IMG/VR virus record: IMGVR_UViG_3300032675_000039
Coordinates: 1 to 46,768 of that record
Strand: one strand, 5' to 3'
DNA length: 46,768 nt
Source of the DNA: a virus
Part shown: one piece after another, positions 1-46,768 of the stretch
Layout: the number at the start of each line of letters is the position of its first letter
Numbering within the stretch: the stretch's first letter is position 1
Translations under genes and position numbers: made by a program
The notes under the pieces: model-generated
Seen by the model: the letters and a program-made list of their open reading frames with translations, nothing else
The model's database searches: none
Told to the model about the DNA's origin: nothing

Positions 1-2
1 CC

Positions 3-269
3 GCCTTAACTCCCGCTCAAATGCGAGAAGAGCTATTCGCAAAAAGTAGAGTTGACGAAGCCGAACGCAAAGCCAATGAGCCACGCACTCTTGAACAACG
101 TATGATTGACCAAGGTCGATTGCCAGCAAAAAGCGGTTCAGGTGGCTCTGGCGGAGACGGTTTACTCAGAAATGAAATTAGCGCAAAGAATCCAGTTTAC
201 AAAAGTGGTGGATCAGTTAAAATTCCATCAATGGACGAAATGCGCCTCACAATACTTAGGAATAAATAA
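3..269 (+). CDS. C-terminal part of an upstream phage gene (partial)
   Basis: The frame is open from the first base of the window, so this is the end of a longer gene; the first in-window ATG (position 21) need not be the start. The visible 89 residues are charged and end with VYKSGGSVKIPSMDEMR, a K-x-GG motif followed by a short helix that recurs in other proteins of this block. Its stop overlaps the portal ATG (TAATG), which implies translational coupling. The position directly before the portal is where a terminase-associated or head gene is expected, but the visible part shows no recognisable domain. Function unknown. Confidence 0.7.
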   Translation, partial: ALTPAQMREELFAKSRVDEAERKANEPRTLEQRMIDQGRLPAKSGSGGSGGDGLLRNEISAKNPVYKSGGSVKIPSMDEMRLTILRNK

Positions 270-2881
270 TGGCTCAAATGCCCATCCCGCAGGAATACGA
301 ACGTCACATAGCCCCTTTAAGCGGTGAGCCTGCTTCTCAAGATGATGAGGATTCTATATTTGACATTCCAGAAGAAGAGTCCGAGGTAGAAGAGCAGGAA
401 GACGGCTCAGCTATTGTACGCTTGACTACTAAAGGACCAGATGAGTCCCCAGACTTTTATGAGAACCTCGCTGACACTCTTGACTCATGGGACACGGCGA
501 GCCTAGGATTAAAGTATCTTGACTTGATCGAGAAAGATAAAGAAGCACGGGAAGACCGAGACAAGCAGTATGAAGAAGGACTGCGCCGCACTGGCTTAGG
601 GCATGATGCTCCTGGTGGTGCTCAGTTTCAAGGTGCTAGTAAGGTCGTTCACCCAGTCATGGCGGAGTCCTGTGTTGACTTCTCGGCTCGGGCGATTAAG
701 GAATTATTTCCACCTGACGGACCAGTACGTACAAAGATTATTGGCGAAGCTAGCGAGCAAAAAGTCTCTAAAGCAGAGCGCAAGCGTGATTATATGAATT
801 GGCAACTTACTGAGCAGATTCCTGAGTTTAGAGATGAGGAAGAACAATTAACCTCACAACTCCCACTCGGGGGTAGTCAGTACCTCAAGATGTGGCACGA
901 TGCCCAGCAACGTCGCCCACGCGCTGAGTTCGTCCCGATTGATAATATCTACCTTCCGTTCGCCGCTGGTAACTTTTACACTGCCCAACGCGTAACCGAG
1001 GTGCAAGACATAACTCAAGAGGAATATGAGTTACGTGTTTCATCTGGTCTTTACATTGACACAGACATCTTCCGTGCCTCTCAAGAGCCAGAAGAAAGCA
1101 AAGCTGAAAAAGCAAACAATAAGATTGAAGGTCGTAAGTCTCAAGCTGACAACATTGACGGTATCCGTCGTGTTTACCATATTGCGACATGGTTAGAATT
1201 AGAAGCCGACGAGTTCAGTAAAGGTGAACGTGCTCCGTACATCATGATGATTGATGAGAACGAGCGTACTGTAGTTGGACTCTATCGAAATTGGGAGGAT
1301 GGTGATGATACCCTCAGTAAGTTGGACTGGATTATTGAGTTTAAATTCATACCTTGGCGTGGTGCTTATGCTATTGGCTTACCTCATCTTATTGGTGGGT
1401 TATCTGCTGCTCTTACTGGTGCATTACGCGCTCTGCTCGACTCCGCGCACATCAACACCGCCCCCACAATGCTTAAACTTAAAGGTGCGAAGATCTCAGG
1501 TCAATCTACAGTCATCGAACCTACGCAAGTATCTGAGATTGAAGGCGCGCCAGGAGTAGATGACATTCGTAAGATTGCAATGCCTGTACCTTTCAATCAA
1601 CCTAGTCCTGTTTTATTTCAATTACTAGGTTGGTTAGATGCCGCTGCAAAAGGTGTAGTCTCCACGAGTGAAGAAAAAATTGCTGACGCAAGTAATACTA
1701 TGCCTGTCGGTACTGCCCAAGCCCTGATTGAGCAAGGTTCAGTAGTGTTTAGCTCGGTACATGCTAGACTGCACGAATCACAGAAAAAAGTTTTGATGAT
1801 ACTCGCTCGTCTTAACCGCTGGTACATGGATGAGTATTCCAAGAATGACATGGCTCAAGAACTCGGAGTCACTAAAGATGATTTTGAGCGCAATACTGAC
1901 GTCATTCCTGTTTCTGACCCGCACATCTTTGCTGAGTCACAACGCTATGCGCAGATTCAAACCCTCGCAGCTCGCGCTCAGACTAATCCTGATTTGTACA
2001 ACCGTTTAGAAGTTGAGAAGCGAATCCTCAAACAGATCAAGATTCCTGACGTGAATGGGGTATTACCTGATCCACATGAAGTAGAAGACATGAACCCAGC
2101 GTTAGAGAATGTATCTATGACCCTCGGTAAACCCGTTGGGGCTTTTCCGTCTCAAGATCACATAGCTCACTTTCTAACGCATTTGAGTTACGCTCAAGAT
2201 CCGATCTTTGGTTCTAACCCCATTGTAGCCCCTATATTTATTCCAGCCTGCCTAGAGCATTTGAAGCAGCATTTGACGCTATGGTACCTCAAGCAGTGTG
2301 ACGGATATACTAGTGCTGCCCTCGGTAAGCCTTTTGACGTGCTTAAAGTTCAACCGATTATTGCTGAGGCTCAAAAATTACTAGCAGCTTCCACTCAGCA
2401 TGTGCATCAAGACTCTAAACAAAATCTGGCTGACGTAGCTACGGGTATTCAGCAGATGGTTCAGATGCTTAAATCATTACAGCAACAAACTCCAGTGGAT
2501 CCTAACGTCATGGCGCAGGTTAAGGCTCTGACTGATACGTCGATGGCAGAAACTCAACGTAAAGCAGCCGAAGACAATGCTGATTTAAAATTACGTGAAC
2601 AGAAACAAATGCAAGATGCTCAAGAGAAAGAGTTCTCACTCGTAAGTAATCAGCAAATTGAAGCTGCTAAAATTGAAAATAGTGCAAACACTTTGACAAT
2701 CGAAAAACAATTTGAAGCTAAGCAGGCAGAAGCTGACCGTAATCATCAAATGCAACTTGCAGCTCAGCAACACTTACAACAAACGCAACAAGCAGAACAA
2801 GCAGCCCAACAGGCATCAATTCAAAATCAAGCAGTAGCTCAACAAGAAGCACCTCAACCTCAAGGAGAATCAAATGTCTGA
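269..2881 (+). CDS. Portal protein, P22-like
   Basis: This 870-residue protein would form the dodecameric portal at one capsid vertex, through which DNA is packaged and ejected. The N-terminal ~90 residues are acidic; the central part (about residues 95-640) has the look of long podoviral portals, including the GAQFQGASKVVHPVMAE and YLKMWHDAQ regions and a long helical stretch that would line the channel. From about residue 720 on it becomes Gln/Ala-rich with strong coiled-coil character, comparable to the long C-terminal barrel of the P22 portal. Its length fits the P22-type family (700-900) better than siphoviral portals. The start overlaps the previous stop and the end overlaps the next start by 8 bases. 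Confidence 0.88.
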   Translation: MAQMPIPQEYERHIAPLSGEPASQDDEDSIFDIPEEESEVEEQEDGSAIVRLTTKGPDESPDFYENLADTLDSWDTASLGLKYLDLIEKDKEAREDRDKQYEEGLRRTGLGHDAPGGAQFQGASKVVHPVMAESCVDFSARAIKELFPPDGPVRTKIIGEASEQKVSKAERKRDYMNWQLTEQIPEFRDEEEQLTSQLPLGGSQYLKMWHDAQQRRPRAEFVPIDNIYLPFAAGNFYTAQRVTEVQDITQEEYELRVSSGLYIDTDIFRASQEPEESKAEKANNKIEGRKSQADNIDGIRRVYHIATWLELEADEFSKGERAPYIMMIDENERTVVGLYRNWEDGDDTLSKLDWIIEFKFIPWRGAYAIGLPHLIGGLSAALTGALRALLDSAHINTAPTMLKLKGAKISGQSTVIEPTQVSEIEGAPGVDDIRKIAMPVPFNQPSPVLFQLLGWLDAAAKGVVSTSEEKIADASNTMPVGTAQALIEQGSVVFSSVHARLHESQKKVLMILARLNRWYMDEYSKNDMAQELGVTKDDFERNTDVIPVSDPHIFAESQRYAQIQTLAARAQTNPDLYNRLEVEKRILKQIKIPDVNGVLPDPHEVEDMNPALENVSMTLGKPVGAFPSQDHIAHFLTHLSYAQDPIFGSNPIVAPIFIPACLEHLKQHLTLWYLKQCDGYTSAALGKPFDVLKVQPIIAEAQKLLAASTQHVHQDSKQNLADVATGIQQMVQMLKSLQQQTPVDPNVMAQVKALTDTSMAETQRKAAEDNADLKLREQKQMQDAQEKEFSLVSNQQIEAAKIENSANTLTIEKQFEAKQAEADRNHQMQLAAQQHLQQTQQAEQAAQQASIQNQAVAQQEAPQPQGESNV

Positions 2882-3098
2882 AGCAATCAACGCCCATAAA
2901 AAGATGGCTATGGGAATCACAGAAGGTAACGTAATGAAAAAAGGCGGTAAAGTAAAGAAGTACGCTAATGGTGGCGCGGTAGCTGAATCTAAAGTGGCAA
3001 ACTTGCCAGCTAAAGGTAGCCCGCTCAAACCAAACATGCTCGCAGGTAAAGCACGCATCGCTACAATGAAAAAAGGCGGCGCAGCACGTGGGCGTTAA
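2874..3098 (+). CDS. Small Lys/Gly-rich protein with K-x-GG motifs
   Basis: This 74-residue basic protein starts inside the last codons of the portal gene. It carries three double-glycine motifs: VMKKGGKVKKYANGG and TMKKGGAARGR. Similar motifs occur in four other proteins of the late block. There is no hydrophobic core of the size expected for an enzyme, and it is probably a small virion or assembly protein, possibly nucleic-acid or capsid binding because of its positive charge. No function can be assigned from sequence. Confidence 0.75.
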   Translation: MSEAINAHKKMAMGITEGNVMKKGGKVKKYANGGAVAESKVANLPAKGSPLKPNMLAGKARIATMKKGGAARGR

Positions 3099-3276
3099 TA
3101 TCGGCGACTTAATCGGCTTGATAAAGAATCGGCGACTTGAAATCGCCCTTTCTCTTGCTGATGGTGGAGCAATCAATATAGAAAGCTATCATCGTTTAGT
3201 TGGTCAGAATATGGGACTTGGTGAAGTCTTGATTATGATCGATCAACTAATGCAAGAATCAGAAAAGGATTTGTAG
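3088..3276 (+). CDS. Small hypothetical protein, GTG start
   Basis: The 62-residue frame begins with GTG at 3088, overlapping the end of the previous gene by 11 bases, with an AAAAAAGGCGG purine-rich site upstream. It contains LADGGAINIESYHRLVGQNMG and an acidic helical C-terminus. A hairpin terminator follows directly. Codon use and the tight packing support a real gene. No known domain is recognised. Confidence 0.6.
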   Translation: MGVNIGDLIGLIKNRRLEIALSLADGGAINIESYHRLVGQNMGLGEVLIMIDQLMQESEKDL

Positions 3277-3284
3277 TACAACCC

Positions 3285-3302
3285 GCGCCGTATGGCGCTT
3301 TT
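3285..3302 (+). terminator. Rho-independent terminator-like hairpin
   Basis: GCGCC, a GTAT loop and GGCGC are followed by TTTT, directly behind the stop of the gene ending at 3276 and ahead of the GroES gene. The stem has only 5 base pairs, so it may be a weak or attenuating terminator between the portal genes and the GroES/head genes. Confidence 0.5.
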
Positions 3303-3316
3303 AATAGGAGAGTCGC

Positions 3317-3739
3317 ATGACTTTTGATGTAGAGCAGACGTTAGATGAAGCATTCCCTCAAGTTGATCCCATGATCAAACCTCTAGGGGCACGTATATTA
3401 GTTCAATTACGCGCCGTCAAAGAGAAAATGTCCAGTGCTGGAATCCTCCTGCCTGAAGAAACCAAAGAAACTGAAAAGTGGAACACCCAAGTCGGCAAGG
3501 TATTAGCCGTGGGACCAATCGCATTTAAAAAACGCGACAGTAATGAAGACTGGCCAGAAGGTGCATGGTGCGAAGTCGGTGATTATGTCCGTGTTATTAA
3601 GTGGGGCGGGGACAGATGGGAAGTAGACTACACGGATGAAAATGGTCTAAAGGGTAAAGCACTGTTTACGTTCTTTAATGATTATGAACTAATCGGCAAG
3701 ATAACGGGAGATCCCCGAGCTATCAAAGCCTTCATTTAA
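3317..3739 (+). CDS. GroES-like co-chaperonin
   Basis: This 140-residue protein has the beta-barrel signature of co-chaperonin 10: KPLGARILVQLRAV near the N-terminus, the mobile-loop region EKMSSAGILLPEE (about residues 36-48) that would contact GroEL, then VGKVLAVG and a GDYVRV strand near residues 60-95. It is longer than bacterial GroES (about 97) because of an N-terminal extension and a C-terminal tail. Phage co-chaperonins such as T4 gp31 replace host GroES so that the coat protein can be folded inside GroEL; placement in the head operon, two genes upstream of the coat genes, fits that job. An AGGAG site precedes the ATG. Confidence 0.88.
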   Translation: MTFDVEQTLDEAFPQVDPMIKPLGARILVQLRAVKEKMSSAGILLPEETKETEKWNTQVGKVLAVGPIAFKKRDSNEDWPEGAWCEVGDYVRVIKWGGDRWEVDYTDENGLKGKALFTFFNDYELIGKITGDPRAIKAFI

Positions 3740-3759
3740 GTTTTGAAAGGAAAACTAGT

Positions 3760-4716
3760 ATGAATCCAACTGATAAGATGGAAGCGCAATTAGCGGTAGA
3801 AGAATTACAAGACGGTGGCGCAGCGGTATTGCTACCTGAAGGAGAAGACAATCCGCAAGACGTAAAAGCGGATGATCATCAAAATGATGACGCTAATGAT
3901 GGCGATAATTCTGCCGATGCTGAAGAACGAGAGAAAATTCGTGAAGCACGTCGGGAAGAACGTCGTCTAAAGAAGCAACTTCACAGGGAAAAAGCAAAAG
4001 AATCCAGCTCTCTGATTAATGCACTAAAAAAGCAGAATGAAGCCCTCGCCAATCGCCTTGCGGCTGTTGAAAAGAAGACTTCAGGAGCAGAATTAGCACG
4101 GATTGATAAAGCGATTGATGACGCAGGAGTTCAAGTAGAGTACGCAAAAATGAAACTTACCGAGGCAGTCGGTCAAAATGACGGTCAAGGCGTAACACGT
4201 GCTCAAGAACTGTGGTATGAAGCCAAGCGCAAACTAGAATCCCTAGAAAACGTAAAGGCAAATGCTACTCGTCAGATGACTCAACCCCAGCAGCAGAATA
4301 TTCAAGTGCCTGACCCTATGGTGCAAAAGATGGCAGCTGATTGGATGGAAGATAATCCATGGTACGACCCGCACGGTAATAACGAAGAATCCCAAATGGC
4401 TCAAATCATTGACAAAAAATTGACAGATGAAGGATATGACCCTTCAACTGAAGATTACTGGGATGAATTAAGTGACCGTATGGCTCGTTACGTTCCTAAA
4501 CAAAGTCAAGCTGCAAAGCAAACTGCACGTCCACGTTCAGTAATGACTAGTTCAGGCAGGGAGTCTACTGCGACTACAAAATCCAATGAGTTCAGGATTA
4601 GTCCAGAGCGTGTTGCAGCAATGAAAGAGGCAGGTGCTTGGGATAATCCTGAGGCTCGCCAAAAAATGATCAAGCGTTTTGCTGATTATGACCGTCAACA
4701 AAAGAATAGAGGTTAA
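3760..4716 (+). CDS. Scaffold-like protein
   Basis: The 318-residue product is highly charged and helical: an acidic N-terminus with a DDHQNDDANDGDNSADAEE stretch, a long coiled coil (about residues 60-165) and a Lys/Arg-rich C-terminus. That layout, and its place between portal/GroES and the coat genes, is typical of capsid scaffolding proteins, which guide procapsid assembly and then leave or are degraded. No protease domain is seen. Ribosome site AAAGGA lies 10 bases upstream. The assignment rests on composition and position, not on a specific motif. Confidence 0.65.
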   Translation: MNPTDKMEAQLAVEELQDGGAAVLLPEGEDNPQDVKADDHQNDDANDGDNSADAEEREKIREARREERRLKKQLHREKAKESSSLINALKKQNEALANRLAAVEKKTSGAELARIDKAIDDAGVQVEYAKMKLTEAVGQNDGQGVTRAQELWYEAKRKLESLENVKANATRQMTQPQQQNIQVPDPMVQKMAADWMEDNPWYDPHGNNEESQMAQIIDKKLTDEGYDPSTEDYWDELSDRMARYVPKQSQAAKQTARPRSVMTSSGRESTATTKSNEFRISPERVAAMKEAGAWDNPEARQKMIKRFADYDRQQKNRG

Positions 4717-4718
4717 TT

Positions 4719-5255
4719 ATGACTGACAATCGTTTAAAAAAGAATACAACCGCAGGTCGTGAGAGTCGCGGTGGTGATGATACACGTGCTAACCCTGCTG
4801 ACTCGATGGCATCTTCAGAAGAACGTCGCCGTATGTTCCGTTCTGAGTGGTTTCAAGAAGCGTTACCGACGCTCCCTGAGATTCCTGGATTTCACACATG
4901 CTGGCTTTCAACTACTAACCAGTATGATCCAATTCATAAGCGTTTAAGAATGGGTTACACTCCAGTTACTCCAGAAGATTTGCCAGCTGGGTATGATCAT
5001 CTCAAAATCAAATCTGGTGAGCATGAAGGCTTTATCGCTGTTAATGAAATGCTTGCTTATAAGATTCCTCTTGAGGTCTATCAAGACATTATGCGTGAAA
5101 TGCACCATGATGCCCCAATGGATGAGCAAACAAAGATCAAAGTTCAACAGGAACAACTCCTCAACGCTAAGGATTCCAACGGAAAACGCCTTGGTCAAAT
5201 TGAAGGAGATGGTATGGAATTTGACCTCAGCCGTCAAGCTCCATTGTTTGAGTAA
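4719..5255 (+). CDS. Conserved phage head-region protein
   Basis: This 178-residue protein starts 2 bases after the scaffold-like gene, so the two are co-translated. It has a polar, basic N-terminus, then a compact region with EIPGFHTCWLSTTN, YDPIHKRLRMGY and EHEGFIAVNEMLAYKIP (about residues 55-115), and an acidic helical tail. Proteins of this kind are often found between scaffold and coat genes in environmental podovirus genomes and are presumed structural. No catalytic motif is seen and the exact role is unknown. Confidence 0.65.
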   Translation: MTDNRLKKNTTAGRESRGGDDTRANPADSMASSEERRRMFRSEWFQEALPTLPEIPGFHTCWLSTTNQYDPIHKRLRMGYTPVTPEDLPAGYDHLKIKSGEHEGFIAVNEMLAYKIPLEVYQDIMREMHHDAPMDEQTKIKVQQEQLLNAKDSNGKRLGQIEGDGMEFDLSRQAPLFE

Positions 5256-5287
5256 TTGAGTAGATTTTGGGGTAGTTAAAAATAAAA

Positions 5288-5316
5288 TTTTAACTATTCC
5301 AAAATTGAGCTATAAT
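5288..5316 (+). promoter_or_regulatory. Sigma-70-like promoter ahead of the coat genes
   Basis: TTTTAA and TATAAT (5311-5316) are separated by 17 bases. The -10 lies in TTGAGCTATAATTC, a sequence also found at two minus-strand sites and, in altered form, ahead of the fibre gene at 14976. The site is followed by a ~145-base leader before the decoration/coat genes, the most highly expressed genes of a virion operon. Confidence 0.55.
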
Positions 5317-5375
5317 TCTTTCAAATTCAAGTTGCTTCACGCAGCTTAGTCTAAATTAGAAGTAGATGCACCCTT

Positions 5376-5421
5376 AAAATCGCGCTAAATGTGATTTTGC
5401 CAAGTCGGCTTTGAACAAAGC
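5376..5421 (+). other. Structured 5' leader of the coat mRNA
   Basis: Between the promoter and the gene starting at 5462 there is no convincing ORF. The leader can form a stem between 5376-5383 (AAAATCGC) and 5391-5398 (GTGATTTT, one G-U pair) and a second between GCTTT (5408-5412) and AAAGC (5417-5421) with a GAAC loop. Such structures could stabilise the coat mRNA or expose the AAGGAG ribosome site near 5450. Function is inferred. Confidence 0.35.
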
Positions 5422-5461
5422 TAAAAACCAAAATCCTATTAACCGCTTTAAGGAGCAAACT

Positions 5462-6040
5462 ATGTCAGCTATTTCCGCTCCATTTGGCTTGCGCCCTGCA
5501 TTCTTTCCAACAGGCTTGGAACGTGCACAGGCATTAGCAAATGGTATCCCATCGGGCTACGCTTCAAACATTTTGAAGGGTCAACCCGTCGAGTATTACG
5601 CAAACAATGGTGTTATTCAGCCTGTAACTTCTACCGAAGCATTCTCTGGTTCATTCCAAGGTGTTGAGTGGACAGATACAACTGGTCGCCGTCGTGTTTC
5701 TAACTATTGGCCAGCAAGCACTGCCGCTATTGCAGGTAGCATCATCGCTTACTTCTACAACGACCAACAAATCGTTTATGAAATTCAAGCTGATGGCTCT
5801 ATGGCTCAGACCTCAGTTGGTAATGAGTATAACTTTACCAATCTCACCGCTGGTTCTACAACTACTGGTTTGTCCCAATGTACCCTTGGCTCTGCTTCTG
5901 CAGTAGGCTCAGGTAACAATGGCCAAATGCGTGTTGTTGATTTGGCTCCCTATGTTGATAATGCTTGGGGTGATGCGTATACAATCGTTCGTATACAAAT
6001 CTCTAAACCTCAGTTTATCGCTGTTTCTAACGCTATCTAA
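5462..6040 (+). CDS. Head decoration-type protein
   Basis: I chose ATG 5462 because AAGGAG sits about 7 bases upstream; the frame is open further up but lacks a comparable signal. The 192-residue product begins MSAISAPFGLRPAFFPTG, a beginning typical of small head proteins encoded directly before gpT-like coat proteins, and is rich in beta-strands, Ser, Thr and Gly, with a QPVEYYANNGVIQPV segment. It probably decorates or stabilises the capsid. It lies 13 bases upstream of the major capsid gene, in the same transcript. Confidence 0.7.
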   Translation: MSAISAPFGLRPAFFPTGLERAQALANGIPSGYASNILKGQPVEYYANNGVIQPVTSTEAFSGSFQGVEWTDTTGRRRVSNYWPASTAAIAGSIIAYFYNDQQIVYEIQADGSMAQTSVGNEYNFTNLTAGSTTTGLSQCTLGSASAVGSGNNGQMRVVDLAPYVDNAWGDAYTIVRIQISKPQFIAVSNAI

Positions 6041-6053
6041 GGAGGACTGAACT

Positions 6054-6968
6054 ATGGCAGCCCCGATGCGCAGTACGGACTTCCGTTCAATAGTTGAGCC
6101 AATCCTCAACGAAGCATTTGACGGAGTTTATGATCAACGTGCCGATGAATGGTCCACAGTTTTCCGTGAACAAGCAGGCATTCCACGTAACTACCACGAA
6201 GAACCAGTATTGTACGGTTTTGGTGCAGCTCCTCAGTTACCTGATGGCAGCCCAGTAACCTATCAACAAGGTGGTGTGTTATTCTTGCAACGCTATGTTT
6301 ACCAAGTATTCGGTTTGGCATTCGCTTTGACTAAGGTTTTAGTTGAAGACGGAGACCACATCCGTATTGGTCAAGTATATGCTAAGCACTTGGCACAGTC
6401 CCTCGTTGAAACTAAGGAACTCCTCTGTGCGAACATTTTGAACCGCGCGTTCAATAGTTCATACACTGGTGGTGACGGCGTTGCATTGAGTTCTTCTGCT
6501 CACCCAATCGTTAACGGCACATTTAGCAACTTGCTAGGTACTGCTGCTAACTTATCCCAGACTTCACTTGAACAGATGTTGATTCAGGTTCGTCAAGCTG
6601 TTGACAACAACGGTAAGAAGATCCGCCTACAACCATTGAAATTGGTTGTGGCTCCTGGTAACGTGTTTCAAGCCGAAGTGTTGTTGAAGTCAGTGCTACG
6701 TACTGGTACAGCAAACAATGACATCAACCCAATTAAATCAATTGGATTGTTGCCAGAAGGTGCTTCAGTAATTAGCCGTTTGACTTCTGCTACTAACTGG
6801 TGGGTTCAAACTGATGCCCCAGAAGGTATGAAGTTAATGATGCGTCGTGCTCTTGAGAAAACCATGGAAGGCGATTTCGAAACCGACTCCATGCGTTACA
6901 AGGCAACCGAGCGTTATTGGCCAAGCTGGACAGACCCACGTGCTATGTACGGCACACCTGGAGTCTAA
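6054..6968 (+). CDS. Major capsid protein, Mu gpT-like HK97 fold
   Basis: The 304-residue product has the order of features of gpT-like coat proteins: N-terminal arm MRSTDFRSIVEPILNEAF, the spine region with AKHLAQSLVETKELLCANILNRAF (about residues 110-135, split here only for description), the SSSAHPIVNGTFSN loop, then LVVAPGNVFQAEVLLKS, and a C-terminal block with EKTMEGDFETDSMRYKATERY. It would form the capsid shell. It is preceded by GGAGGA and followed by a strong terminator, as expected for the most abundant protein. Confidence 0.85.
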   Translation: MAAPMRSTDFRSIVEPILNEAFDGVYDQRADEWSTVFREQAGIPRNYHEEPVLYGFGAAPQLPDGSPVTYQQGGVLFLQRYVYQVFGLAFALTKVLVEDGDHIRIGQVYAKHLAQSLVETKELLCANILNRAFNSSYTGGDGVALSSSAHPIVNGTFSNLLGTAANLSQTSLEQMLIQVRQAVDNNGKKIRLQPLKLVVAPGNVFQAEVLLKSVLRTGTANNDINPIKSIGLLPEGASVISRLTSATNWWVQTDAPEGMKLMMRRALEKTMEGDFETDSMRYKATERYWPSWTDPRAMYGTPGV

Positions 6969-6977
6969 TGTAACACA

Positions 6978-7010
6978 GGGGCTGGGTCAAAAGCCTAGCC
7001 CCTTTTCTTT
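6978..7010 (+). terminator. Rho-independent terminator after the capsid gene
   Basis: GGGGCTGGG (6978-6986) pairs with CCTAGCCCC (6994-7002) with one G-U pair and a 7-base loop, followed by TTTTCTTTT. It ends the strongly expressed decoration/capsid transcript. Confidence 0.85.
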
Positions 7011-7048
7011 TAATGTAATATGTCTAAGCTTTTCAAGGAGAAAGACAC

Positions 7049-8032
7049 ATGCCACAATTTAGTGATGACCTATTTCTAGGTTCCGCGCCCACCTTTATGG
7101 GCACTGCAAAAAATGCGACCGCTTCTGTAGTTACTGGTTCTGTAACTGGTACAGTGTTGACTGTAACCGCGTTACAATCTGGTGACCCATTGACCGTTGG
7201 TCAATATGTTACTGGTACTGGTATTACTGCTGGTTCTTATATTACCTCTTTCGCGACTGGTTCAGGTACAACTGGCACTTATAATTTAAGCGCCTCTTCA
7301 TCTGCTACTGGTTCTATTACTGTAACTGCTTCTGGCAATTACTTCCTAGGCGATCCAGCTCCAATGTCCCTCGGCGTTGGTCCTCTCGGTCGTATTTATA
7401 TTTGGGACGTTATTCCTGAAGCTAAACAAGTTGCAAACATTTCTGCAGCTGTTATTTATGCTGCCGCTGGTTCTGCTACTTTGGCAGCTAGTACAAGCAC
7501 TCAATCTGTAGTACGTACTGACGGTACAACTGTAATCCAATTGGATTGCCCACGTGCCGTAAGCGTAACTACTGGTTCAGGTAGCCCAGCTAGTGCAAAC
7601 TTCACCGTGTCTGGTTATGACTACTATGGTCAAGCTATGACTGAAGTTATCGCGTCTGGCACTGTTGCTTCTACAACCACTCCTGGTAAAAAAGCGTTCT
7701 ATCAGATTTCTTCTATCTCCGTTAGCGCTGGTACTACCGTTGCTGTGTCAGTAGGTACTACTGATGTACTCGGTTGCCCTATCCGCTTTACTGACGCTGG
7801 CTACATTATCAGCGCTGGTTGGGCTAGTGCATTAGCTGAAGATACTGGAACTGCAACTGTTGCTGATATGACTAACCCAGCTACTTCGACTACTGGTGAC
7901 GTTCGTGGAACTTACACTCCTTCAAGCGCGACTAACGGTGTTCGTCGTTTAGTATGTTCATTGGCTGTACCTGCGATCGCGGTTGGTCCAAACGCTACTC
8001 GCCTCGGTGCACTCGGTGTAAACCAAGCCTAA
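7049..8032 (+). CDS. Beta-rich virion protein with Ig-like insert
   Basis: This 327-residue Ser/Thr/Gly-rich protein has two visible parts. Residues ~25-95 form a repeat-like unit with [20 protein letters not shown], also seen in the hub protein at 21259. The rest contains [20 protein letters not shown] followed by a TTV/VGTTD strand pattern that resembles a segment of the neighbouring protein at 9075 ([20 protein letters not shown]). The composition suggests a surface or capsid-associated beta-sandwich protein. AAGGAG precedes the ATG. No enzymatic motif is seen. Confidence 0.65.
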
Positions 8033-8048
8033 TAGGAGATAAAACACC

Positions 8049-9026
8049 ATGGCAACTAGTAAATTTATCCGTGAACCAAAAAGGTTCACAACCGAGCCTT
8101 CAGTTGATGAAGTTGGCGACGGTATGAAGCGCGGCGGTCATGCTAAAAAGCATGCCAAAGGCGGTCATATTCGTAACGAAGAAGCTGAAATCAAGCGCGT
8201 TGAAAAAGAACTCAAGCATCATGAACATGAAAAGGCTTCTAAAGCCCATCATGGTTTAAAAGCTGGTGGTCGCGCTCCAAAAGCTGGTCCAGATGTAATG
8301 GGCGGTCTAGCTGGTGGGATTGAAGCTACTCGTCGTAATCCTAAGCATATGACCGAAGGTATTGAAGGTCCAGGATACAAACACGGCGGTAAGGTTCACC
8401 ACATTTCTGGTCATCCTGTAGGCTCACATGAGCATCACAAAGCTATGGCTAAGCATCACGCTGCTAAGCACAAAGAAGGCGGTTCTGCGCATCACAAAAA
8501 GATGCATGAACATCACAAGCATGAAGCCAAAATGTGCATGGGTGGTAAGATGCATAAGAAAGATGGCGGAGCAGCTATTGATCGTTTTGAAACCAAAACT
8601 ACTTTGAAGCCAAAGATTGACATCAAAGACAAAGTACATCAAGCTAAGCAGACTAAATCTTTCCACACCAAAACTGAAGGTGTTGAAGGAGTAGGCTATA
8701 AGCGCGGTGGACATTTGAAAAAGTTTGCTAAAGGCGGCTTGGCTACTGCTAAAGAGTATATCTCTAAGATCAACGATGGTTCAAAAATGCCTACAAAGAA
8801 ATCAGGCACTGGCGAAATCAAAGAAAGTCCAGCAGGTTACAAGCATGGCGGACATGTTGCTCATCACTCCAAAAGCAAGCACGAACATGCTGGACACAAA
8901 TCCATGCACGAACATGCTGCTAAACACCACGCCCACGGTGGACATGTTTCCCACAAGGAACACATGGCGCACGGTGGCAAGGCTCACAAGGCTACTGGTG
9001 GTAAAGCTAAGAAGTGTAACTGGTAA
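8049..9026 (+). CDS. His/Lys/Gly-rich repetitive virion-block protein
   Basis: This 325-residue protein is extremely rich in His, Lys and Gly. It has repeated units of the type GYKHGGKVHH, GMKRGGHAKKHAKGG and GYKRGGHLKKFAKGG, often preceded by T-E-G-[IV]-E-G, and long runs such as KHHEHEK and MHEHHKHEAKM. It has almost no hydrophobic residues and is likely unfolded or metal/polyanion bound. The location in the head region and the shared K-x-GG motif suggest a virion or assembly protein, perhaps binding packaged DNA. It is followed at once by a terminator. No known domain is recognised. Confidence 0.7.
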   Translation: MATSKFIREPKRFTTEPSVDEVGDGMKRGGHAKKHAKGGHIRNEEAEIKRVEKELKHHEHEKASKAHHGLKAGGRAPKAGPDVMGGLAGGIEATRRNPKHMTEGIEGPGYKHGGKVHHISGHPVGSHEHHKAMAKHHAAKHKEGGSAHHKKMHEHHKHEAKMCMGGKMHKKDGGAAIDRFETKTTLKPKIDIKDKVHQAKQTKSFHTKTEGVEGVGYKRGGHLKKFAKGGLATAKEYISKINDGSKMPTKKSGTGEIKESPAGYKHGGHVAHHSKSKHEHAGHKSMHEHAAKHHAHGGHVSHKEHMAHGGKAHKATGGKAKKCNW

Positions 9027-9031
9027 GAATT

Positions 9032-9057
9032 AGCGGGGGTTCGCCCCTGCTTTCTTT
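9032..9057 (+). terminator. Rho-independent terminator with TTCG tetraloop
   Basis: AGCGGGGG, a TTCG loop and CCCCTGCT form an 8-pair stem (one G-U), followed by TTCTTT. It lies 5 bases after the stop of the His/Lys-rich gene. Confidence 0.85.
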
Positions 9058-9074
9058 AATTTGGAGAATAAAAT

Positions 9075-9869
9075 ATGAGTAACAATATTGTTGCTTCAGT
9101 TACGCGTAGTGGAGCATACGAACCTTTTGATTTACAAGTTTCTCGCGGTCAAATTTCTGGGCATAGCCTAGTAAGTATTTTTGGCTTTAATGCATTGATT
9201 ACTTTGTCTAATGCCCCGACAACCGCACCGATTCCAATGTGGGAAAACGCTACAGCGTATACATTCCCATCATCTGCTGCCGCATTAACTGTTGTTAGTA
9301 CGTCTACATCTGATAACACCTTAGCGTCTGTTTTAATTACTGGACTTGATGCAAGTTACAATGTTATTTCAGAAACATTGTTTTTAAACGGCACAACAGC
9401 GGTTACGTCAGTAAATAGTTATTTTAGAGTAAACGGCGTATCGTTAGTTTCAGCAGGTACAGGTCAAGTAACCAACATTGGAACGATTACTTTTAAACAA
9501 AGTACCAATATTGTTGCTCAAATCAACCCTAAAGTTGGTAAAAATCAAAACAGTATTTATACAGTTCCAAACGGATATACTTTTTATTTAGAACTTGTTG
9601 AAGTAAACAGCGACAACACATTAGGTAGCGGTAACGGTATGTACTATAACGTACAGCAAATCAACAATGGCGTGCAGCAGAATCTTTTAACACAAGGCTT
9701 TAGTTCTGTTTATGTTATTGATAGGCATTTTGCACCGATTCCTTTTGCACAAAAAACTGATATTCAATGGCAAATTGCTACAACTAGTTCAAGTGCTATT
9801 TTATCGGGTGCGATCATTATTGGTAAGTTAATTCAAAATAATACTAACTTGACCCAGCCTGGATTCTAA
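9075..9869 (+). CDS. Beta-rich virion protein
   Basis: The 264-residue protein is rich in Ser, Thr, Asn and Val with regularly spaced strands. It contains [20 protein letters not shown] and later [17 protein letters not shown], and resembles the C-terminal half of the protein at 7049 around the G-x-D...E...GT pattern. It is presumably a head or neck surface protein. A GGAG site precedes it, and the next gene starts 1 base after its stop. Confidence 0.62.
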
Positions 9870-9870
9870 T

Positions 9871-10239
9871 ATGCCATTAATCAAATCAAAATCTAAAGTT
9901 GCATTTGGTAAGAATGTTGCTACTGAAATTAAAGCGGGTAAACCGCAGAAACAAGCAGTGGCAATTGCTTACTCAGAAAAACGCGCGGCAAAAAAGACAG
10001 GCGGAGTATTAACTACAAAAACTCGTAAATCATTGCCTAAATCTGAATTTGGTTTACCAGGAGAGCGTAAATATCCAATGCCTGATCGCGCTCATGCGGG
10101 TAATGCAAAAGCTAGAGCAAGTCAAGAAGTTAAAGCTGGAAAATTGTCTAAATCAAGTGAAGCTAAAATTGATGCTAAGGCGAATAAAATACTTGCTAAA
10201 AAGACTGGCGGAAAGATTACCAAGATAGCGGGGTGGTAG
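9871..10239 (+). CDS. Small basic protein with K-x-GG motifs
   Basis: This 122-residue Lys/Ala-rich protein contains a basic helical N-terminus ([20 protein letters not shown]), which resembles the short conserved phage family with the pattern N-x-x-x-E-x-x-x-G-x-x-x-x-Q-A-V-A-I-A, then [17 protein letters not shown] and at the end [13 protein letters not shown]. It abuts the following adaptor gene without a gap. High charge suggests binding to DNA or to acidic virion proteins. Function unknown. Confidence 0.65.
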
Positions 10240-11298
10240 ATGACTACCTCAGGTACTGTCGGTCAAACTATCATTAGTGTTCAGGACTTAATTGACCATG
10301 GTGCTCGTCGCGCAGGAAAACTAGCAGAAGAACTTACGAATGAACAGGTAAATGCAGCGAAAGATAGTTTATATTATCTTTTATCTAGCCTTACTAACTG
10401 GGGTATTAATTACTGGGCAATTAATAAGTATGTTACGGGGCTAATCCCAGATCAGGCTTATTATACTTTACCAGTTGGAACTGTGGATGTCCTAAATGCA
10501 AATTATAGAACTACTACAAATATTACTTCTGGAGCTTATAGTACTTCAGGGACTGTTGCTAATGCATTTGATGGTGTTGGACAAAGTATCTGTCAACTCA
10601 CCACAAACACAGGCGCTATTGGTATCAACAATGGTTCAGGCAATCCTGTTTATATTAACACTGTAGGTATTTTATGTGCAGTTACAGGGTCGGTAACCAT
10701 TCAGATTCAAGCTTCAGTAGATGGATCTACTTGGACTTCAGTAGCATCTCCTGGAGCTATTAATTGGGTAGTGGGTACGTGGTTATATTATGACCTGCCT
10801 ACTACTGAGACTCAACCTTATTGGCGTATTCAACAGATCTCTGGTGTGAATATGGGTGTAAATCAGGTGCAATTTGGTACAATGCCTATTGCAATACCGA
10901 TGGCTCGCATGAACAGAGATGATTACTCAAATCTACCAAACAGACAATTTCAGTCACTCAGACCATTGCAATATTGGTTTAATCGTACAATCCCACAGCC
11001 GAATATGGAAGTCTGGCCAGTCCCTAACTCGATTCAGCCTCAGATTGAACTCTGGTTAAATCGGTACATTCAAGACGTAGGAGATTTGAATGGTGAAATT
11101 GAAATCCCACAATATATGTATCTTGCTATCCAATGGGGGATTGCTCATCAAATGGCATGTGAATTACCTCAGGTAGATCCGCAACGAATTGTATATTGTG
11201 AAGCTCAGTATGAGAAACATTTATTGATGGCTCAAAATGAAAACCGCGATAAATCGCCTATTTATTTTGCACCGAATATTTCAGCATACACCAGATAA
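10240..11298 (+). CDS. Head-tail adaptor, P22 gp4-like, with discoidin-like insert
   Basis: The N-terminal ~75 residues (VQDLIDHGARRAGKLAEE, then DSLYYLLSSLTNWGINYWAI) and the C-terminal ~130 residues (MNRDDYSNLPNR, MEVWPVP, YLAIQWGIAHQMACELP) match the pattern of podoviral adaptor proteins that bind beneath the portal. Between them (about residues 85-205) lies a beta-rich domain with VANAFDGVGQ, VTIQIQASVDGSTWTSV and YWRIQQISG, which looks like an F5/8-type (discoidin) fold. The 352-residue length is explained by this insert. The start follows the previous stop directly, with AGCGGGGTGG as ribosome site. Confidence 0.72.
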   Translation: MTTSGTVGQTIISVQDLIDHGARRAGKLAEELTNEQVNAAKDSLYYLLSSLTNWGINYWAINKYVTGLIPDQAYYTLPVGTVDVLNANYRTTTNITSGAYSTSGTVANAFDGVGQSICQLTTNTGAIGINNGSGNPVYINTVGILCAVTGSVTIQIQASVDGSTWTSVASPGAINWVVGTWLYYDLPTTETQPYWRIQQISGVNMGVNQVQFGTMPIAIPMARMNRDDYSNLPNRQFQSLRPLQYWFNRTIPQPNMEVWPVPNSIQPQIELWLNRYIQDVGDLNGEIEIPQYMYLAIQWGIAHQMACELPQVDPQRIVYCEAQYEKHLLMAQNENRDKSPIYFAPNISAYTR

Positions 11299-11300
11299 GT

Positions 11301-11306
11301 TATAAT
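11301..11306 (+). promoter_or_regulatory. TATAAT box next to a homing endonuclease start
   Basis: AGTTATAATTTC lies in the 14-base gap between the adaptor stop and the endonuclease ATG at 11313. Transcription from it would begin at or near the ATG, giving a leaderless message. The -35 region is weak. The TATAATTTC core matches other sites in the window. Confidence 0.35.
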
Positions 11307-11312
11307 TTCTTT

Positions 11313-12020
11313 ATGAACTTAGAACGCTTAAACTCCCCTGCTATTGTTTATGCATGGTCAGATCATTTGACAGGAAAAGTTTATTGCGGATCTCATAAAG
11401 GTTCTGATAACGATGGTTATATTTGTTCTTCTAAGTATATGCTTAAAGAATACAAAGAAAGACCTCAAGATTTTACTCGTCAGATAATTGCCAAAGGCGC
11501 GTGGAAAGATTGCATTGCTCTTGAGAAAAAGATCAATGAGCAATTGATCAAAAGCATTGAAACAACTTACAACAAACAAGCATTTCCCGCTATAGTAAAT
11601 GAAGTTCATCCGATGCTTGGAAAAAAGCATACTGAAGAATCTTTAAAGAAAATAAGTTTGACAGGAAAAGGTAGAAAGTTATCTGAAGAACATAAAAAGA
11701 AACTTCATTCAGGTAACATTGGAAATAAACACACTTTAGGTTATAAGCACACTGCTGAATCTATTTTGAAAATATCAGAAGCAAGTAAAGCGAGAAAGCA
11801 TTCTGAAGAAACAAAAAAGAAAATAGGTGATTCCAATAGAGGAAAAAAAGCATCTCCTGAGACTATCATTAAACTTAAAGAATCACATTTGGGTAAAATT
11901 CCTGGAAATAAAGGTAAACCCTCGCCTTTAAAAGGTAAAAAGCAATCTTCTGAATTTATAGCTAAACGAACTGCGGCTATAAAAGCTGCTTTTGAAAGAA
12001 AAAAGGCTAAAAATGCCTAG
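11313..12020 (+). CDS. GIY-YIG homing endonuclease with NUMOD3 repeats
   Basis: The N-terminal ~95 residues carry a diverged GIY-YIG nuclease: IVYAWSDHLTGKVYCGSHKG in the place of the GIY and YIG motifs and an ALEKKINEQ helix with the likely catalytic Glu. The rest (residues ~105-230) is a row of NUMOD3-type DNA-binding units: KKHTEESLKKIS, RKLSEEHKKKL, YKHTAESILKIS, RKHSEETKKKIG and KKASPETIIKLK. The gene is more A-rich than its neighbours, a sign of recent transfer, and is wedged between two virion genes with minimal spacing. Family members spread by cutting intron- or gene-less alleles; the target here is unknown. Confidence 0.88.
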   Translation: MNLERLNSPAIVYAWSDHLTGKVYCGSHKGSDNDGYICSSKYMLKEYKERPQDFTRQIIAKGAWKDCIALEKKINEQLIKSIETTYNKQAFPAIVNEVHPMLGKKHTEESLKKISLTGKGRKLSEEHKKKLHSGNIGNKHTLGYKHTAESILKISEASKARKHSEETKKKIGDSNRGKKASPETIIKLKESHLGKIPGNKGKPSPLKGKKQSSEFIAKRTAAIKAAFERKKAKNA

Positions 12021-12381
12021 GTTCATCAATACTTTCGGTAATAACATTCTTTCCGTAGCTATATGTGATCGGTGTAAATTTAAACGCCCTTATGATGAAA
12101 TAGTTCAAGATCAAAATATACCCGCGTTGCGCGTTTGTATACATGGCTGCGTGGATTCTCTGGATCCTTATAGGCTTCCCGCTAGACAACCTGAACGTAT
12201 AAGTATTAGATTTCCGCGCCCAGATGCTGACGTTGCACAGTATAATGACGCTATTACGACGGATCCTAACGTCGTAAATTCACCAAATAACGTAACGCAA
12301 GGCACTGCTGGTGAATGGGGTATTGCTCCTGAAACCTCAGAGGATGATATTGACGGAAACCTCGATAACCTTGCACCTTAG
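12013..12381 (+). CDS. Small virion-block protein with a Cys4 zinc-binding motif
   Basis: I chose ATG 12013 (MPRFINTFGNN), 7 codons inside the longer frame, because AAAAAAGG lies at proper distance and the overlap with the endonuclease is then only 8 bases. The 122-residue product has two CxxC-type pairs, AICDRCKF and RVCIHGC, about 25 residues apart, suggesting a small zinc ribbon, followed by a proline-rich segment and an acidic tail. It lies between adaptor and fibre genes, so it is probably a minor structural or assembly protein. Confidence 0.68.
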   Translation: MPRFINTFGNNILSVAICDRCKFKRPYDEIVQDQNIPALRVCIHGCVDSLDPYRLPARQPERISIRFPRPDADVAQYNDAITTDPNVVNSPNNVTQGTAGEWGIAPETSEDDIDGNLDNLAP

Positions 12382-12393
12382 TAAAGATTAATT

Positions 12394-14934
12394 ATGGCAA
12401 ACATACGAATCAGTCAGCTACCAACAGCTCCATCAGCAATCACTGGTGCTGAATTAGTACCTATTGTTCAAAATGGTGAGACTGTTCAAGCGACGGTTAA
12501 TCAATTAGTTTCTAGTCCTTCACAAACTCAAACATTCCTGACAGTAAACAATGAGCCGACCCTGCCTAATAGTCGTTATTTCGGAGTGGGTGTTGGTATT
12601 GGGATCACTGACAGCGGTGCTCAAGGTAAATATTCATTATTTCTGAATGGCACATCTGGTTCACTTGAGAACGCGGGTTACGGCTTAATTGCTAAAACTG
12701 CGGCGGGCACAATAGCTGCGCGCACTCTTTTAGCCAGCGGAGCAGGTCTATCAGTAACAAACGGTAACGGTGTGAGTGGTAACCCTACACTTGCCGTTAC
12801 GGGGCTTCTCTACTCCCTCGCTAACCTCGGTGGCACTGGCTTATTATTTTCAAACGGAAGCACTCTCAGTCCTCTGAGCATTGCTGGAACCACAAATCAG
12901 ATTAACGTAGCCAGCGGCAACGGAGTTAGTGGTAATCCTACAATTTCATTCGCTAATGATGCGGTATTTCCTGGCACTGGCGGTATTACCGTACCGAACG
13001 GAACTACGTCACAAAGACCTATTGCCCCTAACGCGGGTCAGATTCGTTACAATACTACTCTTTCCGCTTTTGAGTTTTATGAGGGTGGCGTATGGCAAAT
13101 ACTCGGTACTGGTAGCGGAACTGTAACTCAAGTCAACGGTACAGCAAATCAAATTAACGTAGTAAACAATACTACCACTCCAACGGTAAGTATTGTAAAC
13201 AATCCTACACTTCCTGGTGTGGGCGGCGTAGTCGTACCTATCGGTACTACTGCTCAAAGACCTGGATTAGGTAACGGCACACTGCGTTACAATACTGACA
13301 CAGGAACATTTGAAGGTTACGCTAACGGTGCTTGGGGTTCAATTACTACGGGTACTGGTGTTACCTCGGTAGCGACTGGTACTGGTTTAACTGGCGGTCC
13401 AATCACTTCAACAGGAACTATCGCGATTGCTAACACTGCCGTCTCCGCTGGTTCATACGGTAGCGCGGGTGCTGTACCGACTTTTACAGTTAATCCTCAG
13501 GGTCAATTAACCCTCGCCGCTAACGTAAATATCAGTATTGCACCTAGCCAGATCAACGCTACAATCCCTAATACTGGATTGACAAATAGTTCAGTTACTT
13601 ATAACGGTGTTACCGTAGCCCTCGGTGCTAGTGGAACGATTACTGCTTCTACCACTTCTACTTTGACAATCGGAACTGGTTTGAGTGGCGGTTCATTTAA
13701 CGGTTCTACTCCCGTAACAATCGCTAACACTGGCGTATTGAGTTTTTCAGCTGGGACTACAGGCTTAACACCTAACACTGTTACGACTGGCGCAATAACC
13801 CTCGCTGGAACTTTAGCTATCGCCAACGGTGGTACAGGATTAACTGCTACCCCTTCTAACGGTCAGATTGACATTGGTAACGGTACAGGCTTCACTCGCA
13901 CTACTATTACTGCGGGCACAGGTATCACTATTACTAATGGCGCAGGTTCAATCACTCCTTCTATCACCGCTACAGGCGTAACTGCGGGTACATACGGTTC
14001 ATCTTCCGTTATCCCTGTTTTGACGGTTAATGCTCAAGGTCAAGTAACTTCAATCAGCACTCAAGCTAGTAATGCGCCTGCTTATCAAGGTACATGGAAC
14101 GCTAATACCAATAGTCCTACTTTGACTTCTAGCGTGGGTACATCTGGTTATTACTACGTTGTAACGACTGCTGGTAACACTACTTTGAACGGCGTATCAG
14201 GCTGGAACATTGGTGACTGGGCAATATTCAGTAACGGCGCATGGCAGAAGATTCCTGGCTCAACCACTGAATCATTTACAAATCTAATTACTACTAACCT
14301 GCAAGTCGGCGGATTGACTGGCTTTGTTTATGCTAACAATACCACTGGATACGCTACCGCAGCTACTACTGCTCAACTTTTGTCATTACTCGGCACAACT
14401 CCAGTAGCTAACGGCGGCACAGGTTTGACCAGCTTGACTGCTGGCTCGTTAGTTTACGGAAATGGTACTTCTGCGTATAACACGCTAGCAATTGGTTCAG
14501 CCAATCAGATTTTGACCTCTACTGGAACTGCTCCGCAATGGTCTACTTTGAGTGGCGTAGCGGTTACTACGTTCAGTGGTGGTACGACTGGCTTAACACC
14601 TTCTACCGCGACTAGCGGAGCTATTACCCTAGCGGGTGTTTTAAACGCGGTTAACGGTGGTACGGGTGAAGCGGGAACTCTAACAGGTATTTTATACGGA
14701 AACGGCACTTCAGCCCACACAGTAGCTACAAATGCCCAATTACTTACTCTTCTCGGCACTTTAGGAGTGCCTAACGGCGGTACGGGTCTAACCACTTTAA
14801 CATCGGGTTACATACCTTACGGTAACGGAACGAGCGCATTTGCGTCAAGTTCAAATTTGCAATTTAGCGGTTCTGCTCTTACTGTAACGGGTAGCGGAAC
14901 ATTCACCACTGGCGTTGGCGGTGGAAATTTTTAA
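12394..14934 (+). CDS. Large repetitive tail-fibre-like protein
   Basis: The 846-residue product starts MANIRISQLPTAPSAITGAEL, a beginning common in phage appendage proteins, and then consists of Gly/Thr/Ser/Asn-rich repeats. Two copies of a unit P-G-x-G-G-[IV]-x-V-P-x-GTT-x-QRP...RYNT...E-x-Y-x-x-G-x-W occur near residues 190-235 and 270-315. Four units of the type NGGTGLTSLTAGSLVYGNGT occur later, and FS-x-GTTGLTP-x-T-x-T-x-GAITLAG occurs twice. Such repeats form trimeric beta-helical shafts. It ends with GVGGGNF, like the protein ending at 21262. Probably a receptor-binding fibre. Confidence 0.78.
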   Translation: MANIRISQLPTAPSAITGAELVPIVQNGETVQATVNQLVSSPSQTQTFLTVNNEPTLPNSRYFGVGVGIGITDSGAQGKYSLFLNGTSGSLENAGYGLIAKTAAGTIAARTLLASGAGLSVTNGNGVSGNPTLAVTGLLYSLANLGGTGLLFSNGSTLSPLSIAGTTNQINVASGNGVSGNPTISFANDAVFPGTGGITVPNGTTSQRPIAPNAGQIRYNTTLSAFEFYEGGVWQILGTGSGTVTQVNGTANQINVVNNTTTPTVSIVNNPTLPGVGGVVVPIGTTAQRPGLGNGTLRYNTDTGTFEGYANGAWGSITTGTGVTSVATGTGLTGGPITSTGTIAIANTAVSAGSYGSAGAVPTFTVNPQGQLTLAANVNISIAPSQINATIPNTGLTNSSVTYNGVTVALGASGTITASTTSTLTIGTGLSGGSFNGSTPVTIANTGVLSFSAGTTGLTPNTVTTGAITLAGTLAIANGGTGLTATPSNGQIDIGNGTGFTRTTITAGTGITITNGAGSITPSITATGVTAGTYGSSSVIPVLTVNAQGQVTSISTQASNAPAYQGTWNANTNSPTLTSSVGTSGYYYVVTTAGNTTLNGVSGWNIGDWAIFSNGAWQKIPGSTTESFTNLITTNLQVGGLTGFVYANNTTGYATAATTAQLLSLLGTTPVANGGTGLTSLTAGSLVYGNGTSAYNTLAIGSANQILTSTGTAPQWSTLSGVAVTTFSGGTTGLTPSTATSGAITLAGVLNAVNGGTGEAGTLTGILYGNGTSAHTVATNAQLLTLLGTLGVPNGGTGLTTLTSGYIPYGNGTSAFASSSNLQFSGSALTVTGSGTFTTGVGGGNF

Positions 14935-14957
14935 TTATATTGATTTGAAGCTATAAT
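14929..14957 (+). promoter_or_regulatory. Promoter-like site ahead of the second fibre gene
   Basis: TTTTAA (14929-14934, overlapping the stop codon of the preceding gene) and TATAAT (14952-14957) are 17 bases apart, the same pair and spacing as the coat-gene promoter at 5288. The -10 context is GAAGCTATAATTTCAC. An AAAGGA ribosome site and the ATG at 14976 follow. Confidence 0.55.
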
Positions 14958-14975
14958 TTCACAAAGGATTTAATT

Positions 14976-16424
14976 ATGCCACAAAGCGGATTTACACCCC
15001 TACAAATTTACTCTAGCTCAACCGCTAGCAATGTACCGTCCGCCTCTAATTTGGTGAACAGTACTCAAGGTGCTGAGTTGGCGATTAACATCGCTGACGG
15101 TAAGTTATTCTATAAAGACTCAGGCGGTACTGTTCAAGTATTGGCTACTAAGGGTGGCGTAGGTTCTTCTACAACTACTCAAGTTCTATATAACTCTAGT
15201 GGCTTAGTAGTAGGTTCTGCCAATATGACTTTTAGCGGAACAACACTTACTACAGCTAATGATGCCTCTATATCAGGTCTTACTGTTGGTAAGGGTGGTG
15301 GTGCAATTGCTAGTAATACTGCTTTGGGATATAACTCTTTATCTAGTGGCTCACAATCAGGAACTCAGAATTTTGCTGCTGGATGGCAAGTTTTAACAGG
15401 AAATACAACTGGTTCTAACAATGTTGGTTCTGGAGCGCAAACATTATTTTCAAATACAACTGGTTCGAGCAATACTGGTACTGGAACAAATGCTTTACCA
15501 AATAATACAACTGGCAGTTTTAATTCAGCTTTTGGGCAACAAGCCTTAAATGCAAACACCACCGCATCTAACAACACAGCAGTAGGTTATCAAGCTGGGT
15601 ATAGCACTCAAAGTGGAACAGGATATAACACTTTTTTAGGAAATAGTGCTGGGTACTCAAATACTACTGGTGCATTAAATGTATATATTGGTCAAGCTGC
15701 TGGATATTATGGAGCAGGTACTGGCAATACTTCTATTGGAGCAAATGCAACCAATGGTGCTTCTTATAGCGGAACATATAATACTGTAATTGGTTATGGT
15801 GGTGGTAACGCTTTAACTTCAGGCTCTAAAAACACTATTCTTGGTTCTTACTCAGGCAATCAAGGCGGTCTAGACATCCGTACAGCAAGTAACTACATTG
15901 TGTTATCTGATGGTGATGGTAATCCTAGAGTATCAATTCCTACTGGCACAGCAACCGCAACTATTCCAAATGCTACTGGCACAGTAATGGTTAGCGGTAA
16001 TATGCCAGCGTTTAGTGCTACCCAATCTGTATCGCAAAACATTTCAACAACAACCGCTACAAAATTAACTTTTACATCATCTGATTTTGATACGACTGGC
16101 GGTATGTTTGCTTCTAGTAGATTTACACCTACTGTTGCTGGTTACTATCAAATTTCTTCTGCAGTACAAACAACAACTGTAGGCTCAACCGCTTCTTATA
16201 GTAATTATTTTTATATTTATAAAAATGGTTCTACTATTAAACAATCTACCAATATTTCTCTTATTAACCTTACTCAATCAGGATTTATTTCTGCATTAGT
16301 TTATTGCAACGGCTCTACCGATTACATTGAAATTTATTTTTATCAAGGTAGCGGAACAACAGTAGCAACTTTTGCAGATACAACAAGAACTTATTTTCAA
16401 GGTTCACTTGTGAGGACTGCATAA
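14976..16424 (+). CDS. Fibre protein with YadA-head-like repeats and C1q-like tip
   Basis: This 482-residue protein has three regions. An N-terminal domain (residues 1-100, MPQSGFTPLQIYSSSTASN) would attach to the tail. Residues ~105-310 are repeats such as GYNSLSSGSQSGTQNFAAG, NTTGSNNVGSGAQ, NTTASNNTAVGYQAG, like the left-handed beta-roll of trimeric adhesin heads. Residues ~345-482 (TATKLTFTSSDFDTTGG, FTPTVAGYYQISSAV, FYIYKNGSTI, YIEIYFYQGSGTT) look like a C1q/TNF-type jelly roll, a common trimeric tip of phage fibres. Likely receptor binding. It has its own promoter-like site. Confidence 0.8.
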   Translation: MPQSGFTPLQIYSSSTASNVPSASNLVNSTQGAELAINIADGKLFYKDSGGTVQVLATKGGVGSSTTTQVLYNSSGLVVGSANMTFSGTTLTTANDASISGLTVGKGGGAIASNTALGYNSLSSGSQSGTQNFAAGWQVLTGNTTGSNNVGSGAQTLFSNTTGSSNTGTGTNALPNNTTGSFNSAFGQQALNANTTASNNTAVGYQAGYSTQSGTGYNTFLGNSAGYSNTTGALNVYIGQAAGYYGAGTGNTSIGANATNGASYSGTYNTVIGYGGGNALTSGSKNTILGSYSGNQGGLDIRTASNYIVLSDGDGNPRVSIPTGTATATIPNATGTVMVSGNMPAFSATQSVSQNISTTTATKLTFTSSDFDTTGGMFASSRFTPTVAGYYQISSAVQTTTVGSTASYSNYFYIYKNGSTIKQSTNISLINLTQSGFISALVYCNGSTDYIEIYFYQGSGTTVATFADTTRTYFQGSLVRTA

Positions 16425-16425
16425 T

Positions 16426-16524
16426 ATGACAGCGCAAATTTCAGGTTATTACCAAATTAATGGAAAAATAATCTTTGTTAAAGCAAATCAAACTTTTGCC
16501 AATGCTTTACAGGGGAATTCATAA
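16426..16524 (+). CDS. Very small ORF between fibre and fibre-chaperone-like genes
   Basis: ATG 16426 opens a 32-codon frame encoding MTAQISGYYQINGKIIFVKA and a short polar tail. It begins 1 base after the fibre stop and its TAA shares one base with the next ATG (TAATG), the layout of translationally coupled genes. A short strand-turn-strand would be the only fold. Function unknown; it could belong to fibre assembly. Confidence 0.5.
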   Translation: MTAQISGYYQINGKIIFVKANQTFANALQGNS

Positions 16525-16688
16525 TGACTTTATACGACAAAATCATGGCTCTATATCCTAGCCTTACAACTCAGGATTTCTTGACTGTAATCACTTTACA
16601 AAACGATTCAGATGGCAAGGGTGACTACATAGCTAAATGGGAACACCCAACACTAGCTAAACCAACAGATGAACAATTAGGATTATAA
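16524..16688 (+). CDS. Small protein resembling XkdW-type tail-fibre assembly proteins
   Basis: The 54-codon frame reads MTLYDKIMALYPSLTTQDF, then VITLQNDSDGKGDYIAKW. The pattern YP-x-L...DF...I-x-LQNDSDG-x-G-x-YI-x-KW is found in short proteins encoded behind phage fibre genes, some grouped with XkdW, and thought to help fibre folding or attachment. Its position two genes after the C1q-tipped fibre agrees. I recognise the pattern but cannot test the family membership. Confidence 0.6.
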   Translation: MTLYDKIMALYPSLTTQDFLTVITLQNDSDGKGDYIAKWEHPTLAKPTDEQLGL

Positions 16689-16689
16689 A

Positions 16690-16917
16690 ATGACTGAACT
16701 CGTACAAGAAGTAACCGCAGAAGAAGTACAACGCAGTTATTCCGCAGCACTTGATAGCGTAAACCTGCTAAACGCTGGCAAGCCTGAAGATATGACTGCT
16801 GAAGATTGGGCAGATACAGTTAAGCGTAATAAAGACCACTTAGAGATTCAAATTGCTAAAGGTGTAGAGTTTTATGGCGAGCATGATTTAACGCCATTTG
16901 AAAACGCAGTAAAATAA
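16690..16917 (+). CDS. Small acidic hypothetical protein
   Basis: This 75-residue acidic helical protein (AEEVQRSYSAALDSVNLLN, then MTAEDWADTVKRNKDHLEI) starts one base after the preceding gene. Two or three helices are likely. The pattern MTAEDW...RNK-x-HLEI-x-x-AK is typical of small fibre-region proteins in related phages, function unknown. It is followed by an inverted repeat. Confidence 0.6.
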   Translation: MTELVQEVTAEEVQRSYSAALDSVNLLNAGKPEDMTAEDWADTVKRNKDHLEIQIAKGVEFYGEHDLTPFENAVK

Positions 16918-16928
16918 TTTTAGGGCAA

Positions 16929-16950
16929 GCCACCACCCTAATTTGGTGGC
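16929..16950 (+). repeat. Inverted repeat, possible weak terminator
   Basis: GCCACCA and TGGTGGC form a perfect 7-pair stem with an 8-base loop in the 53-base gap between two small genes. No T-run follows, so it may be an mRNA-stabilising hairpin rather than a terminator. Confidence 0.45.
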
Positions 16951-16970
16951 AACTTCATGGAGATTAAAAA

Positions 16971-17147
16971 ATGGATGGTATCAAACTATCAACTGATCTA
17001 GTAAACGCAATCCTGCAATATTTGGGTAACCAAAAATTTGTAGAAGTTGCAGGTTTAGTACAAGCTATTCAACAACAAGCTCAAGCACAAGGTGCACAAC
17101 CTGCAGAAGCTCCAGCTGAACCAACTCCAGAAACCCCAGCTGCATAA
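16971..17147 (+). CDS. Small protein with Gln/Ala helix and Pro/Glu/Ala tail
   Basis: ATG 16971 opens a 58-codon frame: a hydrophobic-amphipathic helix (LVNAILQYLGNQKFVEVAGL), a QQQAQAQGAQ linker and a tail of Pro, Ala, Glu and Thr. The following gene has a similar Pro/Ala/Glu tail, so the two may be diverged duplicates or interact. GGAG lies 8 bases upstream. No known function. Confidence 0.6.
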   Translation: MDGIKLSTDLVNAILQYLGNQKFVEVAGLVQAIQQQAQAQGAQPAEAPAEPTPETPAA

Positions 17148-17156
17148 GGAAACATT

Positions 17157-17456
17157 ATGAACTTCTTGAACGAACTCGAAACACATTTAAGCTCTTTTGA
17201 GAGCAAAGCTAAAGCAGACATCGCATTGTTCATCGCATTTGTCAAAAGCAAATATAGCGAGCCTACAGCGGCTGTTGTGCCTCCTCCTGCTCCAATCGCT
17301 CCTAATGGTGAATTGACAATCGGTCAAGAAGTTCCAGCCGTTGCAGAAGCCGCACCAGTTGAAGCAGAAGTAGCACCAGAAGTTGAAGAGCCAGCTCCAG
17401 TAGAAGCCGTAGAAGAAGCACCTGCAGAAACTGAAGAGCCAGCAAAAGCAGAGTAA
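17157..17456 (+). CDS. Small protein with acidic Pro/Ala/Glu-rich tail
   Basis: The 99-residue product has an N-terminal amphipathic helix (ELETHLSSFESKAKADIALF) and from about residue 38 a low-complexity Pro/Ala/Val/Glu tail (EAAPVEAEVAPEVEEPAPV). It precedes the lysis cassette by only 3 bases. Tails of this kind are flexible tethers; the role is unknown. Confidence 0.6.
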   Translation: MNFLNELETHLSSFESKAKADIALFIAFVKSKYSEPTAAVVPPPAPIAPNGELTIGQEVPAVAEAAPVEAEVAPEVEEPAPVEAVEEAPAETEEPAKAE

Positions 17457-17459
17457 CAA

Positions 17460-17714
17460 ATGGAATCCCAGACACTTATAAATTACTCCGTTCTATTATG
17501 CGGAGCGCTAGGCGGTTGGATTTTAAAAGTGCTCTGGGATTCCATTCGTGAATTAAAAATTGCTGATTCTGCTTTAATTGATAAAGTCGCTAAAATTGAA
17601 GTAATGGTCGCGGGTAGCTACGTAACTCGGGAAGAGTTTCAAAAAACAATCTCTAGTCTGTTTTTAAAATTAGACCGTATTGAAGATAAAATTGACAATA
17701 AGGCTGATAAATGA
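17460..17714 (+). CDS. Small membrane protein with coiled coil, holin-accessory type
   Basis: One N-terminal membrane segment (YSVLLCGALGGWILKVLW, about residues 9-26) is followed by an amphipathic coiled coil to residue 84 (LIDKVAKIEVMVAG, LFLKLDRIEDKIDNK). It starts the lysis cassette and overlaps the next gene by 4 bases (ATGA). Single-span coiled-coil proteins at this position act as holin partners or antiholins in several phages. The role is inferred from context. Confidence 0.6.
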   Translation: MESQTLINYSVLLCGALGGWILKVLWDSIRELKIADSALIDKVAKIEVMVAGSYVTREEFQKTISSLFLKLDRIEDKIDNKADK

Positions 17715-17932
17715 ATGATTTCTTTAAGCACTTATTGACAGGGAAAGACAATGCCACTTATGATATTGGTCGGGTTACTTGGCTTTTTGGTATTCTTGCC
17801 GTCATTGCTTTGGCTTTTTATCAAGTATTTCACACTGCTGTAAGTCTTAGAGAATTAGCTGAATCATTAGGTATCATCTCGGGTGCTGGCGGAGCAAGTG
17901 TAATGATGAAAAAAGATGCGGAGCCTAGTTAA
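17711..17932 (+). CDS. Putative holin
   Basis: The 73-residue protein has an N-terminal FFKHLLTGKDNATYDIGRV segment, a membrane span (WLFGILAVIALAFYQVF, about residues 24-40), and a second short Gly/Ala-rich hydrophobic segment (LGIISGAGGASVMM), ending in a charged KKDAEPS tail. The G-K-D-N...D-x-GRV-x-W and GG-x-[AS]...KKD-x-EP pattern is shared by a widespread family of small phage proteins annotated as holins. It sits directly before spanin and endolysin, and overlaps the spanin start by one base. Confidence 0.7.
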   Translation: MNDFFKHLLTGKDNATYDIGRVTWLFGILAVIALAFYQVFHTAVSLRELAESLGIISGAGGASVMMKKDAEPS

Positions 17933-18327
17933 TGTTCCCACTATCAATAGGCACCTATGTCAAAATTGTCGTGGTTAGTTTACTTCTATGCGGGTGTGCT
18001 TATGGTTATATTGAGCATTCTCGTTTTGAGGAGTATAAGTCAGAGATTAAAGCCATCGCAGAAAAACAAATTGCGCAGAATGAATCAAAAGTTAAAGAAC
18101 AAGCGCTAATCAATAAAGGAATATCAAATGCATACGAGGCTAAGTTATCTGCTATTCACACTTATTATGACGGGATGCGCAACTCCAGTGGCAGTCCAAT
18201 GTCCAGCCTTTCCCTCTCCTCCAGCGGAACTAATGTTAGCTCCTCCGACTTTAAACTTGATTGCGCCATTACCACGCAGCAAGTAGTAAGCCTGCAAGAT
18301 TGGATTAAGGAACAGTCAGGTCTATGA
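17932..18327 (+). CDS. Inner-membrane spanin (Rz-like)
   Basis: The 131-residue protein has an N-terminal membrane anchor (VKIVVVSLLLCGCAYGYI, about residues 9-26) and a periplasmic helical domain with coiled-coil character (SEIKAIAEKQIAQNESKVKE), the layout of i-spanins. A lipoprotein gene is nested in its +1 frame, as in lambda Rz/Rz1. Spanins fuse inner and outer membranes in the last step of lysis and imply a Gram-negative host. It overlaps the endolysin start by 4 bases. Confidence 0.82.
   Translation: MFPLSIGTYVKIVVVSLLLCGCAYGYIEHSRFEEYKSEIKAIAEKQIAQNESKVKEQALINKGISNAYEAKLSAIHTYYDGMRNSSGSPMSSLSLSSSGTNVSSSDFKLDCAITTQQVVSLQDWIKEQSGL
18128..18286 (+). CDS. Outer-membrane spanin lipoprotein (Rz1-like) nested in the Rz gene
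   Basis: In the +1 frame of the i-spanin gene, ATG 18128 opens a 52-codon frame. It has a short signal sequence (LSYLLFTLIM) ending in a lipobox TGC (Cys17), after which the mature part is short and Pro-rich (CPAFPSPPAELML, ending APLPRSK). These are the defining features of Rz1: a lipoprotein signal, small size, high Pro content and full nesting inside Rz. The mature lipoprotein would sit in the outer membrane and bind the i-spanin through the periplasm. Confidence 0.85.
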   Translation: MHTRLSYLLFTLIMTGCATPVAVQCPAFPSPPAELMLAPPTLNLIAPLPRSK

Positions 18328-18836
18328 TTCAAAACTTTGAAAAGTCTTTAGACATGCTGCTTGAATCTGAGGGTGGATTTGTAAACAACCCAAAAGATCC
18401 AGGTGGAATGACTAACCTCGGAGTCACTGCCGCTACTTGGGCACAGTTCAAAGGGCGTGCTACAAGCGAAAAAGAAATGCGTAATCTTGACAAAGATGAC
18501 GTAGCTCCGTTGTATGAGAAGAAATACTGGGACGCATGTAAGTGTGATGACCTGCCTTCAGGCATCGATTACCTAGTCTTTGACTTTGCGGTAAACGCTG
18601 GTCCTGGCAGGGCGATAAAGACGCTCCAAAAGGCTATCGGCGTGCCTGAGGATGGTTCAATCGGTCCTGTGACTTTGCAAAACATTGACGTCATGGAAAA
18701 AAATGAATTGATTACTCGATTTTCAGATTCTAAAAAAGAGTTCTATGAATCATTACCAACCTTCCCTACGTTCGGTAAAGGTTGGCTCGCGCGTATTGAC
18801 GTAGTCCGCGGTAACGCTAGTAAATTATTAGGATAA
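18324..18836 (+). CDS. Endolysin, GH108 muramidase with C-terminal peptidoglycan-binding domain
   Basis: The 170-residue enzyme has the GH108 signature LLESEGGFVNNPKDPGGMTN (residues 12-31) with the catalytic Glu in ESEGG, followed by YEKKYWDACKCDDLPSG and FDFAVNAGPGRAIKTLQ. The second half (VPEDGSIGPVTL, RFSDSKKEFYESLP, GKGWLARIDVVRGNA) matches the predicted peptidoglycan-binding part found with GH108. It would cleave the glycan strands after holin release; no signal peptide is seen. It follows the spanin genes with a 4-base overlap. Confidence 0.9.
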   Translation: MIQNFEKSLDMLLESEGGFVNNPKDPGGMTNLGVTAATWAQFKGRATSEKEMRNLDKDDVAPLYEKKYWDACKCDDLPSGIDYLVFDFAVNAGPGRAIKTLQKAIGVPEDGSIGPVTLQNIDVMEKNELITRFSDSKKEFYESLPTFPTFGKGWLARIDVVRGNASKLLG

Positions 18837-18840
18837 AAAG

Positions 18841-19479
18841 ATGAGTTCTATTCCCGCAGCTGTAATGACGTATGACAATCTAACCTCTAATATAGAACAA
18901 TATTTAGAGCGTAATGACCCTGCGGTTGTAAATCAAATTCCTACATTCATCATGTTGGCTGAATTTGAAATAGCAGAAATGATGAAGTCATTAGGACAGC
19001 AACAGGTTGTAGAATCTACCATGCTCGCTGGTAATCCTGTAATTCCTAAACCCGCACGCTGGCGTAAGACGACCTCGTTCAATATTACTGTAGGTGGTAA
19101 AAAACAACCTGTATTCCTGCGTAAATATGAATACCTAATCAATTATGCCCCTAATAGTTCAACTCTATCTACTCCGTTATACTATGCCGATTATGATTAT
19201 GATAATTGGCTGGTAGCTCCTACTCCAGATACTAATTATGCGTTTGAAGTATTGTATTACGAGCGCATTCAACCTCTTTCATCAGATAATCAGACTAACT
19301 GGCTTACGCGTAATGCACCTAATGCGATGCTTTATGGGACACTGCTTCAAGCTATGCCGTTTCTAAAAAATGATCAACGTGTAATTTTTCAGACTAAGTA
19401 CACCGAGGCAATCACTGCCTTGAGTAATGAGGATAAATTACGCATTGCCGACCGTCAAGCTATTGCTCAAGATTCTTAA
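18841..19479 (+). CDS. Phage adaptor/virion protein of the tail-junction type
   Basis: The 212-residue protein starts MTYDNLTSNIEQYLERND after a few residues and continues with IPTFIMLAEFEIAEMMKSLG, PARWRKTTSF, an LRKYEYLINYAP loop, PLYYADYDYDNWLVAPTPD and YEVLYYER-like strands, then NAPNAMLYGTLLQAMPFLK. This order is typical of small phage adaptor proteins encoded beside gp10-like genes. It likely joins the neck to tail hub components. It lies 4 bases after the endolysin and is followed by a homing endonuclease inserted before the next virion gene. Confidence 0.72.
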   Translation: MSSIPAAVMTYDNLTSNIEQYLERNDPAVVNQIPTFIMLAEFEIAEMMKSLGQQQVVESTMLAGNPVIPKPARWRKTTSFNITVGGKKQPVFLRKYEYLINYAPNSSTLSTPLYYADYDYDNWLVAPTPDTNYAFEVLYYERIQPLSSDNQTNWLTRNAPNAMLYGTLLQAMPFLKNDQRVIFQTKYTEAITALSNEDKLRIADRQAIAQDS

Positions 19480-19481
19480 TC

Positions 19482-20042
19482 ATGTATTACATTTACATCA
19501 TAACTAATATCATAAATGCCAAGCAATATGTTGGCATAACTAAAGATATTGATAAAAGATGGAAAGAGCATAAAAAAGCTGAAGAAGATACTTATTTTTA
19601 CAGAGCTATAAGAAAATATGGCGCGCACAATTTTGTTATAAAGCATTTTGCATCTTCTAAAGATTTAGAATCTGCGTTTTTTATAGAAAAAATGTTGATA
19701 AAAGAACACGCTACTAGAAGCCCTTTGGGTTATAATTCTACAGATGGAGGAGAAGGTTTAAGCAATCCTTCTGAAGAAATAAGAAACAAAATGCGTAAAG
19801 CTAGTACAGGTGTTAAAAGATCTGATGAAACTAAAAAGAAACATGCGTTAGCTTGGTTAGGTGATAAAAATCCTATGAAGCGCGATGATATTAGAAAAAA
19901 GCGTTCTGAATATTTAAAAGGGCGATTGGCTAATGAAAGAAATCCATTTTATGGAAGAAAACATTCAAAAGAAACAATTGCTAAAATGAAAGCAACTTGG
20001 GCTATTAAAAAAGCTAAAACAGAATCTAAAGAAACGGTTTAA
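19482..20042 (+). CDS. GIY-YIG homing endonuclease
   Basis: The nuclease domain is canonical: YIYIITNIINAKQYVGIT contains the GIY- and YIG-type strands, followed by DIDKRWKEHK with the conserved Arg, and a Glu in ESAFFIEKMLIKEH. After ~85 residues come DNA-binding units of NUMOD type (TGVKRSDETKKKHALA, MKRDDIRKKRSEYLKG, FYGRKHSKETIAKMKA). The gene is A-rich and has 2-base gaps on both sides, so it fits seamlessly between the adaptor and the next virion gene. Probably free-standing and mobile. Confidence 0.9.
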   Translation: MYYIYIITNIINAKQYVGITKDIDKRWKEHKKAEEDTYFYRAIRKYGAHNFVIKHFASSKDLESAFFIEKMLIKEHATRSPLGYNSTDGGEGLSNPSEEIRNKMRKASTGVKRSDETKKKHALAWLGDKNPMKRDDIRKKRSEYLKGRLANERNPFYGRKHSKETIAKMKATWAIKKAKTESKETV

Positions 20043-20044
20043 TC

Positions 20045-21262
20045 ATGGAATACACCAATCCTTTTACTGGCGCGACAATTTCCCCTTCTCAAGTCGGGTA
20101 CATTGACCTTACCATTTCTGCCAATACGTATTTAGAATGGCCAATCAACGGTAATGATACTGTTGACGTAGCCGCGAATATCATTGAAGTAACCGCGACT
20201 ACTGGCGGCTTAGACTTGATTATGCCACCTGCGGCGCAAGTCTCAGTAGGTCAAGCGGTAATCATTCGTAACATTGGTTCAAACCCTTTTACTGTTACTG
20301 ACAATGGCGGTGATACACTGCTTTCAGTAAACTCTGGAGTAGCTTTTTACCTTTATTTGACTGACAATTCAACTATTAACGGAACTTGGTCTAACGTCAC
20401 ATTCGGCGCGGGAACTTCAGCTGCCGATGCCGCTACCCTCGCGGGTTACGGTTTGACCGCGATTGGTCCTACTTTGAATCAGTCTTACTCAGTTACTAAT
20501 TACTACGCTAGTTCAGCTTTAACTGCTACGGCTCGTGCCCAATTTGCAGTATGGCAAGGTGGTGCGGGAACTTTAACTCTACCTTCTGCCTCAAGCGTAG
20601 GTGCGAATTGGTTCTGCATGTTCCGTAACAACGGTTCAGGTATCCTTACCATTGCCCCAGTCGGTTCTGACACTATTGACGGTAACGTAAGCGACCAATT
20701 ACAAATTACTGAGTCTTTTGTAGTGGTTTCTAACGGTAGCGGATGGAATACATTTGGATACGGTCAGGCTACTCAATTTGCTTTTACTCAATTATCCGTT
20801 GTGGTCACTGGTGGAACTTTAACCGAGACTGCCTCTCAAGCATCTAACCTCATTCAAGAGTTCACTGGCACTTTAACTTCAAATCAAATCGTCATTGTTC
20901 CCCCTACGGTTCAACTGTATACCATGACCAATAATACTACTGGTTCATATACTTTTACAGTTAAAACAACTTCTATAGGCGCGGCTACGGTTACAATACC
21001 ACAGGGAACTTCCCTTGTGTTAATTTGTGACGGAACTAACGTATACAACGCGGCTTCTGGCTCGTCAAGCGTTATTACCTCTTTGACGCTCGGTAACGGC
21101 TCGCTCGCTACTCCTTCACTCAAGTTCACTGGTGATTTGAACTCAGGTTTATACCTGCCGACTTCAGGTCAAATGGGCGTTGTCATCTCAAACGCATTAG
21201 CGGCAATATTCAGTTCAACTGGTTTATACGTGCCTAACGGAATCGGTGGAGGTAACTTTTGA
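20045..21262 (+). CDS. Fibre- or tailspike-like virion protein
   Basis: The 405-residue protein is rich in Thr, Ser, Gly and Asn with short beta-strand repeats, for example GGLDLIMPPAAQVSVGQAV, AGTLTLPSASSVGANWF and NQIVIVPPTVQLYTMTN, each a LPxA/G-type beta-turn unit. The repeated [LI]-[TIV]-[LM]-P-x-A pattern is typical of baseplate- or tail-decoration proteins. The last residues NGIGGGNF share GGGNF with the large fibre ending at 14934. It ends overlapping the hub gene by 4 bases (TTTTGACC context). Confidence 0.65.
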   Translation: MEYTNPFTGATISPSQVGYIDLTISANTYLEWPINGNDTVDVAANIIEVTATTGGLDLIMPPAAQVSVGQAVIIRNIGSNPFTVTDNGGDTLLSVNSGVAFYLYLTDNSTINGTWSNVTFGAGTSAADAATLAGYGLTAIGPTLNQSYSVTNYYASSALTATARAQFAVWQGGAGTLTLPSASSVGANWFCMFRNNGSGILTIAPVGSDTIDGNVSDQLQITESFVVVSNGSGWNTFGYGQATQFAFTQLSVVVTGGTLTETASQASNLIQEFTGTLTSNQIVIVPPTVQLYTMTNNTTGSYTFTVKTTSIGAATVTIPQGTSLVLICDGTNVYNAASGSSSVITSLTLGNGSLATPSLKFTGDLNSGLYLPTSGQMGVVISNALAAIFSSTGLYVPNGIGGGNF

Positions 21263-23025
21263 CCACTGACATCTATAACCTATCGGTAGCTCCTGGGATT
21301 CAAAGAGACGGAACTCTCTTTGATGCTCCCTGCTACGTTGATGGCGTATGGGTGCGCTTTCAGCGCGGTCGCCCTCGTAAGATCTGGGGTTACAAAGGTA
21401 TATTTCTGAATGCTCCTGGAATTACTCGGGGTATGATTATGCAATCCCAAAACGGTGAAAACTATGTTTACGGCGGTTATTCAGATTCACTGCAGTATTG
21501 GCAAACAGACAATGATGACGGTGTAGGTTCTGGACCATACCCGATCACTTTAAATAACTTTACTGCTAATGCTAATAACCTCTGGCAGTTTGATATTTCT
21601 TATGATTCAGCAGGTTCAGGTGCTTTAACAATCATAGCCCATCCAGGACAAAATCTAGAAGATATTGACAGTACAGTAAATACCCCTGTTTTATACGGAA
21701 CATTTCCTGGCGGTTCAATGTCTAAAGTGGGTGTGTTTACCGCTACGGGAACTGCCACTGGAACTACTATTTCCATACCTAGTGAAAATTTTCTAATCGC
21801 AGTCGGTCAAACAGTAACTGGGCTCGGAATAGCTGCTAACACAGTCGTAACTGCGGTTGTCGTTACTAGTTCCCCTACCCCATTAACCACTGTAACAATT
21901 AATAATGCGGTTACTGGCAGTCCAACCTCATTTACGTTTGATAATAATGTTGCTGTTTCAGGCGGATGCGTAATGCTTTACCCTTACCTGTTTGTTTATG
22001 GTAATAATGGTTTACTTAAAAACAATTCAGCGGGAGACCTGCAAAACTGGGTGGGAGCAGATTCAAACGAGAATAACGTAGCTGCTACAAAGATTGTTAA
22101 AGGCTTACCCGTACGCGGCGGTACTACTGCACCTGCGGGTTTATTTTGGTCATTAGATTCTTTGATTCGCGTAGTGTATAACCCAACTAACGTCGGCACA
22201 TCAACAATCTACTGGACGTATGACATTGTAACTAATCAGACTTCAATACTTTCATCTCAATGCGTTATTGAGTATGACGGTATTTACTTCTGGTGTGGCG
22301 TTGACCGATTCCTAGCGTATAACGGAGTTGTTCAAGAAGTACCGAATGATATGAACATGAATTACTTCTTTGACAACTTGAATTACGTTCAAAGACAAAA
22401 AGTATGGGTTAGTAAGATTCCTCGTTGGGGTGAAATCTGGTGGTTCTACCCTAAAGGTGATTCTGTTGAATGTAATGATGCCATCATCTACAACACTCGT
22501 GAAAAGAAATGGTATGACGCAGGTCAAGCACTCGGTGCTAACCGTTCATCAGGCGCATTCTCTGAGGTGTTCCGCTATCCTGTTTGGGCTGGTAATGAAC
22601 CTAATCTATTAGGCCAATATACTGTCTGGCAACATGAAATTGGTGTTGATGAGGTTTATCTTAACAATGTAAACGCTATTGAGTCTTCTTTTGAGACTAA
22701 TAGCCTCGGCTGGGTGAACGGTGGTCCAGGACCAAAACAAATTAAAGGTTTAAACCGTTGGATCCGCGTTGAACGTGTTGAGCCAGACTTCGTTCAAGTC
22801 GGTGAGATGAGCCTCGTTGTAACTGGTAAGTCTTACGCTGATGACGTAAATGAAAATTCAGATCCTTACGTTTTTGACCCAGACACTCTCAAGATTGACA
22901 TGCGTGAACAAAGACGTGAATTGCGGTTAAAATTCATAAGCAATACCGTCAACGGAAATTATCAATTAGGTAATGTATTGGTCAGTGCCGACATTGGTGA
23001 TGAGCGCGGAACAGGCAACCCATGA
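21259..23025 (+). CDS. Tail hub / DNA stabilisation protein, P22 gp10-like
   Basis: The 588-residue product begins NLSVAPGIQRDGTLFDAPCY and VDGVWVRFQRGRPRKIWGY, the typical start of gp10-like proteins, which form a hub below the portal and keep the packaged DNA in. Later parts have propeller-like blades: GGCVMLYPYLFVYGNNGLL, GLFWSLDSLIRVVYN, GIYFWCGVDRFLAYNG, WGEIWWFYPKGDS. At residues ~155-220 an Ig-like insert with AVGQTVTGLGIAANT resembles a unit in the protein at 7049. The location before the ejection-type proteins fits. Confidence 0.78.
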   Translation: MTTDIYNLSVAPGIQRDGTLFDAPCYVDGVWVRFQRGRPRKIWGYKGIFLNAPGITRGMIMQSQNGENYVYGGYSDSLQYWQTDNDDGVGSGPYPITLNNFTANANNLWQFDISYDSAGSGALTIIAHPGQNLEDIDSTVNTPVLYGTFPGGSMSKVGVFTATGTATGTTISIPSENFLIAVGQTVTGLGIAANTVVTAVVVTSSPTPLTTVTINNAVTGSPTSFTFDNNVAVSGGCVMLYPYLFVYGNNGLLKNNSAGDLQNWVGADSNENNVAATKIVKGLPVRGGTTAPAGLFWSLDSLIRVVYNPTNVGTSTIYWTYDIVTNQTSILSSQCVIEYDGIYFWCGVDRFLAYNGVVQEVPNDMNMNYFFDNLNYVQRQKVWVSKIPRWGEIWWFYPKGDSVECNDAIIYNTREKKWYDAGQALGANRSSGAFSEVFRYPVWAGNEPNLLGQYTVWQHEIGVDEVYLNNVNAIESSFETNSLGWVNGGPGPKQIKGLNRWIRVERVEPDFVQVGEMSLVVTGKSYADDVNENSDPYVFDPDTLKIDMREQRRELRLKFISNTVNGNYQLGNVLVSADIGDERGTGNP

Positions 23026-23261
23026 TAACCTACGACCCTCGCGGAATGAGTTGGGACAAGTGGTGCGCCTTGATGGCAGAGTTATTTGCTGCGAATCAGC
23101 TCGGTACAGTGCCTGAGGACAAATGGCGTGATTGGGCTAGCGGCATGCAGGGAATTGGATATTTTGTTAATTCAGGAACTCCAGACCCAAGGTTGTTTGA
23201 TGATTGGCAACAGTGGGCAGAACAATTAGTAGGTATTATGACGATACGGAAACACAAATGA
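23022..23261 (+). CDS. Small Trp-rich virion-block protein
   Basis: The 79-residue protein overlaps the hub gene by 4 bases and the next gene by 4 bases (ATGA on both sides). It is rich in Trp (DKWCALMAELFAANQ, DKWRDWASGMQGIGYFV, DDWQQWAEQLVGIM). The pattern of W-x-x-W and the helical spacing is found in small proteins between gp10-like and ejection genes of related phages. It may be a minor internal protein. Function unknown. Confidence 0.62.
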   Translation: MITYDPRGMSWDKWCALMAELFAANQLGTVPEDKWRDWASGMQGIGYFVNSGTPDPRLFDDWQQWAEQLVGIMTIRKHK

Positions 23262-23632
23262 GACCTTCAGAGATTATCAAAAAAGAGGCTGAAAAACATG
23301 GATTGGATTCAACCAAAGTCCTAGTCAGCATTCAATATATTCTAACACACAAATTAGGATTCCTGCTAACTAAAGGAAATTCTGTTTTGTTATTAGCAAA
23401 GATCGGCGATAATGAGTATGAAACTCATTTATTTACTGAAGACTCTCCGCTAAAATTAGCTCAAGCTATGATATCTATTTTTCACGATATTGAAAAACTC
23501 AATATCAAAGCTATCTACGGAAATGCTGATAATCCTCAGATTATTAACCTTTTAAAGAAGCTAGCAGATAAAGAAGGCACAGAGATTCAAGACCCAGATA
23601 AGCCAAATTATAACTGGATGATACGTTTATGA
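23258..23632 (+). CDS. Small alpha/beta protein, possibly a degenerate GNAT fold
   Basis: I chose ATG 23258 (MRPSEIIKKEAEKHG), which overlaps the upstream stop by ATGA; the longer frame to 23204 would lie inside the previous gene. The 124-residue product alternates helices and strands (SVLLLAKIGDNEYETHLFTE, LAQAMISIFHDIEKLNIKAI, then YNWMIRL at the end). Acetyltransferase-like proteins of this size occur at this place in podoviral genomes, and the strand-helix order is compatible, but the acetyl-CoA loop is not visible. Likely a structural remnant of such a fold; low certainty. Confidence 0.55.
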   Translation: MRPSEIIKKEAEKHGLDSTKVLVSIQYILTHKLGFLLTKGNSVLLLAKIGDNEYETHLFTEDSPLKLAQAMISIFHDIEKLNIKAIYGNADNPQIINLLKKLADKEGTEIQDPDKPNYNWMIRL

Positions 23633-25395
23633 GATATACATTAGATTCAATGCTCCCTGAGCGGGCATTCCAAAAACGATTAGGCGGATATGGTCCTGCT
23701 ACTTTAGAAGGCGGTGGCGGGGGCGGTGGTATTATGGCAGTGGTTGCCGTAGTTGCTACTGTTGCCCTAGCTGTTGCTACTGATGGGGCATCGCTCGCGG
23801 CTGAAGCTGCTATTGACGGCGGGGCTGTTGCCGCGGACGGAGCTATTGCAGCGGGTGAAGTTGCTACTGCAGATGCCGTTACTTCTGCCGCTGCTGACGC
23901 CGCTATCACTACTGGAACTGAAGCAGCTGCGGGAACCGCTGCAGCCGATACCGCTGTCGCTACAGGTGCGGATGTAGCTGCTGCAAATGCGGCTACTGTA
24001 GCGGGTGATACGGCTGCTACGGCTGGGACTACGGCTGCTGACGCTGCAAGTGTTACAGGCAGTGCCAGTGCAGACTCTGCGCTTCAAGCTGCTGGTCAAG
24101 GTGCTTTAAAAAGTGCTGGAATGAATAGTCTTGGGCAACTCGTAAATACAGGCTCGATTGACCCTAATAAGGTTCTTAACGCGGGTGTTACGGGAGCAGT
24201 TTCAGGTGGTCTAGGTAATGGTTTAGCTCAAGCTGGAGCACCTTCATTACTAGCTAGTCCTTTAACTGGTGCAGTTAGCGGTGCCACAAGTGCGGCATTA
24301 AATGGTGGTAATATCGGCACTGGTGCTCTAATTGGTGGAGCGGGTGGGGCTGCCTCTGGAGTAGCAAATACTGTAGGTCAAAATTTAGGTTTAGACCCTA
24401 CTAGTCAAGGCGCTTTAAATGGAGCCATACGAGGTGGTACAATGGCTGCCGTAAATAACGGAAGCATTGGTACGGGCGCATTAACAGGTGGTATTATCGG
24501 TGGCGTTTCTTCTGCCGCGAATCAACTCGGAACAGCTGCCCAAAATGCAGCTACTGGAGAAAATGCTAATAGTTCATTATTAGGTCAAGTTCTGGGTAGT
24601 GCTGCGAGTTATGGAGCTAATACGGCTATTAATTCTGTAAATGCCCCTACTACTCAAGCTAGTGGAACTCTGAAATCAACTTCAACTGGTATACCAACTG
24701 CAGCTATTCAATCTCAAAACGCTGCTTCTATTCAAAGTCAAACTGGTGCACCTACAATGGCAGGTACCACTAGTGGTGGTCTTTCTAACCTTGAATTAGC
24801 TGGTTCTCAAGCGGGTATTCCTACTGGCTCTAGTGTAAACTTTAACACTGGAACTGCTAGTAATTCCGCGCCAAGTTCAGGTTTAAATAATAATGGTTTA
24901 CCTGCTAACTTGACTCCAGGGGTTATGACCTCTAGTAATCTACCTTCATCTACTACTTCTAACCCTCAATTAGAACAGTTAATTCAAATGCATCCTCAAT
25001 TAGGTGTTGTTGATCCGCGTATTTTAGCGTCTCTTATGGGTAGTTCAACAACTCAGACTTATAAGAACGGTGGAGTTGTGGGTTATGCTAACGGTGGTCA
25101 TGCTGAGCATGTACCTGAATTTGTAACAGGAAAAACAGGTCATCACGTCAAAGGGCGCGGTACTGGTCAAAGCGATGAGATTCCTGCAATGCTCGCTAAT
25201 GACGAATATGTATTTGATGCTGACACTGTAGCGGCACTCGGTGATGGTTCATCTGAGGCTGGTGCAAGATTCTTAGATAACTTCCGTAAATCTGTACGCG
25301 CACACAAACGAGCTGCGCCAGTTGATAAGATCCCCCCAAAGGCTTCTCCGTTACAATATGTAAAAGAAGCAATCAAGAAAACAAGGAACTCATAA
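23629..25395 (+). CDS. Ala/Gly-rich ejection-type protein with C-terminal GG motif
   Basis: This 588-residue protein has an N-terminal GGGGGGGIMAVVAVVATVAL hydrophobic stretch, then a very Ala/Gly/Thr-rich region (about residues 60-330) with glycine-zipper repeats such as GALIGGAGGAASGVANTVG. The C-terminal ~110 residues contain TYKNGGVVGYANGGHAEHVP and then EIPAMLANDEYVFDADTVAA, a block that is common at the end of internal or tape-like proteins in environmental podophages. The hydrophobic, helical character suits a protein ejected with the DNA into the cell envelope. 4-base overlap with the preceding gene. Confidence 0.65.
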   Translation: MRYTLDSMLPERAFQKRLGGYGPATLEGGGGGGGIMAVVAVVATVALAVATDGASLAAEAAIDGGAVAADGAIAAGEVATADAVTSAAADAAITTGTEAAAGTAAADTAVATGADVAAANAATVAGDTAATAGTTAADAASVTGSASADSALQAAGQGALKSAGMNSLGQLVNTGSIDPNKVLNAGVTGAVSGGLGNGLAQAGAPSLLASPLTGAVSGATSAALNGGNIGTGALIGGAGGAASGVANTVGQNLGLDPTSQGALNGAIRGGTMAAVNNGSIGTGALTGGIIGGVSSAANQLGTAAQNAATGENANSSLLGQVLGSAASYGANTAINSVNAPTTQASGTLKSTSTGIPTAAIQSQNAASIQSQTGAPTMAGTTSGGLSNLELAGSQAGIPTGSSVNFNTGTASNSAPSSGLNNNGLPANLTPGVMTSSNLPSSTTSNPQLEQLIQMHPQLGVVDPRILASLMGSSTTQTYKNGGVVGYANGGHAEHVPEFVTGKTGHHVKGRGTGQSDEIPAMLANDEYVFDADTVAALGDGSSEAGARFLDNFRKSVRAHKRAAPVDKIPPKASPLQYVKEAIKKTRNS

Positions 25396-25396
25396 T

Positions 25397-26881
25397 ATGG
25401 CTGCTGTCGGTGCATTACCTCCAAACCTCGGTGTAACAGCAGGTTCAGCTCCTGGATCGGGTTCTATTACTCAGGGTACAGCTTTACCTAATATTACTAC
25501 TACTCAAGCTCAAGCTACTGCCACTCCGCAGTTCTATACTGATTATTTGAATCAGTTATCTACTCAAGGTCAAGCAGCTGCTCAAAATTCTCAATATGTT
25601 GGAGCAGCTCCATTACAGCAGCAAGCCTTTGGTCAAGTTGGGCAGAATGTTGGTAATTATCAACCTGCTTTAAATACAGCTTCTTCTAATATAAATTACG
25701 CAGGTAGTATTAACCCTTCAGCTGCTGCTGCTGGTACTATTAATACAGCTATGGGTAATAATGCGGTTAATGCGGCTCAACCTTATTTAAATGCGGCAGC
25801 TGTTCCTACTTCACAAACTGTTCAACAGTATATGTCTCCATATACTAATGACGTTGTTAACTCTATCGGTAATCTCGGTCAAGCTAATATTGCTCAAAAC
25901 CTTGCTCCTCAAGCGACCGCTGGTATTGTAGGCGCGGGTGGATTCGGTTCTAAACGCGGACAGCAGGCTCTCGGGGAAGTCCTTTCTAATGCAGGTTTAG
26001 GTATTACTGGTCAGCAGGCTTCTGCATTACAGTCTGGTTATCAAAATGCTCTTACAGCGGCTGGGCAGCAAGCAGCTCTTTATGGTCAATTAGGACAAAC
26101 GGCAGGTAACCTAACTAATACTCAAATGGCAAATCAGCTTAATGCTGGTCAGCTACAGGGTAATCTTGCAACTGCAACTCAACAAGGTGCTCTAAATACA
26201 GGTATAGCTGCTCAAAACCTAGGTACAACTACTCAGAACCTCGGTCTAGGTGACGTTAACGCGCTGTCTACCCTTGGTGCTCAGCAGCAGACTATCGGTC
26301 AAAATGCTCAGAATTATCCAATGACTCAACTCACGGCAGAATCCAACCTACTCAAAGGTGCTACAATTCCTACCGCTACGAGTTCAACTTATACTGGTCC
26401 GATTCCTGGTGCTTACAATACTTCTCCTCTCGCGCAGATTTCGGGTATTGGTTCGGCATTGGCTGGAACGGGCTTGGGTCAAACATTGTTTGGTTCACCT
26501 GCATCGACTAATGGGCAGACACCTGCTACTTCTGGCTTGGTTGGAAGTGGTTTAACTGCCGCCAACTCCGCCTTAACTAACGGATTAAGTAGTGCAGCTA
26601 ACTGGATTGGTAACGGTGGTTCTAGTACGAGCAACGGTGGAAGTGGTCTTCCAACTGGAGTTAGCGTATCAGGAACAGACCCAAGTACAGGTATGCCGAC
26701 TTATGTTGATTCAAGCGGTACACCTGTTGATCAATTTGGTAACCCTGCTACGGCTGCTTATACTCAACAGCAATCTGATGCCCAAGCGGCAGCCCAACAG
26801 CAAGCTGACGCCCAAGCGGCAGCTTATGCTCAACAACAAGCTGACGCCCAAGCGGCACCCATCATGTCTGAGGTCTTCTGA
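25397..26881 (+). CDS. Gln/Ala-rich internal virion (DNA transfer-like) protein
   Basis: The 494-residue protein is rich in Gln, Ala, Asn and Gly. The central segment MSPYTNDVVNSIGNLGQANI, then GGFGSKRGQQALGEVLSNAG, is typical of the P22-type injection or internal virion proteins. The C-terminus has three copies of a QQ-x-DAQAA unit encoded by nearly identical DNA. The gene begins 1 base after the previous stop and contains no enzyme motif. Likely ejected together with the DNA. Confidence 0.65.
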   Translation: MAAVGALPPNLGVTAGSAPGSGSITQGTALPNITTTQAQATATPQFYTDYLNQLSTQGQAAAQNSQYVGAAPLQQQAFGQVGQNVGNYQPALNTASSNINYAGSINPSAAAAGTINTAMGNNAVNAAQPYLNAAAVPTSQTVQQYMSPYTNDVVNSIGNLGQANIAQNLAPQATAGIVGAGGFGSKRGQQALGEVLSNAGLGITGQQASALQSGYQNALTAAGQQAALYGQLGQTAGNLTNTQMANQLNAGQLQGNLATATQQGALNTGIAAQNLGTTTQNLGLGDVNALSTLGAQQQTIGQNAQNYPMTQLTAESNLLKGATIPTATSSTYTGPIPGAYNTSPLAQISGIGSALAGTGLGQTLFGSPASTNGQTPATSGLVGSGLTAANSALTNGLSSAANWIGNGGSSTSNGGSGLPTGVSVSGTDPSTGMPTYVDSSGTPVDQFGNPATAAYTQQQSDAQAAAQQQADAQAAAYAQQQADAQAAPIMSEVF

Positions 26882-26915
26882 ATACGCTCAGTCAAAATCT
26901 TATTAAGGATAAATC

Positions 26916-28709
26916 ATGGCAACTATAGGTGCATTACCAGCTGCTCCGGCTGGAATCGGTACAGATCCAGAGGCTCAACAGGCGTATGTTGATGCATTAA
27001 CCAAGGTTGCAGATTCCCTGCAGAACCGTGGAGGTACAAACTGGTTTAATGTAGCTCAAGGTTTTTTAGCTCCTACTCGCGGCGGTTCTTTTGCTGAGTC
27101 TGCAGGTAATGCGGCGGGAGCTATGGGTAAAGATATAGAGCATGAAAAAGACATAGCCCCTAGTCTAGCTATGATGCGTGCTCAAATTGCTGGTCAAAAA
27201 TACACCATGCAGAATGATGCAAAAGCCCTTGGATTAATGGGTCAAACCCTAGGAGTATCCCCCTCTGAAGTGCCTAATACTTTAAGTTCAGGCAATATTG
27301 ATGCTTCTCAATCTGCAAAGTTGCAGGCTATATACCCATTGGTAGCTTCTTTATCTCCAGCTCGTGGTGAAATTTTAAAGAATATGATTGGCTTCACAAA
27401 TGAGGCAACAAAAGCAGGAGCAGAGGCATCTAATGCTAACGTAGCCACTGCTCGTTTAAATGCTGAATTCCCAGGAGCATTGCCTAATGTAACTCAACCT
27501 TCTACGCCTCAACCTTCTACGGCTCAATCTCCTGCAGCCCAACAAGGTTTTGGACTTAATTATCCCGTTGAAAAAGCTACAATCTCTAGCCCATTTGGAG
27601 AGCGTAAAAATCCATTTGATAATTCTAAAATTGAGTCACATAATGGTATTGATTTTGCTGCTCCTCTTAATTCTCCAGTGCAGACTGTATTACCAGGAAA
27701 AGTATCATCAATTGAAAAATCACCTGACGGATATGGTAATCGAGTTATTATTGAGCACCCTAACGGAACAACCTCATATTACGCGCATTTGAATGATGTT
27801 AATGTCAAAACAGGTGATGATCTAACTCAAGGGCAACCTGTAGGTACTGTAGGTTCTACTGGTAAGTCTACTGGACCTCATGTTGAATTTGGTATTCTTG
27901 ATAAAAACGGAAAGCCTATTGATCCTTCATTATTGTTTCAAAAAGGTTCAGCTCCTCAAAATGCACAAAAACCAACGGCAGGCGCGGAATCTTCAGGTTT
28001 AGGTATTGCAGGTCAACAAGCCGTATTGAAAGAACAAGCCGTTGCAGGTAATAAGCAGTACAACACCATGCGTGACGCGTTAACCAGTGAAACACCCGAT
28101 GCCTTTATATCTTCTAATGCTCAGCTTGATCGCCTTCATGGTTTAGCTACTCGCAAAGATGCTAATCAAATATTTGGCGTACTGCAGGCAGGTGATGAGG
28201 ATTCATTCATCAAGAAACTTGCAAAAATCGGTATGAGTGCAACTGATGAAGGCGTAACCATAGGCGATATCGGGCATCTCAGAACTGGGTTTGACAATAT
28301 AGTACGTAATTCAACTTTGAATACTGAGCAGAAAGCGGCAGCTAGTGAGGCAGCTATGATCATGTCTCAACAGGTGATTAACAACCTAAAAATGAATCGC
28401 CAGACTGCATTCGGTGCGCGCTTGACAAACTATGAAGATCAACAAATGCAAGCCTTGAATACGAATATGAATACTATTCCTCAATTTATTGACAAGTGGG
28501 CTGCTCAACGTAAATTAGAAAACTCTAAAGGATTAGCAGTAAAAGATGCGTATTCTGATTGGGTAAGAGAAAAAGGTGAGAATTATGCTAATACTCATTT
28601 GAATGAATTCTTTAATTCAAAAGAATCTCCATTCCGTAAAGTACCTGAGCAATATGCCAGCGCATATAGTTACCTTAGTAATAACTATAAGTACAAACCG
28701 CAACAATAA
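26916..28709 (+). CDS. Virion-associated M23 peptidase domain protein
   Basis: The 597-residue protein has a helical N-terminus (residues 1-200), an M23 (LytM-like) metallopeptidase domain near residues 215-345, and a helical C-terminus. In the peptidase domain ISSPFGERKNP, SHNGIDFAAP (first His and Asp metal ligands), GNRVIIEHPNG, SYYAHLNDV and GPHVEFGILD are visible. The last motif reads HVE where most family members have H-x-H. The domain would cut peptidoglycan cross-bridges locally during DNA entry. It sits among ejection proteins, consistent with a virion lysin rather than the lysis endolysin. Confidence 0.8.
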   Translation: MATIGALPAAPAGIGTDPEAQQAYVDALTKVADSLQNRGGTNWFNVAQGFLAPTRGGSFAESAGNAAGAMGKDIEHEKDIAPSLAMMRAQIAGQKYTMQNDAKALGLMGQTLGVSPSEVPNTLSSGNIDASQSAKLQAIYPLVASLSPARGEILKNMIGFTNEATKAGAEASNANVATARLNAEFPGALPNVTQPSTPQPSTAQSPAAQQGFGLNYPVEKATISSPFGERKNPFDNSKIESHNGIDFAAPLNSPVQTVLPGKVSSIEKSPDGYGNRVIIEHPNGTTSYYAHLNDVNVKTGDDLTQGQPVGTVGSTGKSTGPHVEFGILDKNGKPIDPSLLFQKGSAPQNAQKPTAGAESSGLGIAGQQAVLKEQAVAGNKQYNTMRDALTSETPDAFISSNAQLDRLHGLATRKDANQIFGVLQAGDEDSFIKKLAKIGMSATDEGVTIGDIGHLRTGFDNIVRNSTLNTEQKAAASEAAMIMSQQVINNLKMNRQTAFGARLTNYEDQQMQALNTNMNTIPQFIDKWAAQRKLENSKGLAVKDAYSDWVREKGENYANTHLNEFFNSKESPFRKVPEQYASAYSYLSNNYKYKPQQ

Positions 28710-28718
28710 GGATTAATC

Positions 28719-30020
28719 ATGGCTGACTCAATTGACAGTGGAGCACAATTGTTGCAACAGCAACACCCTGAGTTATATAGTTTAACTCAAGAAGGTTCAA
28801 CTCATACTCAGTCTCAACCTGATGCGGGTGCTCAATTTCTTCAGCAGGCTCATCCTGAATTATATAATCTCACTCAAGGTCAAGCGGGTTCTGCTCCTGA
28901 AGGTTCGGTTACGGTTTCTTCTGCTCCTTCTAGTTTTGATGTAGGGGACGTTGGTTCAGCATTAGCAGGTGCGGGTGCTGGTAAGGTGTTTAATCAACCT
29001 ATGACTGAAGAAGTCATCAAACCTCCAGTTACTGGTTCTGCGCTTAATACGGCTAAGGTGAATGCTGACGTAGCTAATAATGCATTTGAACGCTCAACTC
29101 AAAGCCATGCTAATAATATTTTAGACACGCATCAACAGCATCAAGCTGCTTCAAATGTATTAAAAGATGCAGAAGCTGAATTGAAGTTAGCTCAAGCTGA
29201 AGCAGCTAAACATGGAATATACACTCCATCTACTCAGAAAACGGATTTAGGCAAGCTCGTAGCAATGGATGAAGGCTTACCCCCAGCTCAGGGTAAAAAC
29301 GTCGTGAAGCCCCTCGGAGGAATTGCTACTGAGAACTATGGAAAGTCATATGGATTAACTGATTTTGACGCTGCTCGCGCAATAGATACTACTAAAAATG
29401 AAGAAGGTGTCTGGGACATTATGAAGCAGGTCAAAAATGCAGAAGCTAAGATTGGTCCTGGATATGCCATGGTACCCGAACGCTCAAATATCATGCTACC
29501 CACTCATGCGAGTTCAGCGCGCGGTGTAGAAAAAGTTGACCGTAGTATTGCCGAAGCAGCGCGAGACAAATTAGCTCAAGCGACAAAAGCGCATCAACAG
29601 GCTAAATCTGAGTTTTTATCTTTAGAAGATGCTCTAAACCAATTAAAATCTAGCACTCCTACCGAAGTAACTCGCAATAAAGAAATGGCAGCGCGCCTAG
29701 CTGACAAAGCGCGACTACTTCAAGAGTCTGCCGCCCTGCATGAACTCACTAATATGGGTAAAGTCTGGAACGGTGCAAAATTGGTTGGTGGAAAGTTAGC
29801 TGGTCCAATTACAGGTGGAGCTGGAGGATATGATTTATATGAGGCTACAAAAGACTTTCCAGAAGGTCGTACAGCTGCAGGTGTTGCGCACACTATAGGT
29901 GGATTAGGTGGTCTCGCTAGCCTAACCCCATACCCACCTGCAAAAGTTATAGGTACGGGGTTGGCTATTGGAGCACCTCTAGCTTATGAAGCTGGAAAAG
30001 CTAAAGGCTATTGGCAATAA
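28719..30020 (+). CDS. Internal virion-type protein with N-terminal HPELY repeat
   Basis: The 433-residue protein starts with two copies of a ~20-residue unit, GAQLLQQQHPELYSLTQ and GAQFLQQAHPELYNLTQ. A long helical coiled-coil region follows (about residues 110-340; LKDAEAELKLAQAEAAKHG) and the C-terminus is Gly/Ala-rich and hydrophobic (GPITGGAGGYDLYE, GLASLTPYPPAKVIGTGLAI), resembling a membrane-inserting glycine zipper. It is the last gene of the late block; its stop abuts the stop of the opposing gene. Likely ejected into the envelope with DNA. No enzyme motif is visible. Confidence 0.62.
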   Translation: MADSIDSGAQLLQQQHPELYSLTQEGSTHTQSQPDAGAQFLQQAHPELYNLTQGQAGSAPEGSVTVSSAPSSFDVGDVGSALAGAGAGKVFNQPMTEEVIKPPVTGSALNTAKVNADVANNAFERSTQSHANNILDTHQQHQAASNVLKDAEAELKLAQAEAAKHGIYTPSTQKTDLGKLVAMDEGLPPAQGKNVVKPLGGIATENYGKSYGLTDFDAARAIDTTKNEEGVWDIMKQVKNAEAKIGPGYAMVPERSNIMLPTHASSARGVEKVDRSIAEAARDKLAQATKAHQQAKSEFLSLEDALNQLKSSTPTEVTRNKEMAARLADKARLLQESAALHELTNMGKVWNGAKLVGGKLAGPITGGAGGYDLYEATKDFPEGRTAAGVAHTIGGLGGLASLTPYPPAKVIGTGLAIGAPLAYEAGKAKGYWQ

Positions 30021-30227
30021 TTATCTGATGCGTGCTACTTTAGCTCGCTTTAGAACTAATTCGTATTGTTCCTTAGCGTTGGCATCCAACGAGCGGAGTG
30101 GAAGTTCTTGATAATACTTCCACTTGTCTCTATACTCTTGAAGTTCTGACGGCGGAATCCAGCCATTCATTTTCCAGCGGATTGTAATGTCAGTTCCTGC
30201 TGCTGTCCAAACAAAATTTGAATCCAT
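30021..30227 (-). CDS. Small conserved hypothetical protein, last gene of the minus-strand block
   Basis: The 68-residue product MDSNFVWTAAGTDITIRWKM continues with a Pro-Pro turn (NGWIPPSELQEYRDKWKYY) and a basic helical tail. It has a GGAAATAACT site before the ATG, the common leader of this strand. It is probably a real gene: codon use matches the block and the stop meets the opposing gene's stop exactly. No function is recognised. Confidence 0.65.
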   Translation of the reverse strand: MDSNFVWTAAGTDITIRWKMNGWIPPSELQEYRDKWKYYQELPLRSLDANAKEQYELVLKRAKVARIR

Positions 30228-30260
30228 AGTTATTTCCTTTCAAATAAAAATACTGTTTAT

Positions 30261-30283
30261 CAATGCATTAATAGCAATGCATT
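30261..30283. repeat. Direct repeat CAATGCATT in a short gap
   Basis: CAATGCATT occurs at 30261-30269 and again at 30275-30283. Each copy contains the palindrome AATGCATT, so two operator-like half sites or a hairpin are both possible. The 86-base gap between two small genes otherwise holds no ORF. Confidence 0.4.
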
Positions 30284-30313
30284 TCTTGTAAAACAGCTTT
30301 TTGAATTAGATGA

Positions 30314-30694
30314 TCATAAACTTTCTGATGATCCATTTTCTTTCCAGTCTTCTAAAACTTGTAAAAGATGTTTTCTAAAATTAATCCTCATAACAAATTC
30401 ACTAGGCTGGTACATATTGATAAAGCGTTGTAGAGGATCGGTTACTCCCTGCAGTAACCCATTAGGTTCAGGTAGAATATCTGTTGGATCCTTTGGCACT
30501 GGTTTCACTATACCGTAAATCTGGTCAGTCATTGGTGCATCACGACCCTGCATAGTTAAGTCTTCAATCTCTTTACGGATCTCAGCTTCAGTCTGCTTAG
30601 GCTTTTCCGCCTTAACAACTTCCACTACTTCCTCTTTAGGTTCTTCAACCTTTGGTGCTTCTACTTTTACTGCGGGTTGCTTTTTAGTTGCCAT
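30314..30694 (-). CDS. Small protein with Lys/Glu/Val-rich N-terminus
   Basis: The 126-residue protein begins MATKKQPAVKVEAPKVEEPK, a low-complexity Lys/Glu/Pro/Val tail, followed by a folded part with EIRKEIEDLTMQGRDAPM, VKPVPKDPTDILPE and LQRFINMYQPSEFVMRINF. GGGAG lies 8 bases before the ATG. The same frame remains open for 28 codons upstream with protein-like content but no usual start codon. No known domain; the second half could be a small DNA- or protein-binding module. Confidence 0.65.
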   Translation of the reverse strand: MATKKQPAVKVEAPKVEEPKEEVVEVVKAEKPKQTEAEIRKEIEDLTMQGRDAPMTDQIYGIVKPVPKDPTDILPEPNGLLQGVTDPLQRFINMYQPSEFVMRINFRKHLLQVLEDWKENGSSESL

Positions 30695-30843
30695 TTCTAT
30701 ACTCCCATTTTCTATAAGTTGAATGTTTATGTTCCCACCACCTGCAAGGTTTATATCTACCGAACGAGATAGTGTTCCTCAAAAAATTAAACCGCGCTAA
30801 AACCTCGTGCCTAGACTGTCTGCGTCGAGTTTCGATTGGGCTT

Positions 30844-31026
30844 TTATTCCTGCGAGGGATTAATTGCCGAGTTAGCATTTAAAGTCTCCTTTATCAGTTC
30901 ATCAGTTAATTGATTCAAAAGCCTACGCGCCTCATCTACTTCTTTAATTGTAGGTTGTTTTTCAAAACAAATCCAAACTCCGCTAGCCATGATTGCAGTG
31001 TGAGCGTCTTTGAGTTTATCTTCCAT
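30844..31026 (-). CDS. Small helical hypothetical protein
   Basis: The 60-residue product (MEDKLKDAHTAIMASGVWI, then EVDEARRLLNQLTDELIKE) overlaps the RuvC-like gene stop by 11 bases. It is mostly helical and acidic, without recognised domain. The stretch 30695-30843 downstream has only the weak open frame described for the next gene. Confidence 0.6.
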   Translation of the reverse strand: MEDKLKDAHTAIMASGVWICFEKQPTIKEVDEARRLLNQLTDELIKETLNANSAINPSQE

Positions 31027-31507
31027 TCCTAGTCCTGAGCAAATAAAGAGCTAGTAGCGCGGCTTCAGCTCTTCCGTCATCTTTTTTGCGTTTGAACAAT
31101 TCAGACTTTGATGGCCAGAGTCGCATCGCCATCTCTCTTGCTCCGTCTTTAGATGCATTTGCTCCCATAGCCTTTTTCCACACTTGCGGTGTGACGAGGG
31201 TATAGGGGATATCAAGACCCGCCAATGTACCTTCTAAAATACCGAGTGCACGACCGAATGAAAACATACTCGTTACGCCTTGTCCTGGCATCGCGTTTAC
31301 CTGCTCAATCATACCTTCTACTGATTGAGTTTTGAACAAGCGTAGTTCAGCACAAATTGCCTGCGGATTTACACGCTGCTTTTTGGACTTGCCTGATACA
31401 TACTCAAGAGTCGGCATGTCATATATGTCAACAATAGAGCCGCCTTTGTCAAGCACTGCTAACGCGCCGTAAGTTCCTGGGTCAATACCTAAATAAAAAT
31501 CTGCCAT
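31016..31507 (-). CDS. RuvC-like Holliday junction resolvase
   Basis: I chose ATG 31507 (MADFYLGIDPGTYG), because the longer frame starts with TTG inside the previous gene's end. The protein is 163 residues. It has the RNase H-fold signature: FYLGIDPGTYGALAVLD (first Asp), VEGMIEQVNAM (Glu in the second motif), GRALGILEG and at the C-terminus KKDDGRAEAALLALYLL (last acidic motif). It would cut branched DNA before packaging. It belongs to the recombination cluster with nuclease, SSB-like and Sak4-like genes. Confidence 0.85.
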   Translation of the reverse strand: MADFYLGIDPGTYGALAVLDKGGSIVDIYDMPTLEYVSGKSKKQRVNPQAICAELRLFKTQSVEGMIEQVNAMPGQGVTSMFSFGRALGILEGTLAGLDIPYTLVTPQVWKKAMGANASKDGAREMAMRLWPSKSELFKRKKDDGRAEAALLALYLLRTRNGR

Positions 31508-31508
31508 G

Positions 31509-31703
31509 TTATTCACCAAACTCCATTTCCTTAATCGCCTTCATTTGTTCCTTAGTCAGACTGAACCAAGGCTTCTTTCCACCTGCTTTGAATGCATCGT
31601 CCCAGATCTCTTTTGCTAATGCCTTCAAGACATCTACGTTATTGAACTGTTCCCAATACGCATCAAATCCGTTGTCTTCATGTTCTGATTGTACATTTGA
31701 CAT
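31509..31703 (-). CDS. Small acidic hypothetical protein
   Basis: The 64-residue protein (MSNVQSEHEDNGFDAYWEQF, then KEIWDDAFKAGGKKPWF) is acidic and helical with several aromatic residues. It begins within the last codons of the small gene upstream and is followed by the resolvase after 1 base. No domain is recognised. Confidence 0.6.
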   Translation of the reverse strand: MSNVQSEHEDNGFDAYWEQFNNVDVLKALAKEIWDDAFKAGGKKPWFSLTKEQMKAIKEMEFGE

Positions 31704-31848
31704 TCATATCTCCATCTTTATTTAGAAATTCATAAATTATTTCCGCTACTGCTACAAAGTCCGTAGGAGTTTGAAATTTAGCCTCAGCTATTTTCTCACA
31801 ATAAACAATAGCATAATCTAATGCTTCTTTTCTACTAAAATAAGCCAT
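31678..31848 (-). CDS. Small ORF between nuclease and acidic protein
   Basis: ATG 31848 opens a 56-codon frame (MAYFSRKEALDYAIVYCEKI, then TPTDFVAVAEIIYEFLNKDG). It overlaps the stop of the upstream nuclease gene as TGATG and ends 26 bases inside the next gene. A helical, compact protein is predicted. Good coupling and normal codon use support it; the function is unknown. Confidence 0.6.
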   Translation of the reverse strand: MAYFSRKEALDYAIVYCEKIAEAKFQTPTDFVAVAEIIYEFLNKDGDMNVKCTIRT

Positions 31849-32708
31849 CATTTACCTTTCTGAACGTAAGATTCACAGCCTTCAAGTTGCAGTTCCATAG
31901 GTAAATTAAAATCGTTATGATCACACCACCATTTACCTTCTTCAACTGGTCTTGAGAACTCGCAAGTACGACAATTTTTGAGGGGCGGCTTCTTGTCAAA
32001 GCACGCCTCTTTAAAGTCGCACCATCGGCAGGGGTAAGCCTCATCACTCTCACCAATACGCGCTGGACGTATTTCTGCATTAACTAATATGTCAATTCGT
32101 TTGAGTATGTCATTTTGAGTGTGCGTGTCTGGCTTGATACGCCGAACGTAAATAGCCTCGTTATCCTTCCCGAGGGCAAAATATAGTCCTCGTTCAATGC
32201 CACTGAATAGCATTCCCGCCTGAACTTGATAATAATGCATCGGCTTAGAAATGACAACGCCTTTCTTTTCCAACTCATCAAAAGACTTCTTGTTATGCGT
32301 CTTTGCTTCAAGTACGTGTGGTGTGTTTTCAGCTGAAGGTATACCCTTTATAACTCCGTCTAGTTTGACTACAAAATGCCCAGTTTTGTCCGTAAACGTA
32401 AATTGCTCTCCGTTTGAGTCCTTTTCGTAAACTGTGTACCCCGCAGCTTTGAGGTCAGAAACGATTCGGTCTTCCTGCAAGTGGCCAGTCTCAAATAGAC
32501 GTAACATGCGACCATCAAATTCAACTGAGCCGTAGCCACGCCAATCCATCCAAATCTTCCTGAGGCACTCCTCTCCGATGCCTGACGCACCGAGCCTAGA
32601 CAACCTCATTGGGCGCGATTGACGCTGCTTTATAGCTGCGTAAATTTGCCCAATCATTTCATCCTCAGCTGCAGGAATCAAGATTGGTGCTGGTTTTTTA
32701 GTTGCCAT
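31848..32708 (-). CDS. Cas4/RecB-type PD-(D/E)XK nuclease
   Basis: This 286-residue protein has the core of the PD-(D/E)XK exonucleases: GHLQEDRIVSDLKAAGY (helix), FVVKLDGVIKGIP (Asp), HVLEAKTHNKKSFDEL (Glu-x-Lys), and HYYQVQAGMLFSGIERGLYF (the Gln-Tyr helix that closes the site). A C-terminal cluster of cysteines (CRWCDFKEACFD, NCRTCEF, WWCDHNDF) suggests a zinc or Fe-S site. It probably processes DNA ends in recombination along with the SSB-like and Sak4-like proteins encoded upstream. AAAGGAAATAC precedes the ATG. Confidence 0.85.
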   Translation of the reverse strand: MATKKPAPILIPAAEDEMIGQIYAAIKQRQSRPMRLSRLGASGIGEECLRKIWMDWRGYGSVEFDGRMLRLFETGHLQEDRIVSDLKAAGYTVYEKDSNGEQFTFTDKTGHFVVKLDGVIKGIPSAENTPHVLEAKTHNKKSFDELEKKGVVISKPMHYYQVQAGMLFSGIERGLYFALGKDNEAIYVRRIKPDTHTQNDILKRIDILVNAEIRPARIGESDEAYPCRWCDFKEACFDKKPPLKNCRTCEFSRPVEEGKWWCDHNDFNLPMELQLEGCESYVQKGK

Positions 32709-32799
32709 GTATTTCCTTTATTGCGTTATTAGAGGTGGGGCAGTATTTAGGATACTTATTTAAGCACTACGACCTTCAGCTGTGTGCCCCCGTAAAATA

Positions 32800-33321
32800 T
32801 TAATCCCAAGGATTTTTCTTTTTACCTTCTTTTGCTTCTGGTTTTACCTTAGCTGTTGAAAGATTGTCATCTTCTAAGTCTAATAATGATGGCTCTTTAG
32901 CTTTAGATTTTACTGCTGGGGCTGAATCCTTACCTACGTAGCCTACAATACGGTTACGGTCAGAGTAGCCATTTGTGCCTTTTTCAATATCAAGAACCGC
33001 CGTAAAACTACGCTCAAGCAATTCATCAACAGAGGTAGCGTTTGGCTTACCGCAGGCACGTGCCCATGCTGAAACCTGCTCACGACCGATGCGTTGCGCT
33101 TTTTCTGAATCGTTGTGAATGTTGTAGTTGTTCCAAATTTTACGGTTAGCATACTTACCTGAGACTACTTCAAAAGTTGCAGCAATCATAGTTCCGCCCT
33201 TTTGAGTTGTTTTCTCTTCAGCTTCTGTGCATTTGAGTTCATACTCACCTTTTGGTAATGGCTCGTAGCTACGTTCTTCTGATTCATACTCATTTAAATC
33301 AAATCCAAATTTACTAGACAT
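32800..33321 (-). CDS. DUF669-type single-strand DNA-binding protein
   Basis: The 173-residue protein reads FGFDLNEYESEERSYEPLPK, GEYELKCTEAEEKTTQKGGT and FEVVSGKYANRKIWNNYNIH, the typical beginning of DUF669 proteins, which are SSB-like in several phages. A helix-rich middle follows (AQRIGREQVSAWARACGK) and an acidic Lys/Ser tail. It forms a set with the Sak4-like ATPase directly upstream. The 91-base gap after it (32709-32799) shows no ORF. Confidence 0.8.
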   Translation of the reverse strand: MSSKFGFDLNEYESEERSYEPLPKGEYELKCTEAEEKTTQKGGTMIAATFEVVSGKYANRKIWNNYNIHNDSEKAQRIGREQVSAWARACGKPNATSVDELLERSFTAVLDIEKGTNGYSDRNRIVGYVGKDSAPAVKSKAKEPSLLDLEDDNLSTAKVKPEAKEGKKKNPWD

Positions 33322-33342
33322 ATTTATTACTCCTTTAGGTTA

Positions 33343-34080
33343 TTAAGATACTACAGGTATATTTTTAGAGATTTCCTCAATGGTCATCTCAAAAGAATCA
33401 GGACAGGCATAACGGTTTTTTGCAATGTACGCTGGACTTTCAGTCACATGCAACAATCTCTCTCCAGTAGTGATTCCACGGTTTACAGTGTTATTGAAGC
33501 CGACGTCTGCTTTTTTGACAATCACTTTGAACCCAGCATACGCTACTACGTCGCACCACTCCTGCAACAATGCATTGCAGCGGTTAGGCAACTTAGGTAC
33601 AAAGCGGTCATACGGCTCAGTCAAAGGGTTCTCATAACGAACCACTGAGGCATGCGCGAGTAAGACGATATTCATACCCTTTTTGCGGCGTAGTGCATCA
33701 AGACCCTGAAGAATCTCACGGAACTCTTCAGCTACGTAAACTTGATTCTTACCGTATCCTAAGTCTTTTGCGTCATACGATGACTCAACATTCTTAGAGA
33801 TTAACGGCTCAACAAGCCAATCAACAGAGTCAATCACTAGTGTTTTAAACTTGTGATCCTCTTTGAGCAACGTCTTGATAGCTCCTACTACGTCGCCAAT
33901 TTCAGAGGCACGAGGGAATGAAGTTACATCCAATGAATCGATACCGTCCTCAGTATTAACAAAAATTGGTGCGGGGAATTGAGCCGCGATTGTGCTCTTA
34001 CCGATACCATGATTTCCGTAAATACAAATTCGGGGAGGTAGTTCCTGCTTTCCCTTCACGAGGGAATCCATAAAGCTCAT
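33343..34080 (-). CDS. Sak4-like recombination ATPase (AAA_24 family)
   Basis: The 245-residue ATPase has Walker A YGNHGIGKST (residues 21-30), Walker B TLVIDSVD (80-87), and the sensor-like motif MNIVLLAHASVVRYENP. The order and size match RecA-core Sak4-type single-strand annealing/recombinase proteins of phages. It is paired with DUF669, as in many phages, so it probably loads on single-stranded DNA during recombination or replication restart. An AATAAAGGAAATAAAC leader precedes the ATG. Confidence 0.85.
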   Translation of the reverse strand: MSFMDSLVKGKQELPPRICIYGNHGIGKSTIAAQFPAPIFVNTEDGIDSLDVTSFPRASEIGDVVGAIKTLLKEDHKFKTLVIDSVDWLVEPLISKNVESSYDAKDLGYGKNQVYVAEEFREILQGLDALRRKKGMNIVLLAHASVVRYENPLTEPYDRFVPKLPNRCNALLQEWCDVVAYAGFKVIVKKADVGFNNTVNRGITTGERLLHVTESPAYIAKNRYACPDSFEMTIEEISKNIPVVS

Positions 34081-34094
34081 GTTTATTTCCTTTA

Positions 34095-34412
34095 TTAAAA
34101 GTTTAAATATACTGGGAAATACTGAAAGGTTCGGCTGTCAAACTGCAACAACTTAATCTCATTCCCAGGATTGTTTTGCGCCAATACTCCGACGCACACT
34201 GCTGACAACTTTGGATCTCCAATCATGCATAAATAATCACCTTCTCGGAAATCTTTTAAAACCTCGCGGGCATGAGCAACGGGGTCATCGTACTGAACGT
34301 CAGTAAAGACGTGTTCAATTTCTCCGAAGCGTGCTGCATCCTTGATAGTTTTACGCTGGGTGTTGTCCACTACCCAAACTACTTCTGGCTCTAGATTTAA
34401 TTCATCTTGCAT
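34095..34412 (-). CDS. Small conserved hypothetical protein
   Basis: I chose ATG 34412 (MQDELNLEPEVVWVVDNTQR) with GGAAAGGG upstream; the longer frame to 34457 would put a promoter-like TATAAT inside the coding sequence. The 105-residue product alternates strands and helices (RFGEIEHVFTDVQYDDPVAHA, split at YDDP, and GDYLCMIGDPKLSAVCVGVL) and could be a small alpha/beta protein. It lies just upstream of the Sak4-like gene. No known family is recognised. Confidence 0.62.
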   Translation of the reverse strand: MQDELNLEPEVVWVVDNTQRKTIKDAARFGEIEHVFTDVQYDDPVAHAREVLKDFREGDYLCMIGDPKLSAVCVGVLAQNNPGNEIKLLQFDSRTFQYFPVYLNF

Positions 34413-34439
34413 TTTTCCCTTTCCTGTTATTTCGTTTAT

Positions 34440-34457
34440 GTTGAAATTATAGCTCAT
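34440..34457 (-). promoter_or_regulatory. Promoter-like element TGAGCTATAATTTCAAC
   Basis: On the minus strand, ATGAGCTATAATTTCAACAT follows the stop of the GIY-YIG gene; TATAAT is at 34451-34446. The 17-base core recurs at 39757 and in shorter form at 5311. It would start a separate transcript for the hypothetical, Sak4-like and SSB-like genes, which would otherwise be cut off by the mobile gene. A good -35 is not apparent. Confidence 0.45.
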
Positions 34458-35136
34458 TATTTAAAACCTTACCAGAATGTCCAGTTTTCTTTTGATGTTT
34501 GCCAATCATCATTGCGATATGAGAATATCCGCATTCTGAACAAGTATATTTTCTCATAACCATTAAACTTTTACCGTCAAGATTCTTTTCTGAATGCAGT
34601 TTTGCCATCGTTGCTTTACCCACTTTGATCATTCTAATACTTTTACCGCGTTCATCTCGTTCTAAATGGGAAGCAGATCCGATCATCTTTGCAAAAATAC
34701 TTTTACCATCAGAATCTTTAGTCATATGTCTTAATTCACATGACACTTTACCTGCTTTTTTACAATCTTCAAGAATTTTTTCTTTACTTCTACCGTGAAC
34801 TCCTATTTTGCTATCATGAGTTAATTTTCCAATTTTTCTACTGTTCAATTCACCTTCATTATTGTGACAATTGTAAGATCTTTCATCTTTTCTAGCATTT
34901 AACTTTTTCAGAGTAAAAGTTTCAAATTCTATCACTTCATCAGGATAACCTATGAAAAGAATACTTATTGTGAATCTATTTGGATTTTCTCTAAACATAT
35001 TCCTAACAATTTTGCTAGAAGTAAAATAAGAAGTTCCTATATGGCTTGGATTTGAATTTTTCTTATAATTTGAACCTATATAGTACTTTCCATTTATTTT
35101 GTCTTCTAATTTGTAAACGTAACAATTCGGATTCAT
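34447..35136 (-). CDS. GIY-YIG-type homing endonuclease with C-terminal zinc finger
   Basis: The first ~95 residues show a diverged GIY-YIG domain: CYVYKLEDKINGKYYIGSN, then FTSSKIVRNMF and IEFETFTLKKL with a likely catalytic Glu. The middle has basic repeats spaced like small DNA-binding modules (KSIFAKMIGSASHLERDERG). The C-terminus YTCSECGYSHIAMMIGKHQ followed by KKTGHSG looks like a C2H2-type finger. It overlaps the end of the DNA polymerase gene by 4 bases (ATGA), a favoured insertion site for such mobile genes. Confidence 0.85.
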   Translation of the reverse strand: MNPNCYVYKLEDKINGKYYIGSNYKKNSNPSHIGTSYFTSSKIVRNMFRENPNRFTISILFIGYPDEVIEFETFTLKKLNARKDERSYNCHNNEGELNSRKIGKLTHDSKIGVHGRSKEKILEDCKKAGKVSCELRHMTKDSDGKSIFAKMIGSASHLERDERGKSIRMIKVGKATMAKLHSEKNLDGKSLMVMRKYTCSECGYSHIAMMIGKHQKKTGHSGKVLNNEL

Positions 35137-36968
35137 TTTGATGCCTTTTTTGATTTTATACCCCTTGACAACAATGCTTTTTCTAATAAATCTTTGTCAA
35201 GCCATTCACCGCAACCGCAGTTGTTAGCAATTATAACTGATTCGTAAAGATACCATTCATAATCCAAATCTTCTGGATGTTTATTAGGATCTTCTATTTT
35301 CATGCAGGCTCTAGCCCCGTCAGTTTTTGGAACTTTATTACCGTTTTCCTTGTATCTCAATGGTTGAAAATTTTTGTCTTTAGTTTGGTACCATCTGACC
35401 GTTTTTCCTAAATATTTACCATTTTGTTCTCCTCCGCCAGTTACATTTCTAGCAGAAATAAAATCTAAAAATAATGAATTCTTTATAGTTTCCATCATTG
35501 GAGCGCCTCTAGACAACCATAATCCAAATGCTTTTGAAGCTACTTGTGCAGTTGGATTTTTATTTAAACTTAAAGGCGCATATATCCCTTTTACTTTTAA
35601 TGACCTGTCTTGTTTTACCGCAAAATATGAATTTACGTCTTTGAGTGCAACAGCTCTATACGGCGTATCCTCAAATATAAAGCCAGTCAAGTCGCTAAAC
35701 TCTTTTACAATGTTGTGAACTTTTGTGACCTCGTTACGCCTATGCTTGAGCATGATTCCGTCGGTATTGGCTGAAACAACTTGAATACCATTGTCCTCTA
35801 AAGTCTCAATTAAGTTTAAAAGAGTAAGCTGACCCGTCAGAGTAATATTAATCATAACGTCGGGAGAATACAGTGCTGAATACTTACTAGCTGTTTTACC
35901 GAATGTTCCGTTCAATGCAATCCGCAATGAATCTGCAATTACCATGTTCTTTTGACGTTTACCTTCTAATCGTCTCTCGAACACTTTGCGATACTCATCA
36001 ATAAAGGTTGTACCAGTGTTAACAGGTATGAGATTGCAATTAAGCAAAATGCTAGGATAATAACTAGAAACATCATAATCAACAATTTGATAATCATCAT
36101 CAGTAACATGGCAAACCTTTCTATCGTGTTGTGAATGAAGACCTCCAACGCCCATCTGATATATACCATTGTTTATCGTTACGAGGTCTTCCTTCAGAAA
36201 GGCAGGTAACTCTACGTGCCCCGTTGACTGCTTAACTTCATATACGTGCTCTGACATCCTTCTTGTTAATTCAATAAGGTCAGCGCGTTTAAAGTTAATA
36301 AAATGTGGAACTATATACCGCACGCTCTCAGGAATTTTTGCATTTGAACGCTTTAACTTGAGCCGCTTGATAAACATCTGCTCAGCTACTTGAGAGTCAG
36401 ATTTAGAACGAGCATCAAAACCATACTCCTTACTAATTTCAACTCTAAGCTGGAGTTGCCCTTGCAGCTTGTTATAAAGCGTCTCTGTAGTATCTAAGTC
36501 GTTCTTGCAGTAATCCCAAACCATTGGTCGGGCAGACTCATCAATCTCCTGCGAATGATGAAACGGCAGGTCTTGAATGAGCGGCATGTGCATACGTGCG
36601 CCGTAAGTCTTTAGGCTCACAAAGCTGGGCGCGACCTCAATCAAATCAATGTGGTCAATCATAGGGATCTTGAACCTGAATTGCTTTTCAGCATCCCAAG
36701 GCATCAAGTTATCCCCGATGATTCTATCTCCCAGCTTTTTACATTCTAATTCTGATTTACCCGCTATAAAATAACTAATAACGGGCATATCATACTTTGA
36801 ACCATTAAAACTAATGAATGTATTTTTTGATTTGAAAAGAGACTTGACGCGCTCACGAGCGTCTTCATCATCTCCCCAGATACCGAAGTATTCTCCGCTC
36901 TCAAGAATCTTACCCATTAATAGAAACATGTTTGGGGCAACTTCAGTATCAAAAACAATAGTCCCCAT
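35133..36968 (-). CDS. DNA polymerase, family B, with 3'-5' exonuclease
   Basis: The 611-residue enzyme has exonuclease motifs VFDTEVAPN (Asp7, Glu9), FNGSKYDMP (Asn55, Asp60) and WDYCKNDLDT (Tyr153, Asp157). The polymerase motifs are A: YDVSSYYPSIL (Asp299), B: RIALNGTFGKTAS (Asn353) and C: VSANTDGIML (Asp403). In motif C the usual D-T-D reads N-T-D; the essential second Asp is kept. The enzyme is small for family B, without an evident protein-priming insertion. It is the replicative polymerase. No helicase or primase is seen in the window. Start overlaps the preceding stop by one base (TAATG). Confidence 0.88.
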   Translation of the reverse strand: MGTIVFDTEVAPNMFLLMGKILESGEYFGIWGDDEDARERVKSLFKSKNTFISFNGSKYDMPVISYFIAGKSELECKKLGDRIIGDNLMPWDAEKQFRFKIPMIDHIDLIEVAPSFVSLKTYGARMHMPLIQDLPFHHSQEIDESARPMVWDYCKNDLDTTETLYNKLQGQLQLRVEISKEYGFDARSKSDSQVAEQMFIKRLKLKRSNAKIPESVRYIVPHFINFKRADLIELTRRMSEHVYEVKQSTGHVELPAFLKEDLVTINNGIYQMGVGGLHSQHDRKVCHVTDDDYQIVDYDVSSYYPSILLNCNLIPVNTGTTFIDEYRKVFERRLEGKRQKNMVIADSLRIALNGTFGKTASKYSALYSPDVMINITLTGQLTLLNLIETLEDNGIQVVSANTDGIMLKHRRNEVTKVHNIVKEFSDLTGFIFEDTPYRAVALKDVNSYFAVKQDRSLKVKGIYAPLSLNKNPTAQVASKAFGLWLSRGAPMMETIKNSLFLDFISARNVTGGGEQNGKYLGKTVRWYQTKDKNFQPLRYKENGNKVPKTDGARACMKIEDPNKHPEDLDYEWYLYESVIIANNCGCGEWLDKDLLEKALLSRGIKSKKASK

Positions 36969-37294
36969 TAATCTTGGTTTACATAGCGTTCTGTTGGACC
37001 GCCGTCAAGAGCCTGCACGGGATACTCTAACTCTTTTAGCTTTTCAATAAAGTGAATTGCTTTCTCTAAGTCTTCCCGTCCGTTCTTGAGGTGAAACCGC
37101 TCAAGATACTTAGTAGCGCAACCTACAAAATAACCTCTACCGTATAGACGATAGATTCTATCCCAGTGCTGCTCCCCGTCAACTTTATAATGCTTACCAC
37201 CTACCTGCTTATTATTTGCGCTCATGATTTCCTTATAAGTTTTACGAATATCTTCTAAACTATCAATCCATTCTGAATGAGTCTTAGCTAGCAT
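36968..37294 (-). CDS. DUF3310-type protein
   Basis: The 108-residue protein contains KQVGGKHYKVDGEQHWD, GRGYFVGCATKYLERFHLK and EDLEKAIHFIEKLKE, the typical DUF3310 pattern found in many phages, sometimes annotated as nucleotide kinase-like without proof. A shorter start (MSANNKQVGG, 37225) has a better ribosome site (AAGGAAATC) and may be the real one. It sits between the thymidylate synthase homologue and DNA polymerase, which fits a role in nucleotide or replication metabolism. Confidence 0.75.
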   Translation of the reverse strand: MLAKTHSEWIDSLEDIRKTYKEIMSANNKQVGGKHYKVDGEQHWDRIYRLYGRGYFVGCATKYLERFHLKNGREDLEKAIHFIEKLKELEYPVQALDGGPTERYVNQD

Positions 37295-38264
37295 TTTTCT
37301 TCTCTCTGTTCATAATATAAATCTGAGTAGCTAACTTCCAGTCAGAGGCTGAAATCTTATCTGCCCAATATGAGCCATCGCTAATCTTATGCTTACGCTC
37401 ATATGCGACCATAGCCATTGGCTGCGCTACAAACTCAAAGAAGGGATTAACGAATCCACTTTTCTTGAATGGGTCATTGCAGAATGCCTCGCACTCAGTT
37501 AGGAATAGTTCCCAATCACCTTGATACAAAACACTAGGCTTGACTACTCCGTTTGAATACGCATCAAATACTTCACTGCTCGGCGGATTTTCTACATACG
37601 GCTGAGCGTTGTAGAGTTCAATATATAGATGCAGATTGTTACTCACCGTAAAGTATTGACCGACTGGCAGCTCAAGCGCAATCGCTACAAACTCTTGAAT
37701 CATAGAGAAGTGAACTGGATTCGCCCCGCAGTATCCCCACCAGAAATCATTACTCCTGTTGAAGATTGTCAAATCAACACATCCGTTCACAACAGCAAAT
37801 ACTAACTGCGTATTACAGGCTTTATCCTTTGTGCTTTTGTTGAAGTCAGATGCATCCCAGAGTTGAATAACCGCCTGACGGGAATTAGAATCAGTCTTGA
37901 GGTGCTTGATAACCTCTTTGAGTTGGTCAAATCCAAAGTGCTTACGCATCCTGTGTCCGTACGCCGCGTTGAATCTTACGCCGTCATCGCTGAATTGACC
38001 AATGGTAGAATTAAACTGCTTCAGGAACTCTACGTCATCACGTCCCGCGAGCATCCAGATTGATTCCATTAAGTGAAAGATTGGATTCGCGTCTCGTTCA
38101 GCAAAGAACAATACGCGCTCAGTCGGCTCGATGATTGTAGTCAGCACTGGTTCATCAATACGCAAAGCAGGACCATTACGAGTTTGAACCTTTACACCTG
38201 AGGTTTTAAAACGCCAGAGCATATCAGTAAATAATTCATTTACGTTGATAGAACGTATTTCCAT
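37284..38264 (-). CDS. Thymidylate synthase homologue, probable dUMP hydroxymethylase
   Basis: The 326-residue protein has the ThyA fold signatures: FHLMESIWMLAGRDDVEFL, FNAAYGHRMRKHFG, SRQAVIQLWDASD (phosphate-binding Arg), KACNTQLVF with the likely nucleophile Cys150, RSNDFWWGYCGANPVHFSM with Asn182 in the dUMP-discriminating place, and NNLHLYIEL. ThyA proper has CH after the Pro-Pro; here CN. In phages with hypermodified thymine, a homologue makes 5-hydroxymethyl-dUMP. The directly adjacent DNA kinase genes argue for that role, but plain dTMP synthesis remains possible. Confidence 0.8.
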   Translation of the reverse strand: MEIRSINVNELFTDMLWRFKTSGVKVQTRNGPALRIDEPVLTTIIEPTERVLFFAERDANPIFHLMESIWMLAGRDDVEFLKQFNSTIGQFSDDGVRFNAAYGHRMRKHFGFDQLKEVIKHLKTDSNSRQAVIQLWDASDFNKSTKDKACNTQLVFAVVNGCVDLTIFNRSNDFWWGYCGANPVHFSMIQEFVAIALELPVGQYFTVSNNLHLYIELYNAQPYVENPPSSEVFDAYSNGVVKPSVLYQGDWELFLTECEAFCNDPFKKSGFVNPFFEFVAQPMAMVAYERKHKISDGSYWADKISASDWKLATQIYIMNREKKNAS

Positions 38265-38277
38265 GTTATTTCCTTTA

Positions 38278-39141
38278 TTAAAATTCTGTTGTTGGTTTGT
38301 AATTCTGACGAGGCTTACCCTCTCCTTTTACTACTCTTTGATACTTATCAAACTCACACATGATGTTTTGACAATCATGCAGGGTTAAATCTTTTAATTT
38401 ATTATTTGAATCAATCAAGATTGAACGGATCTCTGTTAATTCCTGATTGAATCTTTCCTCAGTAAACTTTTTACTAATAGTGCGTTCATGCAACCTATTC
38501 AACCCACGCTGACTGCCTGGACCCATCGGTGCCCATGAATATAAATCTATAGCATTGTCAAGCTGCCCGCGTATGTACGTTAAATCTGAACTCACTTGCC
38601 CAGCTATAAAGGTTTGAATACCGAATGAAGTAGCTAACGCATTAGTAGTATGCTTGATTGAACCAGAAGCAATCGCCCCACGAATCTGCGGTGCAATCTT
38701 GATGATTGGCGCAATAATATACTCCGCGAGGTTTACAGACTTTGTGTTACCTTTGACCATCGTTGGGTAAACAATATAAGCAGAGCTATATACCTTTTCA
38801 CCTTTGGATTCTAGATGCTTCATCGCCTCAATAAACAAGTAAGGATTAAACTCCTCAGCGCGGCGGGGAATCACGAGGTTATCCATAAGGTAAAGCAGGG
38901 TCGGTGGCCAATTAATCAAACGAGCTAACAGGGCGCGGAACCATACGTCACCTTGAACATTCTTATAGTAATAAGTTAGGAGCCACTTACTTACCCTGTC
39001 ATCCCTACGACGCACATTACAGAACCGATACTTAGCGAGTATTGGATCAAGCGTATATGGCGGTAGAAATGATTTCTCCTTGTTTAGGCGTATTTGTTCT
39101 CGTTCATTAACAAACTCAACCAATTCATTAAAGAGTGCCAT
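38278..39141 (-). CDS. Helical domain protein of 5-hmdU DNA kinase (HMUDK_hel / aGPT-Pplase type)
   Basis: The 287-residue helical protein shows the family pattern PYTLDPILAKYRFCNV followed by RRRDDRVSKWLL (residues ~28-55), where the F-x-N-V-x-R-x-x-D-R-V core is characteristic of the helical domain fused to or partnered with thymine-DNA kinases. Further on come IRGAIASGSIKHTTNALA and WAPMGPGSQRGLNRL, a Gly-rich turn plus helix. It overlaps the P-loop kinase gene by 14 bases, so the two were probably one two-domain protein or act as a pair. It likely binds the modified base in DNA. Confidence 0.78.
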   Translation of the reverse strand: MALFNELVEFVNEREQIRLNKEKSFLPPYTLDPILAKYRFCNVRRRDDRVSKWLLTYYYKNVQGDVWFRALLARLINWPPTLLYLMDNLVIPRRAEEFNPYLFIEAMKHLESKGEKVYSSAYIVYPTMVKGNTKSVNLAEYIIAPIIKIAPQIRGAIASGSIKHTTNALATSFGIQTFIAGQVSSDLTYIRGQLDNAIDLYSWAPMGPGSQRGLNRLHERTISKKFTEERFNQELTEIRSILIDSNNKLKDLTLHDCQNIMCEFDKYQRVVKGEGKPRQNYKPTTEF

Positions 39142-39721
39142 TCTCTGCCTTTCTGATAACTTCTAGAGTGTCATTAAAGGCATCGGTGTGATCTATTGTA
39201 ATAATTTTTACTCCACCTGCATTATGCAAATTAACGCAAGCGTCATAAGTAGATTTATGTGCGCTTACAGTATTCGCTGGATTGAACGGCTTTGTTTCCC
39301 CACGGGCATCTCTACGCGCTTGCACTCTCTGTAGGCAAGTTGCGAGGGGCGTATCGAGGATAGCCGCGACGTATGAACCCGTTGGTTTAAGCATCTGTGT
39401 TGTGATTGCTCCTGGACCCACTTTTGAGAGTAACAAACCTTCAAGCAGAACATGACCCCTAGGATGAGCAGCCAAGGCTCGTTCTGCAATTTCCTCTTGA
39501 GTACTGATACCATCTGTACCTCCGCAAGTGTTTTCATAACTACCAATCACATAAAGCGGCTGAGTAATTCCTTGACTTGACAAATCAACATGATACCCCC
39601 AATGTTTCTTTTTACCGTTGGGGTCTATTATTGCTGAGCAGGGGTAATCTGTCAAAAACTTACGGGCTACAGTGGTCTTACCTGAGCCTGAAGTTCCGCG
39701 GAGTGATAGAATTACGTTCAT
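39128..39721 (-). CDS. P-loop 5-hydroxymethyl-dU DNA kinase
   Basis: The 197-residue kinase has Walker A LRGTSGSGKTT (residues 7-17), the family-specific stretch GSYENTCGGTDGI (60-72) with a Cys-Gly-Gly-x-Asp, GHVLLEGLLLSKVGPG (Walker B-like with acidic residue), and the Arg-rich lid QRVQARRDARGE. These match kinases that phosphorylate 5-hydroxymethyl-dU within phage DNA. It is followed by the helical partner with a 14-base overlap, and preceded by a promoter-like element at 39757. An AAAGGAAACAC ribosome site lies upstream. Confidence 0.82.
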   Translation of the reverse strand: MNVILSLRGTSGSGKTTVARKFLTDYPCSAIIDPNGKKKHWGYHVDLSSQGITQPLYVIGSYENTCGGTDGISTQEEIAERALAAHPRGHVLLEGLLLSKVGPGAITTQMLKPTGSYVAAILDTPLATCLQRVQARRDARGETKPFNPANTVSAHKSTYDACVNLHNAGGVKIITIDHTDAFNDTLEVIRKAENGTL

Positions 39722-39734
39722 GTGTTTCCTTTAT

Positions 39735-39760
39735 TCGGTTATTGAGTTGAAATTATAGCT
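39735..39760 (-). promoter_or_regulatory. Promoter-like element TTGAGCTATAATTTCAAC
   Basis: TATAAT lies at 39757-39752 on the minus strand, in TTGAGCTATAATTTCAACTC. The first TGA of it is the stop codon of the small gene upstream. The same 17-base core is found at 34451 and in part at 5311. It would transcribe the kinase, helical-domain, ThyA-like and polymerase genes. Confidence 0.5.
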
Positions 39761-39963
39761 CAATATTTTGCGGGCACTTCAAATGCGTGTTGTCTTTTCC
39801 ACATGTTACGTATTGTTTCAGGATATTTATTTAAGAGCCAATCTTGAAAAGCTGTCGCGGGGTTAATATTCAATAGAATCCCATCTTCATCTTTACATTG
39901 CATGAGGGCAATCACTAAGGCTTCTAATGACTGTTGACTGATATTCTTTTTATTTGATTTCAT
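39760..39963 (-). CDS. Small hypothetical protein before the DNA kinase
   Basis: The 67-residue protein (SQQSLEALVIALMQCKDEDG, then TAFQDWLLNKYPETIRNMW) is helical and starts with ATGA overlap to the ADDT-like gene. A possible small partner of the modification proteins, but no motif supports this. Confidence 0.6.
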   Translation of the reverse strand: MKSNKKNISQQSLEALVIALMQCKDEDGILLNINPATAFQDWLLNKYPETIRNMWKRQHAFEVPAKY

Positions 39964-40955
39964 TTGTTTTCCAGTATATGTTCAGCGCGGAATGGCACGC
40001 CAGTTTTAGCAAACATCTCAGCCTTTATTTTAAACGGTATTCTATCTTTTTCACACTCTTCTCTCAACCATTCAGGTAAATAATTTGCCCTTATTTCTTT
40101 AAAAGGTTCAGTATATTGACTCAGATTTCTTTTATCATACCATTCTATTCTTTGAAATCCAAGATCTGCATATACTCCTGGATACCGACGGCTAAAGAAT
40201 CCATTTTTGAATTGGCATAGGCATGACTCAAAAGTAAACCGACCGAGGTCAGGATTAGGCTTCATCACTCTAATAACTTCACTGGCTCTAGCTTCTAACC
40301 CTTTACACATATCTTCAAAATCATCATATTTTCCTGAATGTGAATTAGGTTGACGCTTGTCAAACACATAATTATCCATTCCTAGCAAAAACAACATACC
40401 GTTACGATGAGAGCGCGAGCCGTCAAAGTCATTAAACATCAACGTAGTGCAGTCTGCCCCGAACCCGTTAATTTTTACATACTCAAGGTAAGAGAAAGTA
40501 GAAAGTCGCCCAAAGCTAACAATGCTATTAGCCTTAGCCCATAGCGAGTCATAGTTAGCATCGCTCCAGAGCTTGACTTGAGAACCATGCTCTTTGACGA
40601 GTTGGGCATATGAGTAGAGACCTTTTAGAGTGTCTTTTTTCTGTTTATTACGGTCAGAATCAAAAGATAGAGTAGCCCAGTCATCATTGAACTTAATATG
40701 TGCTTTTTTCCATTCTTCATTACTCTCAGGAATTGCAGGAATAAACTCTAGAATCTTTAAACTAGTGATTGGGTTTTGAGTGTGCCCATTAAGCGTAGCA
40801 AACCAGAGAGCCTGCTCATCCGTCCAGCCATAATACTTTTTGAGCGCAGGCATGTAGAGATAAACTAATCCTGGATGTGCTTTGTATTCAAGGTTCATAG
40901 TGTACAACGCTTTGAAGTATTCAAGACGGTTCTCAGGTAATCTATAATCAGTCAT
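39960..40955 (-). CDS. Putative amino acid:DNA transferase (ADDT-like)
   Basis: The 331-residue mostly helical protein has RLEYFKALYTMNLEYKAHPG, YMPALKKYYGWTDEQALWFA (residues ~28-55), NGHTQNPITSLKILE, and near the end RTYP-like SRRYPGVYADLGFQRIEWYD. This helical architecture and the tryptophan-rich first part recall the ADDT/aGPT-Pplase proteins that replace the pyrophosphate on 5-hmdU in DNA by an amino acid. Its place two genes upstream of the DNA kinase supports this. The match is by pattern and neighbourhood; a profile search is needed to separate it from the HMUDK helical family. Confidence 0.62.
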   Translation of the reverse strand: MTDYRLPENRLEYFKALYTMNLEYKAHPGLVYLYMPALKKYYGWTDEQALWFATLNGHTQNPITSLKILEFIPAIPESNEEWKKAHIKFNDDWATLSFDSDRNKQKKDTLKGLYSYAQLVKEHGSQVKLWSDANYDSLWAKANSIVSFGRLSTFSYLEYVKINGFGADCTTLMFNDFDGSRSHRNGMLFLLGMDNYVFDKRQPNSHSGKYDDFEDMCKGLEARASEVIRVMKPNPDLGRFTFESCLCQFKNGFFSRRYPGVYADLGFQRIEWYDKRNLSQYTEPFKEIRANYLPEWLREECEKDRIPFKIKAEMFAKTGVPFRAEHILENK

Positions 40956-41026
40956 TTTCTATCCTTTGGCGGCTGCTTATTGTGAGTCGGGTAAACAGGC
41001 GATACAGGTTTAATTGGTTGTATCAT
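40952..41026 (-). CDS. Tiny coupled ORF before the ADDT-like gene
   Basis: A 24-codon frame, MIQPIKPVSPVYPTHNKQPP plus four residues, is joined by ATGA overlaps to the genes on both sides, so its main role may be to carry ribosomes across. It is Pro/Lys-rich. Whether the peptide itself matters is unknown. Confidence 0.45.
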   Translation of the reverse strand: MIQPIKPVSPVYPTHNKQPPKDRK

Positions 41027-41307
41027 TTAGCCACCCCCAGAACTGGCATTAAAGGTAAAGTGGGTAAAGCGGTAGGCATAGGTAACGGAGCAGGCATAGG
41101 CACGCTGGGAATAATAAATCCAACGGGTTGCCCATACTGGTTCAGAACGACCTGAGAGTTACCGATAGGCATAACTGAACCCACGCTCTGACCGAACTGA
41201 TTCAGATACTGCATCGCTCCTTGAACATTGTTCTGAGCGTAGCAGCTTGAATTACCTGAGAGATAACCAATCGTAAAAAAGATTATCATAAATAAAAAGT
41301 TCTTCAT
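41023..41307 (-). CDS. Small exported protein with a repeated LNQxGQxVG motif
   Basis: The 94-residue protein starts with a typical signal sequence (FLFMIIFFTIGYLSG, cleavage likely after SSCYAQ). The mature part has YLNQFGQSVGSVMP and VLNQYGQPVGFIIPS, two copies of one motif, then a Pro/Leu/Met-rich tail (PMPAPLPMPTALPTLP). It therefore leaves the cytoplasm. A role in the envelope, such as superinfection exclusion, is possible but unproven. 4-base overlaps on both sides. Confidence 0.65.
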   Translation of the reverse strand: MKNFLFMIIFFTIGYLSGNSSCYAQNNVQGAMQYLNQFGQSVGSVMPIGNSQVVLNQYGQPVGFIIPSVPMPAPLPMPTALPTLPLMPVLGVAK

Positions 41308-41549
41308 AATGCCTCTACGTTTCTCTTTATCATTTTGAAAGTTTCATCGTAAGTAAACTCTACAATATGATCCATAAAGTTCTCCACGTCCCTATCACTA
41401 AAAACATAAACCCATGCGGCAATCGGTATTTCTTCTGGATTCCTGTCTTCAAATTTCTGGTCCACCTTCAATTGAATTCGTAGCGCGTATTTATCCATTA
41501 AATCATTAAAGTCCATACGCCTACGAATTGATTCTGGTTTTAGCTTCAT
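41304..41549 (-). CDS. Small acidic hypothetical protein
   Basis: The 81-residue protein (SIRRRMDFNDLMDKYALRIQ, DRNPEEIPIAAWVYVFSDRD, FTYDETFKMIKRNVEAL) has mixed helices and strands. It is coupled to the exported protein downstream. No family is recognised. Confidence 0.6.
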   Translation of the reverse strand: MKLKPESIRRRMDFNDLMDKYALRIQLKVDQKFEDRNPEEIPIAAWVYVFSDRDVENFMDHIVEFTYDETFKMIKRNVEAL

Positions 41550-41557
41550 AGCTGCTC

Positions 41558-41824
41558 CTAGATATGTTGGCTAGGAATGCGGTTACGGATCTCCTCAGCA
41601 ACAGTGTTGAAGTTACCGTCCATGAGGTCAATAGACCACTTATCACAAATCTTTGCGCACTCTTCACGCTCAATAACTACGGCGTATTTTGTAGCTTCAA
41701 TTGCATGAACGATGAGTTCAGCTTTTGCCTCGGCTAGTGCGTCATCAAACTCGCGTTGCGTAAAAAGCGTTCCTCCAGTACCTTTAGCAAAGAATGATTT
41801 CTGGAAATCAGATTGTTCTGACAT
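41558..41824 (-). CDS. Small conserved phage protein
   Basis: The 88-residue protein reads EFDDALAEAKAELIVHAIEA, VIEREECAKICDKW and EIRNRIPSQHI at the end. The E-R-E-x-C-A-x-[IV]-C pattern near the C-terminus occurs in many small phage proteins of unknown function. It overlaps the HNH gene by 17 bases. Function unknown. Confidence 0.62.
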   Translation of the reverse strand: MSEQSDFQKSFFAKGTGGTLFTQREFDDALAEAKAELIVHAIEATKYAVVIEREECAKICDKWSIDLMDGNFNTVAEEIRNRIPSQHI

Positions 41825-42398
41825 GTAATTCTCCTAAATTGTATTGATAATTAAATGCAAATTGTTTAACAACTTCTTGGACTTTATATTTACGCCCATA
41901 CATAGGATGATTCTCACCTGCGTATTTTCCTTTTCTTGATTTTGATAAACGCTGTTTATGTTGCTCAGATTTTGGAAAACGAAATTTAATTAAAGTTTCT
42001 TCAGAATGTTTTTTACCATACATCGGATGTCTGTCACCAGTTGTTAATTTATTCATTTCCGAGCGTTTGGGATTCTTTTTACCAAACATTGGATGTTTAC
42101 TACCTGTTTGAGCTTCTGAAAATTTTATTCTAGCCACTTGATATAAACGAGAATTAACATAAGCGTTATTTGAACCTTTCATGCAAATAACAGCTCTCCA
42201 TGCTAATCCTCCATGAATCTTTGCTAACAAATAATGAGCAATAAAATGTTCTCTAGCTGTTAAATCAACTAAATTGGAATTATCATTAGAACCGCCTAAA
42301 GATTTAGGAATTATGTGATGACGTTCTTTATATCCGTCAATTGAATCACGTAGTTTGGCATTATCAATTAACAAAGTGTAAATTTTTTGATAGTTCAT
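41808..42398 (-). CDS. HNH homing endonuclease with NUMOD3-type repeats
   Basis: The N-terminal ~60 residues carry the HNH motif: YKERHHIIPKSLGGSNDN (His27-His28), SNLVDLTAREHF (Asn42, His51) and HYLLAKIHGG (His55). The C-terminal half has DNA-binding units (GSKHPMFGKKNPKRSE, DRHPMYGKKHSEETLIK, NHPMYGRKYKVQEVVKQ). The gene overlaps both neighbours by 4 and 17 bases, so it has settled without breaking coupling. Probably mobile and free-standing. Confidence 0.9.
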   Translation of the reverse strand: MNYQKIYTLLIDNAKLRDSIDGYKERHHIIPKSLGGSNDNSNLVDLTAREHFIAHYLLAKIHGGLAWRAVICMKGSNNAYVNSRLYQVARIKFSEAQTGSKHPMFGKKNPKRSEMNKLTTGDRHPMYGKKHSEETLIKFRFPKSEQHKQRLSKSRKGKYAGENHPMYGRKYKVQEVVKQFAFNYQYNLGELHVRTI

Positions 42399-42613
42399 TT
42401 TAATAATTTTCGCTCAATAAATACTGCAATTTCAAGTGGTGTTGCGTGTTGATTGTGTTGCACGATTGAAGCGGCGATCATAGCTGCTTGACGCCATCCT
42501 TCATCAAAACAGGCTTTTGGGTCATTGAGCATATCTTTTGCATTGGCTCGTTCAAGTAGCTTGACCCAATCGTCATAAGACTGTTCCCAATTCATAATAG
42601 ACTTATCAGACAT
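42395..42613 (-). CDS. Small conserved phage protein
   Basis: The 72-residue protein (YDDWVKLLERANAKDMLNDP, ACFDEGWRQAAMIAASIVQH, AVFIERKLLK) is helical; the A-x-F-D-E-G-W-x-Q-A pattern is widespread in small phage proteins of unknown role. It overlaps the HNH gene by 4 bases. Confidence 0.6.
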   Translation of the reverse strand: MSDKSIMNWEQSYDDWVKLLERANAKDMLNDPKACFDEGWRQAAMIAASIVQHNQHATPLEIAVFIERKLLK

Positions 42614-42732
42614 AATATTATTCCTATAGTAATTTTAAACACAACGTAAATAAAACTCAAGCCCACAATACCTATGCAAATCGCGCCAATCACCTGCCAC
42701 TTACTCGGCAGGTCAAGATATTTGTTTCGCAT
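42592..42732 (-). CDS. Small membrane protein
   Basis: I chose ATG 42732 (MRNKYLDLPSKWQVIGAICI), which overlaps the upstream small gene's stop as TGATG; the longer frame has no good site. The 46-residue product has a long hydrophobic stretch, VIGAICIGIVGLSFIYVVF and IGIILCLISLL, i.e. one or two membrane spans. It could be an early membrane-active protein, but nothing more can be said. Confidence 0.6.
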   Translation of the reverse strand: MRNKYLDLPSKWQVIGAICIGIVGLSFIYVVFKITIGIILCLISLL

Positions 42733-42812
42733 CAAAACCCCCAGCCGAACATGCAACCTAGTATTATGCCGAGGATGATGACGCCAATCCATTCCCATTT
42801 ATAGTTTGTCAT
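42732..42812 (-). CDS. Tiny membrane peptide
   Basis: A 26-codon frame starts at 42812 and reads MTNYKWEWIGVIILGIILGC plus a short tail. It is a single membrane helix, with overlaps to both neighbours (14 bases upstream, TGATG downstream). Conserved coupling suggests it is translated. Confidence 0.5.
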   Translation of the reverse strand: MTNYKWEWIGVIILGIILGCMFGWGF

Positions 42813-43062
42813 ATATTTTCTCCATGATTAAGTCGCGGTCTGGTTCTACTTCCTCTTCTACTTTTGATACGGGTTCTTCATATTCCTCTAGGTCATCAAC
42901 GTCAGGATCATATTCGCCTTCTAGCTTGATCTTAAAATCTGCTACCTGCAATCTATACAACGAAGGAATAGAGCGGAACTCATCAATGCGGTGTTGCATG
43001 GGGTGCGGCTTAAGAATATAGTTCTTAAAGTCCGCGAGTCTTTCAAATGTAATTTTCTTCAT
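42799..43062 (-). CDS. Small acidic hypothetical protein
   Basis: I chose ATG 43062 (MKKITFERLADFKNYILKPH) because GGAGGGG lies 8 bases upstream; the longer frame starts with TTG. The 87-residue protein ends in a strongly acidic tail (DPDVDDLEEYEEPVSKVEEE). The tail could mimic DNA or bind a basic partner. No family is recognised. Confidence 0.6.
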   Translation of the reverse strand: MKKITFERLADFKNYILKPHPMQHRIDEFRSIPSLYRLQVADFKIKLEGEYDPDVDDLEEYEEPVSKVEEEVEPDRDLIMEKIYDKL

Positions 43063-43064
43063 GC

Positions 43065-43286
43065 TTATCCCCTCCAAGATTCTTGAGCTTGTTTATCAAA
43101 TTTATCAAAGTTAAGCGCATGAATCATTTCCCATACGCTGATTTCTGTGTCAGCGATGCAGACGTCCTCAATATCAATTCCGCCTACGTGACCTACGCTG
43201 GGTTCATCTTTGTCAACGTAGCCGTACACGTCTAGCAACGTATCACCGCAATACATAGACATTAAAAAGTTAGATGCTTTAGCCAT
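43065..43286 (-). CDS. Small hypothetical protein
   Basis: The 73-residue protein (NFLMSMYCGDTLLDVYGYVD, HVGGIDIEDVCIADTEISVW, ALNFDKFDKQAQESW) has beta-strands then a helix. The leader AATAAAGGAAATAACAATG matches those of many genes on this strand. No function is recognised. Confidence 0.6.
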   Translation of the reverse strand: MAKASNFLMSMYCGDTLLDVYGYVDKDEPSVGHVGGIDIEDVCIADTEISVWEMIHALNFDKFDKQAQESWRG

Positions 43287-43297
43287 TGTTATTTCCT

Positions 43298-43402
43298 TTA
43301 TTTAGTTATCAAAAATAAAACGTAAGACGGGATGCTGATAAATACGACTGCGTAAAACCAAAGTATAGCTGGAAAAAATAAAAGTGTAAAGATTAATTTC
43401 AC
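43298..43402 (-). CDS. Small membrane peptide, GTG start
   Basis: GTG 43402 overlaps the upstream stop (GTGA) and opens a 34-codon frame, MKLIFTLLFFPAILWFYAVV and FISIPSYVLFLITK, almost entirely hydrophobic. It fills a gap of about 110 bases that otherwise has no gene. A membrane peptide of unknown function. Confidence 0.5.
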   Translation of the reverse strand: MKLIFTLLFFPAILWFYAVVFISIPSYVLFLITK

Positions 43403-43584
43403 GCGGGGATTTCTCCGTTCCAACTTTTGATGCGCACTACGTCCAACTTGAGGGCGGGCGCGTCACGAATGATCCAAGCCGCCTGATTAATAGTAACTGG
43501 CTTTGTAAAGGCTCTCCAGTCATTGAGATAGTCATCAAACTTGATTACGATGTATTCTTTTTTACCTTGACCTGCGTATTTCAT
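43399..43584 (-). CDS. Small basic hypothetical protein
   Basis: I chose ATG 43584 (MKYAGQGKKEYIVIKFDDYL), since the longer start falls inside a GC-rich hairpin. The 61-residue product continues FTKPVTINQAAWIIRDAPAL and VVRIKSWNGEIPA. Strands and one helix are predicted. The upstream hairpin may regulate it. Confidence 0.6.
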   Translation of the reverse strand: MKYAGQGKKEYIVIKFDDYLNDWRAFTKPVTINQAAWIIRDAPALKLDVVRIKSWNGEIPA

Positions 43585-43588
43585 AATG

Positions 43589-43604
43589 TGCCCCCGAAGG
43601 GGCA
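43589..43604 (-). other. GC-rich hairpin just ahead of a start codon
   Basis: TGCCCC, a TTCG loop and GGGGCA (minus-strand reading) make a perfect 6-pair stem ending 4 bases before ATG 43584, so it covers the place of the ribosome site. It can act as a terminator fragment of the plus strand (TCCTTTCTT follows on that side) or as a translational control hairpin. Confidence 0.5.
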
Positions 43605-43611
43605 TCCTTTC

Positions 43612-43926
43612 TTATCTAGCGGTTACACGAATGGCGATTGAAGCAGTGGACTTGTAATACTTTTGCAATTGCTCAATAGTAATACCGAGGTCAGCAACCA
43701 TCTGTTTATAATCATACGTAGAACGCTGAGACAGGGTCACCGTAGCTTTATAAAGGTCACCCTCATAAGTGCCCTCACCAGCGTTCTTGAATACGTCTTT
43801 GAGCTGCTCAATCTGCTCATTGAGTTCAGCTGCCTGAGCCTGCAATAAGCCAAGGCGGTCAAGATCCTGCATCTGAGCAGATTGGCTGAGTGCTTGATTA
43901 ACTAATTTAGTAGAGATAGAGTTCAT
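43612..43926 (-). CDS. Small coiled-coil protein
   Basis: The 104-residue protein has a helical coiled coil at residues ~15-50 (QMQDLDRLGLLQAQAAELNE, QIEQLKDVFKNAGEG) and a folded C-terminus with TVTLSQRSTYDYKQMVADLG, ending in a basic helix. The leader AATAAAGGAAATACAAATG precedes it. It probably works as a dimer; function unknown. Confidence 0.65.
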   Translation of the reverse strand: MNSISTKLVNQALSQSAQMQDLDRLGLLQAQAAELNEQIEQLKDVFKNAGEGTYEGDLYKATVTLSQRSTYDYKQMVADLGITIEQLQKYYKSTASIAIRVTAR

Positions 43927-43949
43927 TTGTATTTCCTTTATTAAGTTTA

Positions 43950-44549
43950 TTAAACTGCTTTTGGTCGTTGAATCAAAGTTTGTTTTACACCATTACGAGT
44001 ACCATGCTCCTTCACTGTCGCCTTGAGAGTTACTGTTTCACCCTCTGCAAGGTTCCATACTGCATCGCAACCACCTTTGTAGATGATTACGTTTTTGTTG
44101 GCATCTTCAAAAATAAAGATACCGATTGGACCGAAGTTAGTATCAATGTTGATTACTTTCTTCAAGACCAAAGTTAAAACAATTTTATCACCGATGATGC
44201 CGACATATTCACGAGCAGCGTCGATAGCTGCCTGTTTATCAGCCCACTCTGCCTTGCGGGCATCGCGCTGGATGATGCACTTACGAACTGCTGCTACTTG
44301 CTTCTCGGTTAATTTACCGTATGTGTCATACGCAGAGGCAACTGAACCAACAAAGCCGTCTTTATAAATCTTACGCTCATGAGCGTCAATCTCATAACCT
44401 TGAGACAGGAACGCTTCAATTTCAGCATAGTCAGGATAATTACGGCTGAAAGTCTTTTTAGCGTTGGTAATAATATTTCTAGAAATTGCCTCTCCATAAG
44501 CAGCTGGATTTTCAATTTCAGGACCAATGTGGAATAAACGTGAAGTCAT
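43950..44549 (-). CDS. Conserved phage protein with a C-terminal beta-barrel
   Basis: The 199-residue protein has a helical N-terminus with KTFSRNYPDYAEIEAFLSQG and YDTYGKLTEKQVAAVRKCII (a motif Y-G-x-L-[TS]-x-x-Q...R frequent in phage proteins), then ARKAEWADKQAAIDAAREYV. Residues ~115-195 form strands (DKIVLTLVLKKVINIDTNFG, FIFEDANKNVIIYKGG, ETVTLKATVKEHGTRNG), like a small OB-type barrel. A nucleic-acid-binding role is plausible. The same leader type precedes it. Confidence 0.65.
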   Translation of the reverse strand: MTSRLFHIGPEIENPAAYGEAISRNIITNAKKTFSRNYPDYAEIEAFLSQGYEIDAHERKIYKDGFVGSVASAYDTYGKLTEKQVAAVRKCIIQRDARKAEWADKQAAIDAAREYVGIIGDKIVLTLVLKKVINIDTNFGPIGIFIFEDANKNVIIYKGGCDAVWNLAEGETVTLKATVKEHGTRNGVKQTLIQRPKAV

Positions 44550-44572
44550 TTGTATTTCCTTTATTTAGATTA

Positions 44573-44806
44573 TTAAACTTCTACTGCACCATGCAAGCCA
44601 TTGACAACTTCATCACAATAACCTGCTGCTTCTTCTAACTGCTGAATTGCTTCTTCTGCTTTTTCACCGCGCTCAGAAGATTGCAAACCTTCTGGCATGT
44701 TGTCAAAAGATTCTTGTTCAGCCTCGAGTATACCATTGATTTCAGATTGTAAGTCTTCAACTTGAGCAATTAAAGACTGGATTTGTTTTCTACGTTCTGC
44801 GTTCAT
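44573..44806 (-). CDS. Small coiled-coil protein
   Basis: I chose ATG 44806 (MNAERRKQIQSLIAQVEDLQ), which has the leader AATAAAGGAAATACAAATG; the longer frame would run through a promoter-like site. The 77-residue product is a helical hairpin (RGEKAEEAIQQLEEAAGYCD). Such proteins are common, without known role, in early regions of environmental phages. Confidence 0.65.
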   Translation of the reverse strand: MNAERRKQIQSLIAQVEDLQSEINGILEAEQESFDNMPEGLQSSERGEKAEEAIQQLEEAAGYCDEVVNGLHGAVEV

Positions 44807-44861
44807 TTGTATTTCCTTTATTTGGGTTATTAATTTACTATCCTGTGAAGCTATGTAAAAA

Positions 44862-44890
44862 ACTATAGCATAGAAATTTATAAAAGGCAA
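44862..44890 (-). promoter_or_regulatory. Sigma-70-like promoter with extended -10
   Basis: TTGCCT (44890-44885) and TATAGT (44867-44862) are 17 bases apart, and the -10 is preceded by TGC (extended -10). It lies in the 107-base gap between the PLP enzyme gene and the first gene of the following operon, so the genes from 44806 down can be expressed on their own. Confidence 0.55.
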
Positions 44891-44913
44891 CAATTATTTT
44901 TGAGTGAAAACCC

Positions 44914-45870
44914 TTAGTTAGAAAAAGGATGCGTAAAATGAGGCGTAATTACGCTTAACTTCGGCTCCGACCCTATAATCCAAAAAAGTGCGCTGTCATC
45001 AAAGTCCATCCCTTGTTGAGTTAAATATCGCCAAACTTTTGCCTCGTACGTGGGATGAAACTTGATTCCGTCATAAGATTCACCATTAAATTTATCAGTA
45101 TATTTTGAGTAGCCCGTGTCATGCAAGGAATGATGCTTCCACCTGAACGGCAATGCGTCAAGATTGATACCCATAATCTCTGCGCGTTCCCGAATCCATT
45201 GGGCTTTACTGGGTCCAATACCGACGGTAAATAATGTTTCAATGTTGTGCGCATCTCTTGAAAGCCCAAGGAGTATACTGCAGAGTGAATTGCATGAACC
45301 AGCGGGTACAATTAAAGTCTTGACCTCATCCGGAATGTTCCTCGTCTGATTAGCCCCGACGTCATGAAAGCCCATCAAGTCTTCAGGGTGTTCTCTATGG
45401 TCAACGGTAATGCCATAGTTAACTACTAGGGAGTCAGAGCGGGTAAGGTCACCTACCATGCGCTGTAACACTGGGTTGTACGGTGCTGCGGCATACTCAA
45501 ACTGCGTACCGAACCCCCTAGCAATACGCGGGTTGTCATGGCGCAATACAGTGTCAGGCTTTGAGTACACAACCATGCGGGAAGGTAAACCAAGGTGCGC
45601 GCCCACAATAGCGGACATTGAAAGTTGCGGACTTTGAATTGACGCACCAGTGAGTACGTGCGTCTTACCTTTTCGGTTCTTTGTCATGTAATAAATTAAC
45701 TGGCGCAACTTACTCCCGTTCGGTCCACCGTAACCGAGCGTATTGAAGTAGTCCTCCCGCTTGAACCACATGCCTTTGTGATTCTCAACGGGAGTGAGAT
45801 CCATTAAGTGATCCTCCCACTTGATTACACTGCGGTCAAGAGTGTGGGTAGGAATGATTGATTGGCTCAT
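44914..45870 (-). CDS. PLP-dependent enzyme of the tryptophan synthase beta fold
   Basis: The 318-residue protein resembles ACC deaminase / D-cysteine desulfhydrase-like enzymes: MWFKREDYFNTLGYGGPNGS with the likely PLP-binding lysine K54 in SKLRQL, GKTHVLTGASIQSPQLSMSA, a phosphate-binding loop VPAGSCNSLCSILLGL, and GIDPE-like VGIGPSKAQWIRERAEIMG. In phages with hypermodified thymine, PLP enzymes act on the amino acid attached to DNA. Here the other pathway genes lie 4-8 kb away on the same strand, supporting such a role. A free amino-acid substrate is also possible. Confidence 0.8.
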   Translation of the reverse strand: MSQSIIPTHTLDRSVIKWEDHLMDLTPVENHKGMWFKREDYFNTLGYGGPNGSKLRQLIYYMTKNRKGKTHVLTGASIQSPQLSMSAIVGAHLGLPSRMVVYSKPDTVLRHDNPRIARGFGTQFEYAAAPYNPVLQRMVGDLTRSDSLVVNYGITVDHREHPEDLMGFHDVGANQTRNIPDEVKTLIVPAGSCNSLCSILLGLSRDAHNIETLFTVGIGPSKAQWIRERAEIMGINLDALPFRWKHHSLHDTGYSKYTDKFNGESYDGIKFHPTYEAKVWRYLTQQGMDFDDSALFWIIGSEPKLSVITPHFTHPFSN

Positions 45871-46028
45871 TTCTCTTGTGCCTTATTTGTATTAGGCTTT
45901 CTACCATCTTCATATCCATTGTCATAAGCCCTAATTTTTTCTGCTTTCAACGCCTCTATTTCAGCTTGTAGTCTTAAAATTACTAACTTAGCGCCTTCTA
46001 AATCTTCAGCCAGTTCTTTAGCGTTCAT
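45867..46028 (-). CDS. Small coiled-coil protein of the tandem coupled cluster
   Basis: ATG 46028 opens a 53-codon frame (MNAKELAEDLEGAKLVILRL, QAEIEALKAEKIRAYDNGYE, ending KAQEK). It overlaps the PLP gene by 4 bases (ATGA). The QAEIEALK segment also occurs in the partial gene at the window end. It is the third of four adjacent small genes with the same junction. Confidence 0.6.
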   Translation of the reverse strand: MNAKELAEDLEGAKLVILRLQAEIEALKAEKIRAYDNGYEDGRKPNTNKAQEK

Positions 46029-46228
46029 TTCTCTTGTACCTTTTTATGTTTAGATAAAGCATCTACCAAAACAATGCCTATTTCATTGTCCCAAACTGTA
46101 TTTTGACCATCATTCCAACCTTCTTGGGTATAAATAACTTCTTGGTCATAGTTAATATCGTAGGTAACTCTTGACCTACTAACTCGTTTTTGGGTGCATA
46201 AATCTTCACGCATTTCAATTAAGCTCAT
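46025..46228 (-). CDS. Small hypothetical protein of the tandem coupled cluster
   Basis: The 67-residue protein (REDLCTQKRVSRSRVTYDIN, IYTQEGWNDGQNTVWDNEIG) ends KKVQEK. Start and stop both lie in the shared ACAAGAGAAATGA junction. Beta-rich; no function recognised. Confidence 0.6.
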   Translation of the reverse strand: MSLIEMREDLCTQKRVSRSRVTYDINYDQEVIYTQEGWNDGQNTVWDNEIGIVLVDALSKHKKVQEK

Positions 46229-46581
46229 TTCTCTTGTGCCTTTCTTAATATTGCTAATACTTCACTACAACATACTTTGACTGCGTTATATGCTTCTGAC
46301 ATATTTTCATCAGCGCACCAGTATGCGGTGTTCATAATGGTTATACGCACTTCCTCTATTTCCTCATCTGTTAGTGTCTTTGCTGGATGGTGAAACTTAT
46401 GGGCTTTCCACCCTTCTTCTTTGCCAGCTTCAAAACCTTTCTTAAACTGTTCATCTAGTTCTTTTGCTGGATGGGTGTAGAGTGGTGTTGGGTTTTCATC
46501 AATTGCCAAAGCACAATCTAAATCAAAAAATACACTTGTGTTATCACCTACCGCAATCCACGCTACTGGTTTATTGTTCAT
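46225..46581 (-). CDS. Conserved phage protein with AWI...PLYTHP pattern
   Basis: The 118-residue protein begins KPVAWIAVGDNTSVFFDLDC and ENPTPLYTHPAKELDEQF; the V-A-W...P-L-Y-T-H-P pattern occurs in many small phage proteins of unknown function. The middle GFEAGKEEGWKAHKF and the C-terminal helices end in RKAQEK. Coupled by ATGA to its neighbours. Confidence 0.65.
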   Translation of the reverse strand: MNNKPVAWIAVGDNTSVFFDLDCALAIDENPTPLYTHPAKELDEQFKKGFEAGKEEGWKAHKFHHPAKTLTDEEIEEVRITIMNTAYWCADENMSEAYNAVKVCCSEVLAILRKAQEK

Positions 46582-46768
46582 TTCTCTTGTGCCTTTTTCA
46601 AGTATTCTGCAAGTCTTTTGCCATAAGTCAAAGAATGTATTTCCATTTTTAACGCCTCTATTTCAGCTTGTTGCTGGCGTAGCATGGTGGTTTCTTGTTC
46701 TAAAGCATTTTGTAATTGCCCCAACGCCTCTTTAGCTTGTTCCGACCAGTCATGTGGTTCTTCATGGG
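46578..46768 (-). CDS. Partial small coiled-coil gene at the window end
   Basis: The minus-strand frame is open from the right edge to the TGA at 46578 and encodes HEEPHDWSEQAKEALGQLQN at its visible start, then MLRQQQAEIEALKMEIHSLT, and ends LKKAQEK. Its N-terminus lies outside the window. It shares QAEIEALK and the KAQEK ending with the gene at 45867-46028, pointing to duplication. Confidence 0.6.
   Translation of the reverse strand, partial: HEEPHDWSEQAKEALGQLQNALEQETTMLRQQQAEIEALKMEIHSLTYGKRLAEYLKKAQEK

Follow-up and report, generated by a model that had tools for sequence, protein, structure and literature searches.

Which modified base would a phage make that carries, on a single strand, a thymidylate synthase (TS) homologue, the two components of a 5-hydroxymethyl-dU (5-hmdU) DNA kinase, an amino acid:DNA transferase (ADDT) and a PLP enzyme? 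We addressed this question for a viral DNA of 46,768 bases, here called the window, in which an earlier note had proposed a complete pathway for thymidine hypermodification. All five open reading frames (ORFs) named there were located on the minus strand with unchanged coordinates, and each matched Pfam or PHROG profiles of its family. Gene identities and family membership are thus directly established, the single-strand set of five genes is borne out, and the families found strongly support a hypermodification pathway derived from 5-hmdU. We consider it likely that this pathway is of the ViI/CBA120 type and ends in 5-(2-aminoethoxy)methyl-dU (5-NeOmdU) or a close analogue.

Four of the five genes form a compact, partly overlapping operon in the order ADDT, kinase, helical partner and TS. 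The kinase gene and that of its helical partner share 14 nt, and a 67-aa ORF (39760-39963, minus strand), which has no match in PHROGs and a weak Pfam match to DnaA_N (E = 0.039), overlaps the end of the ADDT gene by 4 nt. TS is followed on the same strand by a DUF3310 protein (36968-37294; PF11753, E = 8.8e-6), whose position between TS and polymerase is kept in relatives, and by the phage DNA polymerase (35133-36968; phrog_1252, E = 2.3e-160). In the window, the PLP gene is separated from the operon and sits 4 kb upstream of it; the gap of 3,958 bp contains an HNH endonuclease and small ORFs. Neither promoter-like sites (41, where shuffles averaged 33.4 with sd 5.7) nor terminator-like sites (8 compared to 8.6 in shuffles) were clearly above the shuffled sequences, and megablast of the region against phages returned only a 39-bp match. 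The HNH homing endonuclease in the interval (41808-42398) has a similar counterpart near ADDT in some relatives and none in others. A further homing-endonuclease-like ORF (34447-35136) directly follows the polymerase gene; blastn aligned nothing of the close relative G015 to positions 34458-35382 of the window, and the polymerase C-termini of the two differ.

The TS homologue (37284-38264, minus strand; PF00303, E = 3.7e-19; phrog_5131, E = 9.6e-103) comprises 326 aa. It shares about 41% identity with its counterparts in M6-group Pseudomonas phages, some of which bear the annotation deoxyuridylate hydroxymethyltransferase. Its closest solved relative by sequence is the CMP 5-hydroxymethylase 5b6d. 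Both the catalytic C150 and the dUMP-type N182, an Asn that in thymidylate synthases goes with uracil specificity, are invariant across a 15-row alignment, and with family, catalytic Cys and uracil-type Asn all found, we predict from the sequence that the protein acts as a dUMP 5-hydroxymethylase.

The earlier note had described the protein encoded at 38278-39141 (minus strand) as HMUDK/aGPT-type. Only the first half of this assignment holds: the protein belongs to HMUDK_hel (PF18723, E = 2.7e-41; 142.2 bits compared to a curated cut-off of 25), the helical partner of the 5-hmdU DNA kinase, and HMUDK_hel is not a transferase family. M6 gp55 found it with phmmer at E = 4.3e-34, and a sequence search of the PDB gave a single match at E = 0.71. 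The P-loop protein encoded next to it (39128-39721, minus strand), the predicted kinase subunit, was matched by phrog_800 (E = 9e-16) and by M6 gp54 (phmmer, E = 1.1e-10), and had no match in a PDB sequence search. Its PF18748 (HMUDK_HMUD1) score of 25.0 bits (E = 1.6e-5) lies below the cut-off of 27 bits; the same profile matches 22 of 30 kinase relatives at E <= 0.001. On the phrog_800 profile, the CBA120 kinase aligns at positions 4-220 and the CBA120 helical protein at 376-472, and these separate stretches suggest that some phrog_800 members may be fusions. Kinase and helical protein probably work as one enzyme.

For the protein encoded at 39960-40955 (minus strand), an ADDT-like function had been proposed, and family and fold agree with this. 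Its PF18724 score of 45.8 bits (E = 7.9e-12) exceeds the curated cut-off of 26.2, and it falls into phrog_3271 (E = 1.7e-49), the family of CBA120 orf248. The AF2 model (pLDDT 94.6) has the PaMx11 gp46 5-PmdU glycinyltransferase (8z2m/8z2n) as its top three PDB matches in Foldseek (probability 1.00), with TMq values of 0.53-0.56 (0.55-0.56 for the two best chains) and E-values of 9.4e-3 to 1.6e-2; a DNA glycosylase follows at E = 1.2. Since no fold match reached E = 0.001, the support comes from agreeing rank, probability and TM-score rather than from the E-value. The profile searches suggested beforehand placed the two helical proteins of the locus inside the HMUDK_hel and ADDT families, respectively. 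An E-[ST]-x(1-3)-C motif was found in six ADDTs compared, a PDB sequence search with ADDT gave no match, and genome contigs scanned with the ADDT alignment yielded no relative. Top-scoring ADDT matches belong to mycobacteriophages, and identity to the listed Ackermannviridae-type matches is only 28-30%, so that amino-acid specificity may differ.

Two loci illustrate other surroundings of ADDT. In Mycobacterium phage Bane1 (L082, 806-3483), the ADDT homologue gp3 lies between the genes for a queuine tRNA-ribosyltransferase and an annotated terminase small subunit, and the TS, kinase, helical and PLP profiles were unmatched in the 14 kb examined; this proximity to a queuine-transferase gene means that the ADDT family alone leaves the substrate unfixed. 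Locus L050 (6562-9580) combines genes for a Tet_JBP oxygenase, an ADDT and a Ploopntkinase3 protein, with TS, kinase and helical profiles unmatched, and possibly uses an oxygenase-based route to 5-hmdU that feeds ADDT.

The PLP enzyme (44914-45870, minus strand) belongs to phrog_3650 (E = 7.9e-79), the family of CBA120 orf228, and is about 32-37% identical to the listed matches of the Ackermannviridae type (ViI/CBA120). Its AF2 model (pLDDT 89.8) is closest to D-cysteine desulfhydrase (E = 9.6e-14, TM 0.65) and ACC deaminase. The lysine of a GSK motif is kept in nine of nine alignment rows (window, three loci, a Vibrio phage, CBA120, Montesquieu, AlanGrant and M6) and is, by homology, the putative Schiff-base residue; a GSCNS loop is likewise conserved. 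Modelled fold and candidate lysine together point to a fold-type-II enzyme, for which we predict decarboxylation of a DNA-linked amino acid. In Mycobacterium phage AlanGrant (L087, 1406-3152), a PLP homologue (gp2) is followed at a distance of two genes by gp4, which is P-loop kinase-like; the ADDT profile was unmatched in the 9 kb examined.

Does the gene set resemble a known system? We compared it with regions of CBA120, M6, PaMx11, Montesquieu, Bane1 and a Rhodoferax phage. All five window-family profiles matched E. coli phage CBA120 (TS 1.6e-55, kinase 2.7e-11, helical 1.1e-19, ADDT 1e-36, PLP 3.4e-82), compared to three of five in the regions of M6 and PaMx11 examined, namely those for TS, kinase and the helical protein. 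The genome arrangement differs: in the 157-kb CBA120 genome, TS and kinase are adjacent and the other three genes far apart, whereas the window holds four in one operon, and its ADDT and PLP enzyme are the diverged proteins described above. Passages of PMC11721090 report 5-NeOmdU in the DNA of CBA120 and Vi01, and according to passages of PMC6449724, ViI DNA contains 43% 5-NeOmdU and 7% 5-hmdU. The lack of a radical SAM enzyme and of an acetyltransferase had earlier been read as a hint that the product could differ from those known. This suggestion finds no support: CBA120 has no match to either, and the ADDT and PLP enzyme of the window are of CBA120 families, not those of M6. Since the five enzyme families are common to both phages, the modified base is probably of a known type rather than new, and by family membership the set fits the ViI/CBA120 type.

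Pseudomonas phage M6, which makes 5-(2-aminoethyl)-dU (5-NedU), resembles the window in having homologues of TS, kinase and helical protein, arranged in the same order close to the polymerase. Its ADDT, like that of PaMx11, belongs to phrog_6364, and its PLP enzyme, which matches phrog_3650 only weakly, to phrog_7093; as phmmer queries, both M6 proteins found nothing in the window. Of five records tested, M6 alone had a radical SAM match and PaMx11 alone one to acetyltransferase. Radical SAM profiles matched neither the window nor the 58.4-kb relative G015, and phmmer with the M6 radical SAM enzyme, the PaMx11 FAD enzyme and the PaMx11 acetyltransferase found no homologue in either. We therefore rejected an M6-type pathway, for which radical SAM and ADDT/PLP of the M6 families would be expected. 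A PaMx11-type product was rejected as well: TS, kinase and helical homologues are shared and the ADDT model matches gp46, but the ADDT family differs, the annotated FAD enzyme and acetyltransferase genes of this Pseudomonas phage have no homologues in the window, and the PLP profile was unmatched in the PaMx11 region examined. Glutamicibacter phage Montesquieu (47.6 kb) has ADDT, PLP, TS and helical homologues; its TS ORF, annotated thymidylate synthase/pyrimidine hydroxymethylase, is 1,551 nt long (516 aa, compared to 326 aa in the window), and the window kinase profile was unmatched in the region examined.

To see how widely the arrangement is kept, we scanned IMG/VR, which yielded 62 loci with ADDT relatives and 112 candidate stretches with PLP relatives, of which the best 80 were kept. 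ADDT identity ranged from 100% down to about 51%. The order ADDT, kinase, helical, TS, DUF3310 and polymerase was present in most ADDT loci long enough to contain it (exceptions: L050-L052), and its recurrence in dozens of loci argues that the gene set is not due to chance. Where a PLP locus (from the best 80 of 112) extends at least 5 kb further downstream, which applies to 59 loci, 58 carried ADDT, 57 kinase, 52 helical and 49 TS; in 11 loci the set of four partner genes was incomplete, several of them ending before the later genes. The PLP-to-ADDT gap has a median of 179 bp over 71 loci, compared to the 3,958 bp in the window. A 12.9-kb locus (L113) has a PLP homologue and matched none of the other four profiles.

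Presence of the PLP gene varies among ADDT-bearing phages. G002 (54,034 bp) and G004 (54,769 bp) keep ADDT and have no PLP match in their records. The group scored as PLP-lacking comprised L035, L044, L045, L049, L050, L059 and L063, whose entire records show no PLP match, together with L038 and L039, placed by kinship, and Bane1, of which 14 kb were examined. On a quick ADDT tree, the two groups gave a count of five changes, of which starred branches force at least three; when six PLP-lacking loci were used, a second count came to four. Upstream of ADDT, three PLP-lacking loci carry similar copies of an ORF of about 180 aa (L041, 9046-9582; L044, 8830-9363; L045, 8664-9203), which by eye resembles phage pyrimidine-dimer glycosylases; the L041 copy has no Pfam match.

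From these data we infer substrates, step order, amino acid and product as follows. The TS homologue would supply 5-hydroxymethyl-dUMP, which would replace some of the T in phage DNA. Kinase and helical partner would then phosphorylate 5-hmdU in DNA to 5-phosphomethyl-dU, and ADDT would exchange the phosphate for an amino acid, most likely serine, attached via its hydroxyl. Decarboxylation of the DNA-linked amino acid by the PLP enzyme would yield 5-NeOmdU or a close analogue. For ViI, Lee et al. (2022) reportedly identified serine as the donor and the PLP enzyme as a decarboxylase.

But must the donor be serine? The low identity of the window ADDT to the listed Ackermannviridae-type matches, the very long branch of the CBA120 ADDT in the tree and the occurrence of relatives with and without PLP, which suggests product diversity, would all suit the same pathway with another amino acid, giving an undescribed aminoalkyl or aminoalkoxy thymidine. 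We regard this as rather unlikely, as ADDT and PLP enzyme group with the CBA120 families and all five families are common to both phages. It is a tentative minority view that, more broadly, a distant ADDT adds a non-serine amino acid, which the PLP enzyme trims to an undescribed thymidine and which PLP-lacking relatives keep as an untrimmed amino-acyl base. Much less probable is that the pathway stops early or that the PLP enzyme performs another task, for example elimination or racemization, so that the DNA would retain either an uncleaved amino-acyl thymidine or unmodified 5-hmdU. The nearest folds, D-Cys desulfhydrase and ACC deaminase, and the two 54-kb relatives without a PLP match point in this direction; conservation of the GSK lysine and GSCNS loop, the tight linkage of PLP to ADDT (58/59 loci) and the 5-NeOmdU that passages of PMC11721090 report for CBA120, which has the same PLP family, speak against it. 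We give even less credit to attachment of glycine and its conversion to 5-NedU as in M6: the best matches of TS and kinase do lie in M6/PaMx11-group Pseudomonas phages, where the helical protein also matches strongly, and the operon is arranged next to the polymerase much as in M6, but radical SAM was found in neither the window nor G015, and the M6 ADDT and PLP, which belong to other PHROGs, match nothing in the window.

With 5-NeOmdU or a close analogue as the likely product, the modified base may hide restriction sites, and by analogy with PMC6449724 a role against restriction is plausible.

The window lacks roughly 11 kb found in the closely related 58.4-kb contig G015. The portal protein of the window phage has matches in a Manatee Spring contig (56%), in Caulobacter phage RW (49%), in Roseobacter phages and in HTVC023P; identity to the portals of HTVC023P/HTVC027P is 28-32%. 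The five profiles had no match in the examined parts of MW202545, RW, HTVC023P (38.9 kb) and CRP-902, so the gene set is not general among structural relatives. For HTVC023P-type pelagiphages, passages of PMC9599517 report TS and aG/PT-PPlase1 in clades V, VIII and IX and also name a 5'-deoxynucleotidase and a glucosyltransferase; PLP does not occur in that paper, and the word kinase occurs twice. The lineage of the window has many relatives in viral metagenomes, some of them presumably from freshwater, as we read their IMG sample numbers. Our analysis thus places a seemingly complete ViI/CBA120-type set, of which a single operon holds four genes, in a phage lineage of roughly 58 kb, and its ADDT-bearing relatives without a PLP match provide a natural test of the role of the PLP step.
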